From assembly GCA_038961845.1 (NCBI GenBank), contig CP152408.1, forward strand, positions 5,704,001 to 5,768,000: a DNA stretch of 64,000 nt, written 5' to 3'. Under the pieces are notes generated by a model. That model was not told where the DNA came from. It did no database searches and saw only the letters and a program-made list of their open reading frames with translations. This DNA comes from Xylophilus sp. GW821-FHT01B05 (GTDB lineage Bacteria > Pseudomonadota > Gammaproteobacteria > Burkholderiales > Burkholderiaceae_C). The translations under genes and the position numbers were made by a program. Below are positions 1 to 64,000 of this stretch, piece after piece; the stretch's first letter is position 1; every line of letters starts with the position of its first letter.

Positions 1-1442
1 GCCAGATCGGCTCGGGCCTGACCGGCGTGATGTACGTGCTGGACGAGCCCAGCATTGGCCTGCACCAGCGCGACAACGACCGCCTGATCGACACCCTGAA
101 GCACCTGCGCGACCTGGGCAACAGCGTGATCGTGGTCGAGCATGACGAAGACATGATCCGCGCCGCCGACCACGTGATCGACATGGGCCCGGGCGCCGGC
201 GTGCACGGCGGGCGCGTGATGGCGCAGGGCACCTGCGCCGAGGTCGAGGCCAACCCCCATTCCCTCACCGGCCAGTACATGTCCGGCGTGAAGAAGATCG
301 CCGTGCCCACGCGCCGCACGCCCTGGCTGCCAGTGCTGCGCGAAGCCGCCCCACCTGAGACCAAGGCATCGAAGAAAACCGGCAAGCCCAGCGCCGCCGC
401 ACTGGCCTGGGCCGAGCGCCAGGCCGCGCACCAGGCCACGCAGGGCGACCTGCAGGCGCTGCGCGTGGTCAACGCCACCGGGCACAACCTGCGCGGCGTG
501 ACGGTCGAGTTCCCGGTGGGGCTGCTGACCTGCGTTACCGGCGTGTCGGGCTCGGGCAAATCCACGCTGGTGAACGACACGCTGTATGCGGCGGTGGCGC
601 GCCAGCTCTACCGTGCCCATGAAGAGGCGGCGGAGCACGAGGCGATCGAAGGCATGGAGCACTTCGACAAGGTCATCAACGTCGACCAAAGCCCCATCGG
701 CCGCACGCCGCGCAGCAACCCCGCGACCTACACCGGCCTGTTCACGCCGATCCGCGAGCTGATGGCAGAGACCAATATGGCCAAGGAGCGCGGCTACGGC
801 CCGGGGCGCTTCAGCTTCAACGTGGCGGGCGGGCGCTGCGAGGCCTGCCAGGGCGACGGCGTGGTGAAGGTAGAGATGCACTTTCTGCCAGATGTGTACG
901 TGCCCTGCGACGTGTGCCACGGCCAGCGCTACAACCGCGAGACGCTGGAGGTGCAGTGGAAGGGCCGCAACATCGCCCAGATCCTGGACATGACGGTAGA
1001 GGCCGCGCACGATTTTCTGCAGGCCGTGCCCACCATTGCGCGCAAGCTGCAGACGCTGCTGGACGTGGGCCTGAGCTATATCAAGCTGGGCCAATCTGCC
1101 ACCACGCTGTCGGGCGGCGAGGCGCAGCGCGTAAAGCTGGCGCTGGAGCTATCCAAGCGCGACACCGGCCGCACGCTCTACATCCTGGACGAGCCCACCA
1201 CCGGCCTGCACTTTGCCGACATCGACCTGCTTTTGCGCGTGCTGCACCAGCTGCGCGACGCGGGCAACACCATCGTCGTGATCGAGCACAACCTGGACGT
1301 GATCAAGACCGCCGACTGGGTGATAGACATGGGCCCCGAAGGCGGCGCCGGCGGCGGCACCGTGGTGGGCCAGGGCACGCCAGAAGACATCGCCGCCAAC
1401 CCGGCCAGCCATACCGGGCGCTATCTGCAGCGCCTGCTTTGA
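1..1442 (+). CDS. uvrA: UvrABC system protein A, C-terminal part (partial)
   Basis: This is the 3' half of the DNA-damage recognition ATPase of nucleotide excision repair. The reading frame is open from base 3, so the gene enters from the left edge and about 480 codons are visible. The first visible residues hold the Walker B region of the first ABC domain ([13 protein letters not shown]). The second ABC domain follows, with Walker [10 protein letters not shown] near bases 540-570, a zinc finger made of two CxxC pairs (CEAC at about 837, CDVC at about 907), the signature LSGGEAQR near 1110 and Walker [10 protein letters not shown] near 1188. All catalytic motifs in the visible part are intact. 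A hairpin repeat starts just after the stop codon and could act as a terminator. The family call is certain; only the N-terminus is outside the window. Confidence 0.98.
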
Positions 1443-1449
1443 TTATTCA

Positions 1450-1511
1450 AAAATCATAGCTACTAGCCCAGGCTGTACCTGGGCTAGAGGCCTATTTGGC
1501 TCATATTTTTT
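1450..1511 (+). repeat. Hairpin repeat family R, copy 1
   Basis: First of eight copies of a roughly 60-bp intergenic repeat. Conserved blocks are ATAGCTA, a stem CTAGCCCAGG/CCTGGGCTAG with a 5-nt loop (1463-1487), AGGC, then a T-rich end. It lies between the convergent uvrA and yjjJ genes, where the hairpin could terminate transcription. Confidence 0.85.
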
Positions 1512-2805
1512 GCAGGTTGCCCGCCGCAATGGCGCGAAAGCCGTCAGAGATGCGCGCGTCTGCCGCCGCTGCCTGCCAGAACAGCGCCGCCAGCGCGCGT
1601 GCCTGCTCCCAGGCCGGCAGCGTGGCCGCCGTGGGCTGCAGGCCGCGCGCGGCAAAGTCGCGCGGCACCAGCTCGCCACCCACGGGCGCATAGAGCATGG
1701 GCAGCATGTCGTAGGTGGGGGACAAGGCCCAGTCGTCGTCGTCCAGCAGCAGCGAGATGTTGCCGTAGTGCCGGTCGGTGTTGGCGATGAGGATGCCGTA
1801 GGCCTCCAGCAGGCGCAGGTGCGCGGCGTCGGCCGGGGTGAGCAGGCGGCGCGCCTCCATGCGGCCGGCGGTGGCGGCCCAGTTGTCCATCTCGCCGATG
1901 TATTCAGAGTCATAGACCAGCAGCGACACCATGCCGATGCGGCCCTGCGCCGTGCGGTCGAAGCGGTCGGCCTGCAAGAACACGCGGCCGGCGCTGCTGC
2001 TGATTTGCGTGCGCGCGGCGGGCAGGCCGGCGTGGGCCAGGGTTTGCAGCGCCAGGTGCTCGCACACCAGCAGGTCGCGCAGGCGCTGCTCGACCGGGCT
2101 CTGGCCGGCGGGCGAGAACTTCACGATGACATGGCGGCCATCGACGATGGTGCAGAACTTGGGCTGCTCGCCGCCGGCCGAGGAGCCCGACAGCGTGCCC
2201 TGCATGGCCTGCTCGGCCAGGCGCGGGTAGTCTGCCGCCGAGGCCACGCGCGAGGCGCGCGCCGGCAGCGTGTGAAAGCGCTGGAACGCGGCCTCGCCCA
2301 CCACCAGGTTGCCGGGCAGGTCGTCGCCAAACAGGGCCAGGGCGCGCAGCACGTCGTCGTCGCTCCAGTGGCGCGGGTCGGCGCCCAGTTGCAGCTCGGG
2401 GTGCGCATGGGCAAAGGTGCGGCCCATGAAGCCCTGCGGCCGCATGTCGTTCAGGAACCAGGGCAGGCCGTCGTGGCGCTGGCTCAGGCCGTCGGCCTCG
2501 TCGACCCAGATGCCGCCGCCCTGCAGCGGCACCATGCGCGCGAAGGGGCTGGCTTGGCCTTGGGCGTCTATGCGCATCACCGGCACCTCTCGCCCCAGGC
2601 CGGCGATGCTGCGCGGCAGCAGGTAGCGCTGCGAGCGCGCCGCGCCGGCCTTTTGCACCTCGCCCGAGCGCAGCAGCGGCGCCAGCGCGCGCGACACCGT
2701 GGGCTGGCTTACGCCCAGCAGCTCTTGCAGCTCGGCGCTGGACAGCACGCCGCCGCTGCGGCGCAGGGCCTGCAAGAGCTTGGGGGCCAGGGCAGGAATG
2801 GTCAT
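1501..2805 (-). CDS. yjjJ: Stand-alone HipA-family kinase toxin (YjjJ/HipH-like)
   Basis: A 434-residue protein with an N-terminal winged-helix segment (about residues 14-50) fused to a HipA-type Ser/Thr kinase fold. Visible motifs are LFGDDLPGNL (158-167), the Gly-rich loop GSSAGGEQPKF (207-217), the ATP-binding lysine in VIVKF (229), the catalytic NTDRHYGN (342-349) and the metal-binding SPTYDMLP (362-369). Length and layout match E. coli YjjJ (HipH), a HipA homologue that works without a separate HipB antitoxin. No HipB-like gene is adjacent, which agrees with that class. The kinase residues look intact, so it is probably active. Its target is unknown from sequence. The 3' end overlaps the edge of repeat R copy 1. 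Confidence 0.88.
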   Translation of the reverse strand: MTIPALAPKLLQALRRSGGVLSSAELQELLGVSQPTVSRALAPLLRSGEVQKAGAARSQRYLLPRSIAGLGREVPVMRIDAQGQASPFARMVPLQGGGIWVDEADGLSQRHDGLPWFLNDMRPQGFMGRTFAHAHPELQLGADPRHWSDDDVLRALALFGDDLPGNLVVGEAAFQRFHTLPARASRVASAADYPRLAEQAMQGTLSGSSAGGEQPKFCTIVDGRHVIVKFSPAGQSPVEQRLRDLLVCEHLALQTLAHAGLPAARTQISSSAGRVFLQADRFDRTAQGRIGMVSLLVYDSEYIGEMDNWAATAGRMEARRLLTPADAAHLRLLEAYGILIANTDRHYGNISLLLDDDDWALSPTYDMLPMLYAPVGGELVPRDFAARGLQPTAATLPAWEQARALAALFWQAAAADARISDGFRAIAAGNLQKI

Positions 2806-2841
2806 TGAATTGATAGATGAATAGATATTTCTTTTAAAAAT

Positions 2842-2864
2842 ACCATCAAATCAATAGTTTGCAA
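2842..2864 (-). promoter_or_regulatory. Candidate sigma-70 promoter for yjjJ
   Basis: On the minus strand TTGCAA (2864-2859) is followed after 16 nt by TATTTT (2847-2842 region). The AT-rich stretch stands out from its GC-rich surroundings and lies about 40-60 bases upstream of the yjjJ start. Judged by eye only. Confidence 0.35.
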
Positions 2865-2890
2865 GCACTGGCGAATGGATACCGCAGCAA

Positions 2891-3805
2891 TCATCCGCCG
2901 TGCTGGGCATCCTCTGCGACCAGGTTCTGGTGCAGCCCAATGCCCGCCGCCGCGCCGTCGGCGCAGGCAAAGCTGATGCTGTGCGGGGCGCGGGCCAGGT
3001 CGCCTGCGGCGTAGACGCCGGGCACGGAGGTGAGCTTCCAGGCGTCGGTGCGCAGCACGGGGCCAAGGGGCGTGTCGTTCAGCGCGCAGCCCAGTTGCCC
3101 GGCCAGCGGGCTGGTGATGCGCACGCCCATGCCCACAAACAGCGCACGCAGGGCCACCAGGCGCCCGTCCTGCAGGCGCACGCCATCCAGCGCCGGCGCC
3201 GCCCCTTCCAGTGCCAGCACCGGGCTGGCCTCCACCGTGACGCGGCGCCGGGCCAGCAGTGCGCGGGCCTCTTCGTCCAGCTCGACCAAGCCCTGGGTGA
3301 ACAGGGTCACCTCGCCCCATTCGGCCACCAGCGATGCCTGGTGCGCCGACATAGGCCCGGCAGCCAGCACGCCGATGGCGCCGCCGCCAATCTCGTAGCC
3401 ATGGCAATAAGGGCAGTGCAGCACGCTGCGGCCCCAACGCTCGCGCAGGCCGGGCAGCTCGGGCAGCACATCGGCCACGCCGGTGGCCAGCAACAGGCGC
3501 CGGCCCTCAAAGCGCGCGCCGGCCTCGGTCTGCACACTGAAACCAGCACCACCGGGCTCGGCAGAACTGACCGTGGCCTGCTGCAGGGACACGCTTGGGT
3601 AGGCCCGCAACTGCTGCGCCGCCGTGACCAGGATGTCGGCGCCGGGGCGGCCGTCTTGCGCCAGCACGCCGTGGGCATGCGCGGCAAAGCGGTTGCGCGG
3701 CCGCCCGGCATCCAGCACCAGTACCCGGCGCCGGGCACGCCCAAGCTGCAGGGCCGCGGTCAGGCCGGCAAAGCTGCCGCCCACGATGATGGCGTCATAG
3801 GTCAT
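2891..3805 (-). CDS. Thioredoxin-reductase-like NAD(P)/FAD oxidoreductase
   Basis: A 304-residue flavoprotein of the thioredoxin reductase/AhpF class. It has the FAD-binding GGSFAG loop (9-14), the redox pair CPYC (131-134) and a C-terminal AAGDLA flavin motif. It should pass electrons from NAD(P)H through FAD to the active-site disulfide; the partner disulfide protein is not identifiable. The ATG at 3805 follows an AAGGGA ribosome-binding site. That ATG lies inside the last codons of the upstream Rrf2 gene (11-base overlap), so the two are probably translationally coupled. It may be a redox-stress enzyme controlled by its neighbour. It is not called trxB because many paralogues of this fold exist. 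Confidence 0.88.
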   Translation of the reverse strand: MTYDAIIVGGSFAGLTAALQLGRARRRVLVLDAGRPRNRFAAHAHGVLAQDGRPGADILVTAAQQLRAYPSVSLQQATVSSAEPGGAGFSVQTEAGARFEGRRLLLATGVADVLPELPGLRERWGRSVLHCPYCHGYEIGGGAIGVLAAGPMSAHQASLVAEWGEVTLFTQGLVELDEEARALLARRRVTVEASPVLALEGAAPALDGVRLQDGRLVALRALFVGMGVRITSPLAGQLGCALNDTPLGPVLRTDAWKLTSVPGVYAAGDLARAPHSISFACADGAAAGIGLHQNLVAEDAQHGG

Positions 3806-4274
3806 GGGGTTTCCCTTGTGGGTGATCGTGGTGGTGGTGGTGCGCGCCATGCAACTGCATGCGCTGGTGGAAATCAGCCGACAGGTCGGCCAGCGTGATC
3901 TGCGCCAGCCGCGTGCTCAGCAGCGCGTCGGCGGCCTGCAGGCTGCCCTGCAGCGCCCGCTGCACGGCCTGCTCCACCAGGCATTCGGGCGGGGGCGCTT
4001 CTGCTGCGGCGTCTTCCTCCACCGCCATCTGCACGTCCAGCAGCGTGACCGAGGCCAGGTCCCGCGCCAGCACCCAGCCGCCGCCATGGCCGCGCTCGGA
4101 CACGACAAAGCCCGCCTCGCGCAGGCCGGCCATGGTGCGCCGCACCACCACCGGGTTGGTGTGCAGGCAGACCGCCAGCGCCTCGGAGGTCATGGGCCCG
4201 CCCTGCTCGGCCATGTGCAGCAGGGCGTGCAGCACATTGGACAGGCGGCCTTGGTGTTTCAAGTAACTTCTCAT
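3795..4274 (-). CDS. Rrf2-family transcriptional regulator with His-rich tail
   Basis: A 159-residue Rrf2 regulator starting MRSYLKHQGRLSNVLHALLH. The winged helix is followed by the Gly-rich wing (ERGHGGGWVLARD) typical of the family. It lacks the three-cysteine cluster of IscR: only one Cys (in PPPECLVEQ) lies in that region, so an Fe-S cluster of IscR type is unlikely and thiol sensing by a single Cys is possible. The last 15 residues are His-rich (GAHHHHHDHPQGKPHD), suggesting metal binding. The gene overlaps the oxidoreductase start by 11 bases. The start at 4274 gives the usual Rrf2 N-terminus. Confidence 0.87.
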   Translation of the reverse strand: MRSYLKHQGRLSNVLHALLHMAEQGGPMTSEALAVCLHTNPVVVRRTMAGLREAGFVVSERGHGGGWVLARDLASVTLLDVQMAVEEDAAAEAPPPECLVEQAVQRALQGSLQAADALLSTRLAQITLADLSADFHQRMQLHGAHHHHHDHPQGKPHDL

Positions 4275-4388
4275 GTTGCGTGATTTTAGGCACCGTGGGC
4301 AAAACCCTGCCGCGCCTGCGGCCATGGGCCAGATCGCGCGCAAGCGAAAATGGCGGTTTTGCTTCTGTCATCCGAAAGCCGCGCCGCC

Positions 4389-4865
4389 ATGAAAATCACC
4401 AAGGACACCGCCGTCACCCTCCGCTTCAAGGTCGCGGACGCCCAGGGCAAGCTGATCGAGCAAAGCTCGGAGCCCACCGTCTACCTGCACGGCGGCTACG
4501 ACAACACCCTGCCCAAGATCGAAGAAGCGCTGGAAGGCAAGGAAGCCGGCTACGCCGTGACGCTGGCGCTGGAGCCCGAAGATGCCTTTGGCGTGCGCGA
4601 CGAGTCGCTGGTGCGCACCATCCCCAAGAGCGAGTTCCCGCCCGGCGTGAAGGTGGGCGGCCAGCTGCAGGGCGTGACCGATGGCGGCGAACCGCACATC
4701 TTCCACGTGATGAAGATCAAGGGCCCCGTGGTGCACCTGGACGGCAACCACCCGCTGGCGGGCAAGTCGCTGCGTTTTGGCATCACGGTGACGGATGTGC
4801 GTGCGGCATCGGCCGAAGAGATCGCCCACGGCCATGTGCACGGCGAGCACGGACATCATCATTGA
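4389..4865 (+). CDS. slyD: FKBP-type peptidyl-prolyl isomerase SlyD
   Basis: A 158-residue SlyD-like protein. The N-terminal FKBP fold (MKITKDTAVTLRFKV...) is interrupted by the insert-in-flap chaperone domain (about 65-120). It ends in the short His-rich metal-binding tail HGHVHGEHGHHH, as in nickel-handling SlyD proteins. It is expected in the cytoplasm, in protein folding and nickel supply to metalloenzymes. The start at 4389 was chosen because the family begins there. It is divergent from the Rrf2 regulator with 114 bases between the starts. The next gene is separated by two dispersed repeats. Confidence 0.93.
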   Translation: MKITKDTAVTLRFKVADAQGKLIEQSSEPTVYLHGGYDNTLPKIEEALEGKEAGYAVTLALEPEDAFGVRDESLVRTIPKSEFPPGVKVGGQLQGVTDGGEPHIFHVMKIKGPVVHLDGNHPLAGKSLRFGITVTDVRAASAEEIAHGHVHGEHGHHH

Positions 4866-4868
4866 GGG

Positions 4869-4968
4869 ATTCCCCCAGGCTGCGCGAAGGGGGCACATCC
4901 AGCGGCCTGGCAAAGCCAGTTCCGCAGATGTCTGCGTATGGCCTGCTCCGCGGCCTTCTGCGCCCCGC
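4869..4968 (+). repeat. Dispersed repeat family CR, copy 1
   Basis: Begins CCCCCAGGCTGCGCG and contains GGGGGCACATCC, GCGGCCTGGCAAAGCCAGTT and GGCCTGCTCCGCGGCC. Related copies lie at 20067-20196 (inverted) and 44265-44386. This copy is shortened near its 5' end compared with the others. It follows slyD directly. Confidence 0.8.
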
Positions 4969-4977
4969 GCCCGGTTC

Positions 4978-5040
4978 TTTTTTGATAACTAGAAGCCCAG
5001 GTGCAGTCTGGGCTAAAGGCATATTTCGTTCATATTTCTG
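4978..5040 (+). repeat. Hairpin repeat family R, copy 2
   Basis: GATAACTA, then AGCCCAGG with a slightly mismatched partner TCTGGGCT, AAGGC and a T-rich end CATATTTC. Same orientation as the other copies. Located between slyD and the SUI1 gene. Confidence 0.8.
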
Positions 5041-5051
5041 TTCTGCGCACC

Positions 5052-5414
5052 ATGCGACACCGTGACGGCCCTGGCGGCCTGGTTTACTCCACCGATGCGG
5101 GCCGCATGTGCCCGGACTGCCGCCAGCCGGTGGCGCAATGCGTGTGCAAGGCGCAGGCGGCGGTGCCGCGTGGCGACGGCACGGTGCGCGTGTCTTACGA
5201 GACCAAGGGCCGTGGCGGCAAGGGCGTGACCCTGGCGCGCGGCATACCGCTGGCGGCCGACGCGCTGGCCGCGCTGGGCAAGCAACTGCGCAGCGCCTGC
5301 GGCGCCGGCGGCACGGTAAAAGACGGCACGGTCGAGGTCCAGGGCGACCACCGCGACACGGTGATCGCCGCGCTGCAAAAGCAGGGCTACACCGTCAAGC
5401 GCGCGGGCGGGTAG
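5052..5414 (+). CDS. yciH: SUI1/eIF1-like translation factor (YciH family)
   Basis: A 120-residue protein with an N-terminal cysteine motif (CPDCRQPVAQCVC, about 21-33). A SUI1 domain follows, ending with the family pattern VEVQGDHRDTVIAALQKQGYTVKRAGG. Bacterial YciH proteins are homologues of eukaryotic initiation factor 1 and are thought to tune initiation fidelity. The start at 5052 keeps the Cys motif; upstream in-frame sequence lies in repeat DNA. It is followed after 11 bases by the DUF3820 gene in the same direction, so the two are probably co-transcribed. Confidence 0.92.
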   Translation: MRHRDGPGGLVYSTDAGRMCPDCRQPVAQCVCKAQAAVPRGDGTVRVSYETKGRGGKGVTLARGIPLAADALAALGKQLRSACGAGGTVKDGTVEVQGDHRDTVIAALQKQGYTVKRAGG

Positions 5415-5425
5415 ATAGGCTGAAC

Positions 5426-5656
5426 ATGCAGCCCGAAGACCTCGAAAAACTCGTCACCCGCGAGATGCCCTTTGGCAAGCACAAGGGCTGCGTCATCGCC
5501 GACCTGCCGGCCAACTACCTGCACTGGTTTGCACGCGAAGGCTTCCCGCCCGGCGAGATCGGCCGGTTGCTGGCGCTGATGTTCGAGATCGACCACAACG
5601 GGCTGATGGACTTGCTGAAGCCGCTGCGCGCGGGCGCCCGACGGCCGCCGCGCTAG
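5426..5656 (+). CDS. DUF3820 family protein
   Basis: A 76-residue protein with the family core MPFGKHKGCVIADLPANYL and an N-terminal EDLEKLVTREM segment. DUF3820 proteins are small cytoplasmic proteins with no settled role; one Pseudomonas relative has been described as a quorum-sensing-regulated virulence factor. The ATG at 5426 directly precedes the conserved start MQPEDLEKL. It ends facing a possible gene remnant on the other strand. Confidence 0.88.
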   Translation: MQPEDLEKLVTREMPFGKHKGCVIADLPANYLHWFAREGFPPGEIGRLLALMFEIDHNGLMDLLKPLRAGARRPPR

Positions 5657-5660
5657 CGCA

Positions 5661-5850
5661 CTAACGCGCCTGCTGCGCCGGGTCGTACCAAGTCGCCTTC
5701 TGTGCCTTGAAGGCGGCCTCGCATTGCGCACGCGCGGCCTTGCGTGCGGCGCTGCCGGCCGGGTGTGCCGCCTGGGCCTGCTTGCGGCCGGCGGATGCCT
5801 GCTCGGCATGCGCCTTGCGGGCTTCCTGCCAACGGCGCAGGCGGACAGCC
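5661..5850 (-). pseudogene. Possible C-terminal gene remnant cut by a repeat
   Basis: The minus-strand frame ending at 5661 reads as a charged, Ala-rich helical protein end (KAARAQCEAAFKAQKATWYD). Upstream the frame runs straight into dispersed repeat LR copy 1 with no start codon or ribosome-binding site of its own. It may be the 3' end of a gene whose 5' end was lost when the repeat arrived. The alternative is a chance open frame. Confidence 0.3.
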
Positions 5851-5867
5851 GAACAGCCAACAGCCGG

Positions 5868-6262
5868 CCCCCACCCCAGCCCTCCCCCAGCGGGGGAGGG
5901 AGTAATGCAAAGGCCGAGCGAAGCGACGGCCCGACTGGCAGTCCCGGGTCCCCTCTGTGGCGTTGAGGAGCGCAGGAGTCGGCAGGTTGCCCGCAGCGAA
6001 GCGAAGGGACGGCGAGGACTGTTTGAGCGCAGCGAGTTCCGCAGCCGCCTGCCGATTCCGAGCACCGCAAAGCAGTCCGGCAAAGCCGGACCGCCACAGT
6101 GGGGTCGCCTTCTCTTTGGTGACTTTCTCTTGGCGACCACAAGAGAAAGTTACTCGCCCGCCGGGGCGAACTCCCGGCACCCGCCGCCCGCAAGGCACAC
6201 AGCGCAGGGATATCTCAAAGACCTTGAGAAAGGGATGGTTCTCAGACCCGACGAATCCCGCG
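5868..6262 (+). repeat. Long dispersed repeat family LR, copy 1
   Basis: About 390 bases shared with 14545-14900 and, inverted and more divergent, 23275-23665. Hallmarks are CCCGACTGGCAGTCCCGGG, GGCGAGGACTGTTTGAGCGC and a perfect 11-bp stem ACTTTCTCTTG/CAAGAGAAAGT with a 7-nt loop (6122-6150), then GGCACCCGCCGCC and an AAGACCTTGAGAAAGGG end. The open frames across it show no protein character. The region 5661-6336 holds no intact gene. Confidence 0.85.
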
Positions 6263-6303
6263 GGACCTCCCATCCAGCCCAAACCCAACGATCGCCCCCG
6301 GGC

Positions 6304-6323
6304 CAACGGGCGTGAGTAGTTAA
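6304..6323 (+). repeat. Possible relic of a 104-bp element end
   Basis: AACGGGCGTGAGTAGTTAA here resembles the right end of the 104-bp miniature element (AACGGGGGTGAGTAGTTAC at about 53082-53099). Only the last 20 or so bases match, and neither a left end nor a target duplication was found. Confidence 0.35.
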
Positions 6324-6336
6324 GCCAGCCACGCAA

Positions 6337-6750
6337 TCAAGTCGCGTACACCGCCTCCAAATCCCGGAAGCCCTTGATCTCGATCGGATTGCCAAACGGA
6401 TCAAGAAAGAACATGGTCCATTGCTCGCCCGGCTGGCCTTCGAAGCGCGACTGCGGCGGCAGCACGAATTCGGCGCCGGCGGCCGTCAGCCGATCGGCCA
6501 TGGCCTTCCATTCGGGCAGCGCCAGGATCAGGCCAAAGTGCGGCATGGGCACCAGCTTGTCGCCCACGTGCCCGGTGGGCGCGGTGCTGAAGGGCTGGCC
6601 CAGGTGCAGGGATATCTGGTGGCCGAAGAAGTCGAAGTCGACCCAGGTGTCGGTGCTGCGGCCTTCGCGGCAGCCGAGCAGGCTCCCGTAGAAATGCCGG
6701 GCGCGGTCCAGGTCGGTGACGTTGAAGGCGAAGTGGAAGATGGAGGGCAT
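6337..6750 (-). CDS. VOC-family (glyoxalase-fold) protein
   Basis: A 137-residue protein of the vicinal-oxygen-chelate superfamily, beginning MPSIFHFAFNVTDLDRARHFY and ending DPFGNPIEIKGF. The paired beta-alpha-beta modules and the metal-ligand positions (His in FHFAF, Glu in IEIKGF) are visible. The substrate cannot be read from sequence; relatives include dioxygenases and glyoxalase-like enzymes. An in-frame ATG at 6819 would add 23 unconserved residues, so the shorter form is preferred. The upstream dehydratase gene ends at 6829, so co-transcription is likely. Confidence 0.85.
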   Translation of the reverse strand: MPSIFHFAFNVTDLDRARHFYGSLLGCREGRSTDTWVDFDFFGHQISLHLGQPFSTAPTGHVGDKLVPMPHFGLILALPEWKAMADRLTAAGAEFVLPPQSRFEGQPGEQWTMFFLDPFGNPIEIKGFRDLEAVYAT

Positions 6751-6828
6751 GGGGCGGGTTCTGGATGTGTGGGTTTTTTGGAAGGGTCCGTGGTCCAGCG
6801 AAGTGGTGTTCTGGCGCATGCTGATGCT

Positions 6829-7899
6829 TCAGCGTGCGTCGCCCTGGATGATCTGGCCGAGCAGTGGCAGATCGATGTTGCCGCCCGAGAGCACCAGCAC
6901 CGCATCGCGCCCGTCCAGGCGCAGGTGGCCGGCCAGCAGCGCGGCCAGGGCCACGGCGCCGCCGGGCTCGACCACCAGGTGCAGCTCTTCCAGCGCAAAG
7001 CGCAGCGCGGCGGCCACTTCGTCGTCGGTGACGGCCACGGCCTGGCTCAGGAAGCGCCGGTTGATCTCGAACGGCAGCTCGGCCGGCGTGACGGCTTGCA
7101 GCGCGTCGCACAGAGTGGTGGCGCCAGCAGCATTGGTCTCGCGCTGCCCGCTGTGCAGCGAGCGCACCGTGTCGTCAAAGCCGGCCGGCTCTGCCGCCAC
7201 CAGGCGCGTGCCGGGCCGCAGCGCATCGATCACCAGGCCGCAGCCGGCGATCAGGCCGCCACCACCGCAGGGCGCAGCAAAGGTGCCCAGGTTGTTGAAG
7301 GCCTCTTGCGGCAGATCGCGCAGCGCCTCCAGGGCCACCGTGCCCTGCGCCGCCAACACGGCCGGGTGGTCGCCCGGGGGCACCAGCGTGCCGCCGGTCT
7401 CGGCCAGCAGGCGCATGCCAATGGTTTCGCGGCTCTCGCGGGTGCGGTCGTACTGCACCACGCGCGCGCCCTGGCTGGCCGCGCGCTGCACCTTGTTCTT
7501 GGGCGCATCAACCGGCATGACGATGGTCGCCGCCACGCCCAGTTGCTTGGCGGCCCAGGCCACGGCCTGGCCGTGGTTGCCGGTGGAATAGGCCACGACG
7601 CCGCGCGCGCGCTCTTCAGGCGACAAGGCCAGCAGCGCATTGAAGGCGCCACGCGCCTTGAACGAGCCGGTGACCTGCAGGCTCTCGGCCTTGAGCCAGA
7701 CCGGCGCGCCGGCGATGGCGTCGAGCCGGGGCGAGCGCAGCAGCGGCGTGCGGCGCACATGCGGCGCGATGGCGGCAGCGGCGAGCTCCACGTCCGCAAA
7801 GCTCGGGACCCGCATCAGGCCCAGCATTTCATGCTGGATGGATTCCGCGGGCCGGGTGCGGACAGGGGCGGGGGCCGGGGTGTTCTGGAGGGCAGGCAT
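6829..7899 (-). CDS. PLP-dependent serine/threonine dehydratase-like enzyme
   Basis: A 356-residue fold-type II PLP enzyme. Schiff-base Lys81 sits in GSFKARGAFN, the phosphate-binding loop is CGGGGLIAGC, and the C-terminus carries LVLSGGNIDL. It resembles catabolic threonine dehydratases and hydroxyamino-acid ammonia-lyases and lacks the ACT regulatory domain of biosynthetic IlvA. The first 30 residues are poorly conserved; starts at 7941 or near 7827 are also possible. It is divergent from a LysR gene at 8017, which probably regulates it, and is followed closely by the VOC gene. It is a distant paralogue of the enzyme at 44436-45401. Its exact substrate is uncertain. Confidence 0.87.
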   Translation of the reverse strand: MPALQNTPAPAPVRTRPAESIQHEMLGLMRVPSFADVELAAAAIAPHVRRTPLLRSPRLDAIAGAPVWLKAESLQVTGSFKARGAFNALLALSPEERARGVVAYSTGNHGQAVAWAAKQLGVAATIVMPVDAPKNKVQRAASQGARVVQYDRTRESRETIGMRLLAETGGTLVPPGDHPAVLAAQGTVALEALRDLPQEAFNNLGTFAAPCGGGGLIAGCGLVIDALRPGTRLVAAEPAGFDDTVRSLHSGQRETNAAGATTLCDALQAVTPAELPFEINRRFLSQAVAVTDDEVAAALRFALEELHLVVEPGGAVALAALLAGHLRLDGRDAVLVLSGGNIDLPLLGQIIQGDAR

Positions 7900-8016
7900 G
7901 GGGCGGTTCGTGGGGGCGCGATCGATGGCAAATGCCGTCAAATCTTATGGTGCATTTTTTATGTAAATACAAAACTTTCTCGGACAATGCATGAAATTCT
8001 CTTATGTAATTTCGCC

Positions 8017-8892
8017 ATGATCCGCTACCTCAACACGCTGGCCGCCGTGGCCCGCTACGGCACCTTTGCTGCGGCCGGCGACCGCGTGGGCCTGACGCAG
8101 TCAGCCGTCAGCATCCAGATGCGCCGGCTGGAAGAGGCGCTGGGCATAGAGCTGTTTGACCGCAGCGGGCGCAGCGCCGTGCTGAACGAGGCCGGGCGCC
8201 GCGCGCTGGTGCATGCCGAGCAGATCGTGCTGCTGTTCGGCCAGATGTCCCAGGGCGTGGCCGACGCCGAGCTGACCGGCACCCTGCGCGCGGGCGCCAT
8301 CACCACCGAGCTGCTGGGCGATGTGGTCGGCGCCATGGCCGCCTTCCGCAAGCAGTTCCCCAACGTGGAGGTGCACCTGACGCCGGGCGCATCGGTGGAC
8401 CTGATCGCCATGGTGGAAAAGCAGTTGCTCGACTGCGCGTTGATCGTCAAGCCGGCCTACCCGCTCGAAGGCCCGCTGCACTGGCGGCCCCTGCGGCAAG
8501 AGCCCTTTGTGCTGATCACGGCACAGGGCGAGAAATCCAGCGACGTGCCCTGGCTGCTGGCCAACCGCCCCTTCATCCGCTACGAGCGCCACTCACACGG
8601 CGGCAGCCTGGTCGAGCGCTTCTTGAAGCGCAAGAAATACGCGCTGAAAGAAGCCATGGAAACCGACTCGGTCGAGGCCATAGGCCTGCTGGTGGCGCGC
8701 GGCATAGGCATTGCCATCACCCCCCGCACGCCGGCGCTGAAGGTGCTGGGGCTCAAGCTGCGCCAGATTGAGCTGGGCGCGGACACCTTCTACCGCGAGA
8801 TCGGCCTAGTGGAGCGCGCGGACAATCCGCGTGCGCATTTGAATGGGGATTTTTGGCGGGCGTTGACGGAGAAGACGGCGGGCGTGCCCTAG
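8017..8892 (+). CDS. LysR-family regulator next to the dehydratase
   Basis: A 291-residue LysR protein. The N-terminal helix-turn-helix (TFAAAGDRVGLTQSAVSIQMRR region, about 15-38) is followed by a periplasmic-binding-like effector domain. It is divergent from the dehydratase with an AT-rich 117-base intergenic region, the usual layout for a LysR regulator and its target. The start MIRYLN at 8017 gives the standard N-terminus. The TAG stop is the CTAG target of a miniature element (8893-9002). Confidence 0.92.
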   Translation: MIRYLNTLAAVARYGTFAAAGDRVGLTQSAVSIQMRRLEEALGIELFDRSGRSAVLNEAGRRALVHAEQIVLLFGQMSQGVADAELTGTLRAGAITTELLGDVVGAMAAFRKQFPNVEVHLTPGASVDLIAMVEKQLLDCALIVKPAYPLEGPLHWRPLRQEPFVLITAQGEKSSDVPWLLANRPFIRYERHSHGGSLVERFLKRKKYALKEAMETDSVEAIGLLVARGIGIAITPRTPALKVLGLKLRQIELGADTFYREIGLVERADNPRAHLNGDFWRALTEKTAGVP

Positions 8893-9002
8893 TGTCGCGT
8901 CAAGCATGATCTGCCGGTGTGCGCTTGCCCTCGCCGCGCATCGCTGCGTTGCACGCCGATGCCTTCGCACCCATCCGTCACCTCACGCTTGACGCGGCGA
9001 CA
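8893..9002. mobile_element. CTAG-targeting miniature inverted-repeat element, copy 1
   Basis: A 110-bp element with terminal inverted repeats TGTCGCGTCAAGC / GCTTGACGCGGCGACA (the right end has 3 extra bases). It is flanked by CTAG on both sides (8889-8892 and 9003-9006). The left CTAG is the stop of the LysR gene and the right one supplies the stop of the convergent Bug gene. Compared with the inverted copy at 38620-38776 it lacks 47 internal bases lying between two TGCA repeats. Confidence 0.85.
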
Positions 9003-10004
9003 CTAGTCGATCACCACCTTGCCATCCCGCACCAGCGCGGCGAACTTGGCGGTCTCCTCCGCAATCTGCTGCGCCATCTGCGCCTGCGTATTGCCCAGCG
9101 GCTCGGCACCTATGGCCTGCATGCGCTGCGCAAAGTCGGGCGAATGGATGATCTTCACCATCTCGGCGTTCAGCCGCGCCACAACGTCGGGCGGCGTGGC
9201 GGCCGGCGCCAGCACGCCAAACCAGGTGCCGATGTCAAAGCCCTTGAGCCCCGCTTCTTCCAGCGTGGGCACATCCGGCAGCACCGAAGAACGCTTGGCG
9301 GTGGTGACCGCCAGCGCGCGCAGCTTGCCGCTCTTGATGTGCTGCAGCACCGGCGTGATGGTGTCGAAGGACATCGCCACCTGGCCGCCCAGCAAATCGA
9401 CCGTGAGCGGGCCGCTGCCCTTGTAGGGCACGTGCAGCAGTTGCACGCCGGTGCTGGCCTGGAACTGCGTGCCAATCAGGTGCTGCGCCGTGCCGTTGCC
9501 GTTGGAGCCATAGGCCAGCTCCTTCGGTGAATCCTTGGCAAAGGCCAGCAGCTCCTTCACATTGCGCGCCGGCGTGAGCGCAGCGTTGACGACCAGCACG
9601 TTGGGCACCATGGCCACCGTGGTGATGGGCGCCAGGTCTTTCTGGAAGTCGTAGGGCAGCTTCTTGTAGACGCTGGTGGCTATCGTGTGGTGCACCGCGC
9701 CCATCAGCAGCGTGTAGCCGTCTGGCTTGGCCTTGGCGACATAGTCGGCGCCCAGCGTGGCGCCGGCGCCGGGCTTGCTCTCGACGATGACCGGCTGGCC
9801 GATGCTCTTGGTCAGCGCGTCGGCCAGCGCACGGGCCAGCACGTCGGTGGTGCCGCCCGATGGGAAGGGCACGACCAGGCTGATCGGCCGGCTCGGCCAG
9901 CCGGCCTGCGCCATGGCCAGCGTGGAAGAAAGCCCCAGCGCCAGCACGGCGGCGCGCAGCACACTGCGGCGCAAGGGGTTTCCATGGGATGAATGGATGG
10001 GCAT
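9003..10004 (-). CDS. Bug-family tripartite tricarboxylate transporter receptor
   Basis: A 333-residue periplasmic substrate-binding protein of the Bug/TctC family. It has a signal peptide with cleavage near AMAQA (about residue 33), WPSRPISLVVPFPSGGTTDVLAR and the typical PGAGATLGADYVAKAKPDGYTLL-type stretch. Bug receptors bind carboxylic acids for TTT transporters or sensing. No TctA/TctB membrane genes lie nearby, which is usual for the many orphan Bug genes of Burkholderiales. A good AGGAGA ribosome-binding site precedes the start. The upstream tartrate/D-malate dehydrogenase-like gene in the same direction suggests a hydroxy-acid ligand (inference). Confidence 0.92.
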   Translation of the reverse strand: MPIHSSHGNPLRRSVLRAAVLALGLSSTLAMAQAGWPSRPISLVVPFPSGGTTDVLARALADALTKSIGQPVIVESKPGAGATLGADYVAKAKPDGYTLLMGAVHHTIATSVYKKLPYDFQKDLAPITTVAMVPNVLVVNAALTPARNVKELLAFAKDSPKELAYGSNGNGTAQHLIGTQFQASTGVQLLHVPYKGSGPLTVDLLGGQVAMSFDTITPVLQHIKSGKLRALAVTTAKRSSVLPDVPTLEEAGLKGFDIGTWFGVLAPAATPPDVVARLNAEMVKIIHSPDFAQRMQAIGAEPLGNTQAQMAQQIAEETAKFAALVRDGKVVID

Positions 10005-10068
10005 GGTTTGTCTCCTGTCCTTGTTGTATTGCCGGGAATACGCGGCCGGCATACCGCGCGGGGGAAAC

Positions 10069-11157
10069 CTAAGCCGCCATGCGCTGCGGCAGTGCGGCCA
10101 GGTGCGCACACACGGCGCGCGTGACCTGCTCGGTGGTGGCGCTGCCGCCCAGGTCCCGGGTGTGCAGCGCGGGGTTGGCGGTGACCTGCTCCACGGCCTG
10201 CATCAGGCGCTGCGCGGCGGCGGGCTCGCCCAGGTGCTCCAGCATCATCACCACCGACCAGAAGGTGCCGACCGGGTTCGCCAGGCCCTTGCCCATGATG
10301 TCGAAGGCCGAGCCGTGGATGGGCTCGAACATGCTGGGGTAGCGGCGCTCGGGGTCGATGTTGCCGGTGGGCGCAATGCCCAGGCTGCCAGCCAGCGCGG
10401 CGGCCAGGTCGCTCAGGATGTCAGCGTGCAGGTTGGTGGCAACTATGGTGTCGAGCGTGGCCGGGCGGTTGACCAAGCGCGCGGTGGCGGCGTCGACCAG
10501 TTCCTTGTCCCAGGCCACATCCGGGAACTCTTTGCTGATCTGCACGGCGATCTCGTCCCACATCACCATGGCATGGCGCTGGGCGTTGCTCTTGGTGATC
10601 ACGGTCAGCAGCTTGCGCGGCCGCGACTGCGCCAGCTTGAAGGCGAAACGCATGATGCGTTCCACGCCGGCGCGGGTCATCATGCTGACGTCGGTCGCGG
10701 CCTCGATCGGGTGGCCCTGGTGCACGCGGCCGCCCACGCCGGCGTACTCGCCCTCGGAGTTCTCGCGCACGATGACCCAGTCCAGGTCCTGCGGGCCGCA
10801 GCGCTTGAGCGGGCCGTCGATGCCGGGCAGGATGCGCGTGGGCCGCACGTTGGCGTACTGGTCAAAGCCCTGGCAGATCTTCAGGCGCAGGCCCCACAGC
10901 GTGATGTGGTCGGGGATGTGCGGGTCGCCGGCGGAGCCGAACAGGATCGCGTCCTTGTTGCGCAGCGCATCCAGGCCGTCGGCCGGCATCATCTCGCCAT
11001 GCGCGCGGAACCAGTCGCCGCCCCAGCCGAAGTCCTCGAACTCGAAGCGCAGCCGGCCATCGGCCGCCGCCAGCGCCTCCAGCACCTGGCGGCCGGCGGG
11101 CACCACCTCCTTGCCAATGCCGTCGCCCGGGATGGTCGCTATGCGGTAGGTCTTCAT
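10069..11157 (-). CDS. Tartrate/D-malate dehydrogenase (decarboxylating) family
   Basis: A 362-residue member of the isocitrate/isopropylmalate dehydrogenase superfamily, reading IATIPGDGIGKEV at the start and containing VRENSEGEYAGVGGR and NPVGTFWSVVMMLEHLG. The VRENSEGEYAG signature and overall match point to the tartrate dehydrogenase/D-malate dehydrogenase branch (TtuC/DmlA-like), which uses NAD and Mn or Mg. It is divergent from a LysR gene (start 11271) and upstream of a Bug receptor, a typical D-malate or tartrate use layout. The GAGGA site supports the start at 11157. Which acid is the true substrate cannot be decided here. Confidence 0.88.
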   Translation of the reverse strand: MKTYRIATIPGDGIGKEVVPAGRQVLEALAAADGRLRFEFEDFGWGGDWFRAHGEMMPADGLDALRNKDAILFGSAGDPHIPDHITLWGLRLKICQGFDQYANVRPTRILPGIDGPLKRCGPQDLDWVIVRENSEGEYAGVGGRVHQGHPIEAATDVSMMTRAGVERIMRFAFKLAQSRPRKLLTVITKSNAQRHAMVMWDEIAVQISKEFPDVAWDKELVDAATARLVNRPATLDTIVATNLHADILSDLAAALAGSLGIAPTGNIDPERRYPSMFEPIHGSAFDIMGKGLANPVGTFWSVVMMLEHLGEPAAAQRLMQAVEQVTANPALHTRDLGGSATTEQVTRAVCAHLAALPQRMAA

Positions 11158-11215
11158 GCTGTCCTCTGTGGATATGGCTGTCGAAAGCTGCACTGTAGGA
11201 TCGGCACGGCGATTT

Positions 11216-11236
11216 GATTCATGGCAGAAGTGAATC
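11216..11236. promoter_or_regulatory. Inverted repeat, candidate LysR-binding site
   Basis: GATTCA (11216-11221) and TGAATC (11231-11236) form a perfect inverted repeat with a 9-base spacer. It lies in the 113-base divergent region between the dehydrogenase and its LysR regulator, which is where such operators occur. Seen by eye only. Confidence 0.45.
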
Positions 11237-11270
11237 CATCCTTAACTTCAATTCAACAATCCGCACCACC

Positions 11271-12197
11271 ATGACCGACCCCATCCAGGCCGCCGATCTG
11301 GGCTTTTTTGCCGCGCTGGCGGGCGCTGGCAGCCTGAGCGCAGCGGCGCGCGAGCTGGGCGTGACCACGCCGGCCGTGAGCAAGCGCCTGGCGCAGATGG
11401 AGGCGCGGCTGGGCATTGCGCTGGTCAACCGCAGCACGCGCCGCATGGGCCTGACGCCCGAGGGCGAGCTGTACCTGGAGTACGCGCGCCGCATCCTGGG
11501 CGAGATCGACGACCTGGCCCAGTTGCTGGGTAATGCGCATTCAGAGCCGCAAGGCCTGCTGCGGGTCAACGCCACGCTGGGCTTTGGCCGCAGCCACGTG
11601 GGCGCGGTGATCTCGAAGTTTGCGCGCCGCCATCCGCAGGTAGAGGTGCAGCTGCAGCTGTCGGTCAACCCGCCGGCGCTGACCGACGATGCCTTTGATG
11701 TCTGCATACGCTTTGGCGCGCCACCCGAGGCGCGCGTGATCGCCCGGCGCATTGCGTCGAACCGGCGCCTGCTATGCGCCGCACCCGCCTACCTGGCGCG
11801 CGCCGGCACGCCCAAGACGCCGCACGACCTGGTGCGGCATGCCTGCATCGGCATCCGCCAGGGCGACGAGGCCTATGGCGTCTGGCGCCTGACCCACGGC
11901 CGCGGCACTGCGCAGCACACCGAAGCCGTCAAGACACGCGGCATGCTGGCCACCAACGACGGCGAGATCGCAGTGCACTGGGCGCTCGAAGGCCACGGCA
12001 TCTTGATGCGGGCTGAGTGGGACATTGCCCGCCACCTGAAAAGCGGCCGGCTGGTGCAGGTGCTGCCGCAGTACCGCACGCCGGATGCAGACATCTACGC
12101 CGTCTACCCGCAGCGTCACCAGATGTCGGCGCGGGTGCGGGCCTTTGTGGATTTTTTGGCGGCGGCGCTGTCGCGCGGTCAGTACCCCACCGCGTAG
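11271..12197 (+). CDS. LysR-family regulator (DmlR-like) next to tartrate/malate dehydrogenase
   Basis: A 308-residue LysR protein: helix-turn-helix GSLSAAARELGVTTPAVSKRL (split around residues 20-40), then an effector domain with the RIASNRRLLCAAPAYL-type hinge segment. It is divergent from the dehydrogenase at 11157, so by layout it is the likely activator of that gene and the Bug gene, as DmlR is for dmlA. Its last 19 bases overlap the 3' end of the convergent gspB gene. Confidence 0.92.
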   Translation: MTDPIQAADLGFFAALAGAGSLSAAARELGVTTPAVSKRLAQMEARLGIALVNRSTRRMGLTPEGELYLEYARRILGEIDDLAQLLGNAHSEPQGLLRVNATLGFGRSHVGAVISKFARRHPQVEVQLQLSVNPPALTDDAFDVCIRFGAPPEARVIARRIASNRRLLCAAPAYLARAGTPKTPHDLVRHACIGIRQGDEAYGVWRLTHGRGTAQHTEAVKTRGMLATNDGEIAVHWALEGHGILMRAEWDIARHLKSGRLVQVLPQYRTPDADIYAVYPQRHQMSARVRAFVDFLAAALSRGQYPTA

Positions 12198-12868
12198 CGG
12201 TAACCCCTGAAGCGCAGCACCGCCTGCTGCGCCTCGATCTTCTCCAGCACCACGCCGGGCGCGGCGGTGTCGCCCTCGTGCAGCACCTGGCCGTTGACGA
12301 TCACCATGCGGTAGAGCGGGTTGGCCGAGTAAGTCGCGCCGCTGAAGGCCAACGCGGGCAGCTGCTGGCGCACGGCGTCGGGCAGCTCGCGCAGGGCCAG
12401 CACGCGTGGCTGCGCCGGGGCGGGCGCAGGGGCCGGCGCAGGGGCGGCAGGCGCGACGGCAGCGGGCCGTTTCTCTTCCCGCGTGGCGGCCGGGCGCTGT
12501 TGCAGCGGCGGCGGGGGCGCCTTGGCTGCGGCGGGCGCGCTGGGCTCGGCGGCCGGGGCAGGAGCCGGTGCGGGCAGCACCGGCGGCGCTGCTGGAGCCG
12601 GGGCCGGCAGTGCCGCCGGCGCCTCGGCCGGGCGCGTGGCCAGCACCACGGCGGGCGGCGGCGCGGGCCGTAGCCAGAGCCACCAGGCAGCGGCGGCCAA
12701 GGCCGCCACGGCCAGTGCGCCGATGGCGCCAGCCGCCAATGCGCCACGGCGTGCCGGGGGCGTGGGGGCGGCACCGGCCGGCAGGGCTTGCGCGGTGTGC
12801 AGGCCGGGCACGGCGCCGCGCCCGCGTTCGGCGTCGGCGCGACGCAGGGCGTCGAGGATGTAGGACAT
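12179..12868 (-). CDS. gspB: General secretion pathway protein B
   Basis: A 229-residue protein with the GspB/ExeB signature MSYILDALRRADAERGRG, one membrane segment (about 45-68), a very long Ala/Pro-rich periplasmic linker and a C-terminal GspB domain (about 155-229). With GspA it inserts the type II secretin into the outer membrane through the peptidoglycan. It follows gspA after 5 bases, so the pair is an operon. No other gsp genes are in the window; the main T2SS locus must lie elsewhere if present. Confidence 0.9.
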   Translation of the reverse strand: MSYILDALRRADAERGRGAVPGLHTAQALPAGAAPTPPARRGALAAGAIGALAVAALAAAAWWLWLRPAPPPAVVLATRPAEAPAALPAPAPAAPPVLPAPAPAPAAEPSAPAAAKAPPPPLQQRPAATREEKRPAAVAPAAPAPAPAPAPAQPRVLALRELPDAVRQQLPALAFSGATYSANPLYRMVIVNGQVLHEGDTAAPGVVLEKIEAQQAVLRFRGYRYAVGY

Positions 12869-12873
12869 GGGCG

Positions 12874-14529
12874 TCAGGCTCCGCTGTGCAGGCGCGGCTC
12901 ATCGACCGCGGCGGCGCGGTTGAGCAGCATGAAGGTCAAGGGGCCGGTGCGGCCATCAGGCGTCAGGCCGTGGGCCAGCTGGAAGCGGTAGATGCGTGCC
13001 TTGCGCGTGGCGGCCGGCTTGTCGGTGGCCTCTGAGGGCAAGGCCGGCTGCGCCGCCGCCAGCTGCGTGTCGAACCATTCGCCGGCGCGCCGCGCGGCAA
13101 CGTCGGCCGAGGGCGCGCCTTCGGCCCCGGGCGGCATGCGCCACAGCGTGGCGAAGTCGCCGCGCCACCAGCGCGCCAGTTCGGTCAGGGCGACGCGGCG
13201 CGGCACACCGCCAATGCTGAGCGTGGCGCGCTGCCCGTCCAGCCCGGTGAGCAGGGCCTGCACCGGCCGACCGTCTTCGCCGACCAGCGCCAGGATGCCG
13301 GGCCGGTCGAGCTGACGGATCAGGCCCAGGCTGGTGCGGCTGCTGCGGAAGCACTGCAGGCCTTGCTGCGGCAGGGCCTGGGCACAAAGGTCGGTAGCCG
13401 CCGCGTCGGCCTCCAGCGCCACCTTCCATGACTTGGCCAGCGTGCGCCAGGCATCGCCTTCGTCGTGCGGCAGCGAAGCCAGCACGGCGCTCAGGTCAAA
13501 GGGTGCTTCTGCAGCCACCGGCGATACCTGCGGCGCAGCGACGGGCACAACGGGCGCCACCGGCGCGGCCGGCAGGGCCACGGGCAGGGGCGCGGGCGGC
13601 CTGGCGCGCCCGGCCGACCAGCCCACCGCCCCGGCCAGCACAGCCGCCGCCAGCACGCCGCCACCGGCCAGCGCCCAGCGGCGCGGCGCGCGTGTGCCTT
13701 CGGCTACCGTGCCGCCAAACACTTCGCGCGCAGCGCGCTCCACGGTGCGGTCATCCACCGTGCGCACGCCGCCGGCATAGGCGCCCAGCAGTGCCCGGTC
13801 GCACAGCAGGTTGATACGGCGCGGCACGCCGCGCGCCATGGCATGGATGCGCCGCAGCGCACGGCGGTCAAAGGGCAGCGGCCCGGCCAGCCCGGCCACA
13901 TCCAGCCGGTGGGCGATGTAGTGCTGCGTTTCGTCGGCCGACAGCGCATCGAGGTGAAAGCGCGCAATCACCCGCTGCGCCAGTTGCTCCAGCGCCGGCT
14001 GCGCCAGCAGCGTGCGCAGCTCGGGCTGGCCGATCAGCACGATCTGCAGCAGCTTGCGCTCGTTGGTTTCCAGGTTGGTGAGCAGGCGCAGCTGCTCCAG
14101 CACGTCGGCCGAGAGGTTCTGCGCCTCGTCGATGATCAGCACGTTGTTGCGCCCGGCCGCGTGCGCCTGCAGCAAGAAGGCGTTGAGCGGGTCAAGGCAG
14201 TCTTTCACCGTCTCCGCACCCGGCACGGCCGGCGCATGCGCCACGCCGAACTCGTCGCAGATCGAGCGCAGCAGCTCGGCCACGGTGAGCTTCGGGTTGA
14301 AGATGTAGGCCACGTTGCAGTCGGCCGGCATCTGCTCCAGGAAGCAGCGGCAGACCGTGGTCTTGCCGGTGCCGATCTCCCCCGTCAGCAGCACAAAGCC
14401 GCCCCCGCCGCCCAGCCCATAGAGAAAATGCGCCAGCGCCTCGCGGTGCCGCTCGCTCATGAACAGGTAGCGGGGGTCAGGCGCGATGGAGAACGGCTCG
14501 TGCTGCAGTCCGAAGAAGGAGGCGTACAT
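12874..14529 (-). CDS. gspA: General secretion pathway ATPase GspA (ExeA-like)
   Basis: A 551-residue protein. The AAA ATPase domain has Walker A GEIGTGKT (50-57) and Walker B VLIIDEAQ (130-137). One membrane segment lies at about 285-305, followed by a Pro/Ala linker, a C39-peptidase-like or linker region and a C-terminal peptidoglycan-binding segment (GLTPDGRTGPLTFMLLNRA near the end). This is the ExeA layout: an inner-membrane ATPase that contacts peptidoglycan and helps secretin assembly with GspB. The ATG at 14529 gives the standard MYASFFGL start. The gene begins right beside dispersed repeat LR copy 2, so its promoter must lie in or near that repeat. Confidence 0.92.
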   Translation of the reverse strand: MYASFFGLQHEPFSIAPDPRYLFMSERHREALAHFLYGLGGGGGFVLLTGEIGTGKTTVCRCFLEQMPADCNVAYIFNPKLTVAELLRSICDEFGVAHAPAVPGAETVKDCLDPLNAFLLQAHAAGRNNVLIIDEAQNLSADVLEQLRLLTNLETNERKLLQIVLIGQPELRTLLAQPALEQLAQRVIARFHLDALSADETQHYIAHRLDVAGLAGPLPFDRRALRRIHAMARGVPRRINLLCDRALLGAYAGGVRTVDDRTVERAAREVFGGTVAEGTRAPRRWALAGGGVLAAAVLAGAVGWSAGRARPPAPLPVALPAAPVAPVVPVAAPQVSPVAAEAPFDLSAVLASLPHDEGDAWRTLAKSWKVALEADAAATDLCAQALPQQGLQCFRSSRTSLGLIRQLDRPGILALVGEDGRPVQALLTGLDGQRATLSIGGVPRRVALTELARWWRGDFATLWRMPPGAEGAPSADVAARRAGEWFDTQLAAAQPALPSEATDKPAATRKARIYRFQLAHGLTPDGRTGPLTFMLLNRAAAVDEPRLHSGA

Positions 14530-14544
14530 GGGCCTGGAGAATAC

Positions 14545-14900
14545 GGCAGAGCGTGGGACTGCTCGGGGCCGAGCGCAGCGATGGCCCGATTGGCAGTCCC
14601 GGGGTCCCCTCTGTGGCGTCGAGGAACGGAGGAGTCGGCAGGTTACCCGTAGCGCAGCGAAGGGACGGCGAGGACTGTTTGAGCGCAGCGAGTTCCGCAG
14701 CCGCCTGCCGATTCCGAGTACCGCAGAGCAGTCTGCGCAGCAGACCGCCACAGTGGGGTCGCCTTCTCTTTGGTGACTTTCTCTTGGCGAACACAAGAGA
14801 AAGTTACTGCGCCGCCGGGCGCACATCCCGGCACCCGCCGCCTGCAAGGCACGCCAGCCCGGATATCTCGAAGACCTCGAAAGGGTTGGTTCTGAACCCG
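14545..14900 (+). repeat. Long dispersed repeat family LR, copy 2
   Basis: About 355 bases closely matching 5900-6262 in the same orientation, including the perfect stem ACTTTCTCTTG/CAAGAGAAAGT (14776-14804). It fills most of the gap between gspA (start 14529) and the next gene (15094). The rest of the gap (14900-15080) shows no gene. Confidence 0.85.
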
Positions 14901-15093
14901 AAGGCCAGATTAAGGCTGGCGGCACACAGCGCCGTCCCCCGCCGCGGAAGTCGTGTGCCCCCTGGGCGTGCACCAAAGCAGTCGCCATACAGCCGCCCCC
15001 CCCCACAAACCCAAGACCTCATCCGCGCAGACCATCCCGTTACCGGTTTTCACACCACTGCCGCTAGGATGACCACCTCGCAAGGAGGTGCCC

Positions 15094-15882
15094 ATGCATG
15101 CCACGACGACTCGCCTTCCCCTGACCGGCCACGCCGTATGGCTGGTGCTGCTGCTGGTGGCCTGCGCGCCGGCCCTGGCGCAGGCGCTGTTCGACGGTGC
15201 GGGCCATGCCTTGCCCGCGTCTGACTACTTGGCGCCGGCCCTGGTGGCATCGTTCTCGGGGCCGATGGGCATGCAGGGCCTGGATGGCCTGCAGGACCGG
15301 CTGCCCACGGGGGCGCCGCGCGGCCCCAACGCAGGCCCCGGCTCCGGCAGCAGCGTTTTCAAGCGCTCGCCGGAGGTGCACCAAACCGTCGTGCACGCCA
15401 TGGCCGATTACCTGGCCCAGGGAAATACCGCCCAGCGCGAGCGCCTGGTGCAGAGCCTGTCGCAGGACGACGCCATCGGCCGCTTCGACGGCCTGGTGCG
15501 GCCCTTCGGCCTGAACGGCAGCGACCTGGCCGACGTCTACACGATCTACCTGGTGATGTCCTGGGAGCTCATCAACAACGGCGACGCACGCGAGAACGCG
15601 GCGGGCATACGCGCGCTGAACACCCAGGTGCGCCATGCCTTCGCGCAGAACACCCGGCTGCAGACCTTGTCGGACGCCGCCAAGCAGCACATCGCCGAGA
15701 CCATGGTCTACCTGGCGATGATCGCCGTCGCCTCGCGCAGCACGCTGCAGCGCAGCGGCAACGCCGCCGGCCTGGCCGAGCTGCGCGAGCGGGTGCGCAG
15801 CACCGCCCTCAAGCTGACCCAGGTCGACCTGAAGGGCGTGCGCTTTGACAGCATCGGCTTTGGCGCGCGGCGCACGCCCTAG
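15094..15882 (+). CDS. Secreted/periplasmic hypothetical protein (DUF6683-like)
   Basis: A 262-residue protein with a signal peptide (hydrophobic GHAVWLVLLLVACAPALAQA, about 11-30) and a mainly helical mature part. Features are SPEVHQTVVHAMADYLAQG and the Trp-containing YTIYLVMSWELINNGD. I recognise the pattern as the family called DUF6683 in Burkholderiales, from memory. An ideal AAGGAGG site sits 5 bases before the ATG at 15094, which rules for that start over the GTG at 15088. Function unknown. Confidence 0.75.
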   Translation: MHATTTRLPLTGHAVWLVLLLVACAPALAQALFDGAGHALPASDYLAPALVASFSGPMGMQGLDGLQDRLPTGAPRGPNAGPGSGSSVFKRSPEVHQTVVHAMADYLAQGNTAQRERLVQSLSQDDAIGRFDGLVRPFGLNGSDLADVYTIYLVMSWELINNGDARENAAGIRALNTQVRHAFAQNTRLQTLSDAAKQHIAETMVYLAMIAVASRSTLQRSGNAAGLAELRERVRSTALKLTQVDLKGVRFDSIGFGARRTP

Positions 15883-15895
15883 CTACGTTCTGCAC

Positions 15896-16459
15896 ATGAC
15901 CGAGCGCGAATCGCTGCAGCGCGCCATCCACGAGGACGTGGCCCTGCTGCCACATGACCCGTGCTGGCCCGCCCTGTTCGAGGCAGAGCGCGCACGCCTG
16001 GCGCGCCTGTTTCCGTCGCAGTTGCGCGCCATCGAGCACATAGGCAGCACCGCCATCGCGGGCATGCCGGCCAAACCCGTCATCGACATCCTGGCCGGCG
16101 TGGAGACGATGGCGGCGGCCGATGCGTTGGCCGCGCCGCTGTTCGAAGCGAACTACACCACGTCACCAGCCTTCAACGCCACGCTTGCAGACCGGCGCTG
16201 GTGGATGCGCTGGGCCAATGGCCACCGCACGCACCACCTGCACCTCGTGGTGCTGGACAGCCTGGAGTGGCAGCAGCGGCTGCGCTTCAGGGATGCGCTG
16301 CGCGCCGATGCGGCACTGGCGCAGCGCTACGCCCGGCTCAAGGCCGCACTCGCGCAGCAACACCAGACCGACCGCGAGGCCTACACAGAAGCGAAGTCGG
16401 CATTTGTGCGCGCGGTGCTGGCTGGCCCAGGCGCCACAAACACGGCCCATTCCCCATGA
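15896..16459 (+). CDS. GrpB-family (UPF0157) nucleotidyltransferase-like protein
   Basis: A 187-residue GrpB/UPF0157 protein: HDPCWPALFEAERARL, IEHIGSTAIAGMPAKPVIDIL and NGHRTHHLHLVVLDS are the family motifs. The GS...KPVIDIL pattern is the remote nucleotidyltransferase core (Gly-Ser and Asp-x-hydrophobic). The biochemical role of the family is not established. Its stop overlaps the next ATG as ATGA, indicating translational coupling with the GNAT gene. Confidence 0.9.
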   Translation: MTERESLQRAIHEDVALLPHDPCWPALFEAERARLARLFPSQLRAIEHIGSTAIAGMPAKPVIDILAGVETMAAADALAAPLFEANYTTSPAFNATLADRRWWMRWANGHRTHHLHLVVLDSLEWQQRLRFRDALRADAALAQRYARLKAALAQQHQTDREAYTEAKSAFVRAVLAGPGATNTAHSP

Positions 16460-16902
16460 ACATCCGCCCCATCACCCCACCCGAACTTGCCGAGCTGCTG
16501 GCGCTCTACCACCACCTGCATGCTGCGGACGACCCGCTGCCGGCACCGGAAGTAGTGCAGGCGGCCTGGGCGGAGTTGATGGCGGGCCCGCGCCATACCT
16601 GCCTAGGCGGCTATATCGACGAGGTGTTGATGTGCGCCTGCACGCTGACCATCATCCCCAACCTCACGCGCGGCTGCCGGCCCTATGCCCTGATCGAGAA
16701 CGTGGTGACGCATGCGAAGCATCGCGGCCGTGGGCATGGCAAGGCGCTGCTGCATGCGGCCCTGGCCCGCGCCTGGGAGGCGGGCTGCTACAAGGTGATG
16801 CTGCTCACCGGCCGCAAGGACGAGGCCACGCTGGGTTTCTACGAGGCGGCGGGGTTTGATCGACATGGCAAGCAAGCCTTTGTCGCCAAGCCGCCCGTTT
16901 AA
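16456..16902 (+). CDS. GNAT-family N-acetyltransferase
   Basis: A 148-residue GNAT enzyme. The acetyl-CoA-binding loop is seen as HRGRGHGKALLHAAL (about 93-107), followed by CYKVMLLTGRKDEATLGFYEAAGF, the usual end of the fold. The substrate is unknown. It starts at 16456, overlapping the GrpB stop by 4 bases, so both are probably made from one message. It converges on an MFS gene, with 9 bases between the stops. Confidence 0.9.
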   Translation: MNIRPITPPELAELLALYHHLHAADDPLPAPEVVQAAWAELMAGPRHTCLGGYIDEVLMCACTLTIIPNLTRGCRPYALIENVVTHAKHRGRGHGKALLHAALARAWEAGCYKVMLLTGRKDEATLGFYEAAGFDRHGKQAFVAKPPV

Positions 16903-16911
16903 ATCCTGTCC

Positions 16912-18108
16912 TCAGGCTACCCGCCGCACCGGCCACAAGCGCACCACCAGCGCCGCCGCAGCCGTCAGCGTAGCCAACAGGCACACGCCCTGCCAGCCAG
17001 CGCGGGCCAGCACCAGGCTGCCCAAGGCCGCGCCGCTGGCCATGCCGATGAACATGGAGGTGAACAACACGGCGTTGAGCCGACTGCGCGCTGCAGGTTC
17101 GATGCCGAAGACGATGGTCTGGTGCGCCACCAGCGTGGCCTGCATGCCCAGGTCGAACAGCACGGCGCAGACCACGATCAGCCACAGCTGGCCCGGGCCC
17201 AGCGCCATGGCCAGGAAAGACACAGTTGCCAGGCCCGCGCCCAGGCGCGTGACCAGCTCCGGGCCCTTGCGGTCGGCCAGGCGGCCGGCCAGCGGCGCGG
17301 CCAATGCGCCGGCCGCGCCCGCCAGGCCAAAGGCACCGGCCGCGGCACTGCCCAAATGGAAGGGCGCGCCGTGCAGCATCACCGCCAGGGTGGACCAGAA
17401 GGCGCTGAAGCCCAGGCTCAGCAGGGCCTGCGCCAGCGCCGCGCGGCGCAGCTTGCCGTAGCGCAGCCATAGCGTGCCCAGCGAGCGCAGCAGCGCGCCA
17501 TAGGGCAATTGCGAGGTCGGCACAAAGCGCGGCAGGCCGCGCCACAGCGCCACGCCCAGCAGCGCAATGCTGAGCGCGGCCACGACAAACACCGCGCGCC
17601 AGCCGAACTGCTCGGCGATCAGGCCGCTTGCCACGCGCGACAGCAGCACGCCCAGCAGCAGGCCGGTCATCACCGTGCCCACGGTCTTGCCGCGCCGCGC
17701 CTCGGGCGCCAGCGTGGCGGCAGCGGGCACCAGGTCTTGCGCCAGCGTGGCCGCCAGGCCCACGACCAGGCTGGACACCAGCAAAAAGCCCAATGAGGGC
17801 GACGCCGCGCCCAGCAGCAGCGCCGCGCACAGCGCCACGGCCTTGACCAGGATGATGCGGCGCCGGTCAAAGCGGTCGCCCAGCGGCGCCAGCAACAGAA
17901 TGCCCAGCGCATAGCCGAGCTGGGTCAGCGTGGGCACCAGGCCGATGGCCTCGGGCGTGGCGTGCAGCTCGTCCGCCAGTACGCCCAGCATCGGCTGGCT
18001 GTAGTAGAGCGAGGCGGCGGACAGGCCGGCACCTATGGCCAGCAGCAGCACCAATGAATGGGGCAGCGCCGGCCGGGTTTGGTCATGCGTCATGGGAACG
18101 GAAGTCAT
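16912..18108 (-). CDS. MFS transporter, drug-efflux type
   Basis: A 398-residue permease with about 12 hydrophobic segments. It has the MFS motif in loop 2-3 (GDRFDRRRIIL, about 72-82) and the related loop 8-9 motif GRLADRKGPEL. It resembles the DHA1/YnfM-like exporters. It is divergent from a LysR gene at 18205, its probable regulator. Starts at 18108 or 18093 are both possible; neither changes the first membrane segment. Confidence 0.9.
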   Translation of the reverse strand: MTSVPMTHDQTRPALPHSLVLLLAIGAGLSAASLYYSQPMLGVLADELHATPEAIGLVPTLTQLGYALGILLLAPLGDRFDRRRIILVKAVALCAALLLGAASPSLGFLLVSSLVVGLAATLAQDLVPAAATLAPEARRGKTVGTVMTGLLLGVLLSRVASGLIAEQFGWRAVFVVAALSIALLGVALWRGLPRFVPTSQLPYGALLRSLGTLWLRYGKLRRAALAQALLSLGFSAFWSTLAVMLHGAPFHLGSAAAGAFGLAGAAGALAAPLAGRLADRKGPELVTRLGAGLATVSFLAMALGPGQLWLIVVCAVLFDLGMQATLVAHQTIVFGIEPAARSRLNAVLFTSMFIGMASGAALGSLVLARAGWQGVCLLATLTAAAALVVRLWPVRRVA

Positions 18109-18204
18109 CGGGAAAACCCTGGGATTCTGCAGGGGGCCGAGTGTGCTGCAGCCATCCAGCCCCGGGAAGCCCCTTGCTGCGCACAATTGTTATACGCTGC
18201 ACGT

Positions 18205-19113
18205 ATGAAGACAGCCCCCGACCGGATCGAGCTGATGCAGACCTTTGTGCGCATTGTGGAGGCGGGCAGCCTGTCGGCCGCGGCGGCGCAGATGGGCGCC
18301 ACCCAGCCCACGGTAAGCCGGCGCCTGCAGGCGCTGGAGCGCTCGCTCGGCCTGCGCCTGCTGCACCGCTCCACCCACGCCATGAAGCTGACCGAAGACG
18401 GCGAGCGCTGCTTCGAGCGCGCCAAGCTGCTGCTGGCCAGCTGGGACGCCTTCGAGACCGACCTGCGCGGCACCGACAACGTGCCCGAGGGCACGCTGCG
18501 CGTGGTAGTACCGCACGCCTTTGGCCAACAGCAACTGGTGGAGCCGCTGGCCGACTACCTGCGCCGCCACGGCCAGGTGGCGGTGGAGTGGCTGCTGCAC
18601 GACGGCACGCCGGACTTCGTCGCCGACGGCATCGACTGCGCCATCCATGTCGGCGCGGTGGACGACCAGTCCCTGGTGGCGCTGAAGCTGGCCGAGGTGC
18701 CGCGCATCGTCGTTGCCGCGCCCTCGGTGGTGGCCGGCGCGCCGCTGCCGGTGCATGCGGCGGAGCTGGCCGGCCTGCCCTGGCTGGCGCTGCGCACCTA
18801 CTACCGCAACGAGGTGACGCTGGTGCATGCCAGCGGCGAGCGCCACCAGTTCCCGATCCGCCCGCGCATGAGCACCGACAGCCTGCTGGCCATGCGCAGC
18901 GCAGCCCTGCTGGGCCTGGGCGCGGGCGTTGCATCGGCCTGGTCGGTGGCCGACGAGGTGGCGCACGGCCGCTTGCTGCACCTGGCGCCAGAGTGGCATG
19001 CGCCCTCGCTGCCGGTGTACCTGATGTACCCGTACGCGCGCTTCTACCCGGCCAAGCTGCGCCGCTTTGTCGAGGTGCTGCGCACGGCGATGCCGGGCTC
19101 GCTGGGCGGCTGA
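18205..19113 (+). CDS. LysR-family regulator next to the MFS exporter
   Basis: A 302-residue LysR protein with helix-turn-helix GSLSAAAAQMGATQPTVSRRLQ-type segment (about 22-44) and a CrgA/AaeR-like effector domain. The divergent position suggests control of the MFS gene. The start MKTAPDRIELMQTF at 18205 is standard. It converges on the next LysR gene, with 10 bases between the stops. Confidence 0.92.
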   Translation: MKTAPDRIELMQTFVRIVEAGSLSAAAAQMGATQPTVSRRLQALERSLGLRLLHRSTHAMKLTEDGERCFERAKLLLASWDAFETDLRGTDNVPEGTLRVVVPHAFGQQQLVEPLADYLRRHGQVAVEWLLHDGTPDFVADGIDCAIHVGAVDDQSLVALKLAEVPRIVVAAPSVVAGAPLPVHAAELAGLPWLALRTYYRNEVTLVHASGERHQFPIRPRMSTDSLLAMRSAALLGLGAGVASAWSVADEVAHGRLLHLAPEWHAPSLPVYLMYPYARFYPAKLRRFVEVLRTAMPGSLGG

Positions 19114-19123
19114 CAGCGGGCGA

Positions 19124-20014
19124 TCAGGCGGTTGGCGCCAACAGGTGCGCCAGCATGCGCTGCGCATGCTGCGGCAGCGCCTCCGCCGGCCGTACGCAGG
19201 CCAGCAGTTGCCGCGCGGCCCAGGCGTCACTGAGCGCCACGCGCGCGATCTTCATCGAGCGCCCGCAGCGCAGCGCCGCAGCCCGGGGCACCACGCCCAC
19301 GCCTATGCCCTGCTCCACCATGCGGCACAGCGCCTCGAAGCTGCGCACCCGCACGCGGTAGCGCAGGCGCATGCCCAGTTGCCGGGCATGCTGGGCGACG
19401 TGCTCTTGCAGCGGGCTGCCAGCGGCCAGGCCGACAAAGTCCTGGCCAGCCGCATCGGCCAGCGCAATGCGGCGGCGGCCGGCCAGCGCGTGTCCGCGCG
19501 GCAGCACCAGCACCAGCGGGTCGGGCCGGAACAGCTGGCACTGCAGGCCTTGCGTATCGACCGCATCCGAGACGATGCCGATGTCGCACAGGCCGGCACG
19601 CAGCGCATCGACGATGTCCTGGCTGGGCTGCTCTTCCAGGTCCACCGCCAGGCGCGGGTGCTGCGCCAGGAAGCGGCTCAGCAGCTCGGGCAGGTGCTCG
19701 GTCATGGCCGAGGTGTTGCACAGCAGGCGCACATGGCCATGCAGGCCGGCGCCGTAGTCGCCCAGCTCGCCGCGCAGGCGCTCCATCTGCTGCAGCACCA
19801 GGCGCGCGTGGTGCTGCAGCGTGCGGCCAGCCTCGGTGGGCTGCACGCCCTGCGCGCTGCGCAGCAGCAGCGGCGCGCCCAGCAGGTCCTCCATGCCGCG
19901 CACACGCTGGCTGGCACTGGCCAGCGTCATGTGGCTGCGCGCGGCGCCGGCGGTAAGGCTGCCGGCCTCCACCACGTGCAGGAAGAGGCGCAGATCGGTC
20001 AGGTCGAATCGCAT
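19124..20014 (-). CDS. LysR-family regulator (near TauE/SafE permease)
   Basis: A 296-residue LysR protein beginning MRFDLTDLRLFLHVVEAGSL, with helix-turn-helix residues at about 20-42 and an effector domain reading DIGIVSD and GIGVGVVP. This N-terminus is typical of the subgroup that commonly sits beside TauE/SafE permeases in Burkholderiales. The permease at 20316 is divergent, so it is the probable target. Confidence 0.91.
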   Translation of the reverse strand: MRFDLTDLRLFLHVVEAGSLTAGAARSHMTLASASQRVRGMEDLLGAPLLLRSAQGVQPTEAGRTLQHHARLVLQQMERLRGELGDYGAGLHGHVRLLCNTSAMTEHLPELLSRFLAQHPRLAVDLEEQPSQDIVDALRAGLCDIGIVSDAVDTQGLQCQLFRPDPLVLVLPRGHALAGRRRIALADAAGQDFVGLAAGSPLQEHVAQHARQLGMRLRYRVRVRSFEALCRMVEQGIGVGVVPRAAALRCGRSMKIARVALSDAWAARQLLACVRPAEALPQHAQRMLAHLLAPTA

Positions 20015-20066
20015 GCCGCGATGTTAGTTATCCACAGTGCTGCGCACCACCCGCAGCGCATGAAAC

Positions 20067-20196
20067 CGACCGGCGCCGAAGGCCGCGGAGCAGGCCACGC
20101 GCAGACATCCGCGGAACTGGCTTTGCCAGGCCGCTGGATGTGCCCCCTGCAAGGGGGTTGGCGAAGACACGAAGTGCGAAGCCTGGGGGTGTTTCA
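20067..20196 (-). repeat. Dispersed repeat family CR, copy 2
   Basis: Inverted, apparently full-length copy: read on the minus strand it carries CCCCCAGGCTTCGCACTTCG, CTTGCAGGGGGCACATCC, GGCCTGGCAAAGCCAGTT and CCTGCTCCGCGGCC. It fills most of the 300-base divergent gap between the LysR gene (20014) and the permease (20316), so the permease promoter must be in or next to repeat DNA. Confidence 0.8.
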
Positions 20197-20315
20197 TTCC
20201 ACACGGCAGGCCTACGGCCCTGGCTGAGACGGGCTCTGTGCATTCCACATAGGCAGCGGTGGCCGGCGGCAGCAGACTGGAGGTACCGCCCATGGGGCGA
20301 ATGGAGATGTTCTGA

Positions 20316-21065
20316 ATGGATGCAAACCTGGGGCTCTGGAGCGCAGTGGCCGCCGTGTTCCTGCTGGCCGGCGTGGTCAAGGGCGTGATCGGCCTGGGCC
20401 TGCCAACGCTGTCGATGGCGCTGCTGGCGCTGTGGATGCCGCCGGCGCAGGCGGCGGCGCTGCTGATCCTGCCTTCGCTGCTGACCAATGTCTGGCAGAT
20501 CCGGCCCTGGGCCACGGCCTGGCCGCTGCTGCGCCGGCTGGGCGGCATGCAGCTGGGCATCTGCGTGGGCACGCTGGCGGGCGCCTGGGCCTTTGGCGCG
20601 CCGGCCGGTGCCTGGGCCACGACGCTGCTGGGCGTGGCGCTGCTGGCCTATGCGGGCTGGGGCCTGGCCGGGCGCACGCTGCACCTGGCGCCGCGCCACG
20701 AGCGCTGGCTGGGCCCGCTGGTGGGCGCGGCCACGGGCGGGGTGACGGCCGTCACCGGCGTGTTCGTGGTGCCGGCCGTGCCCTATCTGCAGGCGCTGGG
20801 CCTGCAGCGCGATGGGCTGGTGCAGGCCATGGGCTTGTCCTTCACCACCTCGACCGTGGTGCTGGCGGTGGCGCTGGCGGGCGAAGGCGGCTTTTCCCAC
20901 GCGGCGCTGGGCGGCTCGCTGGCCATGCTGCTGCCGGCGCTGGCCGGCATGGCGCTGGGGCAATGGGCGCGGCAGCGGCTGTCGGCGGCGGTGTTCCGGC
21001 GCTGCTTCTTTGTCGGGCTGGCGCTGCTGGGGGCTTACATGCTGGGGCGGCAGTGGCTGGGATGA
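20316..21065 (+). CDS. TauE/SafE-family sulfite/anion exporter
   Basis: A 249-residue membrane protein with about 8 hydrophobic segments in two repeats, each beginning with a conserved Gly/Pro stretch (GVVKGVIGLGLPTLSMAL and GAATGGVTAVTGVFVVPAV). TauE/SafE permeases move sulfur-containing organic anions or sulfite across the inner membrane. The substrate is unknown. The ATG at 20316 follows a GGAGAT site. The LysR gene at 19124 is divergent and likely regulates it. Confidence 0.91.
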   Translation: MDANLGLWSAVAAVFLLAGVVKGVIGLGLPTLSMALLALWMPPAQAAALLILPSLLTNVWQIRPWATAWPLLRRLGGMQLGICVGTLAGAWAFGAPAGAWATTLLGVALLAYAGWGLAGRTLHLAPRHERWLGPLVGAATGGVTAVTGVFVVPAVPYLQALGLQRDGLVQAMGLSFTTSTVVLAVALAGEGGFSHAALGGSLAMLLPALAGMALGQWARQRLSAAVFRRCFFVGLALLGAYMLGRQWLG

Positions 21066-21070
21066 CGCTT

Positions 21071-21131
21071 CTCTTTTTATAGCTAATAGCCCAGGTGCCA
21101 CCTGGGCTAGAGGCACTTTTCTTTAAAATTT
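21071..21131 (+). repeat. Hairpin repeat family R, copy 3
   Basis: TATAGCTA, TAGCCCAGG/CCTGGGCTA stem, AGGC, CACTTTTC and an uninterrupted end. Lies between the TauE/SafE and MFS genes, both on the plus strand. Confidence 0.85.
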
Positions 21132-21190
21132 ATGGCGCGGGCGCTGCGGCCGGCCACGGCAGCGGCTACGCTCGGTGCAGGAGACACTGC

Positions 21191-22420
21191 ATGACAACGC
21201 CACCGGCCGCGCCCCCTTCCCCCCGCACGCTCTGGACCATGCTGCTGGCGCTGTCCGCCGGCTTTGCGCTGAGCCAGGCCTTTCGCACCGTGGCGGCCAT
21301 CATGGCGACGCCGCTGCAGGCGGAGTTCGCGCTGTCGGCGCAGGCGCTGGGGGTGTTCGCCGGGGCCTTCCACTTCGCGTTTGGCGGCATGCAGCTGTTC
21401 ATGGGCATTGGCATCGACCTGTACGGCGTGCGGCGCACCGTGCTCACCGCGTTTCCGCTGGCGGCGGCGGGGGCGCTGCTGGCGGCGCTGGCGCCGAGCT
21501 ATGGCGTGCTGGTGCTGGGGCAACTGCTGATCGGCGTGGGCTGCGCGCCTGCGTTCCTGGTGTGTACGGTGTTCATTGCGCGGCATTTCCCGGCATCGCG
21601 CTTTGCGGCGGTGTCCGGGGCGGTGCTGGGGCTGTCGGGCGTGGGCATGCTGGCCACCGGCACGCCGCTGGCGTGGCTGGTGCAGGCCTTTTCCTGGCGC
21701 GCCGGCTTTGCGGTGCTGGCCGCTGCCTGCGTGCTGGCCTGGTGCGCCATCTTTGCCATGGTGCGCGAGCCCGCGCCCGCTGCGGGCGCGCCCACGGCGC
21801 CGCGCGAATCGGTGGGCGCGGCGGTGCGCGGCTTTGCGGCGCTGTTCCTGGTGCGCCATACCTGGGGCATCGTGGCGCTGGGCGTGGTGGCCTATGCCAG
21901 CTTCATCACGCTGCGCGGGCTGTGGCTGGGGCCGCTGCTGATCGAGCGGCACGGCTTCTCGCTGGTGGACAGCGGCAACGTGGCACTGGCGGTGTCGCTG
22001 GCCGGCATCTTCGGCGCGCCGCTGTTCGGCCGGCTCGACCCGGGGCCGGCCAGGCGGCGCCGCTGGATCGTCGGCTTCTCGCTCTTGCTGGCGCTGGTGT
22101 TCGCGGCCATGGCGCTGGTGCACAGCGCCTGGCTGGACGTGGCCGCGCCGCTGCTGATCGCACTGCTGTCGGGCTACATCGTGCTGCAGTACGCCGAGGT
22201 ACGCGCCGCCTACCCGGCCGCCCTCACCGGCCGCGCCATGGCGGTGTTCACCATGGCCATGTTCCTGGGCGTGGCATTGATGCAGTGGTTCACCGGCGCG
22301 GTGGCCTCGGCCGCGCAGGCGCAGGGCTGGGAGCCGTTTACCGTGGTGCTGGGGCTGATAGGCGCGCTGCTGGCGGCGGGCGCGGCAGCCTTTGCCTGGC
22401 TGCCGGCGCCGCCGCGCTGA
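21191..22420 (+). CDS. MFS transporter (nitrate/nitrite-porter-like)
   Basis: A 409-residue permease with about 12 hydrophobic segments, reading LSAGFALSQAFRTVAAIMATPL in the first and GIDLYGVRRTVL in the loop 2-3 position. The overall pattern is of the general MFS_1 type found in many Burkholderiales. The ATG at 21191 follows AGGAG. The substrate cannot be told. A hairpin follows at 22464-22484. Confidence 0.88.
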   Translation: MTTPPAAPPSPRTLWTMLLALSAGFALSQAFRTVAAIMATPLQAEFALSAQALGVFAGAFHFAFGGMQLFMGIGIDLYGVRRTVLTAFPLAAAGALLAALAPSYGVLVLGQLLIGVGCAPAFLVCTVFIARHFPASRFAAVSGAVLGLSGVGMLATGTPLAWLVQAFSWRAGFAVLAAACVLAWCAIFAMVREPAPAAGAPTAPRESVGAAVRGFAALFLVRHTWGIVALGVVAYASFITLRGLWLGPLLIERHGFSLVDSGNVALAVSLAGIFGAPLFGRLDPGPARRRRWIVGFSLLLALVFAAMALVHSAWLDVAAPLLIALLSGYIVLQYAEVRAAYPAALTGRAMAVFTMAMFLGVALMQWFTGAVASAAQAQGWEPFTVVLGLIGALLAAGAAAFAWLPAPPR

Positions 22421-22463
22421 GGTTCGCTGCGCGTTCATATCTGCAGGTAAGAGTGCGCAACAC

Positions 22464-22484
22464 ATTCTTAGCCGGGGCTTAAGA
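22464..22484 (+). terminator. Possible terminator/operator hairpin
   Basis: TTCTTAGCC and GCTTAAGAA can pair across GGG with one bulged T. It lies 44 bases after the MFS stop and before the DUF2076 gene. No T-run follows, so rho-independent termination would be weak; it could instead be an operator. Confidence 0.3.
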
Positions 22485-22558
22485 AGCCGCGCAGCGGGGG
22501 AACACAGGGATAGGCTGTCGAATCCGACACGCACACCCTCCCTGAAAAAGCATCCGCC

Positions 22559-23275
22559 ATGACTCCCCAAGAACACCAGCTGCTCAGCGACTTCCTGGGT
22601 CGCCTGGCCGCCGTCGACAAGACCGCCAAAGACCCGGAAGCCGATGCCCTGATCTACCAACGCCTGGCCCCGCTGCCCGACGCCCCCTATCTGCTGGTGC
22701 AGCGCACCCTGCTGCTGGAGCAGGCGCTGGAGGCCGCACAGCGGCAGATCGCCCAGTTGCAGCAGAACCCACCGCACGCCGACGCCGGCAGCCCGAGCTT
22801 CCTGAGCCCGGGCGCAGCGCCAGGCTTTGGCCGCGCGCCTTCGCAGGCCTATACGCCGCCGCCCTCCAGCTACCCGCCCGAGGCCGCCGTGCCCGCCGCG
22901 CCGCCGGCACCCGCCAGTTGGCGTGACCGGCTGTTTGGGGCGCCACCGGCGGCAGCGGCACCTGCCGCAGCCCCAAGCTTCCTCGGCCAGGCCGCCAGCA
23001 CCGCCGCTGGCGTGGCCGGCGGCATGTTCCTGTTCAACGGGCTGGAGAACCTGCTGGGCCGCCACGGCAACAGCAGCAGCAGCGGCTTGCTCGGCGACAG
23101 CAACGCCAACATGTTTGGCGGTGCCTTGCTGCCGCAAGAGACGGTGGTGCAGAACATCACCACCAACGACAGCTTCTTCCTGGACGACGACGGCAGCAAC
23201 GGCCGCGACGAGAGGCGCGAAGCCGACGGCGACGCCAGCGACCTGCCGGACGACGACAGCGACGATTTCATCTAA
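22559..23275 (+). CDS. DUF2076 domain protein
   Basis: A 238-residue protein. The N-terminal region MTPQEHQLLSDFLGRLAAV with LVQRTLLLEQALEAAQRQIAQLQ matches DUF2076, a family of unknown role often made under envelope or stress conditions. The middle is Pro/Ala-rich and low-complexity; a Gly-rich stretch with AAGVAGGMFLFNGLENLLG follows. The last 35 residues are strongly acidic (many Asp, ending DDDSDDFI). Its stop lies directly at the edge of inverted repeat LR copy 3. Confidence 0.88.
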   Translation: MTPQEHQLLSDFLGRLAAVDKTAKDPEADALIYQRLAPLPDAPYLLVQRTLLLEQALEAAQRQIAQLQQNPPHADAGSPSFLSPGAAPGFGRAPSQAYTPPPSSYPPEAAVPAAPPAPASWRDRLFGAPPAAAAPAAAPSFLGQAASTAAGVAGGMFLFNGLENLLGRHGNSSSSGLLGDSNANMFGGALLPQETVVQNITTNDSFFLDDDGSNGRDERREADGDASDLPDDDSDDFI

Positions 23276-23665
23276 GAACCATCTCTTTCAAGGTCTTTGA
23301 GATACCCCTGCGCTGTGTGCCTTGCGGGCGGCGGGTGCCGGGAGTTCGCCCCGGCGGGCGAGTAACTTTCTCTTGTGGTCGCCAAGAGAAAGTCACCAAA
23401 GAGAAGGCGACCCCACGTGCTGCGTCCCCTTCGCTTCGCTGCGGGGCAACCTGTGGTGCTCGCGGCAGGCGGGGTCTCGCTCAAACTCGCTTCGCTCAGA
23501 CAGGAGCGATCTCTTATCCGCCTGCCACTGCGCTCCTCGGCGCATCCCGAGGGGACCCGGGACAGCCACACGGGCCATCGCTGCGCTCGGCCCGGCGCCC
23601 GCCGTCAGCAAGACACACGAACGACCGAACAGATCACAAAACCTTGAAAGGGATGGCGCCAAGAC
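23275..23665 (-). repeat. Long dispersed repeat family LR, copy 3
   Basis: Inverted relative to copies 1 and 2. Shared parts are the AAGGTCTTTGAGATACCC edge, GGCGGCGGGTGCCGGGAG and the perfect stem (23365-23393). The inner half is more divergent than between copies 1 and 2, with a different segment around 23440-23530. The gap 23276-23708 contains no gene. Confidence 0.82.
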
Positions 23666-23708
23666 CAGAGCGGCCTACCATCGTGGGGCCCACGAAAGCC
23701 CCGCCCGC

Positions 23709-24026
23709 ATGTCCTACGACGAAAACCAGCTGCCGCTGCCGCCCTCCTTCCACGCCCTGTACACCGACGCGCGCCAGCGCCTGACCGCGCCGCTATTGCA
23801 GGTGCAGGCGCGCTACGAGCTGTGCGAAGACCTGGCCCAGCACCTGGTGGAGCAAACCCAGGGCCTGCACCAGGACAGCCTGCGCGAGCAGCGCGAGATC
23901 CTGCAGCGCTACCAGCAGGCCCTGGCCGCACCCGAGGCCGGACTGACGCAGGCCGAGCCGCACTGGGTCGTGCGCCGCCTGGCCGAGCTGCTGGGCTGGC
24001 CGGACGAGGCGGCCAACGCGGCCTAA
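23709..24026 (+). CDS. Small helical hypothetical protein
   Basis: A 105-residue protein reading MSYDENQLPLPPSFHALYTD, then ARYELCEDLAQHLVEQTQ and a C-terminal RRLAELLGWPDEA. It is mainly helical and soluble, with no signal or membrane segment. Comamonadaceae genomes carry similar short proteins, some labelled ATPase with chaperone activity; no Walker motif is visible here, so I do not adopt that name. Coding character is supported by a sensible start and codon use. Confidence 0.75.
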   Translation: MSYDENQLPLPPSFHALYTDARQRLTAPLLQVQARYELCEDLAQHLVEQTQGLHQDSLREQREILQRYQQALAAPEAGLTQAEPHWVVRRLAELLGWPDEAANAA

Positions 24027-24106
24027 GCCGTCGCCCATGCGCCATGCACCTGGGGTGCTGCGCCGCGAGAATGCAGGCTTCCTCATGCCCCTGGAGACAC
24101 AGCCCC

Positions 24107-24415
24107 ATGATTCACGTCGTCGCCGTCATCACCGCCAAGCCCGGCCAGCGCGCCCAAATCCTCGAAGCCTTCCACGCCAACCGTGCCGCCGTGCTGGCCG
24201 AAGCCGGCTGCATCGAATACACCGCCACGGTGGACGCCGAGGGCATGCCGGCCTCCAAAGGCACCTTTGGTGGCGACACCTTCGTGGTGATCGAGAAGTG
24301 GGAGACGCTGGACGCGCTCAAGGCCCATGCAGTGGCGCCGCACATGGCGGCCTACGGCGCCAAGACGCGCGAGCTGACAGAGAACCGTGTGATCCACGTG
24401 CTATCACCCATCTGA
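24107..24415 (+). CDS. Antibiotic-biosynthesis-monooxygenase (YgiN-like) protein
   Basis: A 102-residue ABM-domain protein of the putative quinol monooxygenase type, reading MIHVVAVITAKPGQRAQILEAF and VVIEKWETLDALKAHAVAPHM. The family forms small dimeric ferredoxin-like barrels acting on quinols or aromatic compounds without a cofactor. The ATG at 24107 gives the standard start. A strong terminator follows. Confidence 0.9.
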   Translation: MIHVVAVITAKPGQRAQILEAFHANRAAVLAEAGCIEYTATVDAEGMPASKGTFGGDTFVVIEKWETLDALKAHAVAPHMAAYGAKTRELTENRVIHVLSPI

Positions 24416-24433
24416 GCTCATCGCACGCCCAAC

Positions 24434-24461
24434 AAAAAACGCGCCCTCAGGCGCGTTTTTT
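24434..24461. terminator. Bidirectional rho-independent terminator
   Basis: AAAAAACGCGCC, loop CTCA, GGCGCGTTTTTT: a perfect stem with A and T runs on either side. It lies between the convergent YgiN-like gene and gap and would terminate both. Confidence 0.92.
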
Positions 24462-24482
24462 CTTGCTGGGCGCAGTCGCGAA

Positions 24483-25550
<1,068 letters not shown>

Positions 25551-27638
25551 TTATTTCTTGCCGAGTACCTTGCGCACGGTGTCGGCCACGTTCTCGGGCG
25601 TGAAGCCAAACTCCTTGAACAGCACGTTGGCCGGTGCCGATTCGCCGTAGTGGTCGATGCCAACCACGGCATCCACGCCGTACTTCCACCAGCCGTCGGT
25701 GACGCCCATTTCCACCGCCACGCGCGGCGTGCCGGCGGGCAGCACGGACTTCTTGTAGGCCACGTCCTGGCGGTCGAAAACGGTAGTGCTGGGCACCGAG
25801 ACCACGCGCACGGCGATCTTGTCGCGCGCCAGCAGCTCTTGCGCCTTCAACGCCAACTGCACTTCCGAGCCGGTGGCCAGAATCACAGCCTTGGCCTTCT
25901 TGGTCTTGAAGCCGACGGCGGTCGGCTCGCTCAGCACGTAGGCACCGCGGCTGATCTCGCCCAGGTCGCTCTTGGCGGCGTAGGGCAGGTTCTGGCGCGA
26001 CAACAGCAGGGCGCTTGGGCGGTTCTTGTTCTCCAGCGCAACGGCCCAGGCCACGGCGGTTTCGGCCGTGTCGGCGGGGCGCCAGACATCGAGGTTGGGG
26101 ATCAGGCGCAGGCTGGCGGCGTGCTCGATCGACTGGTGCGTCGGGCCGTCTTCGCCCAGGCCGATGGAGTCGTGGGTGAACACATGCACCACGCGCAGCT
26201 TCATCAGCGCGGCCATGCGGATGGCGTTGCGGCTGTAGTCGCTGAAGGTCAGGAAGGTGCCGCCGTAGGGGATGAAGCCGCCGTGCAGGGCCACGCCATT
26301 CATGATGGCGGCCATGCCGAACTCGCGCACGCCGTAGTTGATGTGGCGGCCGCCCACCAGGGTGCCCACGGCCGATTCCGTCTGCACCACGTCGCCTTGC
26401 GCATCAAAGCGCAGCGCGGGCGTGCTCTTGGTGTTGGTGAGGTTGGAGCCGGTCAGGTCGGCGCTGCCGCCGAGCAGCTCGGGCAGCGCGGCGGTGAAGG
26501 CTTCGAGCGCGATCTGGCTGGCCTTGCGGCTGGCCACGGTTTCGGCCTTGGTGTGGGCGGCGATCACGGCGTCGACGGCGGTCTGCGCAAAGTGCTTGGG
26601 CAGCTCGCCACGCATGCGGCGGGTGAACTCGGCGGCCAGTTCTGGGAAGGCGCTGGTGTAGGCGGCAAAGCGCTCGTTCCAGGCGGCTTCGGCCTTGGCA
26701 CCGGCGTCCTTGGCGTCCCAGGCGGCGTAGACATCGGCCGGGACTTCAAACGGCGCATGCGGCCAGTCGAGCACGTTGCGGGTCAGCGCGATTTCTTCTG
26801 CGCCCAGCGGCTCGCCGTGCGCCTTCGAGGTGCCGGCGCGGTTGGGCGAACCCTTGCCGATGGCCGTCTTGCAGACGACCAGCGTGGGCTTGTCATGCGA
26901 GGTCTTGGCGCTGGTCAGCGCAGCGGCCACGGCGGCGGCGTCATGGCCGTCGACCGGGCCGATCACGTTCCAGCCGCAGGCGCGGAAGCGGGCCGGCGTG
27001 TCGTCCACGAACCAGGGCGCTACCTGGCCGTCGATGGAGATGCCGTTGTCGTCGTACAGCGCGATCAGCTTGCCCAGCTTCCAGGCGCCGGCCAGGGCCA
27101 CGGCCTCGTGGCTGATGCCTTCCATCAGGCAGCCGTCGCCCAGGAACACGTAGGTGTGGTGGTCGACGATGGCGTGATCGGCGCGGTTGAATTCCTTGGC
27201 CAGCAGCTTCTCGGCCAGCGCAAAGCCCACGGCATTGGTGATGCCCTGGCCCAGCGGGCCGGTGGTGGTTTCCACGCCTGCGGTGTAGCCGACTTCCGGG
27301 TGGCCCGGGGTCTTGCTGTGCAGCTGGCGGAAGTTCTTCAGCTCGCCAATCGGCAGGTCGTAGCCGGTCAGGTGCAGCACCGCGTACAGCAGCATGGAGC
27401 CGTGGCCGTTGGACAGCACAAAGCGGTCGCGGTCGGCCCATTGCGGGTTGGTCGGGTTGTGCTTGAGGTGGCTGCCCCACAGCGCAACCGCCATGTCGGC
27501 CATGCCCATGGGCGCGCCGGGATGGCCGGAATTGGCCTGCTGGACGGCGTCCATCGCCAGCGCGCGAATGGCGTTGGCCATGGCGGCGGTCGGCTCGGTG
27601 GGGGATGCGGCGTGCGCCAGGGTGTCGGTGGTGGCCAT
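25551..27638 (-). CDS. tkt: Transketolase
   Basis: A 695-residue thiamine-diphosphate enzyme of the pentose phosphate (and Calvin) pathway. Landmarks are [18 protein letters not shown] near the start, [13 protein letters not shown] (the diphosphate/metal motif), HSKTPGHPE, and the transketolase motif [16 protein letters not shown]. The start at 27638 gives MATTDTL; frame upstream of it is non-coding. The enzyme is full length. It is divergent from speD (99 bases between starts). Confidence 0.98.
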
Positions 27639-27737
27639 CTGCGGCGGCTCCGGAAGGGGAAAGAGGGTGGGAGGTGCGGGGGAACCCGGCATTTTACCGG
27701 GCGGCCTGCGCCGGCCGCTTCCACTACAGTCGCCGCC

Positions 27738-28127
27738 ATGCACGGCCTGCACCTCACCGCTGACCTTCACGACTGCCGCTGCGCCCCGCACTGGCTGACC
27801 AACGCCGACGCCTTGCTGGCCGCCTGCGAGCAGCGGGTGCGTGCCGCCGGCCTGCAGCCAGTGGCCCAATTGGCCCACGCCTTCCCGGCCACGGCAGAAG
27901 GCCCGGGCGGCGTCACCGCCACCGTGCTGCTGGCCGAATCGCACCTGTGCGTGCACACCTGGCCCGAGCGGCGCGCGGTGACGCTGGATGTCTACGTCTG
28001 CAATTTCAGCGGCGACCACGCGGCCAAGGCCCACGCGCTGGAAGCCGCGCTGCTGGCGCTGTTTGACGCGGCGCAGGTACAGCGGCATGCGTTGCAGCGC
28101 GGGGCAGCACCGGTATTAAATTTATAG
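27738..28127 (+). CDS. speD: S-adenosylmethionine decarboxylase proenzyme, SpeD
   Basis: A 129-residue SpeD of the short bacterial/archaeal class. The self-cleavage Ser68 lies in [14 protein letters not shown] and would become the pyruvoyl cofactor. The conserved VYVCNFSGD follows. It would make decarboxylated SAM for spermidine synthesis. No speE lies in the window. The last two codons and the TAG stop are formed by the start of repeat R copy 4 (TTTATAGCTA), so the repeat has set the C-terminus. Confidence 0.9.
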
Positions 28128-28178
28128 CTACAAGCCCAGGCGGCACCTGGGTTTAGACCACTTTTCGCCAATATTTCG
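28117..28178 (+). repeat. Hairpin repeat family R, copy 4
   Basis: TATAGCTA, AGCCCAGG/CCTGGGTT stem, CACTTTTC and an uninterrupted end AATATTTC. It supplies the speD stop codon and separates speD from the convergent large gene at 28203. Confidence 0.85.
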
Positions 28179-28202
28179 AAGAACAGGCGTGCAATGCGCC
28201 GC

Positions 28203-31200
28203 TCAGGCCCTTTGCCGGCGCCGCAGGCCGTGCCATGCGGCCAGCGACAGCAAGGCCAGCAGCAGCAGCCGGCCCCACTCCGAGAGGGTCGGGATTGCCG
28301 TGGCGCCGGCACCCACCGCCGCAGCCACCAGTGCCGGGCCGCCGGGCTCGACCACCGTGCCGTTGGCCCGCAGGTCATCGTCACCCAGGCCGCCGTCCAC
28401 GATGGTGAGGGTCACCGTATTGCCCGAGATCACGGCCCCCGGGAACGCATACCAGTGCGGCGTGGTGTTGGCGGCGGTGGGGCCGAACTTCCAGTACTGC
28501 GTGCCCGCAGGCAGGGGCTGGGAATAGGTCAGCGTGGCGGTCATGCTGGAGCCCGGCGTGCCATTGATGGCGACGAAGTCGAACAGGCCCACCGGAAAGC
28601 TCACACCCGCCGGGGGCGCCACGGCGGGCGATTGCGGGTGGCCCTGCAACGGGATGAATCCGGCCGACTGCGGTGCAAAGACCCAGCCCGCGCCACCCAC
28701 GCTTGCCGTGACCGTGCCGCCGCCCGAGCCGACCGTGCCCGCCAGGTTCGTGCTGGTACCGGCGGGCAGCGTCACGGCAAAGCTCTGGTCCACGCCGGGC
28801 GCCGGGTTGTAGCGGCTGTCGCCCGCCTGCTCGGCGCGCAGCGTGCACTGGCCTGCGGTGAACAGATGCACCGTCTGATCTGGCTCGACTGCGCACACGC
28901 CCGCGCTCTGGCTGCTGAGGCTGACCGCCAGGCCCGATGACGCGCTGGCGCCGGCATTGAAGTCGCCGCTGCCCAGCACCCTGTCGGGCAAGGCGCCAAA
29001 GCTGATGGTCTGGTCTGCCTTGCCCACGTTCACCGTGGCCTGTGCCGTGGCCTGCTGGTAGTGGGTGTCGGCGGCCTTGGTGGCCATGACGGTGCAACTG
29101 CCCACGGCCGTGCCGGTCAGCGTCGCGCCCGAGAGCGCGCAATTGGCTGCGCCCGATACCAGCGAGAAGGAAACCCCACCGCCGCCGGAACCCCCGTTGG
29201 CGCTGAGCGTGGCGCTGCCATTGACCGCAATGCTGGCGGGCGCCGTCACATTCAATGCCGCCTGCTGGGCCAGGCCCACGGTCACATCGACGGTGGCAGA
29301 GGCCGGGCCGTAGCTGCTGTCCCCGGCCTTGGTTGCCGTCACGGTGCAGGTGCCCACGCCAATGCCGGTGAGCGTGCTACCTGCGACCGTACAGAAGCCG
29401 GTGCCCGCCGTGACCGCATAGGACACGGTGCCGCTGCCCGAGCCCCCGTCGGTGACCAGCGCGGCCGTGCCGTTGTAGGCGATGGCGGGCGGGCTGGCGG
29501 TCACGCGCAGGGTGGCCTGGCTGCCCGGGCTGTTGGTCAGTGCGAACGTGGCGCTGACGGTCCCCGCCTGCGCCGTCACGCTGTAGCTGCCGGCCGTGCC
29601 GTTGGCCGTGGCTGTCACCGAAGCCAGCCCGTTGGCGTCGGTGGCCACCGAGGCGGACGGCGTGAAACTGGCCGAGGCGCCGCTGGTCGGCGCGGTGAAG
29701 CTCACCACCACGCTGCGCATGGGTGCGCCGTCGCCGTCCAGCACCTTGACCTGCAGGGCCGTGGCAAAGGCGGTGTTGATGGGAGCGCTTTGCGGCGTGC
29801 CGGCCTGCACGGCCACGTTGGCCGGCGGGCCGAAGGGATCGATGCGCAACACCAGGCCGTTGGAGGCGGCGGCGCTCGCAGAACTGGCACCGGTGGTCGG
29901 CAGCGTCAGGCCGCTGGTGCCACTGGTGGTTGTCACGCCGCCCAGCGACAGGATGGTGCCGCCATCAGCCTCGGTCGCAGCCAGTGCGTAGAGGGCGTCC
30001 GACGCCGGCGTGCCGATGAAGCCGGCGTAGGCAAAGGCCATGGGCGTGGCACGCGCGATGCTGGCCAGGAAGCCATCCTGGCCGCCGCGGCGCGTGGCGC
30101 TCAGGCCGCCTTGCGCCACCGTGGGAAAACCGGTGCCCGGGTTGGTCACGCCGGCCAGGTAGAACGCCAGCCCATCGGTGGCCACGCCAGAGACGAAGTC
30201 ATAGCCCGATCCACCGACATAGCTGGCCAGGTCGATGCTGGCGCCCGCAGCGTCCAGGCGCAGCACGAAGCCGTCCATGCCGCCGCCGGATGCCACTTGC
30301 GGCCCGGTACCCACGCGGGCATTGGCCTCCGAGGCCGGGAAGTTGGCCGAATCCGTCTCGCCCCCCACGACGACCGAGCCGTCGTTTTCCAGCGCGATCG
30401 CCAACGCCCGGTCGGCACCGGATTCGCCATTGGCCGGCGGGCTTCCGGTGAGCAAGGTGAAATAGCCCAGGCCGCTGCCGTCGGCCAGGACCTTGGCGGC
30501 AAAGCCGTCGGCGGCATCCACCGCGCGGGGGTTGGCCGTGGTGCGAAAGCCGCCCGGCGCCGCCAGGCCGCTGGCCGAGTCGGTGCTGCCTGCCACATAG
30601 GCCGTGCCGTCGTCGCCTGCGGCAATCGCGTTGCCCATCTCGGCACCGCCGTCGCCGCCAATGAAGCCGGCGTACTCCAGCGTGCCGCCGTCGGCCGCCA
30701 CGCGTGCGACAAAGGCGTCCATGCCACCGGTGCCGAGCGCGTCGCCGCCGTGGGTGAGGCGCGGGCCAGTGAGCGCGGGGAAGGCGGTGCTCGCCGTCAC
30801 ACACCCCGCCGCCTGTGTTGCGGTGCAGGTCGAGAAGCCCGTCACATAGGCGCGGCCCGCGCTGTCCACCGCAATCGCGTTGGCCTGGTCGTCTTCCGAA
30901 CCGCCAATGAAGCCGGAGTAGCCGACGCTGGCGCCGCTGGGCGCAAGCCGCGTGACGAATGCATCGCGGTCGCTGCCCTTGGTGCGGCGCAACCTGTTGG
31001 CGCCATCGCTGCCCGCCACGGGGAAGTTGCTGGAGGCCGTGCCACCCGCCAGGTAGATATTGCCCGCGCCATCCAGGGCAATGCCGTTGCAGCTGTCGTT
31101 GTTGCTGCCACCCAGGTAGGTCACGAACTGCGCGGTGCCCTGCGCGTTGAACTTCACCACGAAGGCGTCGTCGCTCCCCTGCGAGCCCAGCCTGCTGGCA

Positions 31201-32039
31201 CCCGGCAGGTCAAGCGAGCGCGTCACGCCGCAGGCATAGGTGTTGCCCGGCACATCGCGCGCCACGGCCAGCACCTGGTCGTCGGCATTGCCGCCCACCA
31301 GGCCGGAGTAGCCGATCCACGCGGGGTCGATCACCAAGGGCCTGGACGTGTCATAGGCGGCCAGGGAGAAGCTGATGCGCCAGCTGTTGGCACCCAGCGG
31401 CTCGATGCGGTAGGCCGAAGCCACCGGCACCCGGGCCGCGCCCACGGGCTGGTACACCACCGGCGCGTCGTCCACCACGGTTTCGCCGCCCACGTGCCAG
31501 ACCAGCGCGCCCGCCGCGTTCACCTGTACGTCGTCGGCGCCATCGACCCGCCAGGCCACGCGCGCCGGGTCGGCCCCGGCGGCCAGCTCGAACTGGTACT
31601 TGAAGCCCTGCGCGTCCCCGGCAAACACCGCATCGGTGCCGGGCCAGACGCCACGGTAAGCAATGCCGCCATAGCTCTTCAGGCCGGTAAGCCACTGCGC
31701 GCGCTCACCCACCAGCCAGTGGTACAGGGTGGCCGAAGGGTCCACGCCCTGCGGCGCCACCGCCGCGCCGCCGTCAAACGCATAGCGCAGCGCGCTGCTG
31801 CCGCCCAGGCGCTTGGCCTGCAGCGCATCGCCTTTCATCTGTACCTGTATGTCCGACACGCCAAAGGCCAGTCGCCGGCCCGCGGCCATGGCGCGGAAGC
31901 CCGCAGCCGCATCGCCCGCGGGCATGGCGATGAAGCGGTTGCCCCGGCCTGCGAACTCGCGCTGGACCAGAGGCTCGCCCCCTGCCAAAACAGGCATGGC
32001 ACATGCGGCAAGCGCGATAGCGGCAGCAGAGCGGCGCAT
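28203..32039 (-). CDS. SBBP/Ig-like surface protein with IPTL-CTERM sorting signal
   Basis: A 1278-residue exported protein. A signal peptide (1-19, ending VLAGG) leads into a roughly 200-residue N-terminal beta domain (DUF7948-like) ending in DTSRPLVIDPAWIGYSG. SBBP beta-propeller repeats follow (repeated YLGG/FIGG...D and DGAGNIYLAGGT-type units, about 240-700). Then come Ig-like Big domains (VVVSFTAPTSGASASFTPSA, about 745 on) and a choice-of-anchor-U-like domain (YWKFGPTAANTTPHWYAFPG, GGLGDDDLRANG). It ends with the IPTL-CTERM signal: IPTLSEWG at about 1249, one membrane segment and the basic tail RRRQRA. IPTL-CTERM proteins are thought to be substrates of exosortase H (XrtH). It is the last gene of a tight operon after three tail-collar genes (9-base gap). 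Confidence 0.9.
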   Translation of the reverse strand: MRRSAAAIALAACAMPVLAGGEPLVQREFAGRGNRFIAMPAGDAAAGFRAMAAGRRLAFGVSDIQVQMKGDALQAKRLGGSSALRYAFDGGAAVAPQGVDPSATLYHWLVGERAQWLTGLKSYGGIAYRGVWPGTDAVFAGDAQGFKYQFELAAGADPARVAWRVDGADDVQVNAAGALVWHVGGETVVDDAPVVYQPVGAARVPVASAYRIEPLGANSWRISFSLAAYDTSRPLVIDPAWIGYSGLVGGNADDQVLAVARDVPGNTYACGVTRSLDLPGASRLGSQGSDDAFVVKFNAQGTAQFVTYLGGSNNDSCNGIALDGAGNIYLAGGTASSNFPVAGSDGANRLRRTKGSDRDAFVTRLAPSGASVGYSGFIGGSEDDQANAIAVDSAGRAYVTGFSTCTATQAAGCVTASTAFPALTGPRLTHGGDALGTGGMDAFVARVAADGGTLEYAGFIGGDGGAEMGNAIAAGDDGTAYVAGSTDSASGLAAPGGFRTTANPRAVDAADGFAAKVLADGSGLGYFTLLTGSPPANGESGADRALAIALENDGSVVVGGETDSANFPASEANARVGTGPQVASGGGMDGFVLRLDAAGASIDLASYVGGSGYDFVSGVATDGLAFYLAGVTNPGTGFPTVAQGGLSATRRGGQDGFLASIARATPMAFAYAGFIGTPASDALYALAATEADGGTILSLGGVTTTSGTSGLTLPTTGASSASAAASNGLVLRIDPFGPPANVAVQAGTPQSAPINTAFATALQVKVLDGDGAPMRSVVVSFTAPTSGASASFTPSASVATDANGLASVTATANGTAGSYSVTAQAGTVSATFALTNSPGSQATLRVTASPPAIAYNGTAALVTDGGSGSGTVSYAVTAGTGFCTVAGSTLTGIGVGTCTVTATKAGDSSYGPASATVDVTVGLAQQAALNVTAPASIAVNGSATLSANGGSGGGGVSFSLVSGAANCALSGATLTGTAVGSCTVMATKAADTHYQQATAQATVNVGKADQTISFGALPDRVLGSGDFNAGASASSGLAVSLSSQSAGVCAVEPDQTVHLFTAGQCTLRAEQAGDSRYNPAPGVDQSFAVTLPAGTSTNLAGTVGSGGGTVTASVGGAGWVFAPQSAGFIPLQGHPQSPAVAPPAGVSFPVGLFDFVAINGTPGSSMTATLTYSQPLPAGTQYWKFGPTAANTTPHWYAFPGAVISGNTVTLTIVDGGLGDDDLRANGTVVEPGGPALVAAAVGAGATAIPTLSEWGRLLLLALLSLAAWHGLRRRQRA

Positions 32040-32048
32040 GGTCGGAGC

Positions 32049-32570
32049 CTATGGCCGCGAAGGAAAAATGCCCTGCATGGCGATGATGAAGTTCAGCACC
32101 AGATAAGGCGGCAGGTTGTTGTGCGGCTGCCCCGCGCCGGCAACGCCCACGGCGGCTGGGGACATCGCCACGCTCGGCGCGGCCGTGCTGCTGTAGGGCC
32201 GGGAAGGCGAAGCCCCCAGCGCTGCCCCCTGCGGGTCGGCCACCGCGGCATTGGCCGGAGCGCCCGGCACGATGTTGTGGCTATGCGATGGCAACTCTGA
32301 CGACAGCAAGGTCACGCTCGAAGCCCCACCGATCTGTCCGATGTCGTATGAGGACAGACTGGGCCCCTGCCCCTGGTGCAGGGGGAAACTTCCCTGGAAA
32401 TTGGGCAGCGCAAAAGTGGTGTTCCCATCGCCGCCATAGTTCGTGCCCAGCAGCGAGAACAGCGCGGTGTTCTGCGATATCGGCATCAGTTGGCCGTTGC
32501 ATTGCGCCCAGCCCGTTGGGGCGAAATTGAAGGTGACGATACGGATCTCGGCAACGAATGGGTTGGACAT
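32049..32570 (-). CDS. Phage tail-collar-domain (MdpB-like) protein 1
   Basis: A 173-residue protein with the tail-collar domain pattern FAPTGWAQCNGQLMPISQNTA, LLGTNYGGDGNTTFALPNFQG and a C-terminal LPPYLVLNFIIAMQGIFPSRP. The family includes phage short-tail-fibre collars and the microcystin-dependent protein MdpB. It has no signal peptide. It is the third of three paralogues in one operon (9-base gaps on each side), directly before the large IPTL-CTERM gene. A phage role is unlikely because no other phage gene is present. Confidence 0.9.
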   Translation of the reverse strand: MSNPFVAEIRIVTFNFAPTGWAQCNGQLMPISQNTALFSLLGTNYGGDGNTTFALPNFQGSFPLHQGQGPSLSSYDIGQIGGASSVTLLSSELPSHSHNIVPGAPANAAVADPQGAALGASPSRPYSSTAAPSVAMSPAAVGVAGAGQPHNNLPPYLVLNFIIAMQGIFPSRP

Positions 32571-32579
32571 GGCGTGGGC

Positions 32580-33074
32580 CTAGTTCCGCGACGGGAAGAT
32601 GCCCGCCAATGCAACGACGAAATTCAGCGCCAGGTAGGGCGGCATGTTGTCGTGCGACTGGTTGCCGCCAGTGCTTGAGACGGACTGCGCATCCAGTGCC
32701 ACGCCTGCGCCCTCTGCATAGTGGCCGCGGGCCGCCGCCAGCACATTGCCCGCCGGGGCCGTGGCGCGGCCGGTGGCGGAGGTGCCCATCAGCAGATGAT
32801 TGTGGCCGGGCATCTCGCCGACAGTAAGCGTGTGGCGCTCTTCGCCGCCGCTTTTCCCTTGCACGAAGCCTGATCCCTGATGCATGGGCATGCGGCCTCG
32901 CAGATCCGGCAATTGGAAGTTCGTGGTGCCATCGCCGCCGTACCGAGTGCTCATCAGCGAAAAAAGCGCCTGGTTCTGGTTGATAGGCATCAGTTGCCCA
33001 TTGCAGAGCGCCCAGCCTCGTGGGGCGAAATCGAATGAAACGATCCGGATCTCACCGAGATAGGGTTGCGACAT
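32580..33074 (-). CDS. Phage tail-collar-domain (MdpB-like) protein 2
   Basis: A 164-residue paralogue of its two neighbours: FAPRGWALCNGQLMPINQNQA, STRYGGDGTTNFQLPDLRGRM, GEMPGHNHLLMG and the C-terminus LPPYLALNFVVALAGIFPSRN. The middle region, which in phage fibres carries the variable receptor-facing part, differs from the paralogues while both ends are conserved. Gaps are 6 bases to the gene before it and 9 to the one after. Confidence 0.9.
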   Translation of the reverse strand: MSQPYLGEIRIVSFDFAPRGWALCNGQLMPINQNQALFSLMSTRYGGDGTTNFQLPDLRGRMPMHQGSGFVQGKSGGEERHTLTVGEMPGHNHLLMGTSATGRATAPAGNVLAAARGHYAEGAGVALDAQSVSSTGGNQSHDNMPPYLALNFVVALAGIFPSRN

Positions 33075-33080
33075 GGCTGC

Positions 33081-33608
33081 TCAGTTCTGCGACGGAAAAA
33101 TGCCGAACAGAGAAATGATGAAGGACACACACATATAAGGCGGCAGGTTCTCGTGCGGCTGGTTGCCGCCCGTTGCCGAAAGGCTGGAGGTATGCAGCGG
33201 CGTGCCGCCCATACCCGCGCCCGTGGCCACGAAGGCCTTGTAATCGCGGTGCCGCGCGGGCAGGCCGTTTTCCGGGCTGGCCAGGTAGCCGGCGCTGGAG
33301 GCCGCCATGAGCTGATGGTTGTGCTCGGGTATTTCCTGGGTGCTGAGCTGGACGGTTTCAGCCCCGGCGCGCTGCCCCTGCAGATAGGTCGTGCCAGTGT
33401 TGCCCCTGCCCATATGCAAGGGGATGCGGCCGCGCAAGTCAGGCAATGCGAAGGCGACCACCCCATCACCCCCATAGGTCGTGCCGATCAGCGTGTAAAG
33501 CGTGTCGTTCTCGGCGATCGACAGTAGCTGGCCGTTGCAGAACGCCCAGTTCACGGGCGCAAAGTTGCCCGCAAACATGCGAATCTCGCCAACATAGGGG
33601 TCCGACAT
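33081..33608 (-). CDS. Phage tail-collar-domain (MdpB-like) protein 3
   Basis: A 175-residue paralogue and first gene of the four-gene operon: FAPVNWAFCNGQLLSIAEND, GTTYGGDGVVAFALPDLRGRI, TQEIPEHNHQLMA and the C-terminus LPPYMCVSFIISLFGIFPSQN. The AT-richer 33609-33700 region upstream, unusual for this window, probably holds the promoter. The shared final G-I-F-P-S-(R/Q) of all three proteins suggests a conserved assembly or targeting surface. Confidence 0.9.
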   Translation of the reverse strand: MSDPYVGEIRMFAGNFAPVNWAFCNGQLLSIAENDTLYTLIGTTYGGDGVVAFALPDLRGRIPLHMGRGNTGTTYLQGQRAGAETVQLSTQEIPEHNHQLMAASSAGYLASPENGLPARHRDYKAFVATGAGMGGTPLHTSSLSATGGNQPHENLPPYMCVSFIISLFGIFPSQN

Positions 33609-33791
33609 GGAGATGTACCAGCAGCAAAGTTGCCGTAAACAAAAACGATAAAAGCATCTAGATGCAACGCGTGGCAGGTATTAGAAGCGCCCTCCGGCCA
33701 GAACGCAAACCAGCTGGCTAACGGCCCAGCCGCATGGGATGCGGCGCCTCTTCTATGATTCGCAGCCTTGCCCCACTTCCCGGAGCGCCCC

Positions 33792-34172
33792 ATGAGCCGT
33801 AGCCGTCGCAGCTTTCTCCAATCCGCGGGTGCCGTGCCGGTGGCCGCAGCCACGGGCTTCGCGGCCACGCCCGCGCTGGCCGCAGGCGCCGAGATGCGCA
33901 GAAGCCACTTCATGCCCCTGGTCGGTGAGCACTTTGGCTTTGCGCGCGACGGCCTGCCGGCGGCAGGCGCAACCCTGGTCTCAGCCACCCCGCTGCCGGG
34001 CGCGGCGGACACGGACCGCTGCTTTCAACTGCTGTTTGCCGTGGGCGCAGGCCAGCAGGTGGTGCAGGACTCCTGGCTGCTCAGCCACCCCCGCCTGGGC
34101 AGCCACACGGTGTTCGTGAGCCCCAACGATGCCGAGGGCCGCAGCGTGGAGGCCGTGTTCAACCGCCTGTAG
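33792..34172 (+). CDS. Tat-exported DUF6916-like protein
   Basis: A 126-residue protein with a twin-arginine signal (SRRSFLQSAGAVPVAAATGF, about 4-23, cleavage near ALAAG). A short beta-rich domain follows: HFMPLVGEHFGF and SHPRLGSHTVFVSPND. The domain end matches the cytoplasmic protein at 34655-34975 (HP-LG-F/VF pattern) and what I know as DUF6916; the label is from memory. It is divergent from the tail-collar operon and would fold before export. Its 3' end overlaps the convergent GNAT gene by 14 bases. Function unknown. Confidence 0.8.
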   Translation: MSRSRRSFLQSAGAVPVAAATGFAATPALAAGAEMRRSHFMPLVGEHFGFARDGLPAAGATLVSATPLPGAADTDRCFQLLFAVGAGQQVVQDSWLLSHPRLGSHTVFVSPNDAEGRSVEAVFNRL

Positions 34173-34665
34173 ACGGCGCCCGGCGCATGCGGATGTAGGG
34201 CCCCTCTACGCCGTCGTCAAGAAAGCCATGGCGGCCATAGAGCCGGCGGGCCGGATTGTGGGACTCCACGTACAGCAGCACGTCACGCCCCTCATGCTCG
34301 GCCCGCGCCAGCACCCATTGCAGCAGCGCCGTGCCCAGCCCCTGGCCGCGCACGGCCGGCAGCAGGGCAATATCCATGAGCCGCAGCGGCCCCGGGGCCG
34401 GGTCCACGTAGATGCGGCCGAGCGGCGCCGCGTCGCGCTCCACCACCAGGAAGACGGCCTCGGGATAGTGCTCGCGGTAGAAGCGGTCCTGCAGGCCGAA
34501 CTGGGAGTCGGCGAACGCCTGCCGCTGCGGCTCGGGCCAGCCGGTCAACTCCAGTTCGGGGTCGCGCACGCTGCGGTAGAGCGCACGCAGAAAGGCTTCG
34601 TCGCGCGCCTCGGCCAGGCGCAGCCCCATGCCCGGCACGGGCCACGCCGGGGCTTCAGGCCACAT
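34159..34665 (-). CDS. GNAT-family N-acetyltransferase (tail-collar locus)
   Basis: A 168-residue GNAT enzyme with the acetyl-CoA loop LPAVRGQGLGTALLQWVLARA and the end RRLYGRHGF. The N-terminal LRLAEARDEAFLRALYRSVRDPEL is typical of the subgroup found beside tail-collar genes. The start at 34665 overlaps the end of the upstream DUF6916-like gene by 11 bases, so the two are coupled. The substrate is unknown; modification of a neighbouring protein is a possibility only. Confidence 0.87.
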   Translation of the reverse strand: MWPEAPAWPVPGMGLRLAEARDEAFLRALYRSVRDPELELTGWPEPQRQAFADSQFGLQDRFYREHYPEAVFLVVERDAAPLGRIYVDPAPGPLRLMDIALLPAVRGQGLGTALLQWVLARAEHEGRDVLLYVESHNPARRLYGRHGFLDDGVEGPYIRMRRAPSTGG

Positions 34666-34975
34666 GGGAGAAGCAGGCTTCGTACTGGGTCGCCTCGGCG
34701 CTCTGGCCGATGGCCGTGACGAAGATGGCGAAGTCGCCCAGCTCGGGATGGCGCACCTGGTAGGTCTGCTGCGGCAGCACCGGCGACCGCGCACCCTGGA
34801 AGGTGATGGTGAACTGGTGCCCGCCAGCCATGGGCGGCCGCTCAGCCACCGCGATGACATCCAGCGGCATGGCCGCGGCCTCCGTGTCGCCCACGAAAAA
34901 AGTCACGCGCGACTGCGCGAAGCGCTGCGCGTCGCTCCAGGAAAGCTGGCGAAGGTAGAGATCGGGGTTCAACAC
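34655..34975 (-). CDS. DUF6916-like protein
   Basis: A 106-residue soluble protein: FTITFQGARSPVLPQQTY then VRHPELGDFAIFVTAIGQS and a final YEACFSH. This beta-rich end aligns by eye with the Tat-exported protein at 33792 (SHPRLGSHTVFVSP...VEAVFNRL), so the two are paralogues with and without an export signal. Start is a GTG at 34975 behind a clear AGGAGC site. First gene of a two-gene operon with the GNAT enzyme. Confidence 0.8.
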   Translation of the reverse strand: MLNPDLYLRQLSWSDAQRFAQSRVTFFVGDTEAAAMPLDVIAVAERPPMAGGHQFTITFQGARSPVLPQQTYQVRHPELGDFAIFVTAIGQSAEATQYEACFSHVA

Positions 34976-35052
34976 GGCAAGTGCTCCTGTGGGGCCGCCG
35001 GCATTATGGGCGCGCCATGCGCGAAGCGGCGGGCATCCGGATAATCCGGCGC

Positions 35053-35814
35053 ATGGCTTCCCCCATCCCCGACGCTGCGCCGGCTGGCGCGCTGGTCCTG
35101 GCTGCCGGCCGCGGCGAACGCATGCGGCCGCTGACCGACAGCACTCCCAAACCCTTGCTGCAGGTGCGCGGCAAGCCGCTGATGCAGTGGCCGATGGAGG
35201 CGCTGGCCGCTAGCGGCACCCGGCACATCGCGGTCAACACCGGCTGGTTGGGCGAGCAGATTGAGGGCCATTTTGGCCCTCAACCCAAGCTGGACGAGGG
35301 CTTGCCGCTATCAATTTCATATTCGCGCGAGCAGCAGGACTTTGGCTACGCGCTGGAGACCCTGGGCGGCATCGTGCGCGCGCTGCCGCTGCTGGGCGAC
35401 GTGTTCTGGGTGGCTGCGGGCGATGTGTATGCGCCCGACTTCGCCTTTGCGCCGGCCGAGCGCGAGCGCTTTGCCGCCAGCGGCAAGCTGGCCCACCTGT
35501 GGCTGGTGCCCAACCCGGCGCACCACCCGCGCGGCGACTTCGGCCTGGGCGATGGCGGCCTGGCGCTGAACCAGACCGCCGACCCGGCCGCGCCGCGCTA
35601 CACCTTCTCGACCATCGCGCTGTACCGGCGCGCGCTGTTCGAGCCGCCCTGGTGCGACATCCCGTCCGGCAACCCGCAGGGCATTGCCCAGCCGCTGGCG
35701 CCGCTGCTGCGCGCAGCCATGGACAATGGCCAGGTCAGTGCTGCGCTCTACACCGGTCGCTGGACCGATGTGGGCACACCCGAACGGCTCGCCTCGCTCA
35801 ACCACACGCCATGA
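35053..35814 (+). CDS. murU: Nucleotidyltransferase, MurU-like
   Basis: A 253-residue sugar-1-phosphate nucleotidyltransferase. The activating loop is LAAGRGERMRPLTDSTPKPLL (split around 16-36) and the metal site is AAGDVYAPD. Size and best fit are to MurU, the UTP:MurNAc-1-phosphate uridylyltransferase of the peptidoglycan-recycling bypass. Its usual partner AmgK is not in the window, so it could also be another nucleotidyltransferase. Its stop overlaps the pepP start as ATGA. Confidence 0.85.
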   Translation: MASPIPDAAPAGALVLAAGRGERMRPLTDSTPKPLLQVRGKPLMQWPMEALAASGTRHIAVNTGWLGEQIEGHFGPQPKLDEGLPLSISYSREQQDFGYALETLGGIVRALPLLGDVFWVAAGDVYAPDFAFAPAERERFAASGKLAHLWLVPNPAHHPRGDFGLGDGGLALNQTADPAAPRYTFSTIALYRRALFEPPWCDIPSGNPQGIAQPLAPLLRAAMDNGQVSAALYTGRWTDVGTPERLASLNHTP

Positions 35815-37199
35815 CCGACACCTCCCTCTACGCCGCGCGCCGCGCGCGCCTGGCCGCCGCGCTGGGCACCGACGGCATCGCCCTCATCCCCACCGCCCCC
35901 GAGCGCGCCCGCAACCGCGACAGCGACTTTCCCTACCGGCACGACAGCTACTTCTACTACCTCACCGGTTTCACCGAGCCCAATGCCTGGCTGGTGCTGA
36001 CCGGCGACGGCCGCAGCACGCTGTTCTGCGCGCCCAAGGACCTGGAGCGCGAGATCTGGGACGGCTACCGCCTGGGCCCCGACGCTGCCCCTGAGGCGCT
36101 GGGCGTGGACGAGGCCGTGTCGGTGGCCGAGCTGGACAACCGCCTGCCGCGCCTGCTGGAAAACCGCAGTGCGGTCTGGTACCCGTTTGCCACCCACACC
36201 GGGCTGGAGACGCGTGTCGACGGCTGGCTGGCCAAGGTGCGCGCGCGCGTGCGCTTTGGCGCGCTGTGCCCCGAGCAGCAGCGTGACCTGTGCGGCCCGC
36301 TGGACGAAATGCGGCTGGTGAAAGACGCGCACGAACTGGCCCTGCTGCGCCGCGCCGGCCAGATCAGCGCCCAGGCCCATGTGCGCGCCATGCAGACCAG
36401 CGCACGCATGCTGCGCGCCGGCGAAGACGTGCGCGAGTACCACCTGGAGGCCGAGCTGCTGCACGAGTTCCGCCGCCACGGCGCGCAGTTCCCGGCCTAC
36501 ACCTCCATCGTCGCTGCGGGCGCCAATGCCTGCGTGCTGCACTACCGTGCCGACGTGACGCCGGTGCGCGCTGGCGAGCTGGTGCTGATCGACGCCGGCT
36601 GCGAATACGACAGCTACGCCGGCGACATCACCCGCACCTTCCCGGCCGATGGCAAGTTCACCGGCCCGCAGCGCGCGCTCTACGACCTGGTGCTGGCCAG
36701 CCAGACCGCCGCCGTGGCGGTGACCAAGGCCGGCAGCCGCTTCAACGACCCGCACGAGGCCACGGTGCGCGTGCTGGCGCAGGGCCTGCTGGACCTGGGC
36801 CTGCTGGATGCGACCAAGGTCGGCAACGTGCAGGACGTGATCGAGCAACGCGCCTACTTCCCCTTCTACATGCACCGCACCGGCCACTGGCTGGGCATGG
36901 ACGTGCACGATTGCGGCAGCTACGTGGAGCCGACAGAGGCCGGCCAGATCAGCGAGCGCCGCGACGCGCTGTCGGGCGAGATCGTCAAGGACCGCCCCAG
37001 CCGCATCCTGCGCCCGGGCATGGTCACCACCATCGAGCCCGGCCTGTACGTGCGCCCGGCCGAGGGCGTGCCCGAACAGTTCTGGAACATCGGCATCCGC
37101 ATCGAGGACGACGCCATCGTCACCGAAAGCGGCTGCGAGCTGGTGACGCGCGGCGTGCCGGTGGAGGGGAATGAGATCGAGGCGCTGATGCGCGCTTAG
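35811..37199 (+). CDS. pepP: Xaa-Pro aminopeptidase (aminopeptidase P)
   Basis: A 462-residue metallopeptidase of family M24B. It has an N-terminal creatinase-like domain (1-175) and a pita-bread catalytic domain. Metal ligands are visible in LIDAGCEYDSYAGDITRTFP (two Asp), HRTGHWLGMDVHD (His), TIEPGLYV (Glu) and GIRIEDD (Glu). It removes N-terminal residues ahead of proline. The ATG at 35811 overlaps the murU stop by 4 bases. Full length. Confidence 0.96.
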   Translation: MTDTSLYAARRARLAAALGTDGIALIPTAPERARNRDSDFPYRHDSYFYYLTGFTEPNAWLVLTGDGRSTLFCAPKDLEREIWDGYRLGPDAAPEALGVDEAVSVAELDNRLPRLLENRSAVWYPFATHTGLETRVDGWLAKVRARVRFGALCPEQQRDLCGPLDEMRLVKDAHELALLRRAGQISAQAHVRAMQTSARMLRAGEDVREYHLEAELLHEFRRHGAQFPAYTSIVAAGANACVLHYRADVTPVRAGELVLIDAGCEYDSYAGDITRTFPADGKFTGPQRALYDLVLASQTAAVAVTKAGSRFNDPHEATVRVLAQGLLDLGLLDATKVGNVQDVIEQRAYFPFYMHRTGHWLGMDVHDCGSYVEPTEAGQISERRDALSGEIVKDRPSRILRPGMVTTIEPGLYVRPAEGVPEQFWNIGIRIEDDAIVTESGCELVTRGVPVEGNEIEALMRA

Positions 37200-37210
37200 C
37201 GTCGCTGTCG

Positions 37211-38092
37211 CTAAGCCAGCGGCATGGCCGCAGCCTCTTCCTGCAGCCAGGCGCAAAAATGCCGCACCGCCTCATCCCCCGGAGCCTGCAGCTTGGCCAC
37301 ATAGTGGTAGCCGCTGGCGCAAAACCCGAAGGGTGCGACCAGCCGGCCTGAGCGCAGGTCGTCCATCACCAGATGCCAGGGCGCGATGCAGATGCCCAGG
37401 CCGCCCACCGCAGCCTCCAGCGTGAAGTAGTAGTGCGCAAATTCAGGCCCCGGCAGCACGCGCGGCGTGTGGCCAGAGGCCGCGCTCCACATCGCCCAGG
37501 CATTGCTGCGCGTACGGGTGCGCAGCAGCGCCAGGCCATCCAGGTCGTCAGGTGAGCCCAACGCCAGTTGGGCCGCCAGGCCGGGCGCCAGCACCGGCCC
37601 CAGCATTTCCGCAAACAGCGGCAGACCATCGCCACTCGACGGCGCGGCCGTTTCCACCGTGATCGCCACATCACAGCGCGACGCGGGCGCTTCCGCTCCC
37701 TGGTCGGTGGACTGCAGGCGCACGTTGATCTGCGGGTGGCGGGCATGGAAGGCATAGAGGCGCGGGATCAGCCAGCGCATGGTGAAGGTGCTGAGGCAAG
37801 ACACATCCAGCGTGGCGCCCTGCTGCCGCAGCACGGCATCCACCGCCCGTTCGATCTGGCCAAACGCCGCCGATAGCGCGGGCTGCAGCAGCCGCCCCGC
37901 AGGCGTGAGCTGCGGTCGCTGCTTGGGCCCGTCGAACAGCGTGACGCCCAGCGCCTCTTCCAGCTGCCGCACCTGCCGGCTGACGGCGCCGGGCGTGACA
38001 TGCAGCTCTTGCGCGGCGGCCGTCATGCGCCCGAGGCGGCCCGCCGCCTCAAAGGCGCGCAAGGCATTCATGTGGCGAAGATGCTGCTTCAT
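37211..38092 (-). CDS. LysR-family regulator (GcvA-like)
   Basis: A 293-residue LysR protein of the GcvA subgroup: NALRAFEAAGRLGRMTAAAQ with TPGAVSRQVRQLEEALGV as the DNA-binding part, and STFTMRWLIPRLYAFHARHP at the start of the effector domain. It is divergent from the tautomerase gene with 119 bases between starts that contain a striking inverted repeat, so the tautomerase is the likely target. Confidence 0.92.
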   Translation of the reverse strand: MKQHLRHMNALRAFEAAGRLGRMTAAAQELHVTPGAVSRQVRQLEEALGVTLFDGPKQRPQLTPAGRLLQPALSAAFGQIERAVDAVLRQQGATLDVSCLSTFTMRWLIPRLYAFHARHPQINVRLQSTDQGAEAPASRCDVAITVETAAPSSGDGLPLFAEMLGPVLAPGLAAQLALGSPDDLDGLALLRTRTRSNAWAMWSAASGHTPRVLPGPEFAHYYFTLEAAVGGLGICIAPWHLVMDDLRSGRLVAPFGFCASGYHYVAKLQAPGDEAVRHFCAWLQEEAAAMPLA

Positions 38093-38156
38093 GAAGTGAG
38101 TTTATGGCACATAGCGGCGGCCGATACATCGTTTGCTGGACAGGCACTGGCTACTT

Positions 38157-38198
38157 ATAAACAAAGGCTGCAGCAACAGCTGCGACCGCCTTGTTTAT
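38157..38198. promoter_or_regulatory. Long inverted repeat upstream of the tautomerase gene
   Basis: ATAAACAAAGGC (38157-38168) and GCCTTGTTTAT (38188-38198) pair over 11 bases with one bulged A. The GCTGCAGCAACAGCTGC between them is itself partly palindromic. It ends 14 bases before the tautomerase ATG, so it may be an operator or an mRNA hairpin covering the ribosome-binding site. Confidence 0.55.
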
Positions 38199-38211
38199 TG
38201 AGAAAATTGCC

Positions 38212-38619
38212 ATGCCCTTCATCAAGACCGCCCTCCCCCAAGACACCTCCGCCGAGCAGCGGCAGGCCATCGTCGATGGCATCCACCAGGCGCTGGTGGA
38301 CAGCATCGGCATGCCGCAGGACGAGCTGTTCAACCTGGTCACGCCTTATGCGCCAGAGCAGTTCTTCTACAACCGCAGCTTCAACGGCGTAGCCCGCTCG
38401 GAGCGCCTGGTGGTGGTGGAAATCACCATGCGTCGCGGCCGCAGCGACGCCATGAAGAAGGCGCTCTATGCCCAGATCGCGCGCAACCTGGAGGAACAGG
38501 CCCAGCTCAGGCCGGCCGATGTTTTTATCTTCACCCACGAGAACGACTACTCCGACTGGTCGGTCGGCCATGGCCTGTTCGCCATGGGGCTGGTGCAGCA
38601 GCGCGGTACGGATCTCTAG
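38212..38619 (+). CDS. Tautomerase-superfamily protein
   Basis: A 135-residue protein starting MPFIKTALPQDTS, with the Pro immediately after Met that becomes the catalytic base of 4-oxalocrotonate-tautomerase-type enzymes. The length (twice the 60-odd residue unit) and VVVEITMRRGRS fit the fused dimer-like subgroup annotated as tautomerase family protein. The substrate is unknown. The upstream in-frame ATG at 38191 would bury Pro-2, so 38212 is right. The TAG stop is the CTAG target of a miniature element. Confidence 0.88.
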   Translation: MPFIKTALPQDTSAEQRQAIVDGIHQALVDSIGMPQDELFNLVTPYAPEQFFYNRSFNGVARSERLVVVEITMRRGRSDAMKKALYAQIARNLEEQAQLRPADVFIFTHENDYSDWSVGHGLFAMGLVQQRGTDL

Positions 38620-38776
38620 TGTCGCGTCAAGCGTGAGGTGACGGATGGGTGCGAAGGCATCGGCGTGCAGCGCAAGGCGTAGGCCGCCGCCCAGGCTTTA
38701 CGCCTGGGCAAGGGCTGCAACGCAGCGATGCGCGGCGAGGGCAAGCGCACACCGGCAGATCATGCTTGACGCGACA
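38620..38776. mobile_element. CTAG-targeting miniature inverted-repeat element, copy 2
   Basis: A 157-bp element with perfect terminal inverted repeats TGTCGCGTCAAGC / GCTTGACGCGACA, flanked by CTAG at 38616-38619 and 38777-38780. It is inverted relative to copy 1 (8893-9002). The outer parts match almost base for base; this copy has 47 extra central bases (around 38679-38728), including a GCCCAGGC/GCCTGGGC stem. It codes for nothing. Confidence 0.87.
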
Positions 38777-38919
38777 CTAGTGTCCCTTGGGCTTCCAGGC
38801 GGGTCTTCTTGCGAGGCCAGTGTTGGCAAACACGCCGCGCCTTAATCACAGCAGCAGCGCTTGAAAAAGCACGGCTGCCCACCCAGCTTCCGGGTACCCC
38901 ACTACCCGCAACGCTGGCC

Positions 38920-39738
38920 ATGGCCCCTGTGCTTCTTATCTGTCTGGCCGTGCTGGCACTGGCGGCCCTGCTGCGCCAGCCGATCGCCACCGCGCTGCGC
39001 CGTGGCCGCCTGCGCCGGCGGCCGTTCCCGGCGGAGTGGCGGCAGATCCTGCGGCGGCGCGTGCCTTACTTCCAGCAATTGCCGGCGGACCTGCAACTGC
39101 AGCTGAAGCGCCACATCCTGGTGTTCCTGGCCGAGAAGCCCTTCATCGGCTGCGGCGGGCTGGTGGTGACCGACGAGATGCGCGTGACCATCGCCGCGCA
39201 GGCCTGCCTGCTGATCCTGAACCGGCGCAACCACTACTTTCCCTCGCTGCGGCAGATCCTGCTGTACCCCGGCGCCTTCGTGGTGGAGCGCGTGCAGGCC
39301 GATGGCAACGGCCTGCAGCAGGAGCAGCGCCGGGCGCTGTCGGGTGAATCCTGGGTACAGGGCCAGGTGATCCTGTCCTGGGACGATGTGCTGCGGGGCG
39401 CGGCCGATGCGCACGACGGCCACAACGTGGTGCTGCATGAGTTTGCCCACCAGCTCGACCAGGAAAAGGGCGTGGCCAATGGTGCGCCGCCGGTGGCCGG
39501 ACGGGCGCGGCGCGCACGCTGGGCGCAGGTGCTGTCGGCCGACTTCGCGCGGCTGCAGGCGGCCGTGGCGCGCGCGGAGCCGACCCTGCTCGACGCCTAT
39601 GGCGCCACCGACCCGGCCGAGTTCTTTGCCGTGGCCTCGGAGACCTTCTTCGAGCGCCCGGCCGAGCTGGCGCGCTGGCACCCGGCCCTGTTCCGCGAGC
39701 TGGGCCTGTTCTACCGGGTGAACCCGCTGAGCTGGTAG
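38920..39738 (+). CDS. mtfA: Zinc-dependent peptidase, MtfA/M90 family
   Basis: A 272-residue protein with one N-terminal membrane segment (1-20) and a metallopeptidase domain. The zinc motif HEFAH lies at 173-177 (VVLHEFAHQLDQEKG), with a downstream Glu in PAEFFAVASETFFE as third ligand. MtfA binds the repressor Mlc in enteric bacteria; the partner here is unknown. The start at 38920 was chosen because the membrane segment begins there and upstream sequence runs toward the miniature element. Symbol by family similarity. Confidence 0.87.
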   Translation: MAPVLLICLAVLALAALLRQPIATALRRGRLRRRPFPAEWRQILRRRVPYFQQLPADLQLQLKRHILVFLAEKPFIGCGGLVVTDEMRVTIAAQACLLILNRRNHYFPSLRQILLYPGAFVVERVQADGNGLQQEQRRALSGESWVQGQVILSWDDVLRGAADAHDGHNVVLHEFAHQLDQEKGVANGAPPVAGRARRARWAQVLSADFARLQAAVARAEPTLLDAYGATDPAEFFAVASETFFERPAELARWHPALFRELGLFYRVNPLSW

Positions 39739-39836
39739 GCCATGACCTCCGAGGTCATCGACCCGCGGCGGGGCGACCTCCAGAATCGATTCCGTCGAAC
39801 CCATCGACGCCTTCGATCCACCCCTTGGAGATTGCC

Positions 39837-40229
39837 ATGAACACCGTTGCCGACACCCTCATCACCACGGCCCCCGCCGACGTTGCCGCGCGCTACCTGG
39901 CCGCCTGGAACGAGCCCGATGCCGCCCGCCGCAGCCGCCTGGTGGCCGACAGCTTCGCGCCCGACACCTACTACCTCGACCCGATGATGGACGGCCACGG
40001 CCACGACGGTGTGGCCGGCCTGATCGCCGCCGTGCAGCAGCGTTTTGCCGGCCACCGCTTCACGCTGGAGGGCACGCCCGAAGGCCACCACGACGTGGTG
40101 CGCTTCTCGTGGTCGCTGGCGGCCGATGGCGCAGCGCCGGTGGCACGCGGCACCGACGTGGCCGAGCTCGACAGCGATGGCCGGCTGCGCCGCGTCACTG
40201 GTTTCCTCGACTACATCGCGGGCGCCTAA
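39837..40229 (+). CDS. NTF2-like (SnoaL-type) protein
   Basis: A 130-residue single-domain protein of the nuclear transport factor 2 superfamily: ARYLAAWNEPDAARRSRLV, a HGHDGVAGLIAAVQQRF loop and a final GRLRRVTGFLDYI. The fold is a small cone-shaped barrel used by polyketide cyclases, isomerases and binding proteins; no function can be set. A TTGGAG site precedes the ATG at 39837. It is followed after 17 bases by an XRE regulator, so they probably form an operon. Confidence 0.88.
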   Translation: MNTVADTLITTAPADVAARYLAAWNEPDAARRSRLVADSFAPDTYYLDPMMDGHGHDGVAGLIAAVQQRFAGHRFTLEGTPEGHHDVVRFSWSLAADGAAPVARGTDVAELDSDGRLRRVTGFLDYIAGA

Positions 40230-40246
40230 TCGCGCATCATGCGGCC

Positions 40247-41062
40247 ATGCACGCCCCCACCGCACACGCTCCCGCCCGCCGCCTGGGCATAGGCGAACAC
40301 CTGCGCCACTGGCGCGAGCACCGGCGGCTGAGCCAGCTCGCGCTGGCGCAGGAGGCGGCCGTGTCCACCCGGCACCTGAGCTATGTGGAAACCGGCCGCG
40401 CCGAGCCCAGCCGCGAGATGGTGCTGCGCCTGGCCGAGCGGCTGGACATTCCCCTGCGTGAACGCAACGTGCTGCTGATGGCCGCCGGCTTTGCCCCGCT
40501 CTACCGCGAGCGCCCGCTGGACGACCCGGCCCTGGCCGCCGCGCGCGAGGCGGTAGAGCTGGTGCTGCGCGGCCACGAGCCCTATCCCGCGCTGGCGGTA
40601 GACCGGCACTGGCAGATGCTGGCCGCCAACCGCGTACTGCCACGGCTGCTGGAGGGTGCGGATGCCGCGCTGCTGCAAGCGCCCATCAACGTGCTGCGCC
40701 TGTCGCTGCACCCGCAGGGCCTGGCGCCGCGCATCGTCAACCTGGCGCAGTGGCGCGGGCATTTGTTCGAGCGCCTGCGCCAGCAGATCGCCGCCACCGG
40801 CGACCCGGTGCTGGCCGCCTTGTTGGATGAGTTGCGCGCCTATCCTTGTGACGACCCCAGCGCCGCCCACGCCGCAGGCGAGCACCCGGGCGTGGTGGTG
40901 CCGCTGATCCTGCGCAGCGCGGCGGGGCCGCTGGCCTTCATCAGCACCACCACGGTGTTTGGCTCGCCGGTGGATGTGACGCTGCAGGAGCTGGCGGTGG
41001 AGTCGTTTTTTCCGTCGGATGCGCAGACGGCTGCGGTGTTGCGGGGGTGGGCCGAGGGCTAG
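40247..41062 (+). CDS. XRE-family regulator with MmyB-like ligand domain
   Basis: A 271-residue protein. An N-terminal XRE helix-turn-helix (HLRHWREHRRLSQLALAQEA, then STRHLSYVETGRAEPSREM) is joined to a C-terminal MmyB-like PAS-type domain (ALAVDRHWQMLAANRV, TVFGSPVDVTLQELAVESFFPSD). MmyB domains bind fatty-acid-like ligands in the one structure I know. By position it may control the NTF2-like gene upstream. The stop overlaps the convergent zeta-toxin-like gene by 4 bases. Confidence 0.9.
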   Translation: MHAPTAHAPARRLGIGEHLRHWREHRRLSQLALAQEAAVSTRHLSYVETGRAEPSREMVLRLAERLDIPLRERNVLLMAAGFAPLYRERPLDDPALAAAREAVELVLRGHEPYPALAVDRHWQMLAANRVLPRLLEGADAALLQAPINVLRLSLHPQGLAPRIVNLAQWRGHLFERLRQQIAATGDPVLAALLDELRAYPCDDPSAAHAAGEHPGVVVPLILRSAAGPLAFISTTTVFGSPVDVTLQELAVESFFPSDAQTAAVLRGWAEG

Positions 41063-41664
41063 ACGCCCAACATGGCCATGGCCCAAGGCGGCAGCGGCGC
41101 GTCGATCACCGTGACCCCGCCAGCGGTACGTACCGCCACCAGGCGCGGACCGCCGTCAGCCACGTCGCGCGCATCGTAGAGATAGGCGGCATCGGCCAGC
41201 AGCACGGCCTGCGCCAGATGGGCCATGGTGCGGGCATAGCGCGCCAGGATGCGCTCGGCCGGCACACCATGGCCGCCTTCGCGCACGCGCTGGGCCACGC
41301 GGGTCAGCAGGCGCTGCGGATCGTCCAGTGCCACCACATGCAGCGCCACCGTGAAGCCGTGGGCCCGCGCCTCGCGCAGCAGCTGCAGCTTGGATGGGTG
41401 CGAAAACACCGTCTCGCTGACGAACGCGGTACCCGCGGCCAACAGTTGCGCACGACGCGCGTCGGCCCAGGCACGGGCCGCTTCAGAGCGCTGCTGCGGG
41501 TCGGCCATGTGCTGCAGCTGGTCACGCTCGTGCAGGTCGGCATTCACAAATTCCAGTGCCTTGCCCACGATGCCGTCACGCACCAGCGCACGATAGAGCG
41601 TGGATTTGCCGGCGCCGTTGGGGCCGGCCAGCAGGTGGAACCAGACGGGTGCGGGCGTCGGCAT
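41059..41664 (-). CDS. Zeta-toxin-family P-loop kinase
   Basis: A 201-residue zeta-toxin-like protein: Walker A AGPNGAGKST (13-22), an Asn-Ala-Asp (NADL) catalytic-type motif near 41-44 and FVSETVFSHPSK, the family's substrate-loop segment. Zeta toxins phosphorylate UDP-N-acetylglucosamine or related nucleotide sugars and poison wall synthesis. It is 7 bases downstream of a ParD-like antitoxin gene, not an epsilon antitoxin. The kinase motifs look intact. It could also be a non-toxic chromosomal kinase of this family. Confidence 0.85.
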   Translation of the reverse strand: MPTPAPVWFHLLAGPNGAGKSTLYRALVRDGIVGKALEFVNADLHERDQLQHMADPQQRSEAARAWADARRAQLLAAGTAFVSETVFSHPSKLQLLREARAHGFTVALHVVALDDPQRLLTRVAQRVREGGHGVPAERILARYARTMAHLAQAVLLADAAYLYDARDVADGGPRLVAVRTAGGVTVIDAPLPPWAMAMLGV

Positions 41665-41671
41665 GCGTCGG

Positions 41672-41995
41672 TCAGACTGCGCGTGCCAGGTTCTCTTGCA
41701 CCACCTCGCGCACGCGCTGGGCCAGCGTGCCGCGCGACTGCGCCGCCACCAGGCGCGCGGTGAGTTCGTCCACCGATTGCGGTGCCTGGGCCTGGGCAGA
41801 CGCGGCGCGCTCGTACTGCTCGATGGCGGTGCGGGCCTCTTGCACGCTCAGGCCGGTGTGCTCGACCACCTGCCCCAGCGTGGCCCAATACTCGATCTGG
41901 CTGGCGACCGAGCGGCGCATGGGCTGGGCGGCCTCGCGCGCCTTGTCGACCAAGGCGCCGGGGAGTTTGACGGAAGCAAAAGCGGTGGATGCCAT
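41672..41995 (-). CDS. ParD-like antitoxin
   Basis: A 107-residue protein of the ParD-like antitoxin family (TA_system ParD family): ASVKLPGALVDKAREAAQPMRRSVASQIEYWATLG is a ribbon-helix-helix segment with the conserved Trp. A helical C-terminal tail (about 70-107) would wrap the toxin. It comes first in the pair, as most antitoxins do, and a perfect palindrome sits over its promoter region. AGGAGA at about 42001-42006 precedes the ATG. Confidence 0.85.
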   Translation of the reverse strand: MASTAFASVKLPGALVDKAREAAQPMRRSVASQIEYWATLGQVVEHTGLSVQEARTAIEQYERAASAQAQAPQSVDELTARLVAAQSRGTLAQRVREVVQENLARAV

Positions 41996-42006
41996 GGTGA
42001 TCTCCT

Positions 42007-42029
42007 GATTGGCGCATTTTGCGCCAATC
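42007..42029. promoter_or_regulatory. Palindromic operator of the toxin-antitoxin pair
   Basis: GATTGGCGCA, TTT, TGCGCCAATC: perfect 10-bp arms, just upstream of the antitoxin ribosome-binding site and 12 bases before its ATG. It is the position expected for autorepression by a ribbon-helix-helix antitoxin. Confidence 0.7.
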
Positions 42030-42040
42030 GGGTGGCAACT

Positions 42041-43507
42041 TCAAGGCAGCTTGGTTTCGCCCTCGTCCACCAGCCCGCTGCGCTGCTGCCGGCCCCAATG
42101 GCCGCGCCCGGTCAGGAACACCACCCAGCCCAGCGCGGCGCCGGTGTGGCGCAGCAACTGAAAGGTAAAGGGCTCGGCTAGCGCGGCCAGCAGGCCCTGG
42201 CCGATGCGAATGCGGGCGTTGCCACCGGCCCAGCGCCGGTACAGGTGGATGGACCAGAGGTGAAACGCCAAGTCGATCGCCAGCTTGATGCCGATGACGC
42301 TGGCCGCCGCCCCCAGCACGCCCAGGCGGCCAGAGGCCAGGTAGTAGGCCAGCAGCAGAAAGGCGGTGAGCCCGTACAGCGGCTGCAGCGTGTCCACCGC
42401 CTTGACCGGCAGCATCAGCAGGCCAAGCCAGCCGTAGCGCCGGTCGCCCACCATCTCGCGGTAGCGGTACTGCGTCTGCAGGAAACCGCCGAACCAGCGC
42501 CGGCGCTGGCGCAGGAAGGCGCCCAGGGTGCCGGGCGCCTCGGTGCGGGCGCGGGCGTCGCCCAGCACGCGCACGCGCCAGTCCAGCCCGTGGCGCACGG
42601 CGTGGCGGCGCAGGCGGTGGGTCAGCTCGTAGTCCTCTACCAGGCTGGCCGGGTCGAAGCCGCCCACGGCCAGCAGGGCGTCGCGCCGGTAGGCGGCAAA
42701 GGCGCCGGACACCAGCAGCAGGCTGTCGACCTGCATCCAGGCATAGCGCGAGAGGAAGTTGCGGATGTACTCGTAGGTCTGGAACCACTGGAAGATGCGC
42801 CCCGACAGCGAAGGCCCGCACACCGGCGTGACGACGCCCGTGGCCACCACCAGCGCGGGCTCGGCCGAGAAGGCGCGCCGCACGGCGGCAATGGCGCCGG
42901 GGTCGAGCAGGGTGTCGCCATCCACGGTCAGCACGGTGTCGGTGCCCACCAGCGGCAGCGCGGCGTTCAGCGCCACCGCCTTGCCGCCGTGCGGCAGGCG
43001 CAGCCAGCGCAGCGTGGGGTAGGCGCTGCCGGCGGCGCTGCACTGGCCCAGTGCCGGCTCGGGCACGCCGTAGCGCTGCGTCAGCAGGGCGCCGGTGGTG
43101 TCGCTGGAGCCGTCGTCCACCACCACGATCTGCTCGGGCGGGTCGGTCTGCGCCAGCAGCGCGGCCAGGGTCACGGGCAGCACGGCTGCCTCGTTGTGCG
43201 CGGCCACCAGCACGCCCAAGCTCAGGCGCGGCAGTGCCGCTTGCGGCGCGACCGGCGTGGCCGCCGCGGCGCGGTGCAGCGCCCAGGTCTGCCAGCCCAC
43301 AAAGACCAGCAGCAGCGTGTCATACGTCACATAGGCCACGCCGACCGACCAGGCCAGCACGCCGCCACGGGCAAAGGCCATGGCGAACAGCAGCGCCCAT
43401 ACGCCCAGCACCGCCGCGTGGATAAGCAGGCTGCGCCAGGGCGTCTGCCCCGGCCTGAGTTGCGGGGACGCAAGCGCCAGCGCCTGGCGGAGGGGATCGG
43501 TGGACAT
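42041..43507 (-). CDS. Family 2 glycosyltransferase, membrane-bound processive type
   Basis: A 488-residue enzyme with two N-terminal membrane segments (about 30-75) and a GT2 domain: VLVAAHNEAAVLP, IVVVDDGSSD, TVDGDTLLD (metal-binding DxD type), EDYELTHRLRR and the product-binding RQRRRWFGG. Several C-terminal membrane segments follow. This is the poly-beta-GlcNAc/hyaluronan-synthase-like layout, so it probably makes and exports a surface polysaccharide or a lipid-linked sugar. No partner pga genes are adjacent. The start at 43507 drops 64 unconserved residues. It is divergent from the cytochrome b561 gene. Confidence 0.9.
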   Translation of the reverse strand: MSTDPLRQALALASPQLRPGQTPWRSLLIHAAVLGVWALLFAMAFARGGVLAWSVGVAYVTYDTLLLVFVGWQTWALHRAAAATPVAPQAALPRLSLGVLVAAHNEAAVLPVTLAALLAQTDPPEQIVVVDDGSSDTTGALLTQRYGVPEPALGQCSAAGSAYPTLRWLRLPHGGKAVALNAALPLVGTDTVLTVDGDTLLDPGAIAAVRRAFSAEPALVVATGVVTPVCGPSLSGRIFQWFQTYEYIRNFLSRYAWMQVDSLLLVSGAFAAYRRDALLAVGGFDPASLVEDYELTHRLRRHAVRHGLDWRVRVLGDARARTEAPGTLGAFLRQRRRWFGGFLQTQYRYREMVGDRRYGWLGLLMLPVKAVDTLQPLYGLTAFLLLAYYLASGRLGVLGAAASVIGIKLAIDLAFHLWSIHLYRRWAGGNARIRIGQGLLAALAEPFTFQLLRHTGAALGWVVFLTGRGHWGRQQRSGLVDEGETKLP

Positions 43508-43697
43508 GCAGAGCGGGGGGCAGGAGGCAGGAATGGGCGGGCAGACCGGTGGATGGAGCGCGGCGGAGCGCGAACGTTCCCTTGCCGCCAGCAGAGAGGG
43601 TACGCGCCGCGGGGCCATCCGGATGCCGCCCCGGATACGGGTTTGGATTGCGGGTTTTAATGGAGGGCCCATCGGTTTCCATTCCCCGACGCCCCGC

Positions 43698-44258
43698 ATG
43701 ACGCTCTCCCCGCGCTACACCCGCACCGCCATCGTGCTGCACTGGCTGATCGCGCTGCTGATCGCCCTCAACGTTGGCCTGATCCTGACGGTCGATTTCT
43801 TCCCCGACGCGCTGGTGCGCCCGGTGATCGACGGCCACAAATCCATAGGCGTCACGGTGCTGGGCCTGGTGCTGCTGCGCCTGCTGTGGCGCCTGACCCA
43901 TCCGGCGCCGCCGCTGCCGGCCGACTACCCGCGCTGGGAGCGCGCCTCGGCCCACGCCGTGCACATCCTGCTGTACGGGCTGATGCTGTGGATGCCGCTG
44001 TCGGGCTGGTTCCATGACTCGGCCTGGAAGGACGCCGCCACCCATCCCATGTACTGGTTCGGCACCTTCGAGTGGCCGCGCGTGGGCTTCATCGCCAGCG
44101 TGCCGGCCGACACCAAGGAAATGCTGCACACCCTGCTTGGCCAATTGCACAGCGGCGGCGCCTATGTGCTGTATGCGGTGTTCGCGCTGCACGTGGCCGG
44201 CGCGCTCAAGCACCAGTTCTTCGACAAGGAGGCGGTGTTGCGCCGCATGTGGGGCTAG
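43698..44258 (+). CDS. cybB: Cytochrome b561 family protein
   Basis: A 186-residue membrane protein with four hydrophobic helices and the haem-ligand histidines of the b561 type: His in AIVLHWLIALL (about 15), DGHKSIGV, LHTLLGQLHSGGAYVLYAVFALHVAGALKHQ. It carries electrons at the inner membrane, probably between quinol and a periplasmic partner; E. coli CybB oxidises quinol with superoxide. Start at 43698 (MTLSPRYTRTAIVLHW) is standard for the family. Confidence 0.92.
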   Translation: MTLSPRYTRTAIVLHWLIALLIALNVGLILTVDFFPDALVRPVIDGHKSIGVTVLGLVLLRLLWRLTHPAPPLPADYPRWERASAHAVHILLYGLMLWMPLSGWFHDSAWKDAATHPMYWFGTFEWPRVGFIASVPADTKEMLHTLLGQLHSGGAYVLYAVFALHVAGALKHQFFDKEAVLRRMWG

Positions 44259-44264
44259 CTTGGA

Positions 44265-44386
44265 ACACCCCCAGGCTACGCGCTTCGCGTCTTCGCCTTC
44301 CCCCTTGCAGGGGGCACATCCTGCGGCCTGGCAAAGCCAGTTCCGCGGATGTTTGGGCATGGCCTGCTCCGCGGCCTTTGGTGCCA
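44265..44386 (+). repeat. Dispersed repeat family CR, copy 3
   Basis: Full-length copy in the same orientation as copy 1: CCCCCAGGCTACGCGCTTCG, TTGCAGGGGGCACATCC, GGCCTGGCAAAGCCAGTT and CCTGCTCCGCGGCC. Lies between cybB and the dehydratase gene. Confidence 0.82.
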
Positions 44387-44435
44387 CCACGCCGCTCGAT
44401 TTCACGATTCCCTTGCCATCGACCTTCTACCTGCC

Positions 44436-45401
44436 ATGACGACGACCCTGCCTACCTACGACGACGTTGCTGCCGCTGCCACGCGCATTGCCGGCCATGC
44501 CCATCGCACGCCTGTGCTGCGCTCGCGCACCGCAGACGCCGCGCTGGGCGCCCAGGTGTTCTTCAAGTGCGAGAACCTACAGCGCATGGGCGCGTTCAAG
44601 TTCCGTGGCGCGTTCAATGCGCTGTCCAGGCTGGACGCGGCCCAGCGCCGTGCGGGCGTGCTGGCGTTTTCCTCGGGCAACCATGCGCAGGCCATCGCCC
44701 TGTCGGCGCGCGAGCTGGGCATTCCCGCCACCATCCTGATGCCTGAGGACGCCCCCGCCGCCAAGCTGGCCGCCACGCGCGGCTATGGCGGCGAAGTCAT
44801 CACCTTCAACCGCTACACCGAAGACCGCGAGGCCCTGAGCCGCCGCCTGGCCGAAGAGCGCGGCCTGGCCCTGATCCCGCCCTATGACCACCCCGACGTG
44901 CTCGCCGGCCAGGGCACCGCCGTCAAGGAACTGCTCGAAGAAACCGGCCCGCTCGACGCCCTGTTCGTCCCCCTGGGCGGCGGCGGCCTGCTGTCGGGCT
45001 CGGCGCTGTCGGCGCGCGCGCTGGCGCCGCAATGCAAGGTCTACGGCGTAGAGCCCGAAGCCGGCAACGACGGCCAGCAGTCCTTTCGCAGCGGCAGCAT
45101 CGTCCACATCGCCACGCCCAAGACCATCGCCGACGGCGCGCAAACCCAGCACCTGGGCCACATCACCTTCCCGCTGATCCAGCAGAACGTGGACGACATC
45201 CTGACCGCCACCGACGCCGAGCTGGTGGCCGCCATGCGCTTCGTCTTCACCCGCATGAAGCTGGTGGTCGAGCCCACCGGCTGCCTGGGCTTTGCGGCCG
45301 CGCTCGCCCGCAAGGAGCAGTTGAAGGGCCAGCGCGTGGGCGTCCTGGTGAGCGGCGGCAATGTGGATATGGAGCGCTTCTGCTCGCTGATGGCGGGTTA
45401 G
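44436..45401 (+). CDS. Threonine/threo-3-hydroxyaspartate ammonia-lyase-type enzyme
   Basis: A 321-residue fold-type II PLP enzyme. Schiff-base Lys55 is in GAFKFRGAFNAL, the phosphate loop is LGGGGLLSGSAL, and the C-terminus is LVSGGNVDMERF. It lacks an ACT domain and has the compact length of catabolic threonine dehydratase, serine racemase and threo-3-hydroxyaspartate ammonia-lyase; these cannot be separated by eye. The GAFKFRGAFN context is closest to the last two. Second such enzyme in the window (the other is at 6829-7899). The upstream in-frame extension lies in repeat DNA and is non-coding. Confidence 0.9.
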   Translation: MTTTLPTYDDVAAAATRIAGHAHRTPVLRSRTADAALGAQVFFKCENLQRMGAFKFRGAFNALSRLDAAQRRAGVLAFSSGNHAQAIALSARELGIPATILMPEDAPAAKLAATRGYGGEVITFNRYTEDREALSRRLAEERGLALIPPYDHPDVLAGQGTAVKELLEETGPLDALFVPLGGGGLLSGSALSARALAPQCKVYGVEPEAGNDGQQSFRSGSIVHIATPKTIADGAQTQHLGHITFPLIQQNVDDILTATDAELVAAMRFVFTRMKLVVEPTGCLGFAAALARKEQLKGQRVGVLVSGGNVDMERFCSLMAG

Positions 45402-45424
45402 GTTTATGTTTGCCTAAATGGTGG

Positions 45425-45475
45425 CCATGCCGTTCAGCCCAGGAGCCGCCTGGGCTTGAAGCAAGCCACCTGCAT
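45425..45475 (+). repeat. Hairpin repeat family R, copy 5 (partial)
   Basis: Keeps the AGCCCAGG/CCTGGGCT stem (45436-45456) with a 5-nt loop and the following GAAGC but lacks the ATAGCTA block. Located after the dehydratase gene, where it may serve as terminator. Confidence 0.6.
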
Positions 45476-45505
45476 TAGGCGGCATGGAGCCAGCAAGACT
45501 TCTTT

Positions 45506-46171
45506 ATGCGACTCGCCATAACCCTTCTAGTTGTCGGAGCAGCGCTGCTTGCCTGGTCCTTGGCGCTCCCGCCGTTTGAAGACCAGCAGGGGTTTGAAGC
45601 GCGTGCCATCAGCATGCAGGAAGGCCAAGGCGATGAATATCAGCGGCTCCGGGAGAAAGCGCTGACGCCGAAGTACGCCCTGCAAGACTATGGCCTCACT
45701 GCCATCACTCTGGCGGTTGGCGCATTCGCAGGCGCACGCCGTAGCCTGAAGAGGCTGTGCGCTCCAAGGACTCGCTCCACATTTGTTGCGCTGAGTCTCC
45801 TGGCGCCATTTCTGACCACGGTCGCCGGTGTCTTCGATCTTCGGCAGGCCTATTCGAGGTACGAGTATCCGCACTGGGCTGATTCGATGGGCATTGCTCT
45901 TGCGGGCGCCCTGATCTTGCTGATCGTCTCTCTTTTGTGGGCCGTCGCGCACTTGGCGTTCTTGCGGTCTCAGCCCTCAACTGCGATCCCGCTGGCGCTG
46001 GCGTTTTCGCGCAGTGCAAACCCGTGGCTGCTAGTAGTGTCGACACTGACGTTCGCGCTGACGGCTCTGTCTCTATTCCTTGGGCAGTATTGGTATGCCG
46101 CCCCTGGAATGTTGTGGCTCTATTTCTATCTTTCCCTCGCAGCCCGGCGACGGGCACTGCGCCAACCTTAG
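45506..46171 (+). CDS. Multi-pass membrane protein of unknown function
   Basis: A 221-residue protein with about five hydrophobic segments: a signal-anchor-like start (MRLAITLLVVGAALLAWSLAL), then segments near 62-78, 93-112, 128-150 and 172-210. A soluble loop of about 40 residues follows the first segment (EARAISMQEGQGDEYQRLRE). No family is recognised. Codon use is visibly less GC-biased at third positions than in neighbours, hinting at recent acquisition. It lies at the start of a short zone of decayed genes. Confidence 0.7.
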   Translation: MRLAITLLVVGAALLAWSLALPPFEDQQGFEARAISMQEGQGDEYQRLREKALTPKYALQDYGLTAITLAVGAFAGARRSLKRLCAPRTRSTFVALSLLAPFLTTVAGVFDLRQAYSRYEYPHWADSMGIALAGALILLIVSLLWAVAHLAFLRSQPSTAIPLALAFSRSANPWLLVVSTLTFALTALSLFLGQYWYAAPGMLWLYFYLSLAARRRALRQP

Positions 46172-46186
46172 CGACAAGGATCGTCG

Positions 46187-46495
46187 ATGACCTCTTTCGC
46201 CCTCATCATCAAACACCGCACCCGCGCCGGCATGCGGCCCGAGGTTCGCGCGATCTGGGAGAAGCACATGGCGCCCGCCGTCTCGGCCAACCCCGGGCAT
46301 CTGTCCTATCTTTATTGCTTCGACAACGCCGACCCGGACTGCATCTGCGCCTTCCAGCACTACGCCAGCGCCGAGGCGGCAGAGCAGTTTTTAAAGACCG
46401 CCAGCTACACGGCCTACCTGAAGGAGGTCGAGCCCCTGCTGTTCGAGCCGCCGCAGGTCACGGCGCTGACGCCGGTGTGGGCCAAGGGCAGTTGA
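46187..46495 (+). CDS. ABM-domain (quinol-monooxygenase-like) protein 2
   Basis: A 102-residue ABM-domain protein: FALIIKHRTRAGMRPEVRAIWEKHMAPA, HLSYLYCFDNADPDCICAFQHYAS and VEPLLFEPPQVTALTPVW. It is only distantly similar to the YgiN-like protein at 24107. The intact gene is followed directly by a deleted gene of possibly related type. Substrate unknown. Confidence 0.85.
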   Translation: MTSFALIIKHRTRAGMRPEVRAIWEKHMAPAVSANPGHLSYLYCFDNADPDCICAFQHYASAEAAEQFLKTASYTAYLKEVEPLLFEPPQVTALTPVWAKGS

Positions 46496-46507
46496 GGCCA
46501 GCGTACG

Positions 46508-46638
46508 CATGTACTCCTCCACCTTCATCTTTGCCAAGAAGCGGTTTGGATGGCTACCGGGTGGTGATATCCGAGGTGATCAAGACCTATGGGGACCGGC
46601 CGTTGGACGGCTTGCCAGGCTTGGCCGTACCGGGCTGA
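46508..46638 (+). pseudogene. Internally deleted and frameshifted ABM-like gene
   Basis: A start MYSSTFIFAKK at 46508 breaks off after about 12 codons. About ten bases later, in another frame, the sequence continues as LDGYRVVISEVIKTYGD and ends at a stop at 46636-46638. I recognise these two pieces as the beginning and end of one small protein family of about 110 residues, so some 70-80 codons appear to be missing from the middle. Family recognition is from memory. Confidence 0.65.
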
Positions 46639-46648
46639 ACCTGCACGC

Positions 46649-46891
46649 ATGAAGTTTCGGCATCGCCTGCATGGCGCCCTCAAGAGGATCTCACCGGCCT
46701 GGGCCGCTGGCGCTGCTTTCGCTGCCGTCATGCTGGGGACCTTGCTCATCGCGGCCATCAGCCCTCCGGCCCGCGACGAGCGCGCCGACTGTCTCAAGCA
46801 ATGCAAGCCCAGACACGGCGAACTGATCGCGGACAAGAACTACCCGATGTCGACCAGGGGCGGCTACCGGCAGGTATGCCAGTGCCAATAG
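46649..46891 (+). CDS. Small membrane-anchored Cys-rich protein
   Basis: An 80-residue protein with a basic N-terminus, one membrane segment (about 17-38) and a short outside tail with four cysteines: Cys48 and Cys52 (CLKQC) and Cys77 and Cys79 (CQC). The spacing suggests two disulfides or a metal site in the periplasm. The ATG at 46649 gives MKFRHRLHGALKR. No function is known. It lies between two broken genes. Confidence 0.6.
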   Translation: MKFRHRLHGALKRISPAWAAGAAFAAVMLGTLLIAAISPPARDERADCLKQCKPRHGELIADKNYPMSTRGGYRQVCQCQ

Positions 46892-46912
46892 CCTGAGCAC
46901 TCACCGCACCCC

Positions 46913-47106
46913 ATGGCACAACCCACAACCTACGCAGGCGGCTGCCTGTGCGGCAGCATCCGCTTCTCAGCCGGCAGCACCATTGGCCACCCACGCTGGC
47001 GATTGCCCTGGGCTGCTTTGATTCGCCGAATCGCAAGGAGCTGGCGCCTTTGGCGCACTCCCATGTGTCGACGCGACCGCGCTGGTGGTCTGTAGATGCG
47101 GCGTAA
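46913..47106 (+). pseudogene. Internally deleted GFA/CENP-V-type gene
   Basis: The start MAQPTTYAGGCLCGSIRFSA (46913 on) is the exact N-terminal pattern of the GFA family (glutathione-dependent formaldehyde-activating/CENP-V fold, zinc-binding CLCG). After about 22 codons the frame changes to one reading LAIALGCFDSPN and ending RPRWWSVDAA at the TAA 47104-47106, a plausible GFA C-terminus. The middle, with the other zinc cysteines, is missing. The gene cannot be functional. Confidence 0.65.
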
Positions 47107-47245
47107 GCACAGGGTTTAGACCCTGGCAGCGCGGCTCCACTCATTCTGCAAGCCCCCCGGGTAGATCCCAGTGCATGGCCCACCACGGTCTTTAAGCTAC
47201 GCGGGCGCATGGCGACGCCGTGCATCCCATGAAGGACAAGCTCGC

Positions 47246-48076
47246 ATGCAGCTCACCACATCACTCAGGGCCTTCCTGGCCGCGCTGGCCTGTGCCGCGC
47301 TGGCCGCATTGACCGGCTGCGGCGGGGGCGGCGGTGGCAGTTCCAGCGCGGCGCCAGACTCTTCGGGCGGGCGCATCGTGTTGGCGGACGTCAAATCCGC
47401 CAAGACCGGATACAGCTACCCCATCCAGATCTATATTCCGCCGTCCTACGAGACAGGGAATGCCTCGTATCCGACGATCTACGCGCTGGATGGCGACGCC
47501 GTCTTCTCCGGCACGCTGAATCGGTTCAGCAACCTCAAGAACATCCTGCAGCGGCGCGGAACCAATGCGATTCTGGTCGGCATTGGCGGGACGGCGCGAC
47601 GGCAGACGGACTTCAACTTTCCCGGCGCATACGCATACCACGCGTTCATCGCGCAGGAACTGATCCCCTACGTGGAGTCGCAGTTCCGCGCCGACACCCG
47701 CAAGCGAATGCTGTCCGGCCTGTCCTCGGGAGGAAACTTTGCCGCCAGCGCGCTGTTCATCGAGGCGCCGCAGAACCTGGTCTTCACCTACTTCCTCTCC
47801 GCCGAAGGCGCCTTCTGGCAGCAACCCGATGTGATCCAGACCCTGGAACAGCAGATGTTCGATGCGGTAGCGGGCAAGGACCTCCCCGTTACGCTGATCC
47901 TGGCCCGCGGCGCGGCGGGAAACACCACAAACGCGGTGTATGTGGATGAGTTGTACAAGCGGATCGCGGCCCGGCGCTACTCCGGCATGAACCTGGTGGA
48001 GACCACCTTCCCGCTCGGCCACGTGGAGATGGACAACCCCTCGTTCGAAGACGCCATCGCGCGGATATTGGGTTAG
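47246..48076 (+). CDS. Lipoprotein alpha/beta-hydrolase (esterase D-like)
   Basis: A 276-residue exported hydrolase. The lipoprotein signal ends in LTGC (Cys25), followed by a Gly/Ser linker; the mature part is an esterase-D/YbbA-like fold with YPTIYALDGDAVF and nucleophile elbow GLSSGG (Ser159). The late His is in PLGHVEM. It is expected to be anchored in the outer or inner membrane and to cleave an ester, possibly a siderophore or carbohydrate ester; that is inference from the fold. Start at 47246 gives a normal signal. It converges on a Bug gene. Confidence 0.85.
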   Translation: MQLTTSLRAFLAALACAALAALTGCGGGGGGSSSAAPDSSGGRIVLADVKSAKTGYSYPIQIYIPPSYETGNASYPTIYALDGDAVFSGTLNRFSNLKNILQRRGTNAILVGIGGTARRQTDFNFPGAYAYHAFIAQELIPYVESQFRADTRKRMLSGLSSGGNFAASALFIEAPQNLVFTYFLSAEGAFWQQPDVIQTLEQQMFDAVAGKDLPVTLILARGAAGNTTNAVYVDELYKRIAARRYSGMNLVETTFPLGHVEMDNPSFEDAIARILG

Positions 48077-48119
48077 GAACGTGTTGGCGATCTCTATGGG
48101 GTCGCGCAAACCTTGCGCG

Positions 48120-49082
48120 TCAATCCAGCGTGATCTTGTTCTTGACGATGACCGGCGTCCAGCGCTCGCGCTCTTCCTGCATGAACGCGGCGAAGTCTTC
48201 GGGCGGGCTCGCCACTACCTCCATCATCTGCCCGCGCAAGGTCTGGACCACCTCCGGGTCTTTGAGAACCGCCGCGATTTCCTGGTAGATGCGCTGCTGC
48301 AGCGGCTTGGGCACGGCGGCTGGCGCCACCACACCGATCCAGGCGCCGGCATCGACGTCGGCCAGGCCTTGCTCCTTGAGCGTGGGCACATCGGGCAACA
48401 GGCTTGAGCGCCGCGCCGTGCTGGCGGCAATGACGCGCAGCTTGCCGGCGTTTACCTGGGGCAGCACCGACAGGGCGGGAAGGATGGCCATCTGGACATC
48501 GCCAGACATCACGGCGAGCATGGCCTGGCTTGAGCCCGCGTAGGGCACGTGGATGATGTCGGTGCCGCTCTTGAGCGCGATCAATGCCATCGTCAGATGC
48601 GACAGCGATCCATTGCCGATGGAGGAGTAGTTGAACTTGCCAGGGTTCTTCTTCAGCTCGGCCATCAACTCCGCCAGGTTGTGCGCAGGCGAATCACTGC
48701 GCACCACCAGCAGGCTTGGCTGGGTCACGGCCACCGTGATGGGCGCCAGGTCCCGCTCTGGCGCATAGGGCATCTTCTTGTACAGCTGGGTGTTGTTGAC
48801 CAGCGGCCCCACTACGCTGAGGCCGAGCGTGTAGCCGTCTGGCGCCGCCTTGGCCACGGCATCGGTCCCCAGCATGCCGCCCGCGCCTGGTTTGTTGTCG
48901 ACGACGAAGGGCTGCTTCAGCCGCGTCTGCAGCTTCTGCGCCAGCACTCTGGCCAAGGTGTCGGGTGTCGATGCGGGCGCAAACGGCGCAATGATCCGGA
49001 CCGGCTTGGTGGGCCACTCCTGCGCCGTGGCGGTGGTCAGGGCAGCGAGCAGGCACAGGCCCGCCAATAGGCTGCGTTTCAT
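48120..49082 (-). CDS. Bug-family tripartite tricarboxylate transporter receptor 2
   Basis: A 320-residue periplasmic receptor with signal peptide 1-20 (MKRSLLAGLCLLAALTTATA), WPTKPVRIIAPFAPASTPDTLARV, NKPGAGGMLGTDAVAKAAPDGYTL and LPDVPTLKEQGL. It lies 40 bases after an FAD oxidoreductase gene in the same direction. The pair, with a divergent LysR, looks like a carboxylate-catabolism unit. The ligand is unknown. It is a paralogue of the gene at 9003-10004. Confidence 0.92.
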   Translation of the reverse strand: MKRSLLAGLCLLAALTTATAQEWPTKPVRIIAPFAPASTPDTLARVLAQKLQTRLKQPFVVDNKPGAGGMLGTDAVAKAAPDGYTLGLSVVGPLVNNTQLYKKMPYAPERDLAPITVAVTQPSLLVVRSDSPAHNLAELMAELKKNPGKFNYSSIGNGSLSHLTMALIALKSGTDIIHVPYAGSSQAMLAVMSGDVQMAILPALSVLPQVNAGKLRVIAASTARRSSLLPDVPTLKEQGLADVDAGAWIGVVAPAAVPKPLQQRIYQEIAAVLKDPEVVQTLRGQMMEVVASPPEDFAAFMQEERERWTPVIVKNKITLD

Positions 49083-49122
49083 GGATGTCTCCTTGTAGTG
49101 TTGTGAATGGATCGTGCCGTGA

Positions 49123-50472
49123 TCAGCCGCCGCGGCCCAGCTCGGCGCCGTCTTGCGCCAGGCGTTGCTGCAATGCCTGGGTGCCCAGGTCGCGCGGGCG
49201 GCATCCGGCCGCCAGCGACAGTGCGGCTGCAGTGCCCGCCGCCTGCCCCATGACGAAGCAGGCACCAGACACGCGCGCTGCGGATTGCCCCATGTGCGTC
49301 ATCGACGCGCAGCGCCCGGCCACGAGTAGGTTGTCGATCCGCTGCGGCAGCAGCATGCGATAGGGCAGATGGTTGAAGCCGCGAACGCGGGGGATGTCCT
49401 GCCACTTGAACAAGACATCGCCCGCCACATGCGCTTCGATGGGCCAGCCATTGACGCCAATGCTGTCGTCGAAGTCGACGCACTGCAGGACGTCTTCTTC
49501 GGTCAACTGGTATTCGCCGACGATGCGGCGCGTCTCGCGCACGCCGACCTGGGGCGCGATCTCAAGGATGTAGGCGTTCTCAAAACCCGGCGCCGAGCTG
49601 CGGAGGAACTGGAAGAAATCCACGATCTGGCGCCGGCCCTCGACCTCGGCCCAGCTCAGTTGCCGGGCATCGGTGCCATCCACGGGCGAGCCGTCCGGGT
49701 TGGCGAGCTGCGTGACATTGGCGCGCCATTCCATCGGGTTCTTCTGCGGGCGGATGATGGGTGTCTTGCGCGGGAACCGCCGCCCATCGCGCTCGGCGGC
49801 TTCCATCCAGCGCCCGAAATGGTTCCAGGCGTCGCCCGCGCGCTCGGGGTCAACGCCGTTGACGCGAAACATGGTCGACGGATAGAGCATGCCTTCGCTG
49901 TCGGTGCCCTTCTCGAATGGCGCCCCGGCGTGTGCGGCCAGGTCACCGTCGCCCGAGCAGTCGATGTAGACCTTGCCCATCACGGCCCGCCGGCCGGACT
50001 TTGTCTCGATCAGCAGCGCCTCGATCTCGTGGGGGCTGCGCATCAGCACGCCCACCGCCGACGCATGGAACAGCAACTGCGCACCGCTGTCTATCACCAG
50101 GCCGTCGGCAGCCACTTTCAGTGCCGTGTTGTCATACGCCTGCGCCGCGATCTTGCCGCCAAATATCACGTGCGGCTCGTTCAGGCCGCCAAGCGCGCGC
50201 ATGCGCTCCAGCAACTGATCGGCCACACCATGCACGACCTGCTGGATCTTGCCCTGCACGTTGGCATGCAAGCCACAGAAGTTGGTCACGCCCGCCGCAG
50301 TCCCCATGCCGCCAAGAAAGCCGTAGTGCTCGACCAGCAGAGTGCGGCGCCCAGCCTGGGCCGCAGCGGCGGCAGCCGCTATGCCGGCGGGGCCGCCGCC
50401 AAGGACTACGACGTCGAACTCTCCAAACACTTCCGTGTCGCGTGCGACCTCGTGGACAAGGGTCGATTTCAT
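49123..50472 (-). CDS. FAD-dependent oxidoreductase
   Basis: A 449-residue flavoprotein of the FAD_oxidored (PF12831-like) group: the dinucleotide site VVLGGGPAGIAAAAAAAQAGRR (split about 23-44), GGMGTAAGVTNFCG, YIDCSGDGDLAAHAGAPFE and the C-terminal LLVAGRCASMTHMGQSAARV with GQAAGTAAAL. Such proteins are often found with Bug receptors and act on small organic acids or related compounds. The substrate is unknown. It is divergent from a LysR gene (start 50574) and upstream of the Bug gene, with which it is probably transcribed. Confidence 0.9.
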   Translation of the reverse strand: MKSTLVHEVARDTEVFGEFDVVVLGGGPAGIAAAAAAAQAGRRTLLVEHYGFLGGMGTAAGVTNFCGLHANVQGKIQQVVHGVADQLLERMRALGGLNEPHVIFGGKIAAQAYDNTALKVAADGLVIDSGAQLLFHASAVGVLMRSPHEIEALLIETKSGRRAVMGKVYIDCSGDGDLAAHAGAPFEKGTDSEGMLYPSTMFRVNGVDPERAGDAWNHFGRWMEAAERDGRRFPRKTPIIRPQKNPMEWRANVTQLANPDGSPVDGTDARQLSWAEVEGRRQIVDFFQFLRSSAPGFENAYILEIAPQVGVRETRRIVGEYQLTEEDVLQCVDFDDSIGVNGWPIEAHVAGDVLFKWQDIPRVRGFNHLPYRMLLPQRIDNLLVAGRCASMTHMGQSAARVSGACFVMGQAAGTAAALSLAAGCRPRDLGTQALQQRLAQDGAELGRGG

Positions 50473-50573
50473 TCGTGTGCTCCGTTGGATGCCTGCAAGG
50501 GCACGAATGCTAGATTCGCCCCACTATTCCGCCAATGGCATGGCGCATATAGGCAAAAACGGAAAATTAAATA

Positions 50574-51461
50574 ATGGACCTGAAGCTGCTCACCATCTTT
50601 GATGAGGTTTACAAGACACGCAGCGTGTCGCGCGCGGGCGAGAACCTGGGCATGCCGCAGTCGTCCATCAGCATTGCGCTGGCCAGGCTGCGGCGGCACT
50701 TTGGCGACCCGCTCTTTGTGCGCACGTCAGACGGCATGCAGCCGACACCGCACGCCATTGCACTGGTCGCGCCGATCCGGCAGGCCCTGGAACTGTTGCG
50801 CGGCATCACCCGGCAGCAGGCGCTGTTCGATCCTGCGAGCGCGCAGCGCTGCTTTCGCATCTGCATGACCGACATCACCCATCTCGCCCTGCTGCCCTCA
50901 CTCATCAACCGGCTGGGCGAGATCGCCCCGGCGATCAATGTCGAGATAACGCACATCTCCGCCCAGACGCCGAAGATGCTCGAGTCCGGCGAAGCGGACC
51001 TGGCCGTGGGGTTCATGCCGCAGCTGGAGGCCGGCTTCTATCAGCAGAAGCTATTCGAGCAGCACTTCTCCTGCGTGGTGCGGCAAGACCATCCGCGTGT
51101 GCGCGCGCGGCTCACGCAGAACATGTTCAAGCGGGAGAGCCACGTCATCGTGACCGCCGTGGGTACGGGCCACAACCTGGTGGAGGAGGAGCTGGAGCGC
51201 ATAGGCGTGCGCCGCAATGTCACGCTGCGGCTGCCGAATTTTCTTGGCATAGGCGCCCTGGTTTCCAACACCGACCTGATAGTGACGGTGCCGCACAGGG
51301 TCGCTGAAACACTGCGGCGCATTGCCGCAGTAAAGGTGCTGCCGCCACCGTTCGATCTGCCCGGCTTCCCCATCAAGCAGCATTGGCATGACCGCTACCA
51401 GCAAGACCCGGCCAACCGATGGTTGCGATCGGTTATCTCGGATCTCTTCCTGGAATCGTGA
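50574..51461 (+). CDS. LysR-family regulator (NodD/LinR-type)
   Basis: A 295-residue LysR protein with the shorter helix-turn-helix of the NodD/LinR subgroup: KTRSVSRAGENLGMPQSSIS and ARLRRHFGDPLFVRTSDGM. It is divergent from the FAD-oxidoreductase/Bug operon with about 100 AT-richer bases between, so it is the likely regulator. The ATG at 50574 is standard. Confidence 0.92.
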   Translation: MDLKLLTIFDEVYKTRSVSRAGENLGMPQSSISIALARLRRHFGDPLFVRTSDGMQPTPHAIALVAPIRQALELLRGITRQQALFDPASAQRCFRICMTDITHLALLPSLINRLGEIAPAINVEITHISAQTPKMLESGEADLAVGFMPQLEAGFYQQKLFEQHFSCVVRQDHPRVRARLTQNMFKRESHVIVTAVGTGHNLVEEELERIGVRRNVTLRLPNFLGIGALVSNTDLIVTVPHRVAETLRRIAAVKVLPPPFDLPGFPIKQHWHDRYQQDPANRWLRSVISDLFLES

Positions 51462-51479
51462 AGCTGCGCAGCAGCATGC

Positions 51480-52856
51480 TCACCGCGCCTTCAGAAACTC
51501 TCCCACCTCCAGCAACACCATCTCGTTGTCATCCGCCTGGTTGGGCTCACGACTGCTGGAGAAGGGCAGGTTGTTGTCGTTGCCGACGACGATGTGGGTG
51601 GCGTCCACCACGTCGACGTTCTCGATGGTGAAGAAGGGGAACTTGAGCACGCCGTCATTCAGCGGCTTGCGCGCGAGCTTTTGCGGGTCTTGAATGTTGA
51701 GCAGGTCGATGTAGCCGATCTTGCGCACCAGGCTGCCGACGTTGGCTTCGCTCAGCTCGATCTTGTAGACGCGCTTGAACTTGGCGATGGTGGGGAAGCA
51801 GTCGCTGCCCTTCTGGCCGGCGGGGCAGGCCTTGTCGGCCGTGCCTTCGCCGTCGTCGCGCTCGATGATCAAACCCGTGGTCGCGTCGATCAGGTTGAAG
51901 TCGCCAATGGCGTTGCCGCTGGCCTCCAGCGGGTACTTCCACGAGCGGCCGGTCCATTGGCCGGCGTGGGTGTCAAATTCCAGCACGCGCAGCACTTCCT
52001 TGCCCTCCACCTTCTCGAACTCCTTGGCCTCGGCGTTCCACACCGGGCCTTCCAGCAGCGCGTAGAGCTTGCTGCCGTCGGGCGACGAGGCCATGCCCTC
52101 GAAGCCCTTGGAGCGTTTGATCTGGAAATCCACCGTGCCACCGGGCAGGCCGGGCGTGGTGATGGCCGGGTGATCGGGCGAGCGCACCACCTTGCCGTCC
52201 ACCAGCGTGTCGTACACCGCCAGCACCTTGCCCTTCAGGTCGGCCTTGATCAGGAAGGGGCCGAACTCGTCGCCGATCCACAGCGCGCCGTTGGCGAACT
52301 GGAAGCTCTCGGTGTCAAAGTCAGAACCCGTCAGGTAGCGCTGCTGGCTGCCTTCGTGGACGATGCGAAACGGCACCTTCTTGTCCGGGTCGTGCAAAAA
52401 GATGGTGCCCAGGTGCTGGAACTTGCCGCCCTTGAAGTCCAGCTTGTAGTGGTTCAGGTAGAGCATGAAGTCGGGCGAGTTGGCCTTGCTGCCGGCACCG
52501 TTGTCGGTGATGACCCAGAAGCTGCCATCGGCCATGTGCTTGATGCCCGAGTCGCCCTGCAGCGGCTGGCCCTTGAAGGGCAGCGACACGCCGGTCGGGC
52601 GGCCAAAGGACTGGCCTTCGACGCTGCCGATTTTGTCTACCCGCTTGCCGGTGGTGAACTTGCCGCTGGCCTGCAGATCGGCCGGGGCGTCTTTGGGGGC
52701 GGGGATAAAGCTTTGCGCCGGCAGCACGGCGTGGCCGGCGAGCGTGGCGGTGAAAGCGGCCGGCCCATCCGTCTGGGCCTGGGCCGGCAGGCCCAGCATG
52801 GCGGCGGTAACGGCCAATATGGCGGCGCAGGTGGGAAGAACGCTGGAGCGGTTCAT
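51480..52856 (-). CDS. Secreted phytase-like esterase-domain protein
   Basis: A 458-residue exported protein: signal peptide 1-27 (ending GLPAQA), then one phytase-like/esterase-like beta-propeller domain with VEGQSFGRPTGVSLPFKGQPLQGDSGI, ITDNGAGSKANSPDF, GSDFDTESFQFANGALWIGDEFGPFL and FEGMASSPDGSKLYALLEGP. The family (PF13449-like) includes proteins labelled esterase-like activity of phytase; true phosphatase activity is unproven. It is expected in the periplasm or outside the cell. The start at 52856 gives a clean signal peptide. Confidence 0.9.
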   Translation of the reverse strand: MNRSSVLPTCAAILAVTAAMLGLPAQAQTDGPAAFTATLAGHAVLPAQSFIPAPKDAPADLQASGKFTTGKRVDKIGSVEGQSFGRPTGVSLPFKGQPLQGDSGIKHMADGSFWVITDNGAGSKANSPDFMLYLNHYKLDFKGGKFQHLGTIFLHDPDKKVPFRIVHEGSQQRYLTGSDFDTESFQFANGALWIGDEFGPFLIKADLKGKVLAVYDTLVDGKVVRSPDHPAITTPGLPGGTVDFQIKRSKGFEGMASSPDGSKLYALLEGPVWNAEAKEFEKVEGKEVLRVLEFDTHAGQWTGRSWKYPLEASGNAIGDFNLIDATTGLIIERDDGEGTADKACPAGQKGSDCFPTIAKFKRVYKIELSEANVGSLVRKIGYIDLLNIQDPQKLARKPLNDGVLKFPFFTIENVDVVDATHIVVGNDNNLPFSSSREPNQADDNEMVLLEVGEFLKAR

Positions 52857-52933
52857 GTTTTGTGTGACAGCAAGGAAAGACCCCAGCCTGCCGCTCCGTG
52901 ATGACCTGGCCATGACAGGCGCAGTGCGCGCTA

Positions 52934-52995
52934 CTTTTTATATAGCTATATGCCCAGGCCCTGCCTTGGCTTCAGCCACTTTTCTTATAAATTCT
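52934..52995 (+). repeat. Hairpin repeat family R, copy 6
   Basis: TATAGCTATA, GCCCAGG/CCTTGGC degenerate stem, GCCACTTTTC and TAAATTCT. Its last 8 bases are the target duplication of the 104-bp element inserted at its end. It is antisense to both flanking genes. Confidence 0.82.
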
Positions 52996-53099
52996 GTAAC
53001 TACTCAGCCCCCACACCGTTCGGGCTGAGCTTGTCGAAGCCCTGCCACGCATCACCAAGCCCTTCGACAGGCTCAGGGCGAACGGGGGTGAGTAGTTAC
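52996..53099. mobile_element. 104-bp miniature inverted-repeat element, copy 1 (IS66-type ends)
   Basis: Begins GTAACTACTCA and ends TGAGTAGTTAC (perfect 11-bp terminal repeats). Inside are two nearly complementary arms, CGTTCGGGCTGAGCTTGTCG and a partner near 53067-53090. Flanking 8-bp duplication TAAATTCT lies at 52988-52995 and 53100-53107. GTAA ends with an 8-bp duplication are the hallmark of IS66-family transposition. No coding capacity. Confidence 0.87.
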
Positions 53100-53111
53100 T
53101 AAATTCTGTAT

Positions 53112-53465
53112 TCAGCACCAGCCCCGCAGCAAGGCCGCTGCGGCGACCGCGCCGGCCAGCAGCGCGCATTGGGGCGCGCGCTGCGGCGCATAGCTCAGCA
53201 GCAGGGCCTGCGCCAGCGCACCGGCGGTGAGCACGCCGCACCACAGCACCCAGCCCTGCGCCAGGCCGGCCAGTGACAGGCTGGCGGCCAGCGACAGCAG
53301 CAGCGCGGCGCTGCCGCCCGCGCGCAGCCAGGGGCGCAGGCGGCCGGGCTCGCGGCCACGGCCGTAGCTGTCTTCAAAATGCCGGTCCATGGCCAGCGCC
53401 AGCGCGGCAAAGCCGGCCAGTGCGGCGCTGAAGGCGCCAGTGGCCAGCGGCCAGGCGGCGCTCAT
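53112..53465 (-). CDS. DUF3325 membrane protein
   Basis: A 117-residue protein with three or four hydrophobic segments: FSAALAGFAALALAMDRHFEDSYGR, SAALLLSLAASLSLAGLA and AGAVAAAALLRG. The MDRH motif after the first segment is typical of DUF3325. It is the last gene of an iron-uptake operon and overlaps the PepSY gene by 4 bases (ATGA). Its role is not known; its constant company with TonB receptors points to siderophore-iron handling at the inner membrane. Confidence 0.85.
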   Translation of the reverse strand: MSAAWPLATGAFSAALAGFAALALAMDRHFEDSYGRGREPGRLRPWLRAGGSAALLLSLAASLSLAGLAQGWVLWCGVLTAGALAQALLLSYAPQRAPQCALLAGAVAAAALLRGWC

Positions 53466-55096
53466 GTCCTCACCTCGGCGGGGCGCACGGCAGGCTTGGC
53501 CACCGCTTTGGCTGCCGCCTTGCCCGGCTTGCGCCGCCCCACCCACCAGGCCGTTGCCAGCAGCGCCAGGCCCAGCCCCAGGCAGACCAGGTCAAAGCCC
53601 GCCACGCGCCACAGCCCCGCGCGCGCCGCCACGAACAGCGCCGTGTCGGTAGTGAAGGCATTGAGCAGCGGCACGCCCGCAAACAGCGCGCCGCCCACGG
53701 CCAGCTGCACCTGCCACATGCGCCTGGCCGGCCAGGCCAGGCCGGCCACGGCAGCGATGCCCCAGGCGGCGAAGAAGCAGCGGATCTCGGCCTCTGGCCG
53801 GCCGGCCAGGCCCACGGGCAGCAGGCGGTTGGCCCAGAAGTAGGCCGCCATGGCCATAGGCACGCCGGCGATGGCGCCGATGTTCAGGCCATCCACCAGG
53901 CGCAGCCCGAAGCTGATGCGCCCGCCGTGCTTCAGCGCCTTGGCGTACTTCTGCCGCTCTTTCACGGCCCACAGCAGCAGGCCGGTGGCCACCATGGCGC
54001 AGCCGGCCAGCCCGCTCAGAAAGAACAGGCCGCGCAGCAGCGGGCTGGAGAAGCGCGCCATGTGCAGCCCATAGAGCACGCCGCGCGTCTGCACCGCCGC
54101 GCCTTCGACGTCGCCGGCGGTGGACAGCAGCCGGCCGCTGCTGCCATCGAACAGCATGGACGGCTGGCTGGCGGACATGCCGTGCCCGTCCTGGCGCTGC
54201 AGGCTGATGGTGGCGTTGGCGTCATTCGGGTGGTTGACGGTGATGCGCCCGACCGGCGCGCCGCCCCAATGGGCCTGCGCCTGCGTGACCAGCGGCGCGA
54301 TCGCCGTGAGCGGCGCGGGCGTGCCCGCAGGCTTGGCGTTGCGCGCAGAGGTAGCGGGAAAGACCTCGGCAAAGAAGGCGTTCTGGTCGCCCTTGTAGGC
54401 CACCTGCGGGCCCCAGGGCATGTACATGAACATGAGGGTGACCAGGCCGGTGTAGGTGATCATCAGGTGGTAGGGCAGCGCCAGCACCGCGGTGGCGTTG
54501 TGCGCGTCCAGCCAGCTGCGCTGGCCCTTCCTGGGGCGGAAGGTGAAGAAGTCCTTGAAGATGCGCTTGTGCGTGACGATGCCCGAGAGGATCGCCACCA
54601 GCATGAACATGGCGCAAAAGCCGACGATCCAGCGCGCCCAGATCGCCGGCATGTAGTGCAGGTCGAAGTGCAGGCGGTAGATGAACTCGCCGCCGCGCGT
54701 CTCGCGCGGGGCTTGCAATACCTGGCCGGTGGCCGCGTCCAGCTCGGCGCTGTCGAAGCGGGCGCGGCGCCCCTTGGCCGGCGGCTCGCCGGGCGGCGGG
54801 GGCGGCTTGGTCCAGCTCACGTTCACCGAGGGCTCGCGCTCGCTCGGCAGGTTGATGAACCAGCGCGGGCTTTGCGGCGCGCGCTGCTGCAGCGTGGCCA
54901 CGGCCGCCTCGGCCGATTGCGCCTGCGGCGGCAGCACCAGGCTGGCGCGGTGCCGCTCGGGCTTCATCCAGAACGTGATCTCGTCCTTGAAGTAGGTGGC
55001 GGTGCCGGCCGCAAACACCAGGAACAGCACCCAGCCGACCAGCAGGCCGCTCCAGGTGTGCAGCCAGGCCATGGACTGGCGAAAACCTTCTTTCAT
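53462..55096 (-). CDS. PepSY-domain membrane protein (iron-uptake reductase type)
   Basis: A 544-residue inner-membrane protein of the PepSY_TM/PiuB group: a first segment with HTWSGLLVGWVLFLVFAAGT, periplasmic PepSY-like parts, HFDLHYMPAIWARWIVGF and further helices with conserved His (HNATAVLALPYHLMITYTG). Relatives reduce Fe(III)-siderophores in the periplasm or act with TonB receptors. The C-terminal 150 residues add more membrane helices. It overlaps both neighbours by 4 bases, so DUF3649-PepSY-DUF3325 are translationally coupled. Confidence 0.88.
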   Translation of the reverse strand: MKEGFRQSMAWLHTWSGLLVGWVLFLVFAAGTATYFKDEITFWMKPERHRASLVLPPQAQSAEAAVATLQQRAPQSPRWFINLPSEREPSVNVSWTKPPPPPGEPPAKGRRARFDSAELDAATGQVLQAPRETRGGEFIYRLHFDLHYMPAIWARWIVGFCAMFMLVAILSGIVTHKRIFKDFFTFRPRKGQRSWLDAHNATAVLALPYHLMITYTGLVTLMFMYMPWGPQVAYKGDQNAFFAEVFPATSARNAKPAGTPAPLTAIAPLVTQAQAHWGGAPVGRITVNHPNDANATISLQRQDGHGMSASQPSMLFDGSSGRLLSTAGDVEGAAVQTRGVLYGLHMARFSSPLLRGLFFLSGLAGCAMVATGLLLWAVKERQKYAKALKHGGRISFGLRLVDGLNIGAIAGVPMAMAAYFWANRLLPVGLAGRPEAEIRCFFAAWGIAAVAGLAWPARRMWQVQLAVGGALFAGVPLLNAFTTDTALFVAARAGLWRVAGFDLVCLGLGLALLATAWWVGRRKPGKAAAKAVAKPAVRPAEVRT

Positions 55097-55473
55097 GCCG
55101 CGCCCCCAAAGCCGTAGCGCGCCAGCAGCATGGCCCCCAGCACCACGGCCGGCAGCAGCAGCCCGAGCCAGGCGCGCGCCGCGCTGCGCGCCGCAAACAC
55201 CCACATCACCGCGCAGGGGTAGATGACAAAGGCCAGCATGGTCGCGGTCAGCGCGGCTTCTGCGCGCGTGGTGGGCAGGTACAGCGCCAGCACCGCCGCC
55301 GACAGCGCCGACAGCCCGTAGCCGCCCCCCATCGCCGCCACCGCGCGCACCGCCACGCCCAGCCGGTAGCGCAGGCCCTCACCGCCCACCGGCAACCAGC
55401 GGTGCCGGGTGGAGGGCGAGGCATCGGCCTGCTGCGCGGCGGGCGATGGATGGGGCGGGGCGTGGTGGCTCAT
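55093..55473 (-). CDS. DUF3649 membrane protein
   Basis: A 126-residue protein with a soluble, Pro/His-containing N-terminus (about 1-35) and three hydrophobic segments: GYGLSALSAAVLALYLP, ATMLAFVIYPCAVMWVFAA and LGLLLPAVVLGAMLLA. The family DUF3649 is typically found before PepSY genes in iron-uptake operons. It overlaps the PepSY gene by 4 bases and follows the DUF4198 gene after 13 bases. Confidence 0.87.
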   Translation of the reverse strand: MSHHAPPHPSPAAQQADASPSTRHRWLPVGGEGLRYRLGVAVRAVAAMGGGYGLSALSAAVLALYLPTTRAEAALTATMLAFVIYPCAVMWVFAARSAARAWLGLLLPAVVLGAMLLARYGFGGAA

Positions 55474-55486
55474 GGCGATGGAAGGA

Positions 55487-56116
55487 TCAGGGCGCGACTA
55501 CAAAAGTGAGCGTGGCGACGTGGCGGGTTTGCGTGTGCGGCTTGCCTTCCCAAGTGCCGGCGCCTTCCTTGTCGACGTGGCCGATCTCTGCCACGTACTG
55601 GCCGGGCCAGGGGGTTTGCAGCGTCACGCGGCCTTGCTTGTCGGTGGTGAACTTCTTCTCCCACTTGGGCGGGCCAAACAGCACCACTTCCTTGTCGGCC
55701 AGCGGCTTGCCGGCCAGCAGCAGGGTGAAGGTGTTGGCGCCCGGCTGCGTCGGCACCAGCTCCAGCGGGTGGCGCGCCACCGTCTCGGTGCGGCCGCTGC
55801 GCGCCTGGTACAGGTTGGCCACGCCCTTGTCGCTGACAAAGCCGCCCACCAGGCGCGCATCGGCACCGGCCGGCGCCTGGAAGCCCAGGTAGTCGTTGTG
55901 GCGCGTGACCGGCAGCTGCGTGCCGTCGGCCGCAACGGCGCGCGGCGCGGTGATCATCTTCAGGTAGCCGGCTTCGGTCTCGCGCACGTCGTCGGCCCAT
56001 TCGCCGAAGTAAGCCTTGGCCGTGCCATCGGCGGCCACGGGGTCGAGCCACACAAAGTGCGCCTGGGCCAAACCGGCGCTGGCGAGCAGCACGGCGAGCA
56101 GGGATTTCTTGAACAT
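55487..56116 (-). CDS. DUF4198 periplasmic protein (NikM/CbtK-like)
   Basis: A 209-residue protein with signal peptide 1-19 (ending AQA) starting with His-Phe in the mature form (AHFVWLDP), a possible metal-binding N-terminus. The beta-rich domain ends with EGKPHTQTRHVATLTFVV. DUF4198 proteins are periplasmic and accompany metal transporters. It follows the TonB receptor by 27 bases and belongs to the same operon. Confidence 0.87.
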   Translation of the reverse strand: MFKKSLLAVLLASAGLAQAHFVWLDPVAADGTAKAYFGEWADDVRETEAGYLKMITAPRAVAADGTQLPVTRHNDYLGFQAPAGADARLVGGFVSDKGVANLYQARSGRTETVARHPLELVPTQPGANTFTLLLAGKPLADKEVVLFGPPKWEKKFTTDKQGRVTLQTPWPGQYVAEIGHVDKEGAGTWEGKPHTQTRHVATLTFVVAP

Positions 56117-56143
56117 GGAAAGCTCCTTGACGGTGGATGAAAC

Positions 56144-58291
56144 TTAGAACAGCGCGCGCACGGTCACCGACGCATTGCGCGGCTCACCGTAGAAGTTGCT
56201 GCGGCCGGTGGTGTAGACGCGCTGCCAGTACACCTTGTCGGTCAGATTGTTGATGTTGAGCGCCACCAACCAGCGCGGGTCGATGCGGTAGGAGATGGCG
56301 GCGTTGACGATGCCAAAGCCCGGCCGGTGCGTGTTGGTGGCCGCATTGCCGCCACTGGCGCTGCCGTAGGCGTTGACGCCCAGGCCAAGCCCCAGGCCAT
56401 CCAGCAGGCCTTCATTGAAGCGGTACTGCGACCACAGCTTGGCCGAGTGCTTGGGCGTGAGCGCATTGAGCGGCAGGCCGCCGCTGGTGGCATCGCGCAG
56501 GTAGCGGTTCTGGTTGTAGGCGTAGCCGCCGTAGACGTTCCACTGGCGCGTGATGCGGCCTGACACCTCCAGCTCCACGCCCCGGCTCTCTACCTCGCCC
56601 TGGGCCACGGAGAAGCCGGTGTTGATCGGGTCGGCCTGCGCGCGGTTGACTTCGCGTATGCGGTAGACGGCGGCCGAGGCGCTCAGGCTGCGGTCCAAGA
56701 ATTCGCCCTTCAAGCCGGCCTCCAGCTGCTTGCCGACGATGGGCTTGAGCACACCGCCGCCAAACGCAAGCTGGGTCTGCGGCGTGAAGGCGTCGCTGTA
56801 GCTGGCATAGGCCGATATCTGCGGCGTGAGCGCATAGGTCAGGCCGGCATAGGGGCTGAACTGCTGGTCGACCTTGTTGGTGGTCCAGGCGCCGGTGGTG
56901 GGCATCAGCGAGCGGCTCTTGGTGTCATACCAGCTGAGCCGCCCGCCCAGCACCAGCGTCAGCGGATCCGCCAGGCGCAGCCGGGTCTGGCCGTACAGGC
57001 CGTGCTGCGAGGTCTCGGCCTCCGACTGCGCCGTGGGCGGCCGGTCGGGATAGGGCACGGCCGCGTGATCCGGCGCGTAGACATCCTGGTAGACGTAGTT
57101 GGCATAGCGCCCAGAGACACTCGCCGTCTGGTTGCGCCGCCAATCCGCGCCTACCACCACGTCGTGCTGGCGGCCGAGGGCTGAGAAGCTGCCGCTCAGA
57201 TTCGCGTCCAGGCTGTCCTGCTCGATCCGGTTCTGGTTGAACCACAGCATCAGGCCCACCACGCCATTGGTGGGCGTGACCTGGCCATTGGGCAGGTAGA
57301 GGTAGTTGGTGGACTGGTCGTTCTGGTAGCGGCTCCATTGCAGGCGGCCGCGCCAGTCGTCTGCGAAGCGGTGCGTCAGCTCGGCGAACAGGTATTTCTC
57401 GTCCTGCGCAGAGCGGTTCCAGTCGGCGCCAAGCCAGGTCGAGCGCGGCACGTCGATCAGCGCGCCGGTGGTGTACGAGGGCAGGCCGCCGGTCAGCCAA
57501 CCGTCGACCTTCTGCGCATGCGCGCCCACCAGCAGGCTGGTGGCAGACGTGAGCCGGAAGTCGAGCGCGCCGGCCAGCGCATAGCGGTCGCGCTGGGCAC
57601 CGGTCTGGTAGGTGCCGCCCTCTTGCTTGGCGGCCGACACACGGCCCAGCACCGTGCCCTCTTTGTTGAGCGGCCCGGTCACGTCGGCCTCGACCCGCTT
57701 GGTCGACCAGCTGCCCAGTTGCACCGCAGCGCTCGCCTGGAAGTGCTCTTGCGGGCGCTTGCGCACCAGGTTGACCGCGCCGCCCGAACTGGACACGCCG
57801 CTGAACAGCGCCGAAGGGCCGCGCAGCAGCTCGACGCGGTCGAACAGCACCGAGTCCCAGGCCGCGGCCGTGCCGGGTGCGGGCACGCCGTCGATCAGGT
57901 AGTTGTTGATGGCGAAGCCGCGCGAGGAATAGGCCGCCGTCTCGCTGTCGAAACGCTCAGACACGTAGCCGATGCTTTGCTCCAGCACGTCTTCCACATT
58001 GCGCAGATTCTGGTCCTCCATGCGCTGCTGCGTCACCACCGTGATCGACTGCGGGATCTCGCGCAGCTCGGCCGCCGTCTTGCCGATGGTGGCCTGCGTG
58101 CTGTTGTAGCGCTCGGTGCCTTCGGTGCTGGCGCGGTCCTGCTCGGCGCTGACGGTGACCGAGGGCAGGCTGCGGCTGGCGCCGTCCTGCTGGGCGCCAG
58201 CGGACTGGGCGGCCAGCGCGGCGGCAACGGCGACGGCACGGAAAACGAGAGGGCGGCGGACGACCGACATGGAGACGAGCTGCAAGGGCAT
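56144..58291 (-). CDS. TonB-dependent siderophore receptor 1
   Basis: A 715-residue outer-membrane receptor of the FpvA/FhuE group: signal peptide (about 1-33, ending SAGAQQ), plug domain (IPQSITVVTQQRMEDQNLRNVEDVLEQ-type start, LLRGPSALFSGVSSSGGAVNLVRKRP) and a 22-strand barrel ending in the Phe-terminal VTVRALF needed for BamA. It imports a ferric siderophore by TonB energy; which one is unknown. Starts at 58291 and 58270 are both possible. It is the first gene of the operon TonB receptor-DUF4198-DUF3649-PepSY-DUF3325. A Fur-box-like site lies upstream at 58471. Confidence 0.92.
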   Translation of the reverse strand: MPLQLVSMSVVRRPLVFRAVAVAAALAAQSAGAQQDGASRSLPSVTVSAEQDRASTEGTERYNSTQATIGKTAAELREIPQSITVVTQQRMEDQNLRNVEDVLEQSIGYVSERFDSETAAYSSRGFAINNYLIDGVPAPGTAAAWDSVLFDRVELLRGPSALFSGVSSSGGAVNLVRKRPQEHFQASAAVQLGSWSTKRVEADVTGPLNKEGTVLGRVSAAKQEGGTYQTGAQRDRYALAGALDFRLTSATSLLVGAHAQKVDGWLTGGLPSYTTGALIDVPRSTWLGADWNRSAQDEKYLFAELTHRFADDWRGRLQWSRYQNDQSTNYLYLPNGQVTPTNGVVGLMLWFNQNRIEQDSLDANLSGSFSALGRQHDVVVGADWRRNQTASVSGRYANYVYQDVYAPDHAAVPYPDRPPTAQSEAETSQHGLYGQTRLRLADPLTLVLGGRLSWYDTKSRSLMPTTGAWTTNKVDQQFSPYAGLTYALTPQISAYASYSDAFTPQTQLAFGGGVLKPIVGKQLEAGLKGEFLDRSLSASAAVYRIREVNRAQADPINTGFSVAQGEVESRGVELEVSGRITRQWNVYGGYAYNQNRYLRDATSGGLPLNALTPKHSAKLWSQYRFNEGLLDGLGLGLGVNAYGSASGGNAATNTHRPGFGIVNAAISYRIDPRWLVALNINNLTDKVYWQRVYTTGRSNFYGEPRNASVTVRALF

Positions 58292-58470
58292 GGTGTGGAC
58301 AAGAGTGGGAAAGGACACGCCCCGGCCGTCACCGTTTCGCCCGCCCGCCGCAGGGCCGCGCAGGGCCCGCAGCAAGCGGAGGCAGAAAGACCGGGGTTGG
58401 CTGGCACGTCCCTGCACCATGTGCAGTCCGGCGGGCTGGAGATGTCACGCGCAATGCCGCGGTTGACAAC

Positions 58471-58489
58471 GAGAATGATTCGCATTGTA
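58471..58489. promoter_or_regulatory. Fur-box-like operator
   Basis: GAGAATGATTCGCATTGTA agrees with the Fur consensus (GATAATGATAATCATTATC) at most informative positions. It lies about 180 bases upstream of the receptor start, in a short AT-rich patch also holding GTATCGCAATG. A related site precedes receptor 2. Confidence 0.7.
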
Positions 58490-58593
58490 TCGCAATGTTG
58501 CGAATCAACCCAGAAAGTCAGGCCACCGTCAGCTTCTGGTGCAGACGCGCGTTGACGACAGCGTGGCGCTGCCAAATGTTCCGCCCGGAACTA

Positions 58594-58655
58594 TTAAATA
58601 TATAGCTAATAGTCCAGGCGGAATAAGGTCTGAAGGCACTTTTCCTTCAAACCCC
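58594..58655 (+). repeat. Hairpin repeat family R, copy 7
   Basis: TATAGCTAATAG, a decayed stem (TCCAGG...), AGGCACTTTTC and CAAACCCC, whose last 8 bases are the duplicated target of the following 104-bp element. Confidence 0.8.
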
Positions 58656-58731
58656 GTAACTACTCACACCCCGTTCGCCCTGAGCCTGTCGAAGGGCTTG
58701 GTGATGCGTGGCAGGGCTTCGACAAGCTCAG

Positions 58732-60466
58732 AAGGTGTGAACGAATATCCGCCCCCGTGCGTTGATAGCGAATGGCCAACGCAAGCAACGCCCCCAAGAC
58801 ATCCGAACAAGCGGCCCTGTTCCACGAAGCGCCCGCAGATGGCGCCGTAGTTGCAACGCCACGGCCAGCAAAGCCGGCGCACACAGCAGGCACGCCACGC
58901 CTGCTGCACGCCGATCGCCAGCAGATCGAGCTACGCCCCTGCGACCTCGATGCCCTTGTCGCGGCAGACCATCCCGCGCGCAGCGTCTGGGCTTTTGTGC
59001 AGGCGCTGGACCTCGCGCCGCTCTACGCCCAGGTCAAGTCGGTGCAAGGCTCGGCCGGCGCACCCGCCATCGATCCGGCCATCCTCATGGCGCTGTGGCT
59101 GTGGGCCACCGTCGAGGGCGTGGGCTCGGCCCGCGAGATCGACCGGCTGTGCGAGCGCGACGACATCTACCGCTGGCTCTGCGGTGGCGTCGGGGTCAAC
59201 TACCACACGCTGGCGAGCTTTCGCACAGCCAACACCGAGTGGCTCGATGCGCAACTCACCCGCAGCATCGCCGCGCTCATGGAGCGCAAGCTGGTCACGC
59301 TCGACGTAGTCGCCCAGGACGGCCTGCGCGTTCGCGCCCACGCCAAGGCCTCGAGCTTCCGGCGCAAGGAGCGCCTGGGCGAGCTGCATGCCTTGGCGCT
59401 CGCCCAGGTCAACGCCCTCAAGAGCGAACTCGAGGCCGATGCGGGCGCCAGCACGCGGCGCAAGGCCGCCGCGCGCGAACGCGCCGCACGGGAGCGCGAG
59501 GAGCGCCTGGCCCGGGCACTGCAGACCTTCGGCGAGATCGAGCGGGGCGCACTCGACAAGATCAAGAACAAGGCCAGTGCGCGTGCCAGGCGAGGCAAGT
59601 CTGGCCAGGCCCCAGTAGGTGATAGCCCCGCCGGGGATGCTCCCAGCGCCCTGCCCGAACCCGACGCCCCACCTGCCGAGCCACGCCCCGCCAGCGGCGA
59701 GGCGCAGCCGAAGTCCAGCGCAGGCGCGCCCAAGCGGGTCAGCACCACGGATGCAGACGCCCGGGTGATGAAGATGGCCGACGGAGGATTCCGTCCGGCC
59801 TACAACGCGCAGGTGCTGGTGGACGAGGCCACGCAGTTGATCGCCGGTATCGCGGTGGTCTGCGCGGGCAGCGATATGCATGAGATGGCGCCCATGCATC
59901 GCCAGATCGAGCAGCGCTACGGCCGCACGCCCACGCACTGGCTGGCCGATGGTGGCTACCCCCAGTACGACGCACTCGAGGAACTCAGCCGTCGCGGCAC
60001 GCAGCCGGTGGTGCCGCCCTCGCGCAGCCGCAAACCTGGCTTCGATCCGCTCAGCCCCAAGGCCAGTGACTCACCGTTGATTGCGCAGTGGCGCGCGTTC
60101 ATGGCCAGTGACGAGGGCCAGAAGCTCTACAGGCGCCGCGCCGCAAGTATCGAATGCGCCAATGCGCAGCTCAGGCGACGGGGCTTGTACCGCCTGAATG
60201 TGTGCGGCAAGTTGAAGGCACGCGCGGTGCTGCTGTGGCACGCGCTGGCGCATAACTTGATGCGCATGCGCTCGCTGGGGTTTGCGCTCGGGGGGTGAAC
60301 TGAGCGCGCTTGCGGGCTCGCCCTGCAGCCTCCACAAGGCCCCAAGACTGCGGCTGGGCGCTCTGGGACCTCCGAGAGGCCAGGAGCTCGCCGCAGCCCC
60401 GTTCAATTGGCCACCGCGGCCTTCAAGCCGCCTGTTGGCGCATGGGAGTTGATTTTTTCACGCCTT
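58732..60466 (+). mobile_element. IS1182-family insertion sequence (complete)
   Basis: A 1735-bp element. Ends are imperfect inverted repeats: left AAGGTGTGAACGAAT, right (read inward) AAGGCGTGAAAAAAT. Target duplication CTCAG lies at 58727-58731 and 60467-60471. One transposase gene (58772-60298) fills it. About 170 bases after the transposase show no further gene. Both ends, the duplication and the frame are intact, so the copy may be recent and active. Confidence 0.9.
58772..60298 (+). CDS. IS1182-family transposase
   Basis: A 508-residue DDE transposase. The N-terminal DUF772-like domain reads PAIDPAILMALWLWATVEGVGSAREIDRLCERD and YHTLASFRTAN. Catalytic acidic residues are seen in VAQDGLRVRAHAK (D), LADGGYPQYDALEEL (D) and ASIECANAQLRRRGLYRLNV (E). 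A long charged linker with Pro/Ala runs (about 210-325) separates the first two. The ATG at 58772 lies 40 bases inside the left end. No frameshift is present. Confidence 0.93.
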   Translation: MANASNAPKTSEQAALFHEAPADGAVVATPRPAKPAHTAGTPRLLHADRQQIELRPCDLDALVAADHPARSVWAFVQALDLAPLYAQVKSVQGSAGAPAIDPAILMALWLWATVEGVGSAREIDRLCERDDIYRWLCGGVGVNYHTLASFRTANTEWLDAQLTRSIAALMERKLVTLDVVAQDGLRVRAHAKASSFRRKERLGELHALALAQVNALKSELEADAGASTRRKAAARERAAREREERLARALQTFGEIERGALDKIKNKASARARRGKSGQAPVGDSPAGDAPSALPEPDAPPAEPRPASGEAQPKSSAGAPKRVSTTDADARVMKMADGGFRPAYNAQVLVDEATQLIAGIAVVCAGSDMHEMAPMHRQIEQRYGRTPTHWLADGGYPQYDALEELSRRGTQPVVPPSRSRKPGFDPLSPKASDSPLIAQWRAFMASDEGQKLYRRRAASIECANAQLRRRGLYRLNVCGKLKARAVLLWHALAHNLMRMRSLGFALGG

Positions 60467-60523
60467 CTCAGCCCGAACGGTATGGGAACCTGAGTAGTTA
60501 CCAAACCCCGAGGGCACGTACCC

Positions 60524-62686
60524 TCAGAACGCGTAGCGCGCGCTCAGCTCCACCGAGCGTGGCGCGCCCGGCATGATGGCCACGTCGTTATTGGCCGAGA
60601 TGTAGTACTTGCGGTCGAACGCGTTCTTCAGGTTGAGCGCCATGCTCCAGCCCTTGGGCGCGGGGCGCCAGTACAGCGCCAGGTCCACCGTGGCGTAGCC
60701 GGGCAGGCTGACGGCGTTGTCGACGTTGGCGAACTGCGAACTGCGTGCGCTCAGGCCGGCGCCGGCCTGCACGCCGGGCAGCCAGGCGTCGAGCGACTTC
60801 AGCGTCCACAGGCTCAGCGTATGGCGCGGCGCCAGCGCCAGGGTCTTGCCCTGCAGCGGCGTGGCCTTGGCCGAGCTGAAGGGCGCGGTCACGGTGCCGA
60901 CGCCGGTGGTCACCAGCGCATCCAGGTACGAGTAGCCGGCCAGCACCTGCCAGCCGGGCGCGACCTGGCCGGAGAAGGTCAGCTCGACGCCGCGCGCACG
61001 CTGCTCGCCGATGTTGAGCAAGGTGTTCAAGATGGGGTCGGTGTACTTCACGTCGCTGCGCGTGAGCTGGTAGAGCGAGGCGGTGAAGGAAGCGGCGCCA
61101 TCGAACAAATCGGTCTTGGAGCCGATCTCCAGGTTCACGCTTTGCTCGGGCTTCAATTGCGCGTTGTTGGTGGCCAGCGCGCCCGCTTCGCCCGAGGGCT
61201 GGTAGGACTTGGTGGCCGACACGTAATAGCTCTGCGTGGCCGTGGGCTGCCACACCAGGCCGGCGCGCGGCGAGATGTTGCGGTCGGTGCGGGCCAGGTC
61301 GGCATTGCTGGGCAACTGGTCGTCGTACTTCTGGCCGAAGGCGTCGTAGCGCAGGCCCAGCATGCTCTTGATGGTGGGCGTCCAGGTGGAAAGCGCCTGC
61401 ACGTACAGGCTGCGCGTGGTGTTGGTGGTGTAGCCCACCGCCGGGCTCGAGGCCTGCGCCACCGGCACCAGGTAGGGCAAATCCTGCCCCACAGGCGCGA
61501 ACACCGGCGTGCTGAAGGAGTAGCCGGCCTTGTTGGTGGCGGCGTTGGTGATGGCCTGCTGGCGGCCTTGCTCGCCAAACTCCGCGCCGGCCAGCAGCTT
61601 GTGCGTGGTGCTGCCCCAGGCCAGGTCGTGGCTGACCTCGCTCTGGTTGAACCAGCCGTGCTCATAGCGCTGCACCGCGCCGCGCGACAGCAGCGCCATG
61701 GGCACGGCGCCGCTGTCGTTGATGGAGCCGATGCGGGTGTGGCGGCGGTCCAGCGAGTACTCGTAGTAGCGCAGCGTGTCGGTAAACGAGGTGCTGTCGG
61801 ACAGGCGCAGCTTGTACTGCGCGGTGCTGCTCTCGATGGTGGAGATGGTGTGGTCCAGGCCGTAGGCATTGGCCGCGCCGTAGTAGGTGCTGTTCGGCAC
61901 ATTGGCCGGCCGGCCGGTGGAGGCCAGGCCCGGCACGCCAAAGTCGATGCCGCGCTCCTGGTGCTGGTAGTTGTATTGCAGCAGCAGGCTCTGGTTGCCG
62001 TCCTTCCACAGCAGGCTGGGCGACACGGCCTGGCTGCGCAGATAGCCGTTGGTGCGGAAGCTGCCCGAATCCTCTACCGCCGCATCGAGCCGCACCGCCA
62101 CCGTGTCCGACACGGCGCGGTTCAGGCCCAGATCCGTGCGCTTCAGGCCATAGCTGCCCAGCGTCACGCCGGCGTCACCGCTGTTGGTGAAGCTGGGCTT
62201 CTTGGTGATCAGGTTGATCAGCCCGCCCGAAGAGCCGCGCCCGTAGAGCGCTGCGGCCGGGCCCTTGACCACTTCCACGCGCTCGATGTTGTAGAGGTCG
62301 CGGAAGTACTGCGCGTCGTCGCGCACGCCGTCCAGGTAGATGTCATAGAGCGCGGTGAAGCCACGGATCACGATGGCATCGCGCTGGCCGTCGCCGGTGG
62401 CCAGGCCAACCGAGGGGATGGTCTTCATCACGTCCTGGACGCTGCGCGCGCCCTGGTCGCGCATGACCTCTTGCGTGACGATGTTGACCGTCTGCGGGAT
62501 GTCGCGCAGCGGCGCATCGACCTTGGCCGCCGTGGCGGTGGCGGCCGGCGCGTAGTGGGCGCCATGCTCCTGGCCGGCGGTGACATCCACCTGCGGCAGG
62601 GTCTGCGCCTGTACGGCAGCGCCGGTCAGCGCCAGGAAAGCGGCCTGCGCGATGGCGCGCCGCGGGGGAAGAAAGCGGGATTGCAT
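60524..62686 (-). CDS. TonB-dependent siderophore receptor 2
   Basis: A 720-residue outer-membrane receptor of the Fiu/FhuA-like group: signal peptide 1-28 (ending AVQAQ), plug with LRDIPQTVNIVTQEVMRDQG and VVKGPAAALYGRGSSGGLINLITKKP, and a barrel ending SVELSARYAF. It likely imports catecholate or other ferric siderophores. It is a single gene here, without the small membrane genes of receptor 1. Start at 62686 gives the signal peptide; a Fur-like site lies about 45 bases upstream. Its 3' end is next to the split miniature element. Confidence 0.93.
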   Translation of the reverse strand: MQSRFLPPRRAIAQAAFLALTGAAVQAQTLPQVDVTAGQEHGAHYAPAATATAAKVDAPLRDIPQTVNIVTQEVMRDQGARSVQDVMKTIPSVGLATGDGQRDAIVIRGFTALYDIYLDGVRDDAQYFRDLYNIERVEVVKGPAAALYGRGSSGGLINLITKKPSFTNSGDAGVTLGSYGLKRTDLGLNRAVSDTVAVRLDAAVEDSGSFRTNGYLRSQAVSPSLLWKDGNQSLLLQYNYQHQERGIDFGVPGLASTGRPANVPNSTYYGAANAYGLDHTISTIESSTAQYKLRLSDSTSFTDTLRYYEYSLDRRHTRIGSINDSGAVPMALLSRGAVQRYEHGWFNQSEVSHDLAWGSTTHKLLAGAEFGEQGRQQAITNAATNKAGYSFSTPVFAPVGQDLPYLVPVAQASSPAVGYTTNTTRSLYVQALSTWTPTIKSMLGLRYDAFGQKYDDQLPSNADLARTDRNISPRAGLVWQPTATQSYYVSATKSYQPSGEAGALATNNAQLKPEQSVNLEIGSKTDLFDGAASFTASLYQLTRSDVKYTDPILNTLLNIGEQRARGVELTFSGQVAPGWQVLAGYSYLDALVTTGVGTVTAPFSSAKATPLQGKTLALAPRHTLSLWTLKSLDAWLPGVQAGAGLSARSSQFANVDNAVSLPGYATVDLALYWRPAPKGWSMALNLKNAFDRKYYISANNDVAIMPGAPRSVELSARYAF

Positions 62687-62730
62687 GGTGTTGCTGCCTT
62701 GCCTGGAGTACGTTGGAATAGTGGCCACAT

Positions 62731-62749
62731 GAACGCGAATCGTTCTTGC
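62731..62749. promoter_or_regulatory. Fur-box-like operator of receptor 2
   Basis: Read on the minus strand: GAACGATTCGCGTTC, sharing GAA-GATTCGC-TT with the site at 58471. It is positioned where it would cover the promoter of the receptor gene. Confidence 0.55.
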
Positions 62750-62845
62750 TTGCTTTTGGCTTGGCGAGCCTATTCCTGCGAAGCTGACTTGAAGCCAGCG
62801 GTCGCGCAAATACAACACTGGTCGCAACGACTGTCGATCGCTTCT

Positions 62846-62905
62846 ATTTTTATAGCTATATGCCCATGACCAGCCTTGGCAAAAGGCATATTTCCCTGAT
62901 ATTTC
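62846..62905 (+). repeat. Hairpin repeat family R, copy 8
   Basis: TATAGCTATATGCCCA, a decayed stem, AAAGGCATATTTC and GATATTTC, whose last 8 bases are the duplicated target of the following 104-bp element. Antisense to the flanking genes. Confidence 0.82.
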
Positions 62906-63009
62906 GTAACTACTCAGCCCCCACACCGCTCGGGCTGAGCTTGTCGAAGCCCTGCCACGCATCACCAAGCCCAACGACCGGCTCAGGGCGAACGGGGGTG
63001 AGTAGTTAC
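62906..63009. mobile_element. 104-bp miniature inverted-repeat element, copy 3
   Basis: Same orientation and length as the copy at 52996-53099, differing at only a few positions (around 62933 and 62973-62979). Perfect ends GTAACTACTCA/TGAGTAGTTAC. Flanking 8-bp duplication GATATTTC lies at 62898-62905 and 63010-63017. Confidence 0.87.
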
Positions 63010-63035
63010 GATATTTCGCCGCAGGTGCTGCGGCT

Positions 63036-63908
63036 TCAGAAGCGGTCGATGGGAATCTTCAGGTAGGCCGTGCCATTGCCCTCCGCCGGCGGCAGGCGGC
63101 CGGCGCGCATGTTGACCTGTACCGAGGGCAGCATCAGCGCCGGCAGCGCGAGCGTGGCGTCGCGCGCCTGCCGGCGGGCGACGAAGTCGGTCTCTGCGAT
63201 GCCCTCACGCACGTGGATGTTGTGCGCGCGCTGCGCCGCCACCGTGCTGCGGCAGCTGGCCTCGCGCCCCGCGGGCGGGTAGTCGTGGCACAGGTAGAGC
63301 ACAGTCTGCGGCGGCAGCGCCAGCAGGCGCCGGATCGAGCGGTACAGCACGTGCGCGTCGCCGCCGGGGAAGTCGCAGCGCGCCGTGCCCAGGTCGGGCA
63401 TGAACAGGGTGTCGCCGACGAACACCGCGTCCGGCCCGCCGGCCGGGTCGGTGATGCGGTAGGCCACGTCGGCCGGCGTGTGGCCCGGCACATGCAGCGC
63501 ACAGGCCTGCAGTCGGCCGATGGCAAAGGCCTCGCCATCGGCGAACAAGTGGTTGAACTGGGAGCCGTCCACGGCCATTTCGCCGGCATTGAAGATGCCG
63601 TGGAACTCGCGCTGCACCTGGGTGATGCCCGCGCCTATCGCCAGCGCGCCGCCCAGGCGCCGCTGCAGCCAGGGTGCGCCAGACAAGTGGTCGGCGTGCG
63701 CATGCGTCTCCAGCAGCCAGGCCAGCTGCAAATCATGGGCTTCGATGTGCGCGGCCACGGCCTGCGCCGGCTGCGGGTCGGTACGCCCGGCCTTCTGGTC
63801 GAAGCCCATCACCGGATCGATCACCGCGCAGGTGCCGGCGCCATCGTCCACCACATAGGAGAAGGTGGAGGTGGCTGGATCGAAGAACGCTTGGATGGAC
63901 AGGCTCAT
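63036..63908 (-). CDS. MBL-fold hydrolase, persulfide dioxygenase-like (Blh type)
   Basis: A 290-residue metallo-beta-lactamase-fold protein with the metal motif THAHADHL (68-75), HVPGHTPADVAYR, FVGDTLFMPDLGTARCDFPGG and LCHDYPP. The GTARCDFPGG stretch is the signature of ETHE1/Blh-type persulfide dioxygenases, which oxidise glutathione persulfide to sulfite. In Xylella and Agrobacterium the blh gene is controlled by the ArsR-type sulfide sensor BigR. A palindromic operator and the start of a divergent gene directly upstream agree with that layout. Full length; the start at 63908 is standard. Confidence 0.9.
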   Translation of the reverse strand: MSLSIQAFFDPATSTFSYVVDDGAGTCAVIDPVMGFDQKAGRTDPQPAQAVAAHIEAHDLQLAWLLETHAHADHLSGAPWLQRRLGGALAIGAGITQVQREFHGIFNAGEMAVDGSQFNHLFADGEAFAIGRLQACALHVPGHTPADVAYRITDPAGGPDAVFVGDTLFMPDLGTARCDFPGGDAHVLYRSIRRLLALPPQTVLYLCHDYPPAGREASCRSTVAAQRAHNIHVREGIAETDFVARRQARDATLALPALMLPSVQVNMRAGRLPPAEGNGTAYLKIPIDRF

Positions 63909-63943
63909 GGGAGGCTCCGCACAGAAGAAGTGCCATTTTATAT

Positions 63944-63961
63944 AATGAAAGTTATTTCATT
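63944..63961. promoter_or_regulatory. AT-rich palindromic operator (BigR/ArsR-like)
   Basis: AATGAAA, GTTA, TTTCATT: perfect 7-bp arms in an AT-rich island between the hydrolase start (63908) and a divergent ATG (63977). Such operators are expected for ArsR-type repressors such as BigR. Confidence 0.6.
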
Positions 63962-63976
63962 GAATAAAACTGCACC

Positions 63977-64000
63977 ATGCATTCGTCCAGCCCCGCATCG
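63977..64000 (+). CDS. Start of a divergent gene (partial)
   Basis: An ATG at 63977 opens the frame MHSSSPAS up to the right edge. Only 8 codons are visible, so no identity can be given. By context (divergent from a Blh-type hydrolase across a palindrome) it could be an ArsR/BigR-type regulator or a rhodanese/sulfur-handling gene. Confidence 0.35.

Follow-up and report, generated by a model that had tools for sequence, protein, structure and literature searches.

Insertion of a putative IS66-family miniature element and its likely autonomous partner at one point of an intergenic repeat in Xylophilus

IS66-family elements have ends that begin with GTAA and usually carry the accessory genes tnpA and tnpB, which are not required in the ISBst12 group. 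To our knowledge, little is known about how transposases of this family choose their targets. Insertion sequences (ISs) that target repeats are known in other families, while for IS66 we found no report as far as our search went. In the strict sense a REP is a RAYT-associated palindrome, and one of the ISs described as targeting REPs, ISPsy8, we take to be a member of the IS3 family. The REP-targeting ISs described include ISPsy8, ISPa11, ISPpu9, ISPpu10, ISRm22 and ISRm19, the families named being IS110 and IS4, with IS256 and IS5 more loosely associated (Tobes and Pareja, 2006; PMC1525189), and the term 'IS66' is absent from the portion of that paper available to us. Nor do the accessible portions of the literature matches listed, which include PMC1525189, PMC12898284, PMC3281130, PMC3189936 and PMC5678879, describe repeat targeting by an IS66 element. 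The ISBst12 group is described, in the part of the source at hand, as having a single ORF, and its member ISDge4 of Deinococcus geothermalis was caught inside a gene (PMC12898284).

The window analysed here, a 64,000-bp stretch of the chromosome of Xylophilus sp. GW821-FHT01B05, contains three copies of a miniature element of 104–106 bp (copy 2 counted without the IS that interrupts it): copy 1 on the plus strand at 52996–53099 (104 bp), copy 2 on the minus strand at 58656–60501 and copy 3 on the plus strand at 62906–63009 (104 bp). The original prediction of three copies with perfect ends, each within its own perfect 8-bp duplication, was borne out at all three sites. The 11-bp ends GTAACTACTCA/TGAGTAGTTAC have six exact matches in the window, which are the ends of the three copies, and allowing up to two mismatches there are eight matches against 2.08 expected, a number reached in none of 100 shuffles. 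The duplications are TAAATTCT (52988–52995 and 53100–53107), CAAACCCC (58648–58655 and 60502–60509) and GATATTTC (62898–62905 and 63010–63017), the right-hand ones, given on the plus strand, lying near the ends of minus-strand ORFs at 53112, 60524 and 63036, respectively. By eye, the ORF ending at 60524 resembles a TonB-dependent receptor and the one ending at 63036 an MBL-fold hydrolase. A special tie of the elements to siderophore genes did not hold up: this neighbourhood is fortuitous, the same elements being scattered across the whole 5.83-Mb chromosome.

On its left each copy adjoins a repeat, R, of which the window holds seven copies, four of them empty. The occupied copies are on the plus strand at 52929–52995 (body to 52984, tail 52985–52995; nhmmer R-body match 52930–52983, 35.5 bits), 58589–58655 (body to 58644; match 58590–58644, 28.0 bits) and 62839–62905 (body to 62894; match 62840–62893, 31.2 bits), and the last eight bases of each are the left duplication of the respective element. 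The empty ones, also on the plus strand and given as body plus tail, are at 1443–1509 (match 1448–1497, 52.6 bits), 4972–5038 (4978–5027, 40.7 bits), 21066–21132 (21068–21120, 52.9 bits) and 28111–28177 (28114–28153, 38.4 bits). With a profile from 30 other R copies, the insertion is 11 bases past the last R-body column in all three occupied copies, in agreement with the identical register at the end of R that had been claimed for them. In the genome R is found 195 times at up to three mismatches (control 0), the total is estimated at 335 copies, and these are mostly directly after genes, as judged from mechanical ORFs. A hand-made R consensus folds into two hairpins (−13.2 kcal/mol, z −4.3), and in the window, R included, there is no match to an Rfam family at gathering scores. 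Occupied and empty copies have similar profile scores (Mann-Whitney p 0.36; 23 occupied against 25 empty, with L068, truncated where its locus ends, and L010 and L013, which are R-like, left out), which gives no support to the idea that the occupied ones are weaker hairpins.

The exact 11-mer end occurs at 37 places in the genome (17 forward, 20 reverse), with 0 and 1 for the backward control. Elements with an exact end number 23, comprising 18 miniature copies and five copies of an IS, all five on the same chromosome, 1637 bp long and 100% identical. The IS has GTAA-type ends (GTAACTACTCA at both ends in 5/5 copies) and a single gene, for a 493-aa transposase, so that tnpA and tnpB are absent. 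The protein is an IS66-type DDE transposase (TnpC) (PF03050, E 1.8e-46; NF033517, 289.6 bits, cut-off 180), and the single ORF together with ACTACTCAG-type ends is the arrangement of the ISBst12 group. The IS agrees with the miniature element over the outermost 11 bp on both sides and over 17 bp (GTAACTACTCAGCCCCC) on one; the miniature element is short and gene-free and, as in a MITE, has terminal inverted repeats and a duplication matching its partner. Judging from these features, the 1637-bp IS in the same genome is very likely the autonomous partner, and the miniature element very probably moves by means of this larger element's enzyme. The suggestion of a non-autonomous IS66-type element thus gains support, since the full IS66-family element that it predicted is present in five identical copies. 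Like ISDge4, the IS has one transposase ORF and an 8-bp duplication, with ends GTAACTACTCAG compared to GTGACTACTCAGCA/GTAACTGCTCAGCA in ISDge4; unlike ISDge4, for which the available part of the description reports no repeat targeting, almost all copies here adjoin one repeat, and the IS is accompanied by a MITE (PMC12898284). A perfect 8-bp duplication is found in 13 of the 21 MITEs with both flanks read, but in only one of the five IS copies (L064), the flanks of the other four being mismatched. The R-side flank is common to L061 and L062 over 35 bases and to L063 and L065 over 24 bases, which we read as probable traces of exchange between R::IS units, by recombination or by gene conversion.

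Genome-wide, 21 of the 23 exact-end elements adjoin R, 10–13 bases from the R body (11 in 15 elements, 12 in three, 13 in two and 10 in one, L023, whose R-side end is decayed and for which another reading gives 12). From the density of R in sampled stretches (23 copies per 400 kb) the chance of such adjacency is 2.3e-4 per element. The anticipated preference for one site in a host repeat is thus supported, and copies away from R are a minority, not the majority that would have spoken against it. Measured to the neighbouring stop codon, which was found for 19 of 20 elements, the distance ranges from overlapping to 104 bases. Among copies of the miniature core, R is matched at 21 of 24 with an end at up to one mismatch, compared to 4 of 14 without ends (Fisher p 3.9e-4, two doubtful copies set aside), so the association with R goes with the element ends and not with the interior. 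No R match was found at the exact-end elements L002 and L017, nor at L070, which has an end with one mismatch, and L010 and L013 adjoin hairpins with another stem sequence. R flanks the element on a single side, with one copy of the 8-bp duplication in between, and either end of the MITE may face it. The contrary idea, in which the duplications would be part of some longer unit always accompanied by the element, fails on these grounds, and also because R is so much more numerous than the element, with 21 of the 23 sampled copies empty.

A similar arrangement is seen for relatives of the IS in four genomes besides our own, two Rhodoferax and two other Burkholderiales MAGs, where 21 of 45 ends adjoin R copies that differ in sequence from those of our genome. 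Using R models built from copies in stretches away from the listed IS ends, the distance from model to insertion is 8–10 bases in all 21 R-adjoining ends, and for 15 of these the mate end was found with an exactly complementary 8-mer. In one of the genomes, G304, only three of ten ends adjoin R. No R was seen by eye, without an R model, in 17 flanks from G302, G303, G309 and G310, of which G309 says little because only a single end was seen, facing a stop codon; nor was R seen by eye at relatives with other ends (L093–L097, L103–L110). In the family, the same MITE ends occur in 2 of 299 genomes, our own and G205, where the interior differs, and a close transposase (E up to 1e-100) in 3 of 299, own included, while the IS is absent from all six other congeners at E up to 1e-10. 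A search for empty sites matched the neighbouring MBL-like gene in 9 of 30 genomes, own included, and none of the 11 flanks inspected by eye around it contains a syntenic R without the element; at L191 an R-like stretch lies in the opposite orientation. Overall, in having 21/23 elements in our genome and 21/45 ends elsewhere at a single point of an extragenic repeat, this IS resembles the REP-targeting ISs, which, in the portion of the description available, have all copies in a genome at one such point; however, those enter and break the REP, whereas the present element inserts at the far end of the R tail and leaves the body whole (PMC1525189).

In our view it is highly likely that the miniature element belongs, as a non-autonomous MITE, to the ISBst12 group of the IS66 family, and that the transposase of its IS partner aims at the gene-proximal end of the intergenic R and moves the MITE in trans. 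R, an intergenic repeat just after stop codons, would serve as the landing site; the IS transposase would insert both IS and MITE at its gene-proximal end, with the cut placed so that the last eight bases of R become duplicated, and the same protein, supplied in trans, would mobilise the MITE. The shared ends, the 8-bp duplications, the adjacency to R, the fixed register and the recurrence in four other genomes, all read directly from the sequences, form the basis of this proposal. From them we infer trans action of the IS protein on the MITE, and also that the transposase, either by itself or together with an R-bound host protein, reads R itself and not just any AT-rich or 3'-untranslated DNA.

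Could the pattern instead be a matter of survival, elements inserting without specificity and persisting only where they do no harm, in the stretch from stop codon to R? Since R mostly follows genes directly such sites should be tolerant, and L002 does follow a stop codon without R (by eye), but survival would not fix the distance to R, which stays within 10–13 bases in 21/21 cases here and 8–10 in 21/21 elsewhere, while the distance to the stop codon varies; we find this explanation very improbable. Somewhat similarly improbable is a plain preference for AT-rich 8-mers, for which R tails would be the commonest sites in a GC-rich genome. Duplications are indeed mostly AT-rich in our genome and in G307, but the register is no different for CAAACCCC in our genome, for AAATGCCC and CGCGGATC (G308) or for GCCGCGCC (G305), and the latter three all have exact mates; the constant feature is the R flank and not the 8-mer. 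AT-richness alone is insufficient, because GCCGCGCC and CGCGGATC are GC-rich. That R forms part of what is mobile and travels with the element appears extremely unlikely: the flanks common to L061/L062 and L063/L065 could be taken this way, but a copy of the duplication separates R from the element, either MITE end can face R, and R is abundant and mostly empty.

Recognition of R through its DNA hairpin (cruciform) instead of its sequence would be a refinement of the R-aiming proposal and not an alternative to it. The fold of the R consensus and the position of L010 and L013 beside hairpins of other stem sequence are in its favour, while the stems are broken in several of the occupied copies and R copies in G308 lack a strong GC stem (both by eye), and the profile scores of occupied and empty copies do not differ; we consider it rather unlikely. 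Which feature of R is recognised can be tested in this system, given its autonomous element and MITE, natural targets in the hundreds and several genomes with diverged targets. Should R be what is aimed at, this would also offer a handle on the nature of R itself, a repeat that follows many Comamonadaceae genes and has no Rfam match in the window.

A broader and more tentative scenario, which we favour somewhat less than its opposite, is that a Comamonadaceae branch of the ISBst12 group evolved a strategy of using gene ends as safe harbours. It would recognise a family-wide gene-end repeat by features that outlast a near-complete change of the central sequence between genera, namely the place behind stop codons and the spacing together with the GCTA..TAGC half and the GGC-NN-ATTT block, possibly via an R-binding host protein; the MITE, built on a common palindrome, would ride along, and an IS1182-family element would aim at that palindrome. 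The nesting of IS1182 in the MITE and of the MITE at R, three layers in all, illustrates gene ends and other elements as low-cost landing sites. The innermost layer, an IS1182-family element on the plus strand at 58732–60466, sits in the core palindrome of miniature copy 2, with its transposase gene at 58772–60298 (NF033551, 357.1 bits, cut-off 270), and is bounded by a 5-bp direct repeat, CTCAG (58727–58731 and 60467–60471). IS1272 of Staphylococcus, of the same family, replaces an inverted repeat and leaves no duplication, according to the part of the description available; the element in copy 2 is like it in aiming at inverted repeats and unlike it in retaining the direct repeat (PMC5678879). 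All eight genomic copies found of this IS1182-family element occupy the equivalent core site of the miniature element.

All three miniature elements described for the window (MITE copies 1, 2 and 3 at 52996–53099, 58656–60501 and 62906–63009; 104–106 bp, copy 2 being interrupted by an IS1182-family element) have the exact ends GTAACTACTCA and TGAGTAGTTAC, and each is flanked by a perfect 8-bp duplication. Their common register at the intergenic hairpin repeat R also holds: in every case the insertion follows the R body, counted from its final column, by 11 bases, and the window contains seven R copies, of which four are empty. In the entire chromosome (5832500 bp, with the window at 5704001–5768000) the bare 11-base end is found at 37 places, against 0 and 1 in the backward control, and these make up 23 elements, namely 18 MITEs and five pairs of ends exactly 1637 bp apart. 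The IS1182-family element splits four of the 18 MITEs, and several have one end decayed or missing. Copy 1 as a nucleotide query gave 59 matches, with decayed MITE copies undercounted because only 40 of the 124 candidates were scored. The decayed end of another copy, with one mismatch within the terminal 11 bases, is found at 6279–6323 in the window. At chromosome positions 3101249–3103093 (L066, L199) a MITE also sits 3' of a paralogue of the MBL-like gene adjoining window copy 3, the two genes being 70% identical in DNA.

The full IS66-family element with the ends of the MITE, whose existence had been predicted, is present as five identical 1637-bp copies (L061–L065) and is very probably the autonomous partner of the MITEs. 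Each carries one transposase gene (493 aa), which belongs to the IS66 family by its match to NF033517 (289.6 bits, cut-off 180) and also matches PF03050 (E 1.8e-46). Neither tnpA nor tnpB turned up when the ORFs of the element were inspected. One MITE end and one IS end have 17 bases in common. The IS ends resemble those printed for ISDge4, which PMC12898284 describes as a single-ORF IS66 element of the ISBst12 group that has an 8-bp duplication and is reported to transpose. Among the best 120 of 7658 protein matches, the nearest other protein is 81% identical to the transposase and a Polaromonas protein 71%. Two IS fragments, L125 and L126, are 94–95% identical to the IS and are remains of older copies.

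The association with R extends to the whole genome. A pattern demanding a good stem found 73 R copies, and the first 30 of these served to make a profile of the R body, with the tail left out; one of the 30, L036, adjoins a decayed copy of the MITE core. The profile matches one flank of 21 of the 23 elements. The distance from the R body to the insertion is 11 bases in 15 of these, 12 in three, 13 in two and 10 in one. Two matches are weak, L001 (13.1 bits) and L068 (7.8 bits, low because the locus was cut, a fuller R being seen on longer sequence). The two exceptions are L002, which has no R and sits after a stop codon, and L017, which has no R match and where, by eye, a scrap resembling the R tail is left. 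The profile finds 23 R copies in twenty 20-kb stretches, two of them carrying decayed elements, which scales to ~335 per genome and to a chance of R adjacency of 2.3e-4 per element; a pattern search allowing up to 3 mismatches gives 195 copies (control 0). R is found mostly directly 3' of genes with its tail facing the stop codon, although ORFs were called mechanically and not every distance will be right.

A palindrome, CCGTTCG...CGAACGG, forms the interior of the MITE and is also present on its own in the genome, which provides a control. From 40 scored core copies we set aside two with doubtful ends (L014, without R, and L028, with R) and counted the split copies L021 and L024 by their other half. 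At a threshold of 8 bits, R was matched in 21 of the 24 core copies that have an end with at most one mismatch (L010 through a partial 9.8-bit match alone) versus 4 of the 14 without ends (n=38; Fisher p 3.9e-4). Targeting of R goes with the IS66 ends. Three of the four end-less copies with R lie near the usual distance from it and are perhaps decayed MITEs. The palindrome is itself a recurrent insertion site: all eight IS1182-family copies found in the genome (L241–L248) lie within a copy of it, at the equivalent CTCAG/CTGAG site and each with a 5-bp direct repeat. Four are inside MITEs, including the one in copy 2 (58732–60466), and L245 occupies the other arm.

Scanning GTDB genomes with the IS transposase protein gave 30 loci, and the end GTAACTACTCAG occurs in eight of nine genomes taken from those with such loci, at 63 places, one of them without a flank. 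For four Burkholderiales genomes (G304, G305, G307 and G308; two Rhodoferax and two other MAGs) R models were made from separate stretches with 5, 20 and 11 copies, that of G304 being reused for G305; the choice of copies is not wholly independent, because the first models that found them came from IS flanks. R is adjoined by 21 of 45 IS ends (G307 9/18, G308 7/13, G304 3/10, G305 2/4), with 8–10 bases from model end to insertion in all 21. The sequence of R is strongly divergent among these genomes. Contigs break inside the IS, so that each insertion is represented by an R-facing and a gene-facing end, and 15 of the 21 R-side ends have a mate bearing the exactly complementary 8-mer (G307 8/9, G308 4/7, G304 2/3, G305 1/2), with the caveat that L138 and L170 have one AT-rich 8-mer in common. 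No R was seen by eye in 17 flanks of G302, G303, G309 and G310, G309 offering a gene-facing end only. The transposase-start end points toward R in all five IS copies of the present genome and the opposite end in 8/9 cases in G307; G308 has four cases of one end and three of the other, and in MITEs either end can face R. The target therefore does not dictate the orientation of insertion.

Among the five IS copies only L064 has a perfect 8-bp duplication; the other four lack matching duplications. R-side flanks are identical over 35 bases between L061 and L062 and over 24 bases between L063 and L065, whereas sampled R tails, compared in 253 pairs, have at most 11 bases in a row in common; the gene-side 8-mer of L061 is the R-side 8-mer of L063 and L065. 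Recombination or conversion between R::IS units, with R homologous on one side only, would explain these mismatched flanks.

Insertion sequences aiming at extragenic palindromes are known from the IS110, IS4, IS256 and IS5 families (PMC1525189), IS66 being unmentioned in the excerpt of that article, and no report of a repeat-aiming IS66 element was found in open-licence full text. Short elements with GTAACTACTCAG ends but different interiors (L111 in G205, 1501–1602; L140 in G303, ~1501–1679) suggest that such MITEs may have arisen repeatedly. Elsewhere in the window, near-identical stretches of ~250 bp at 5943–6198 and 14599–14852 each contain a 35-nt GTGACTTTCTCTTG...CAAGAGAAAGTTAC hairpin, found again, inverted, at 23362–23396.
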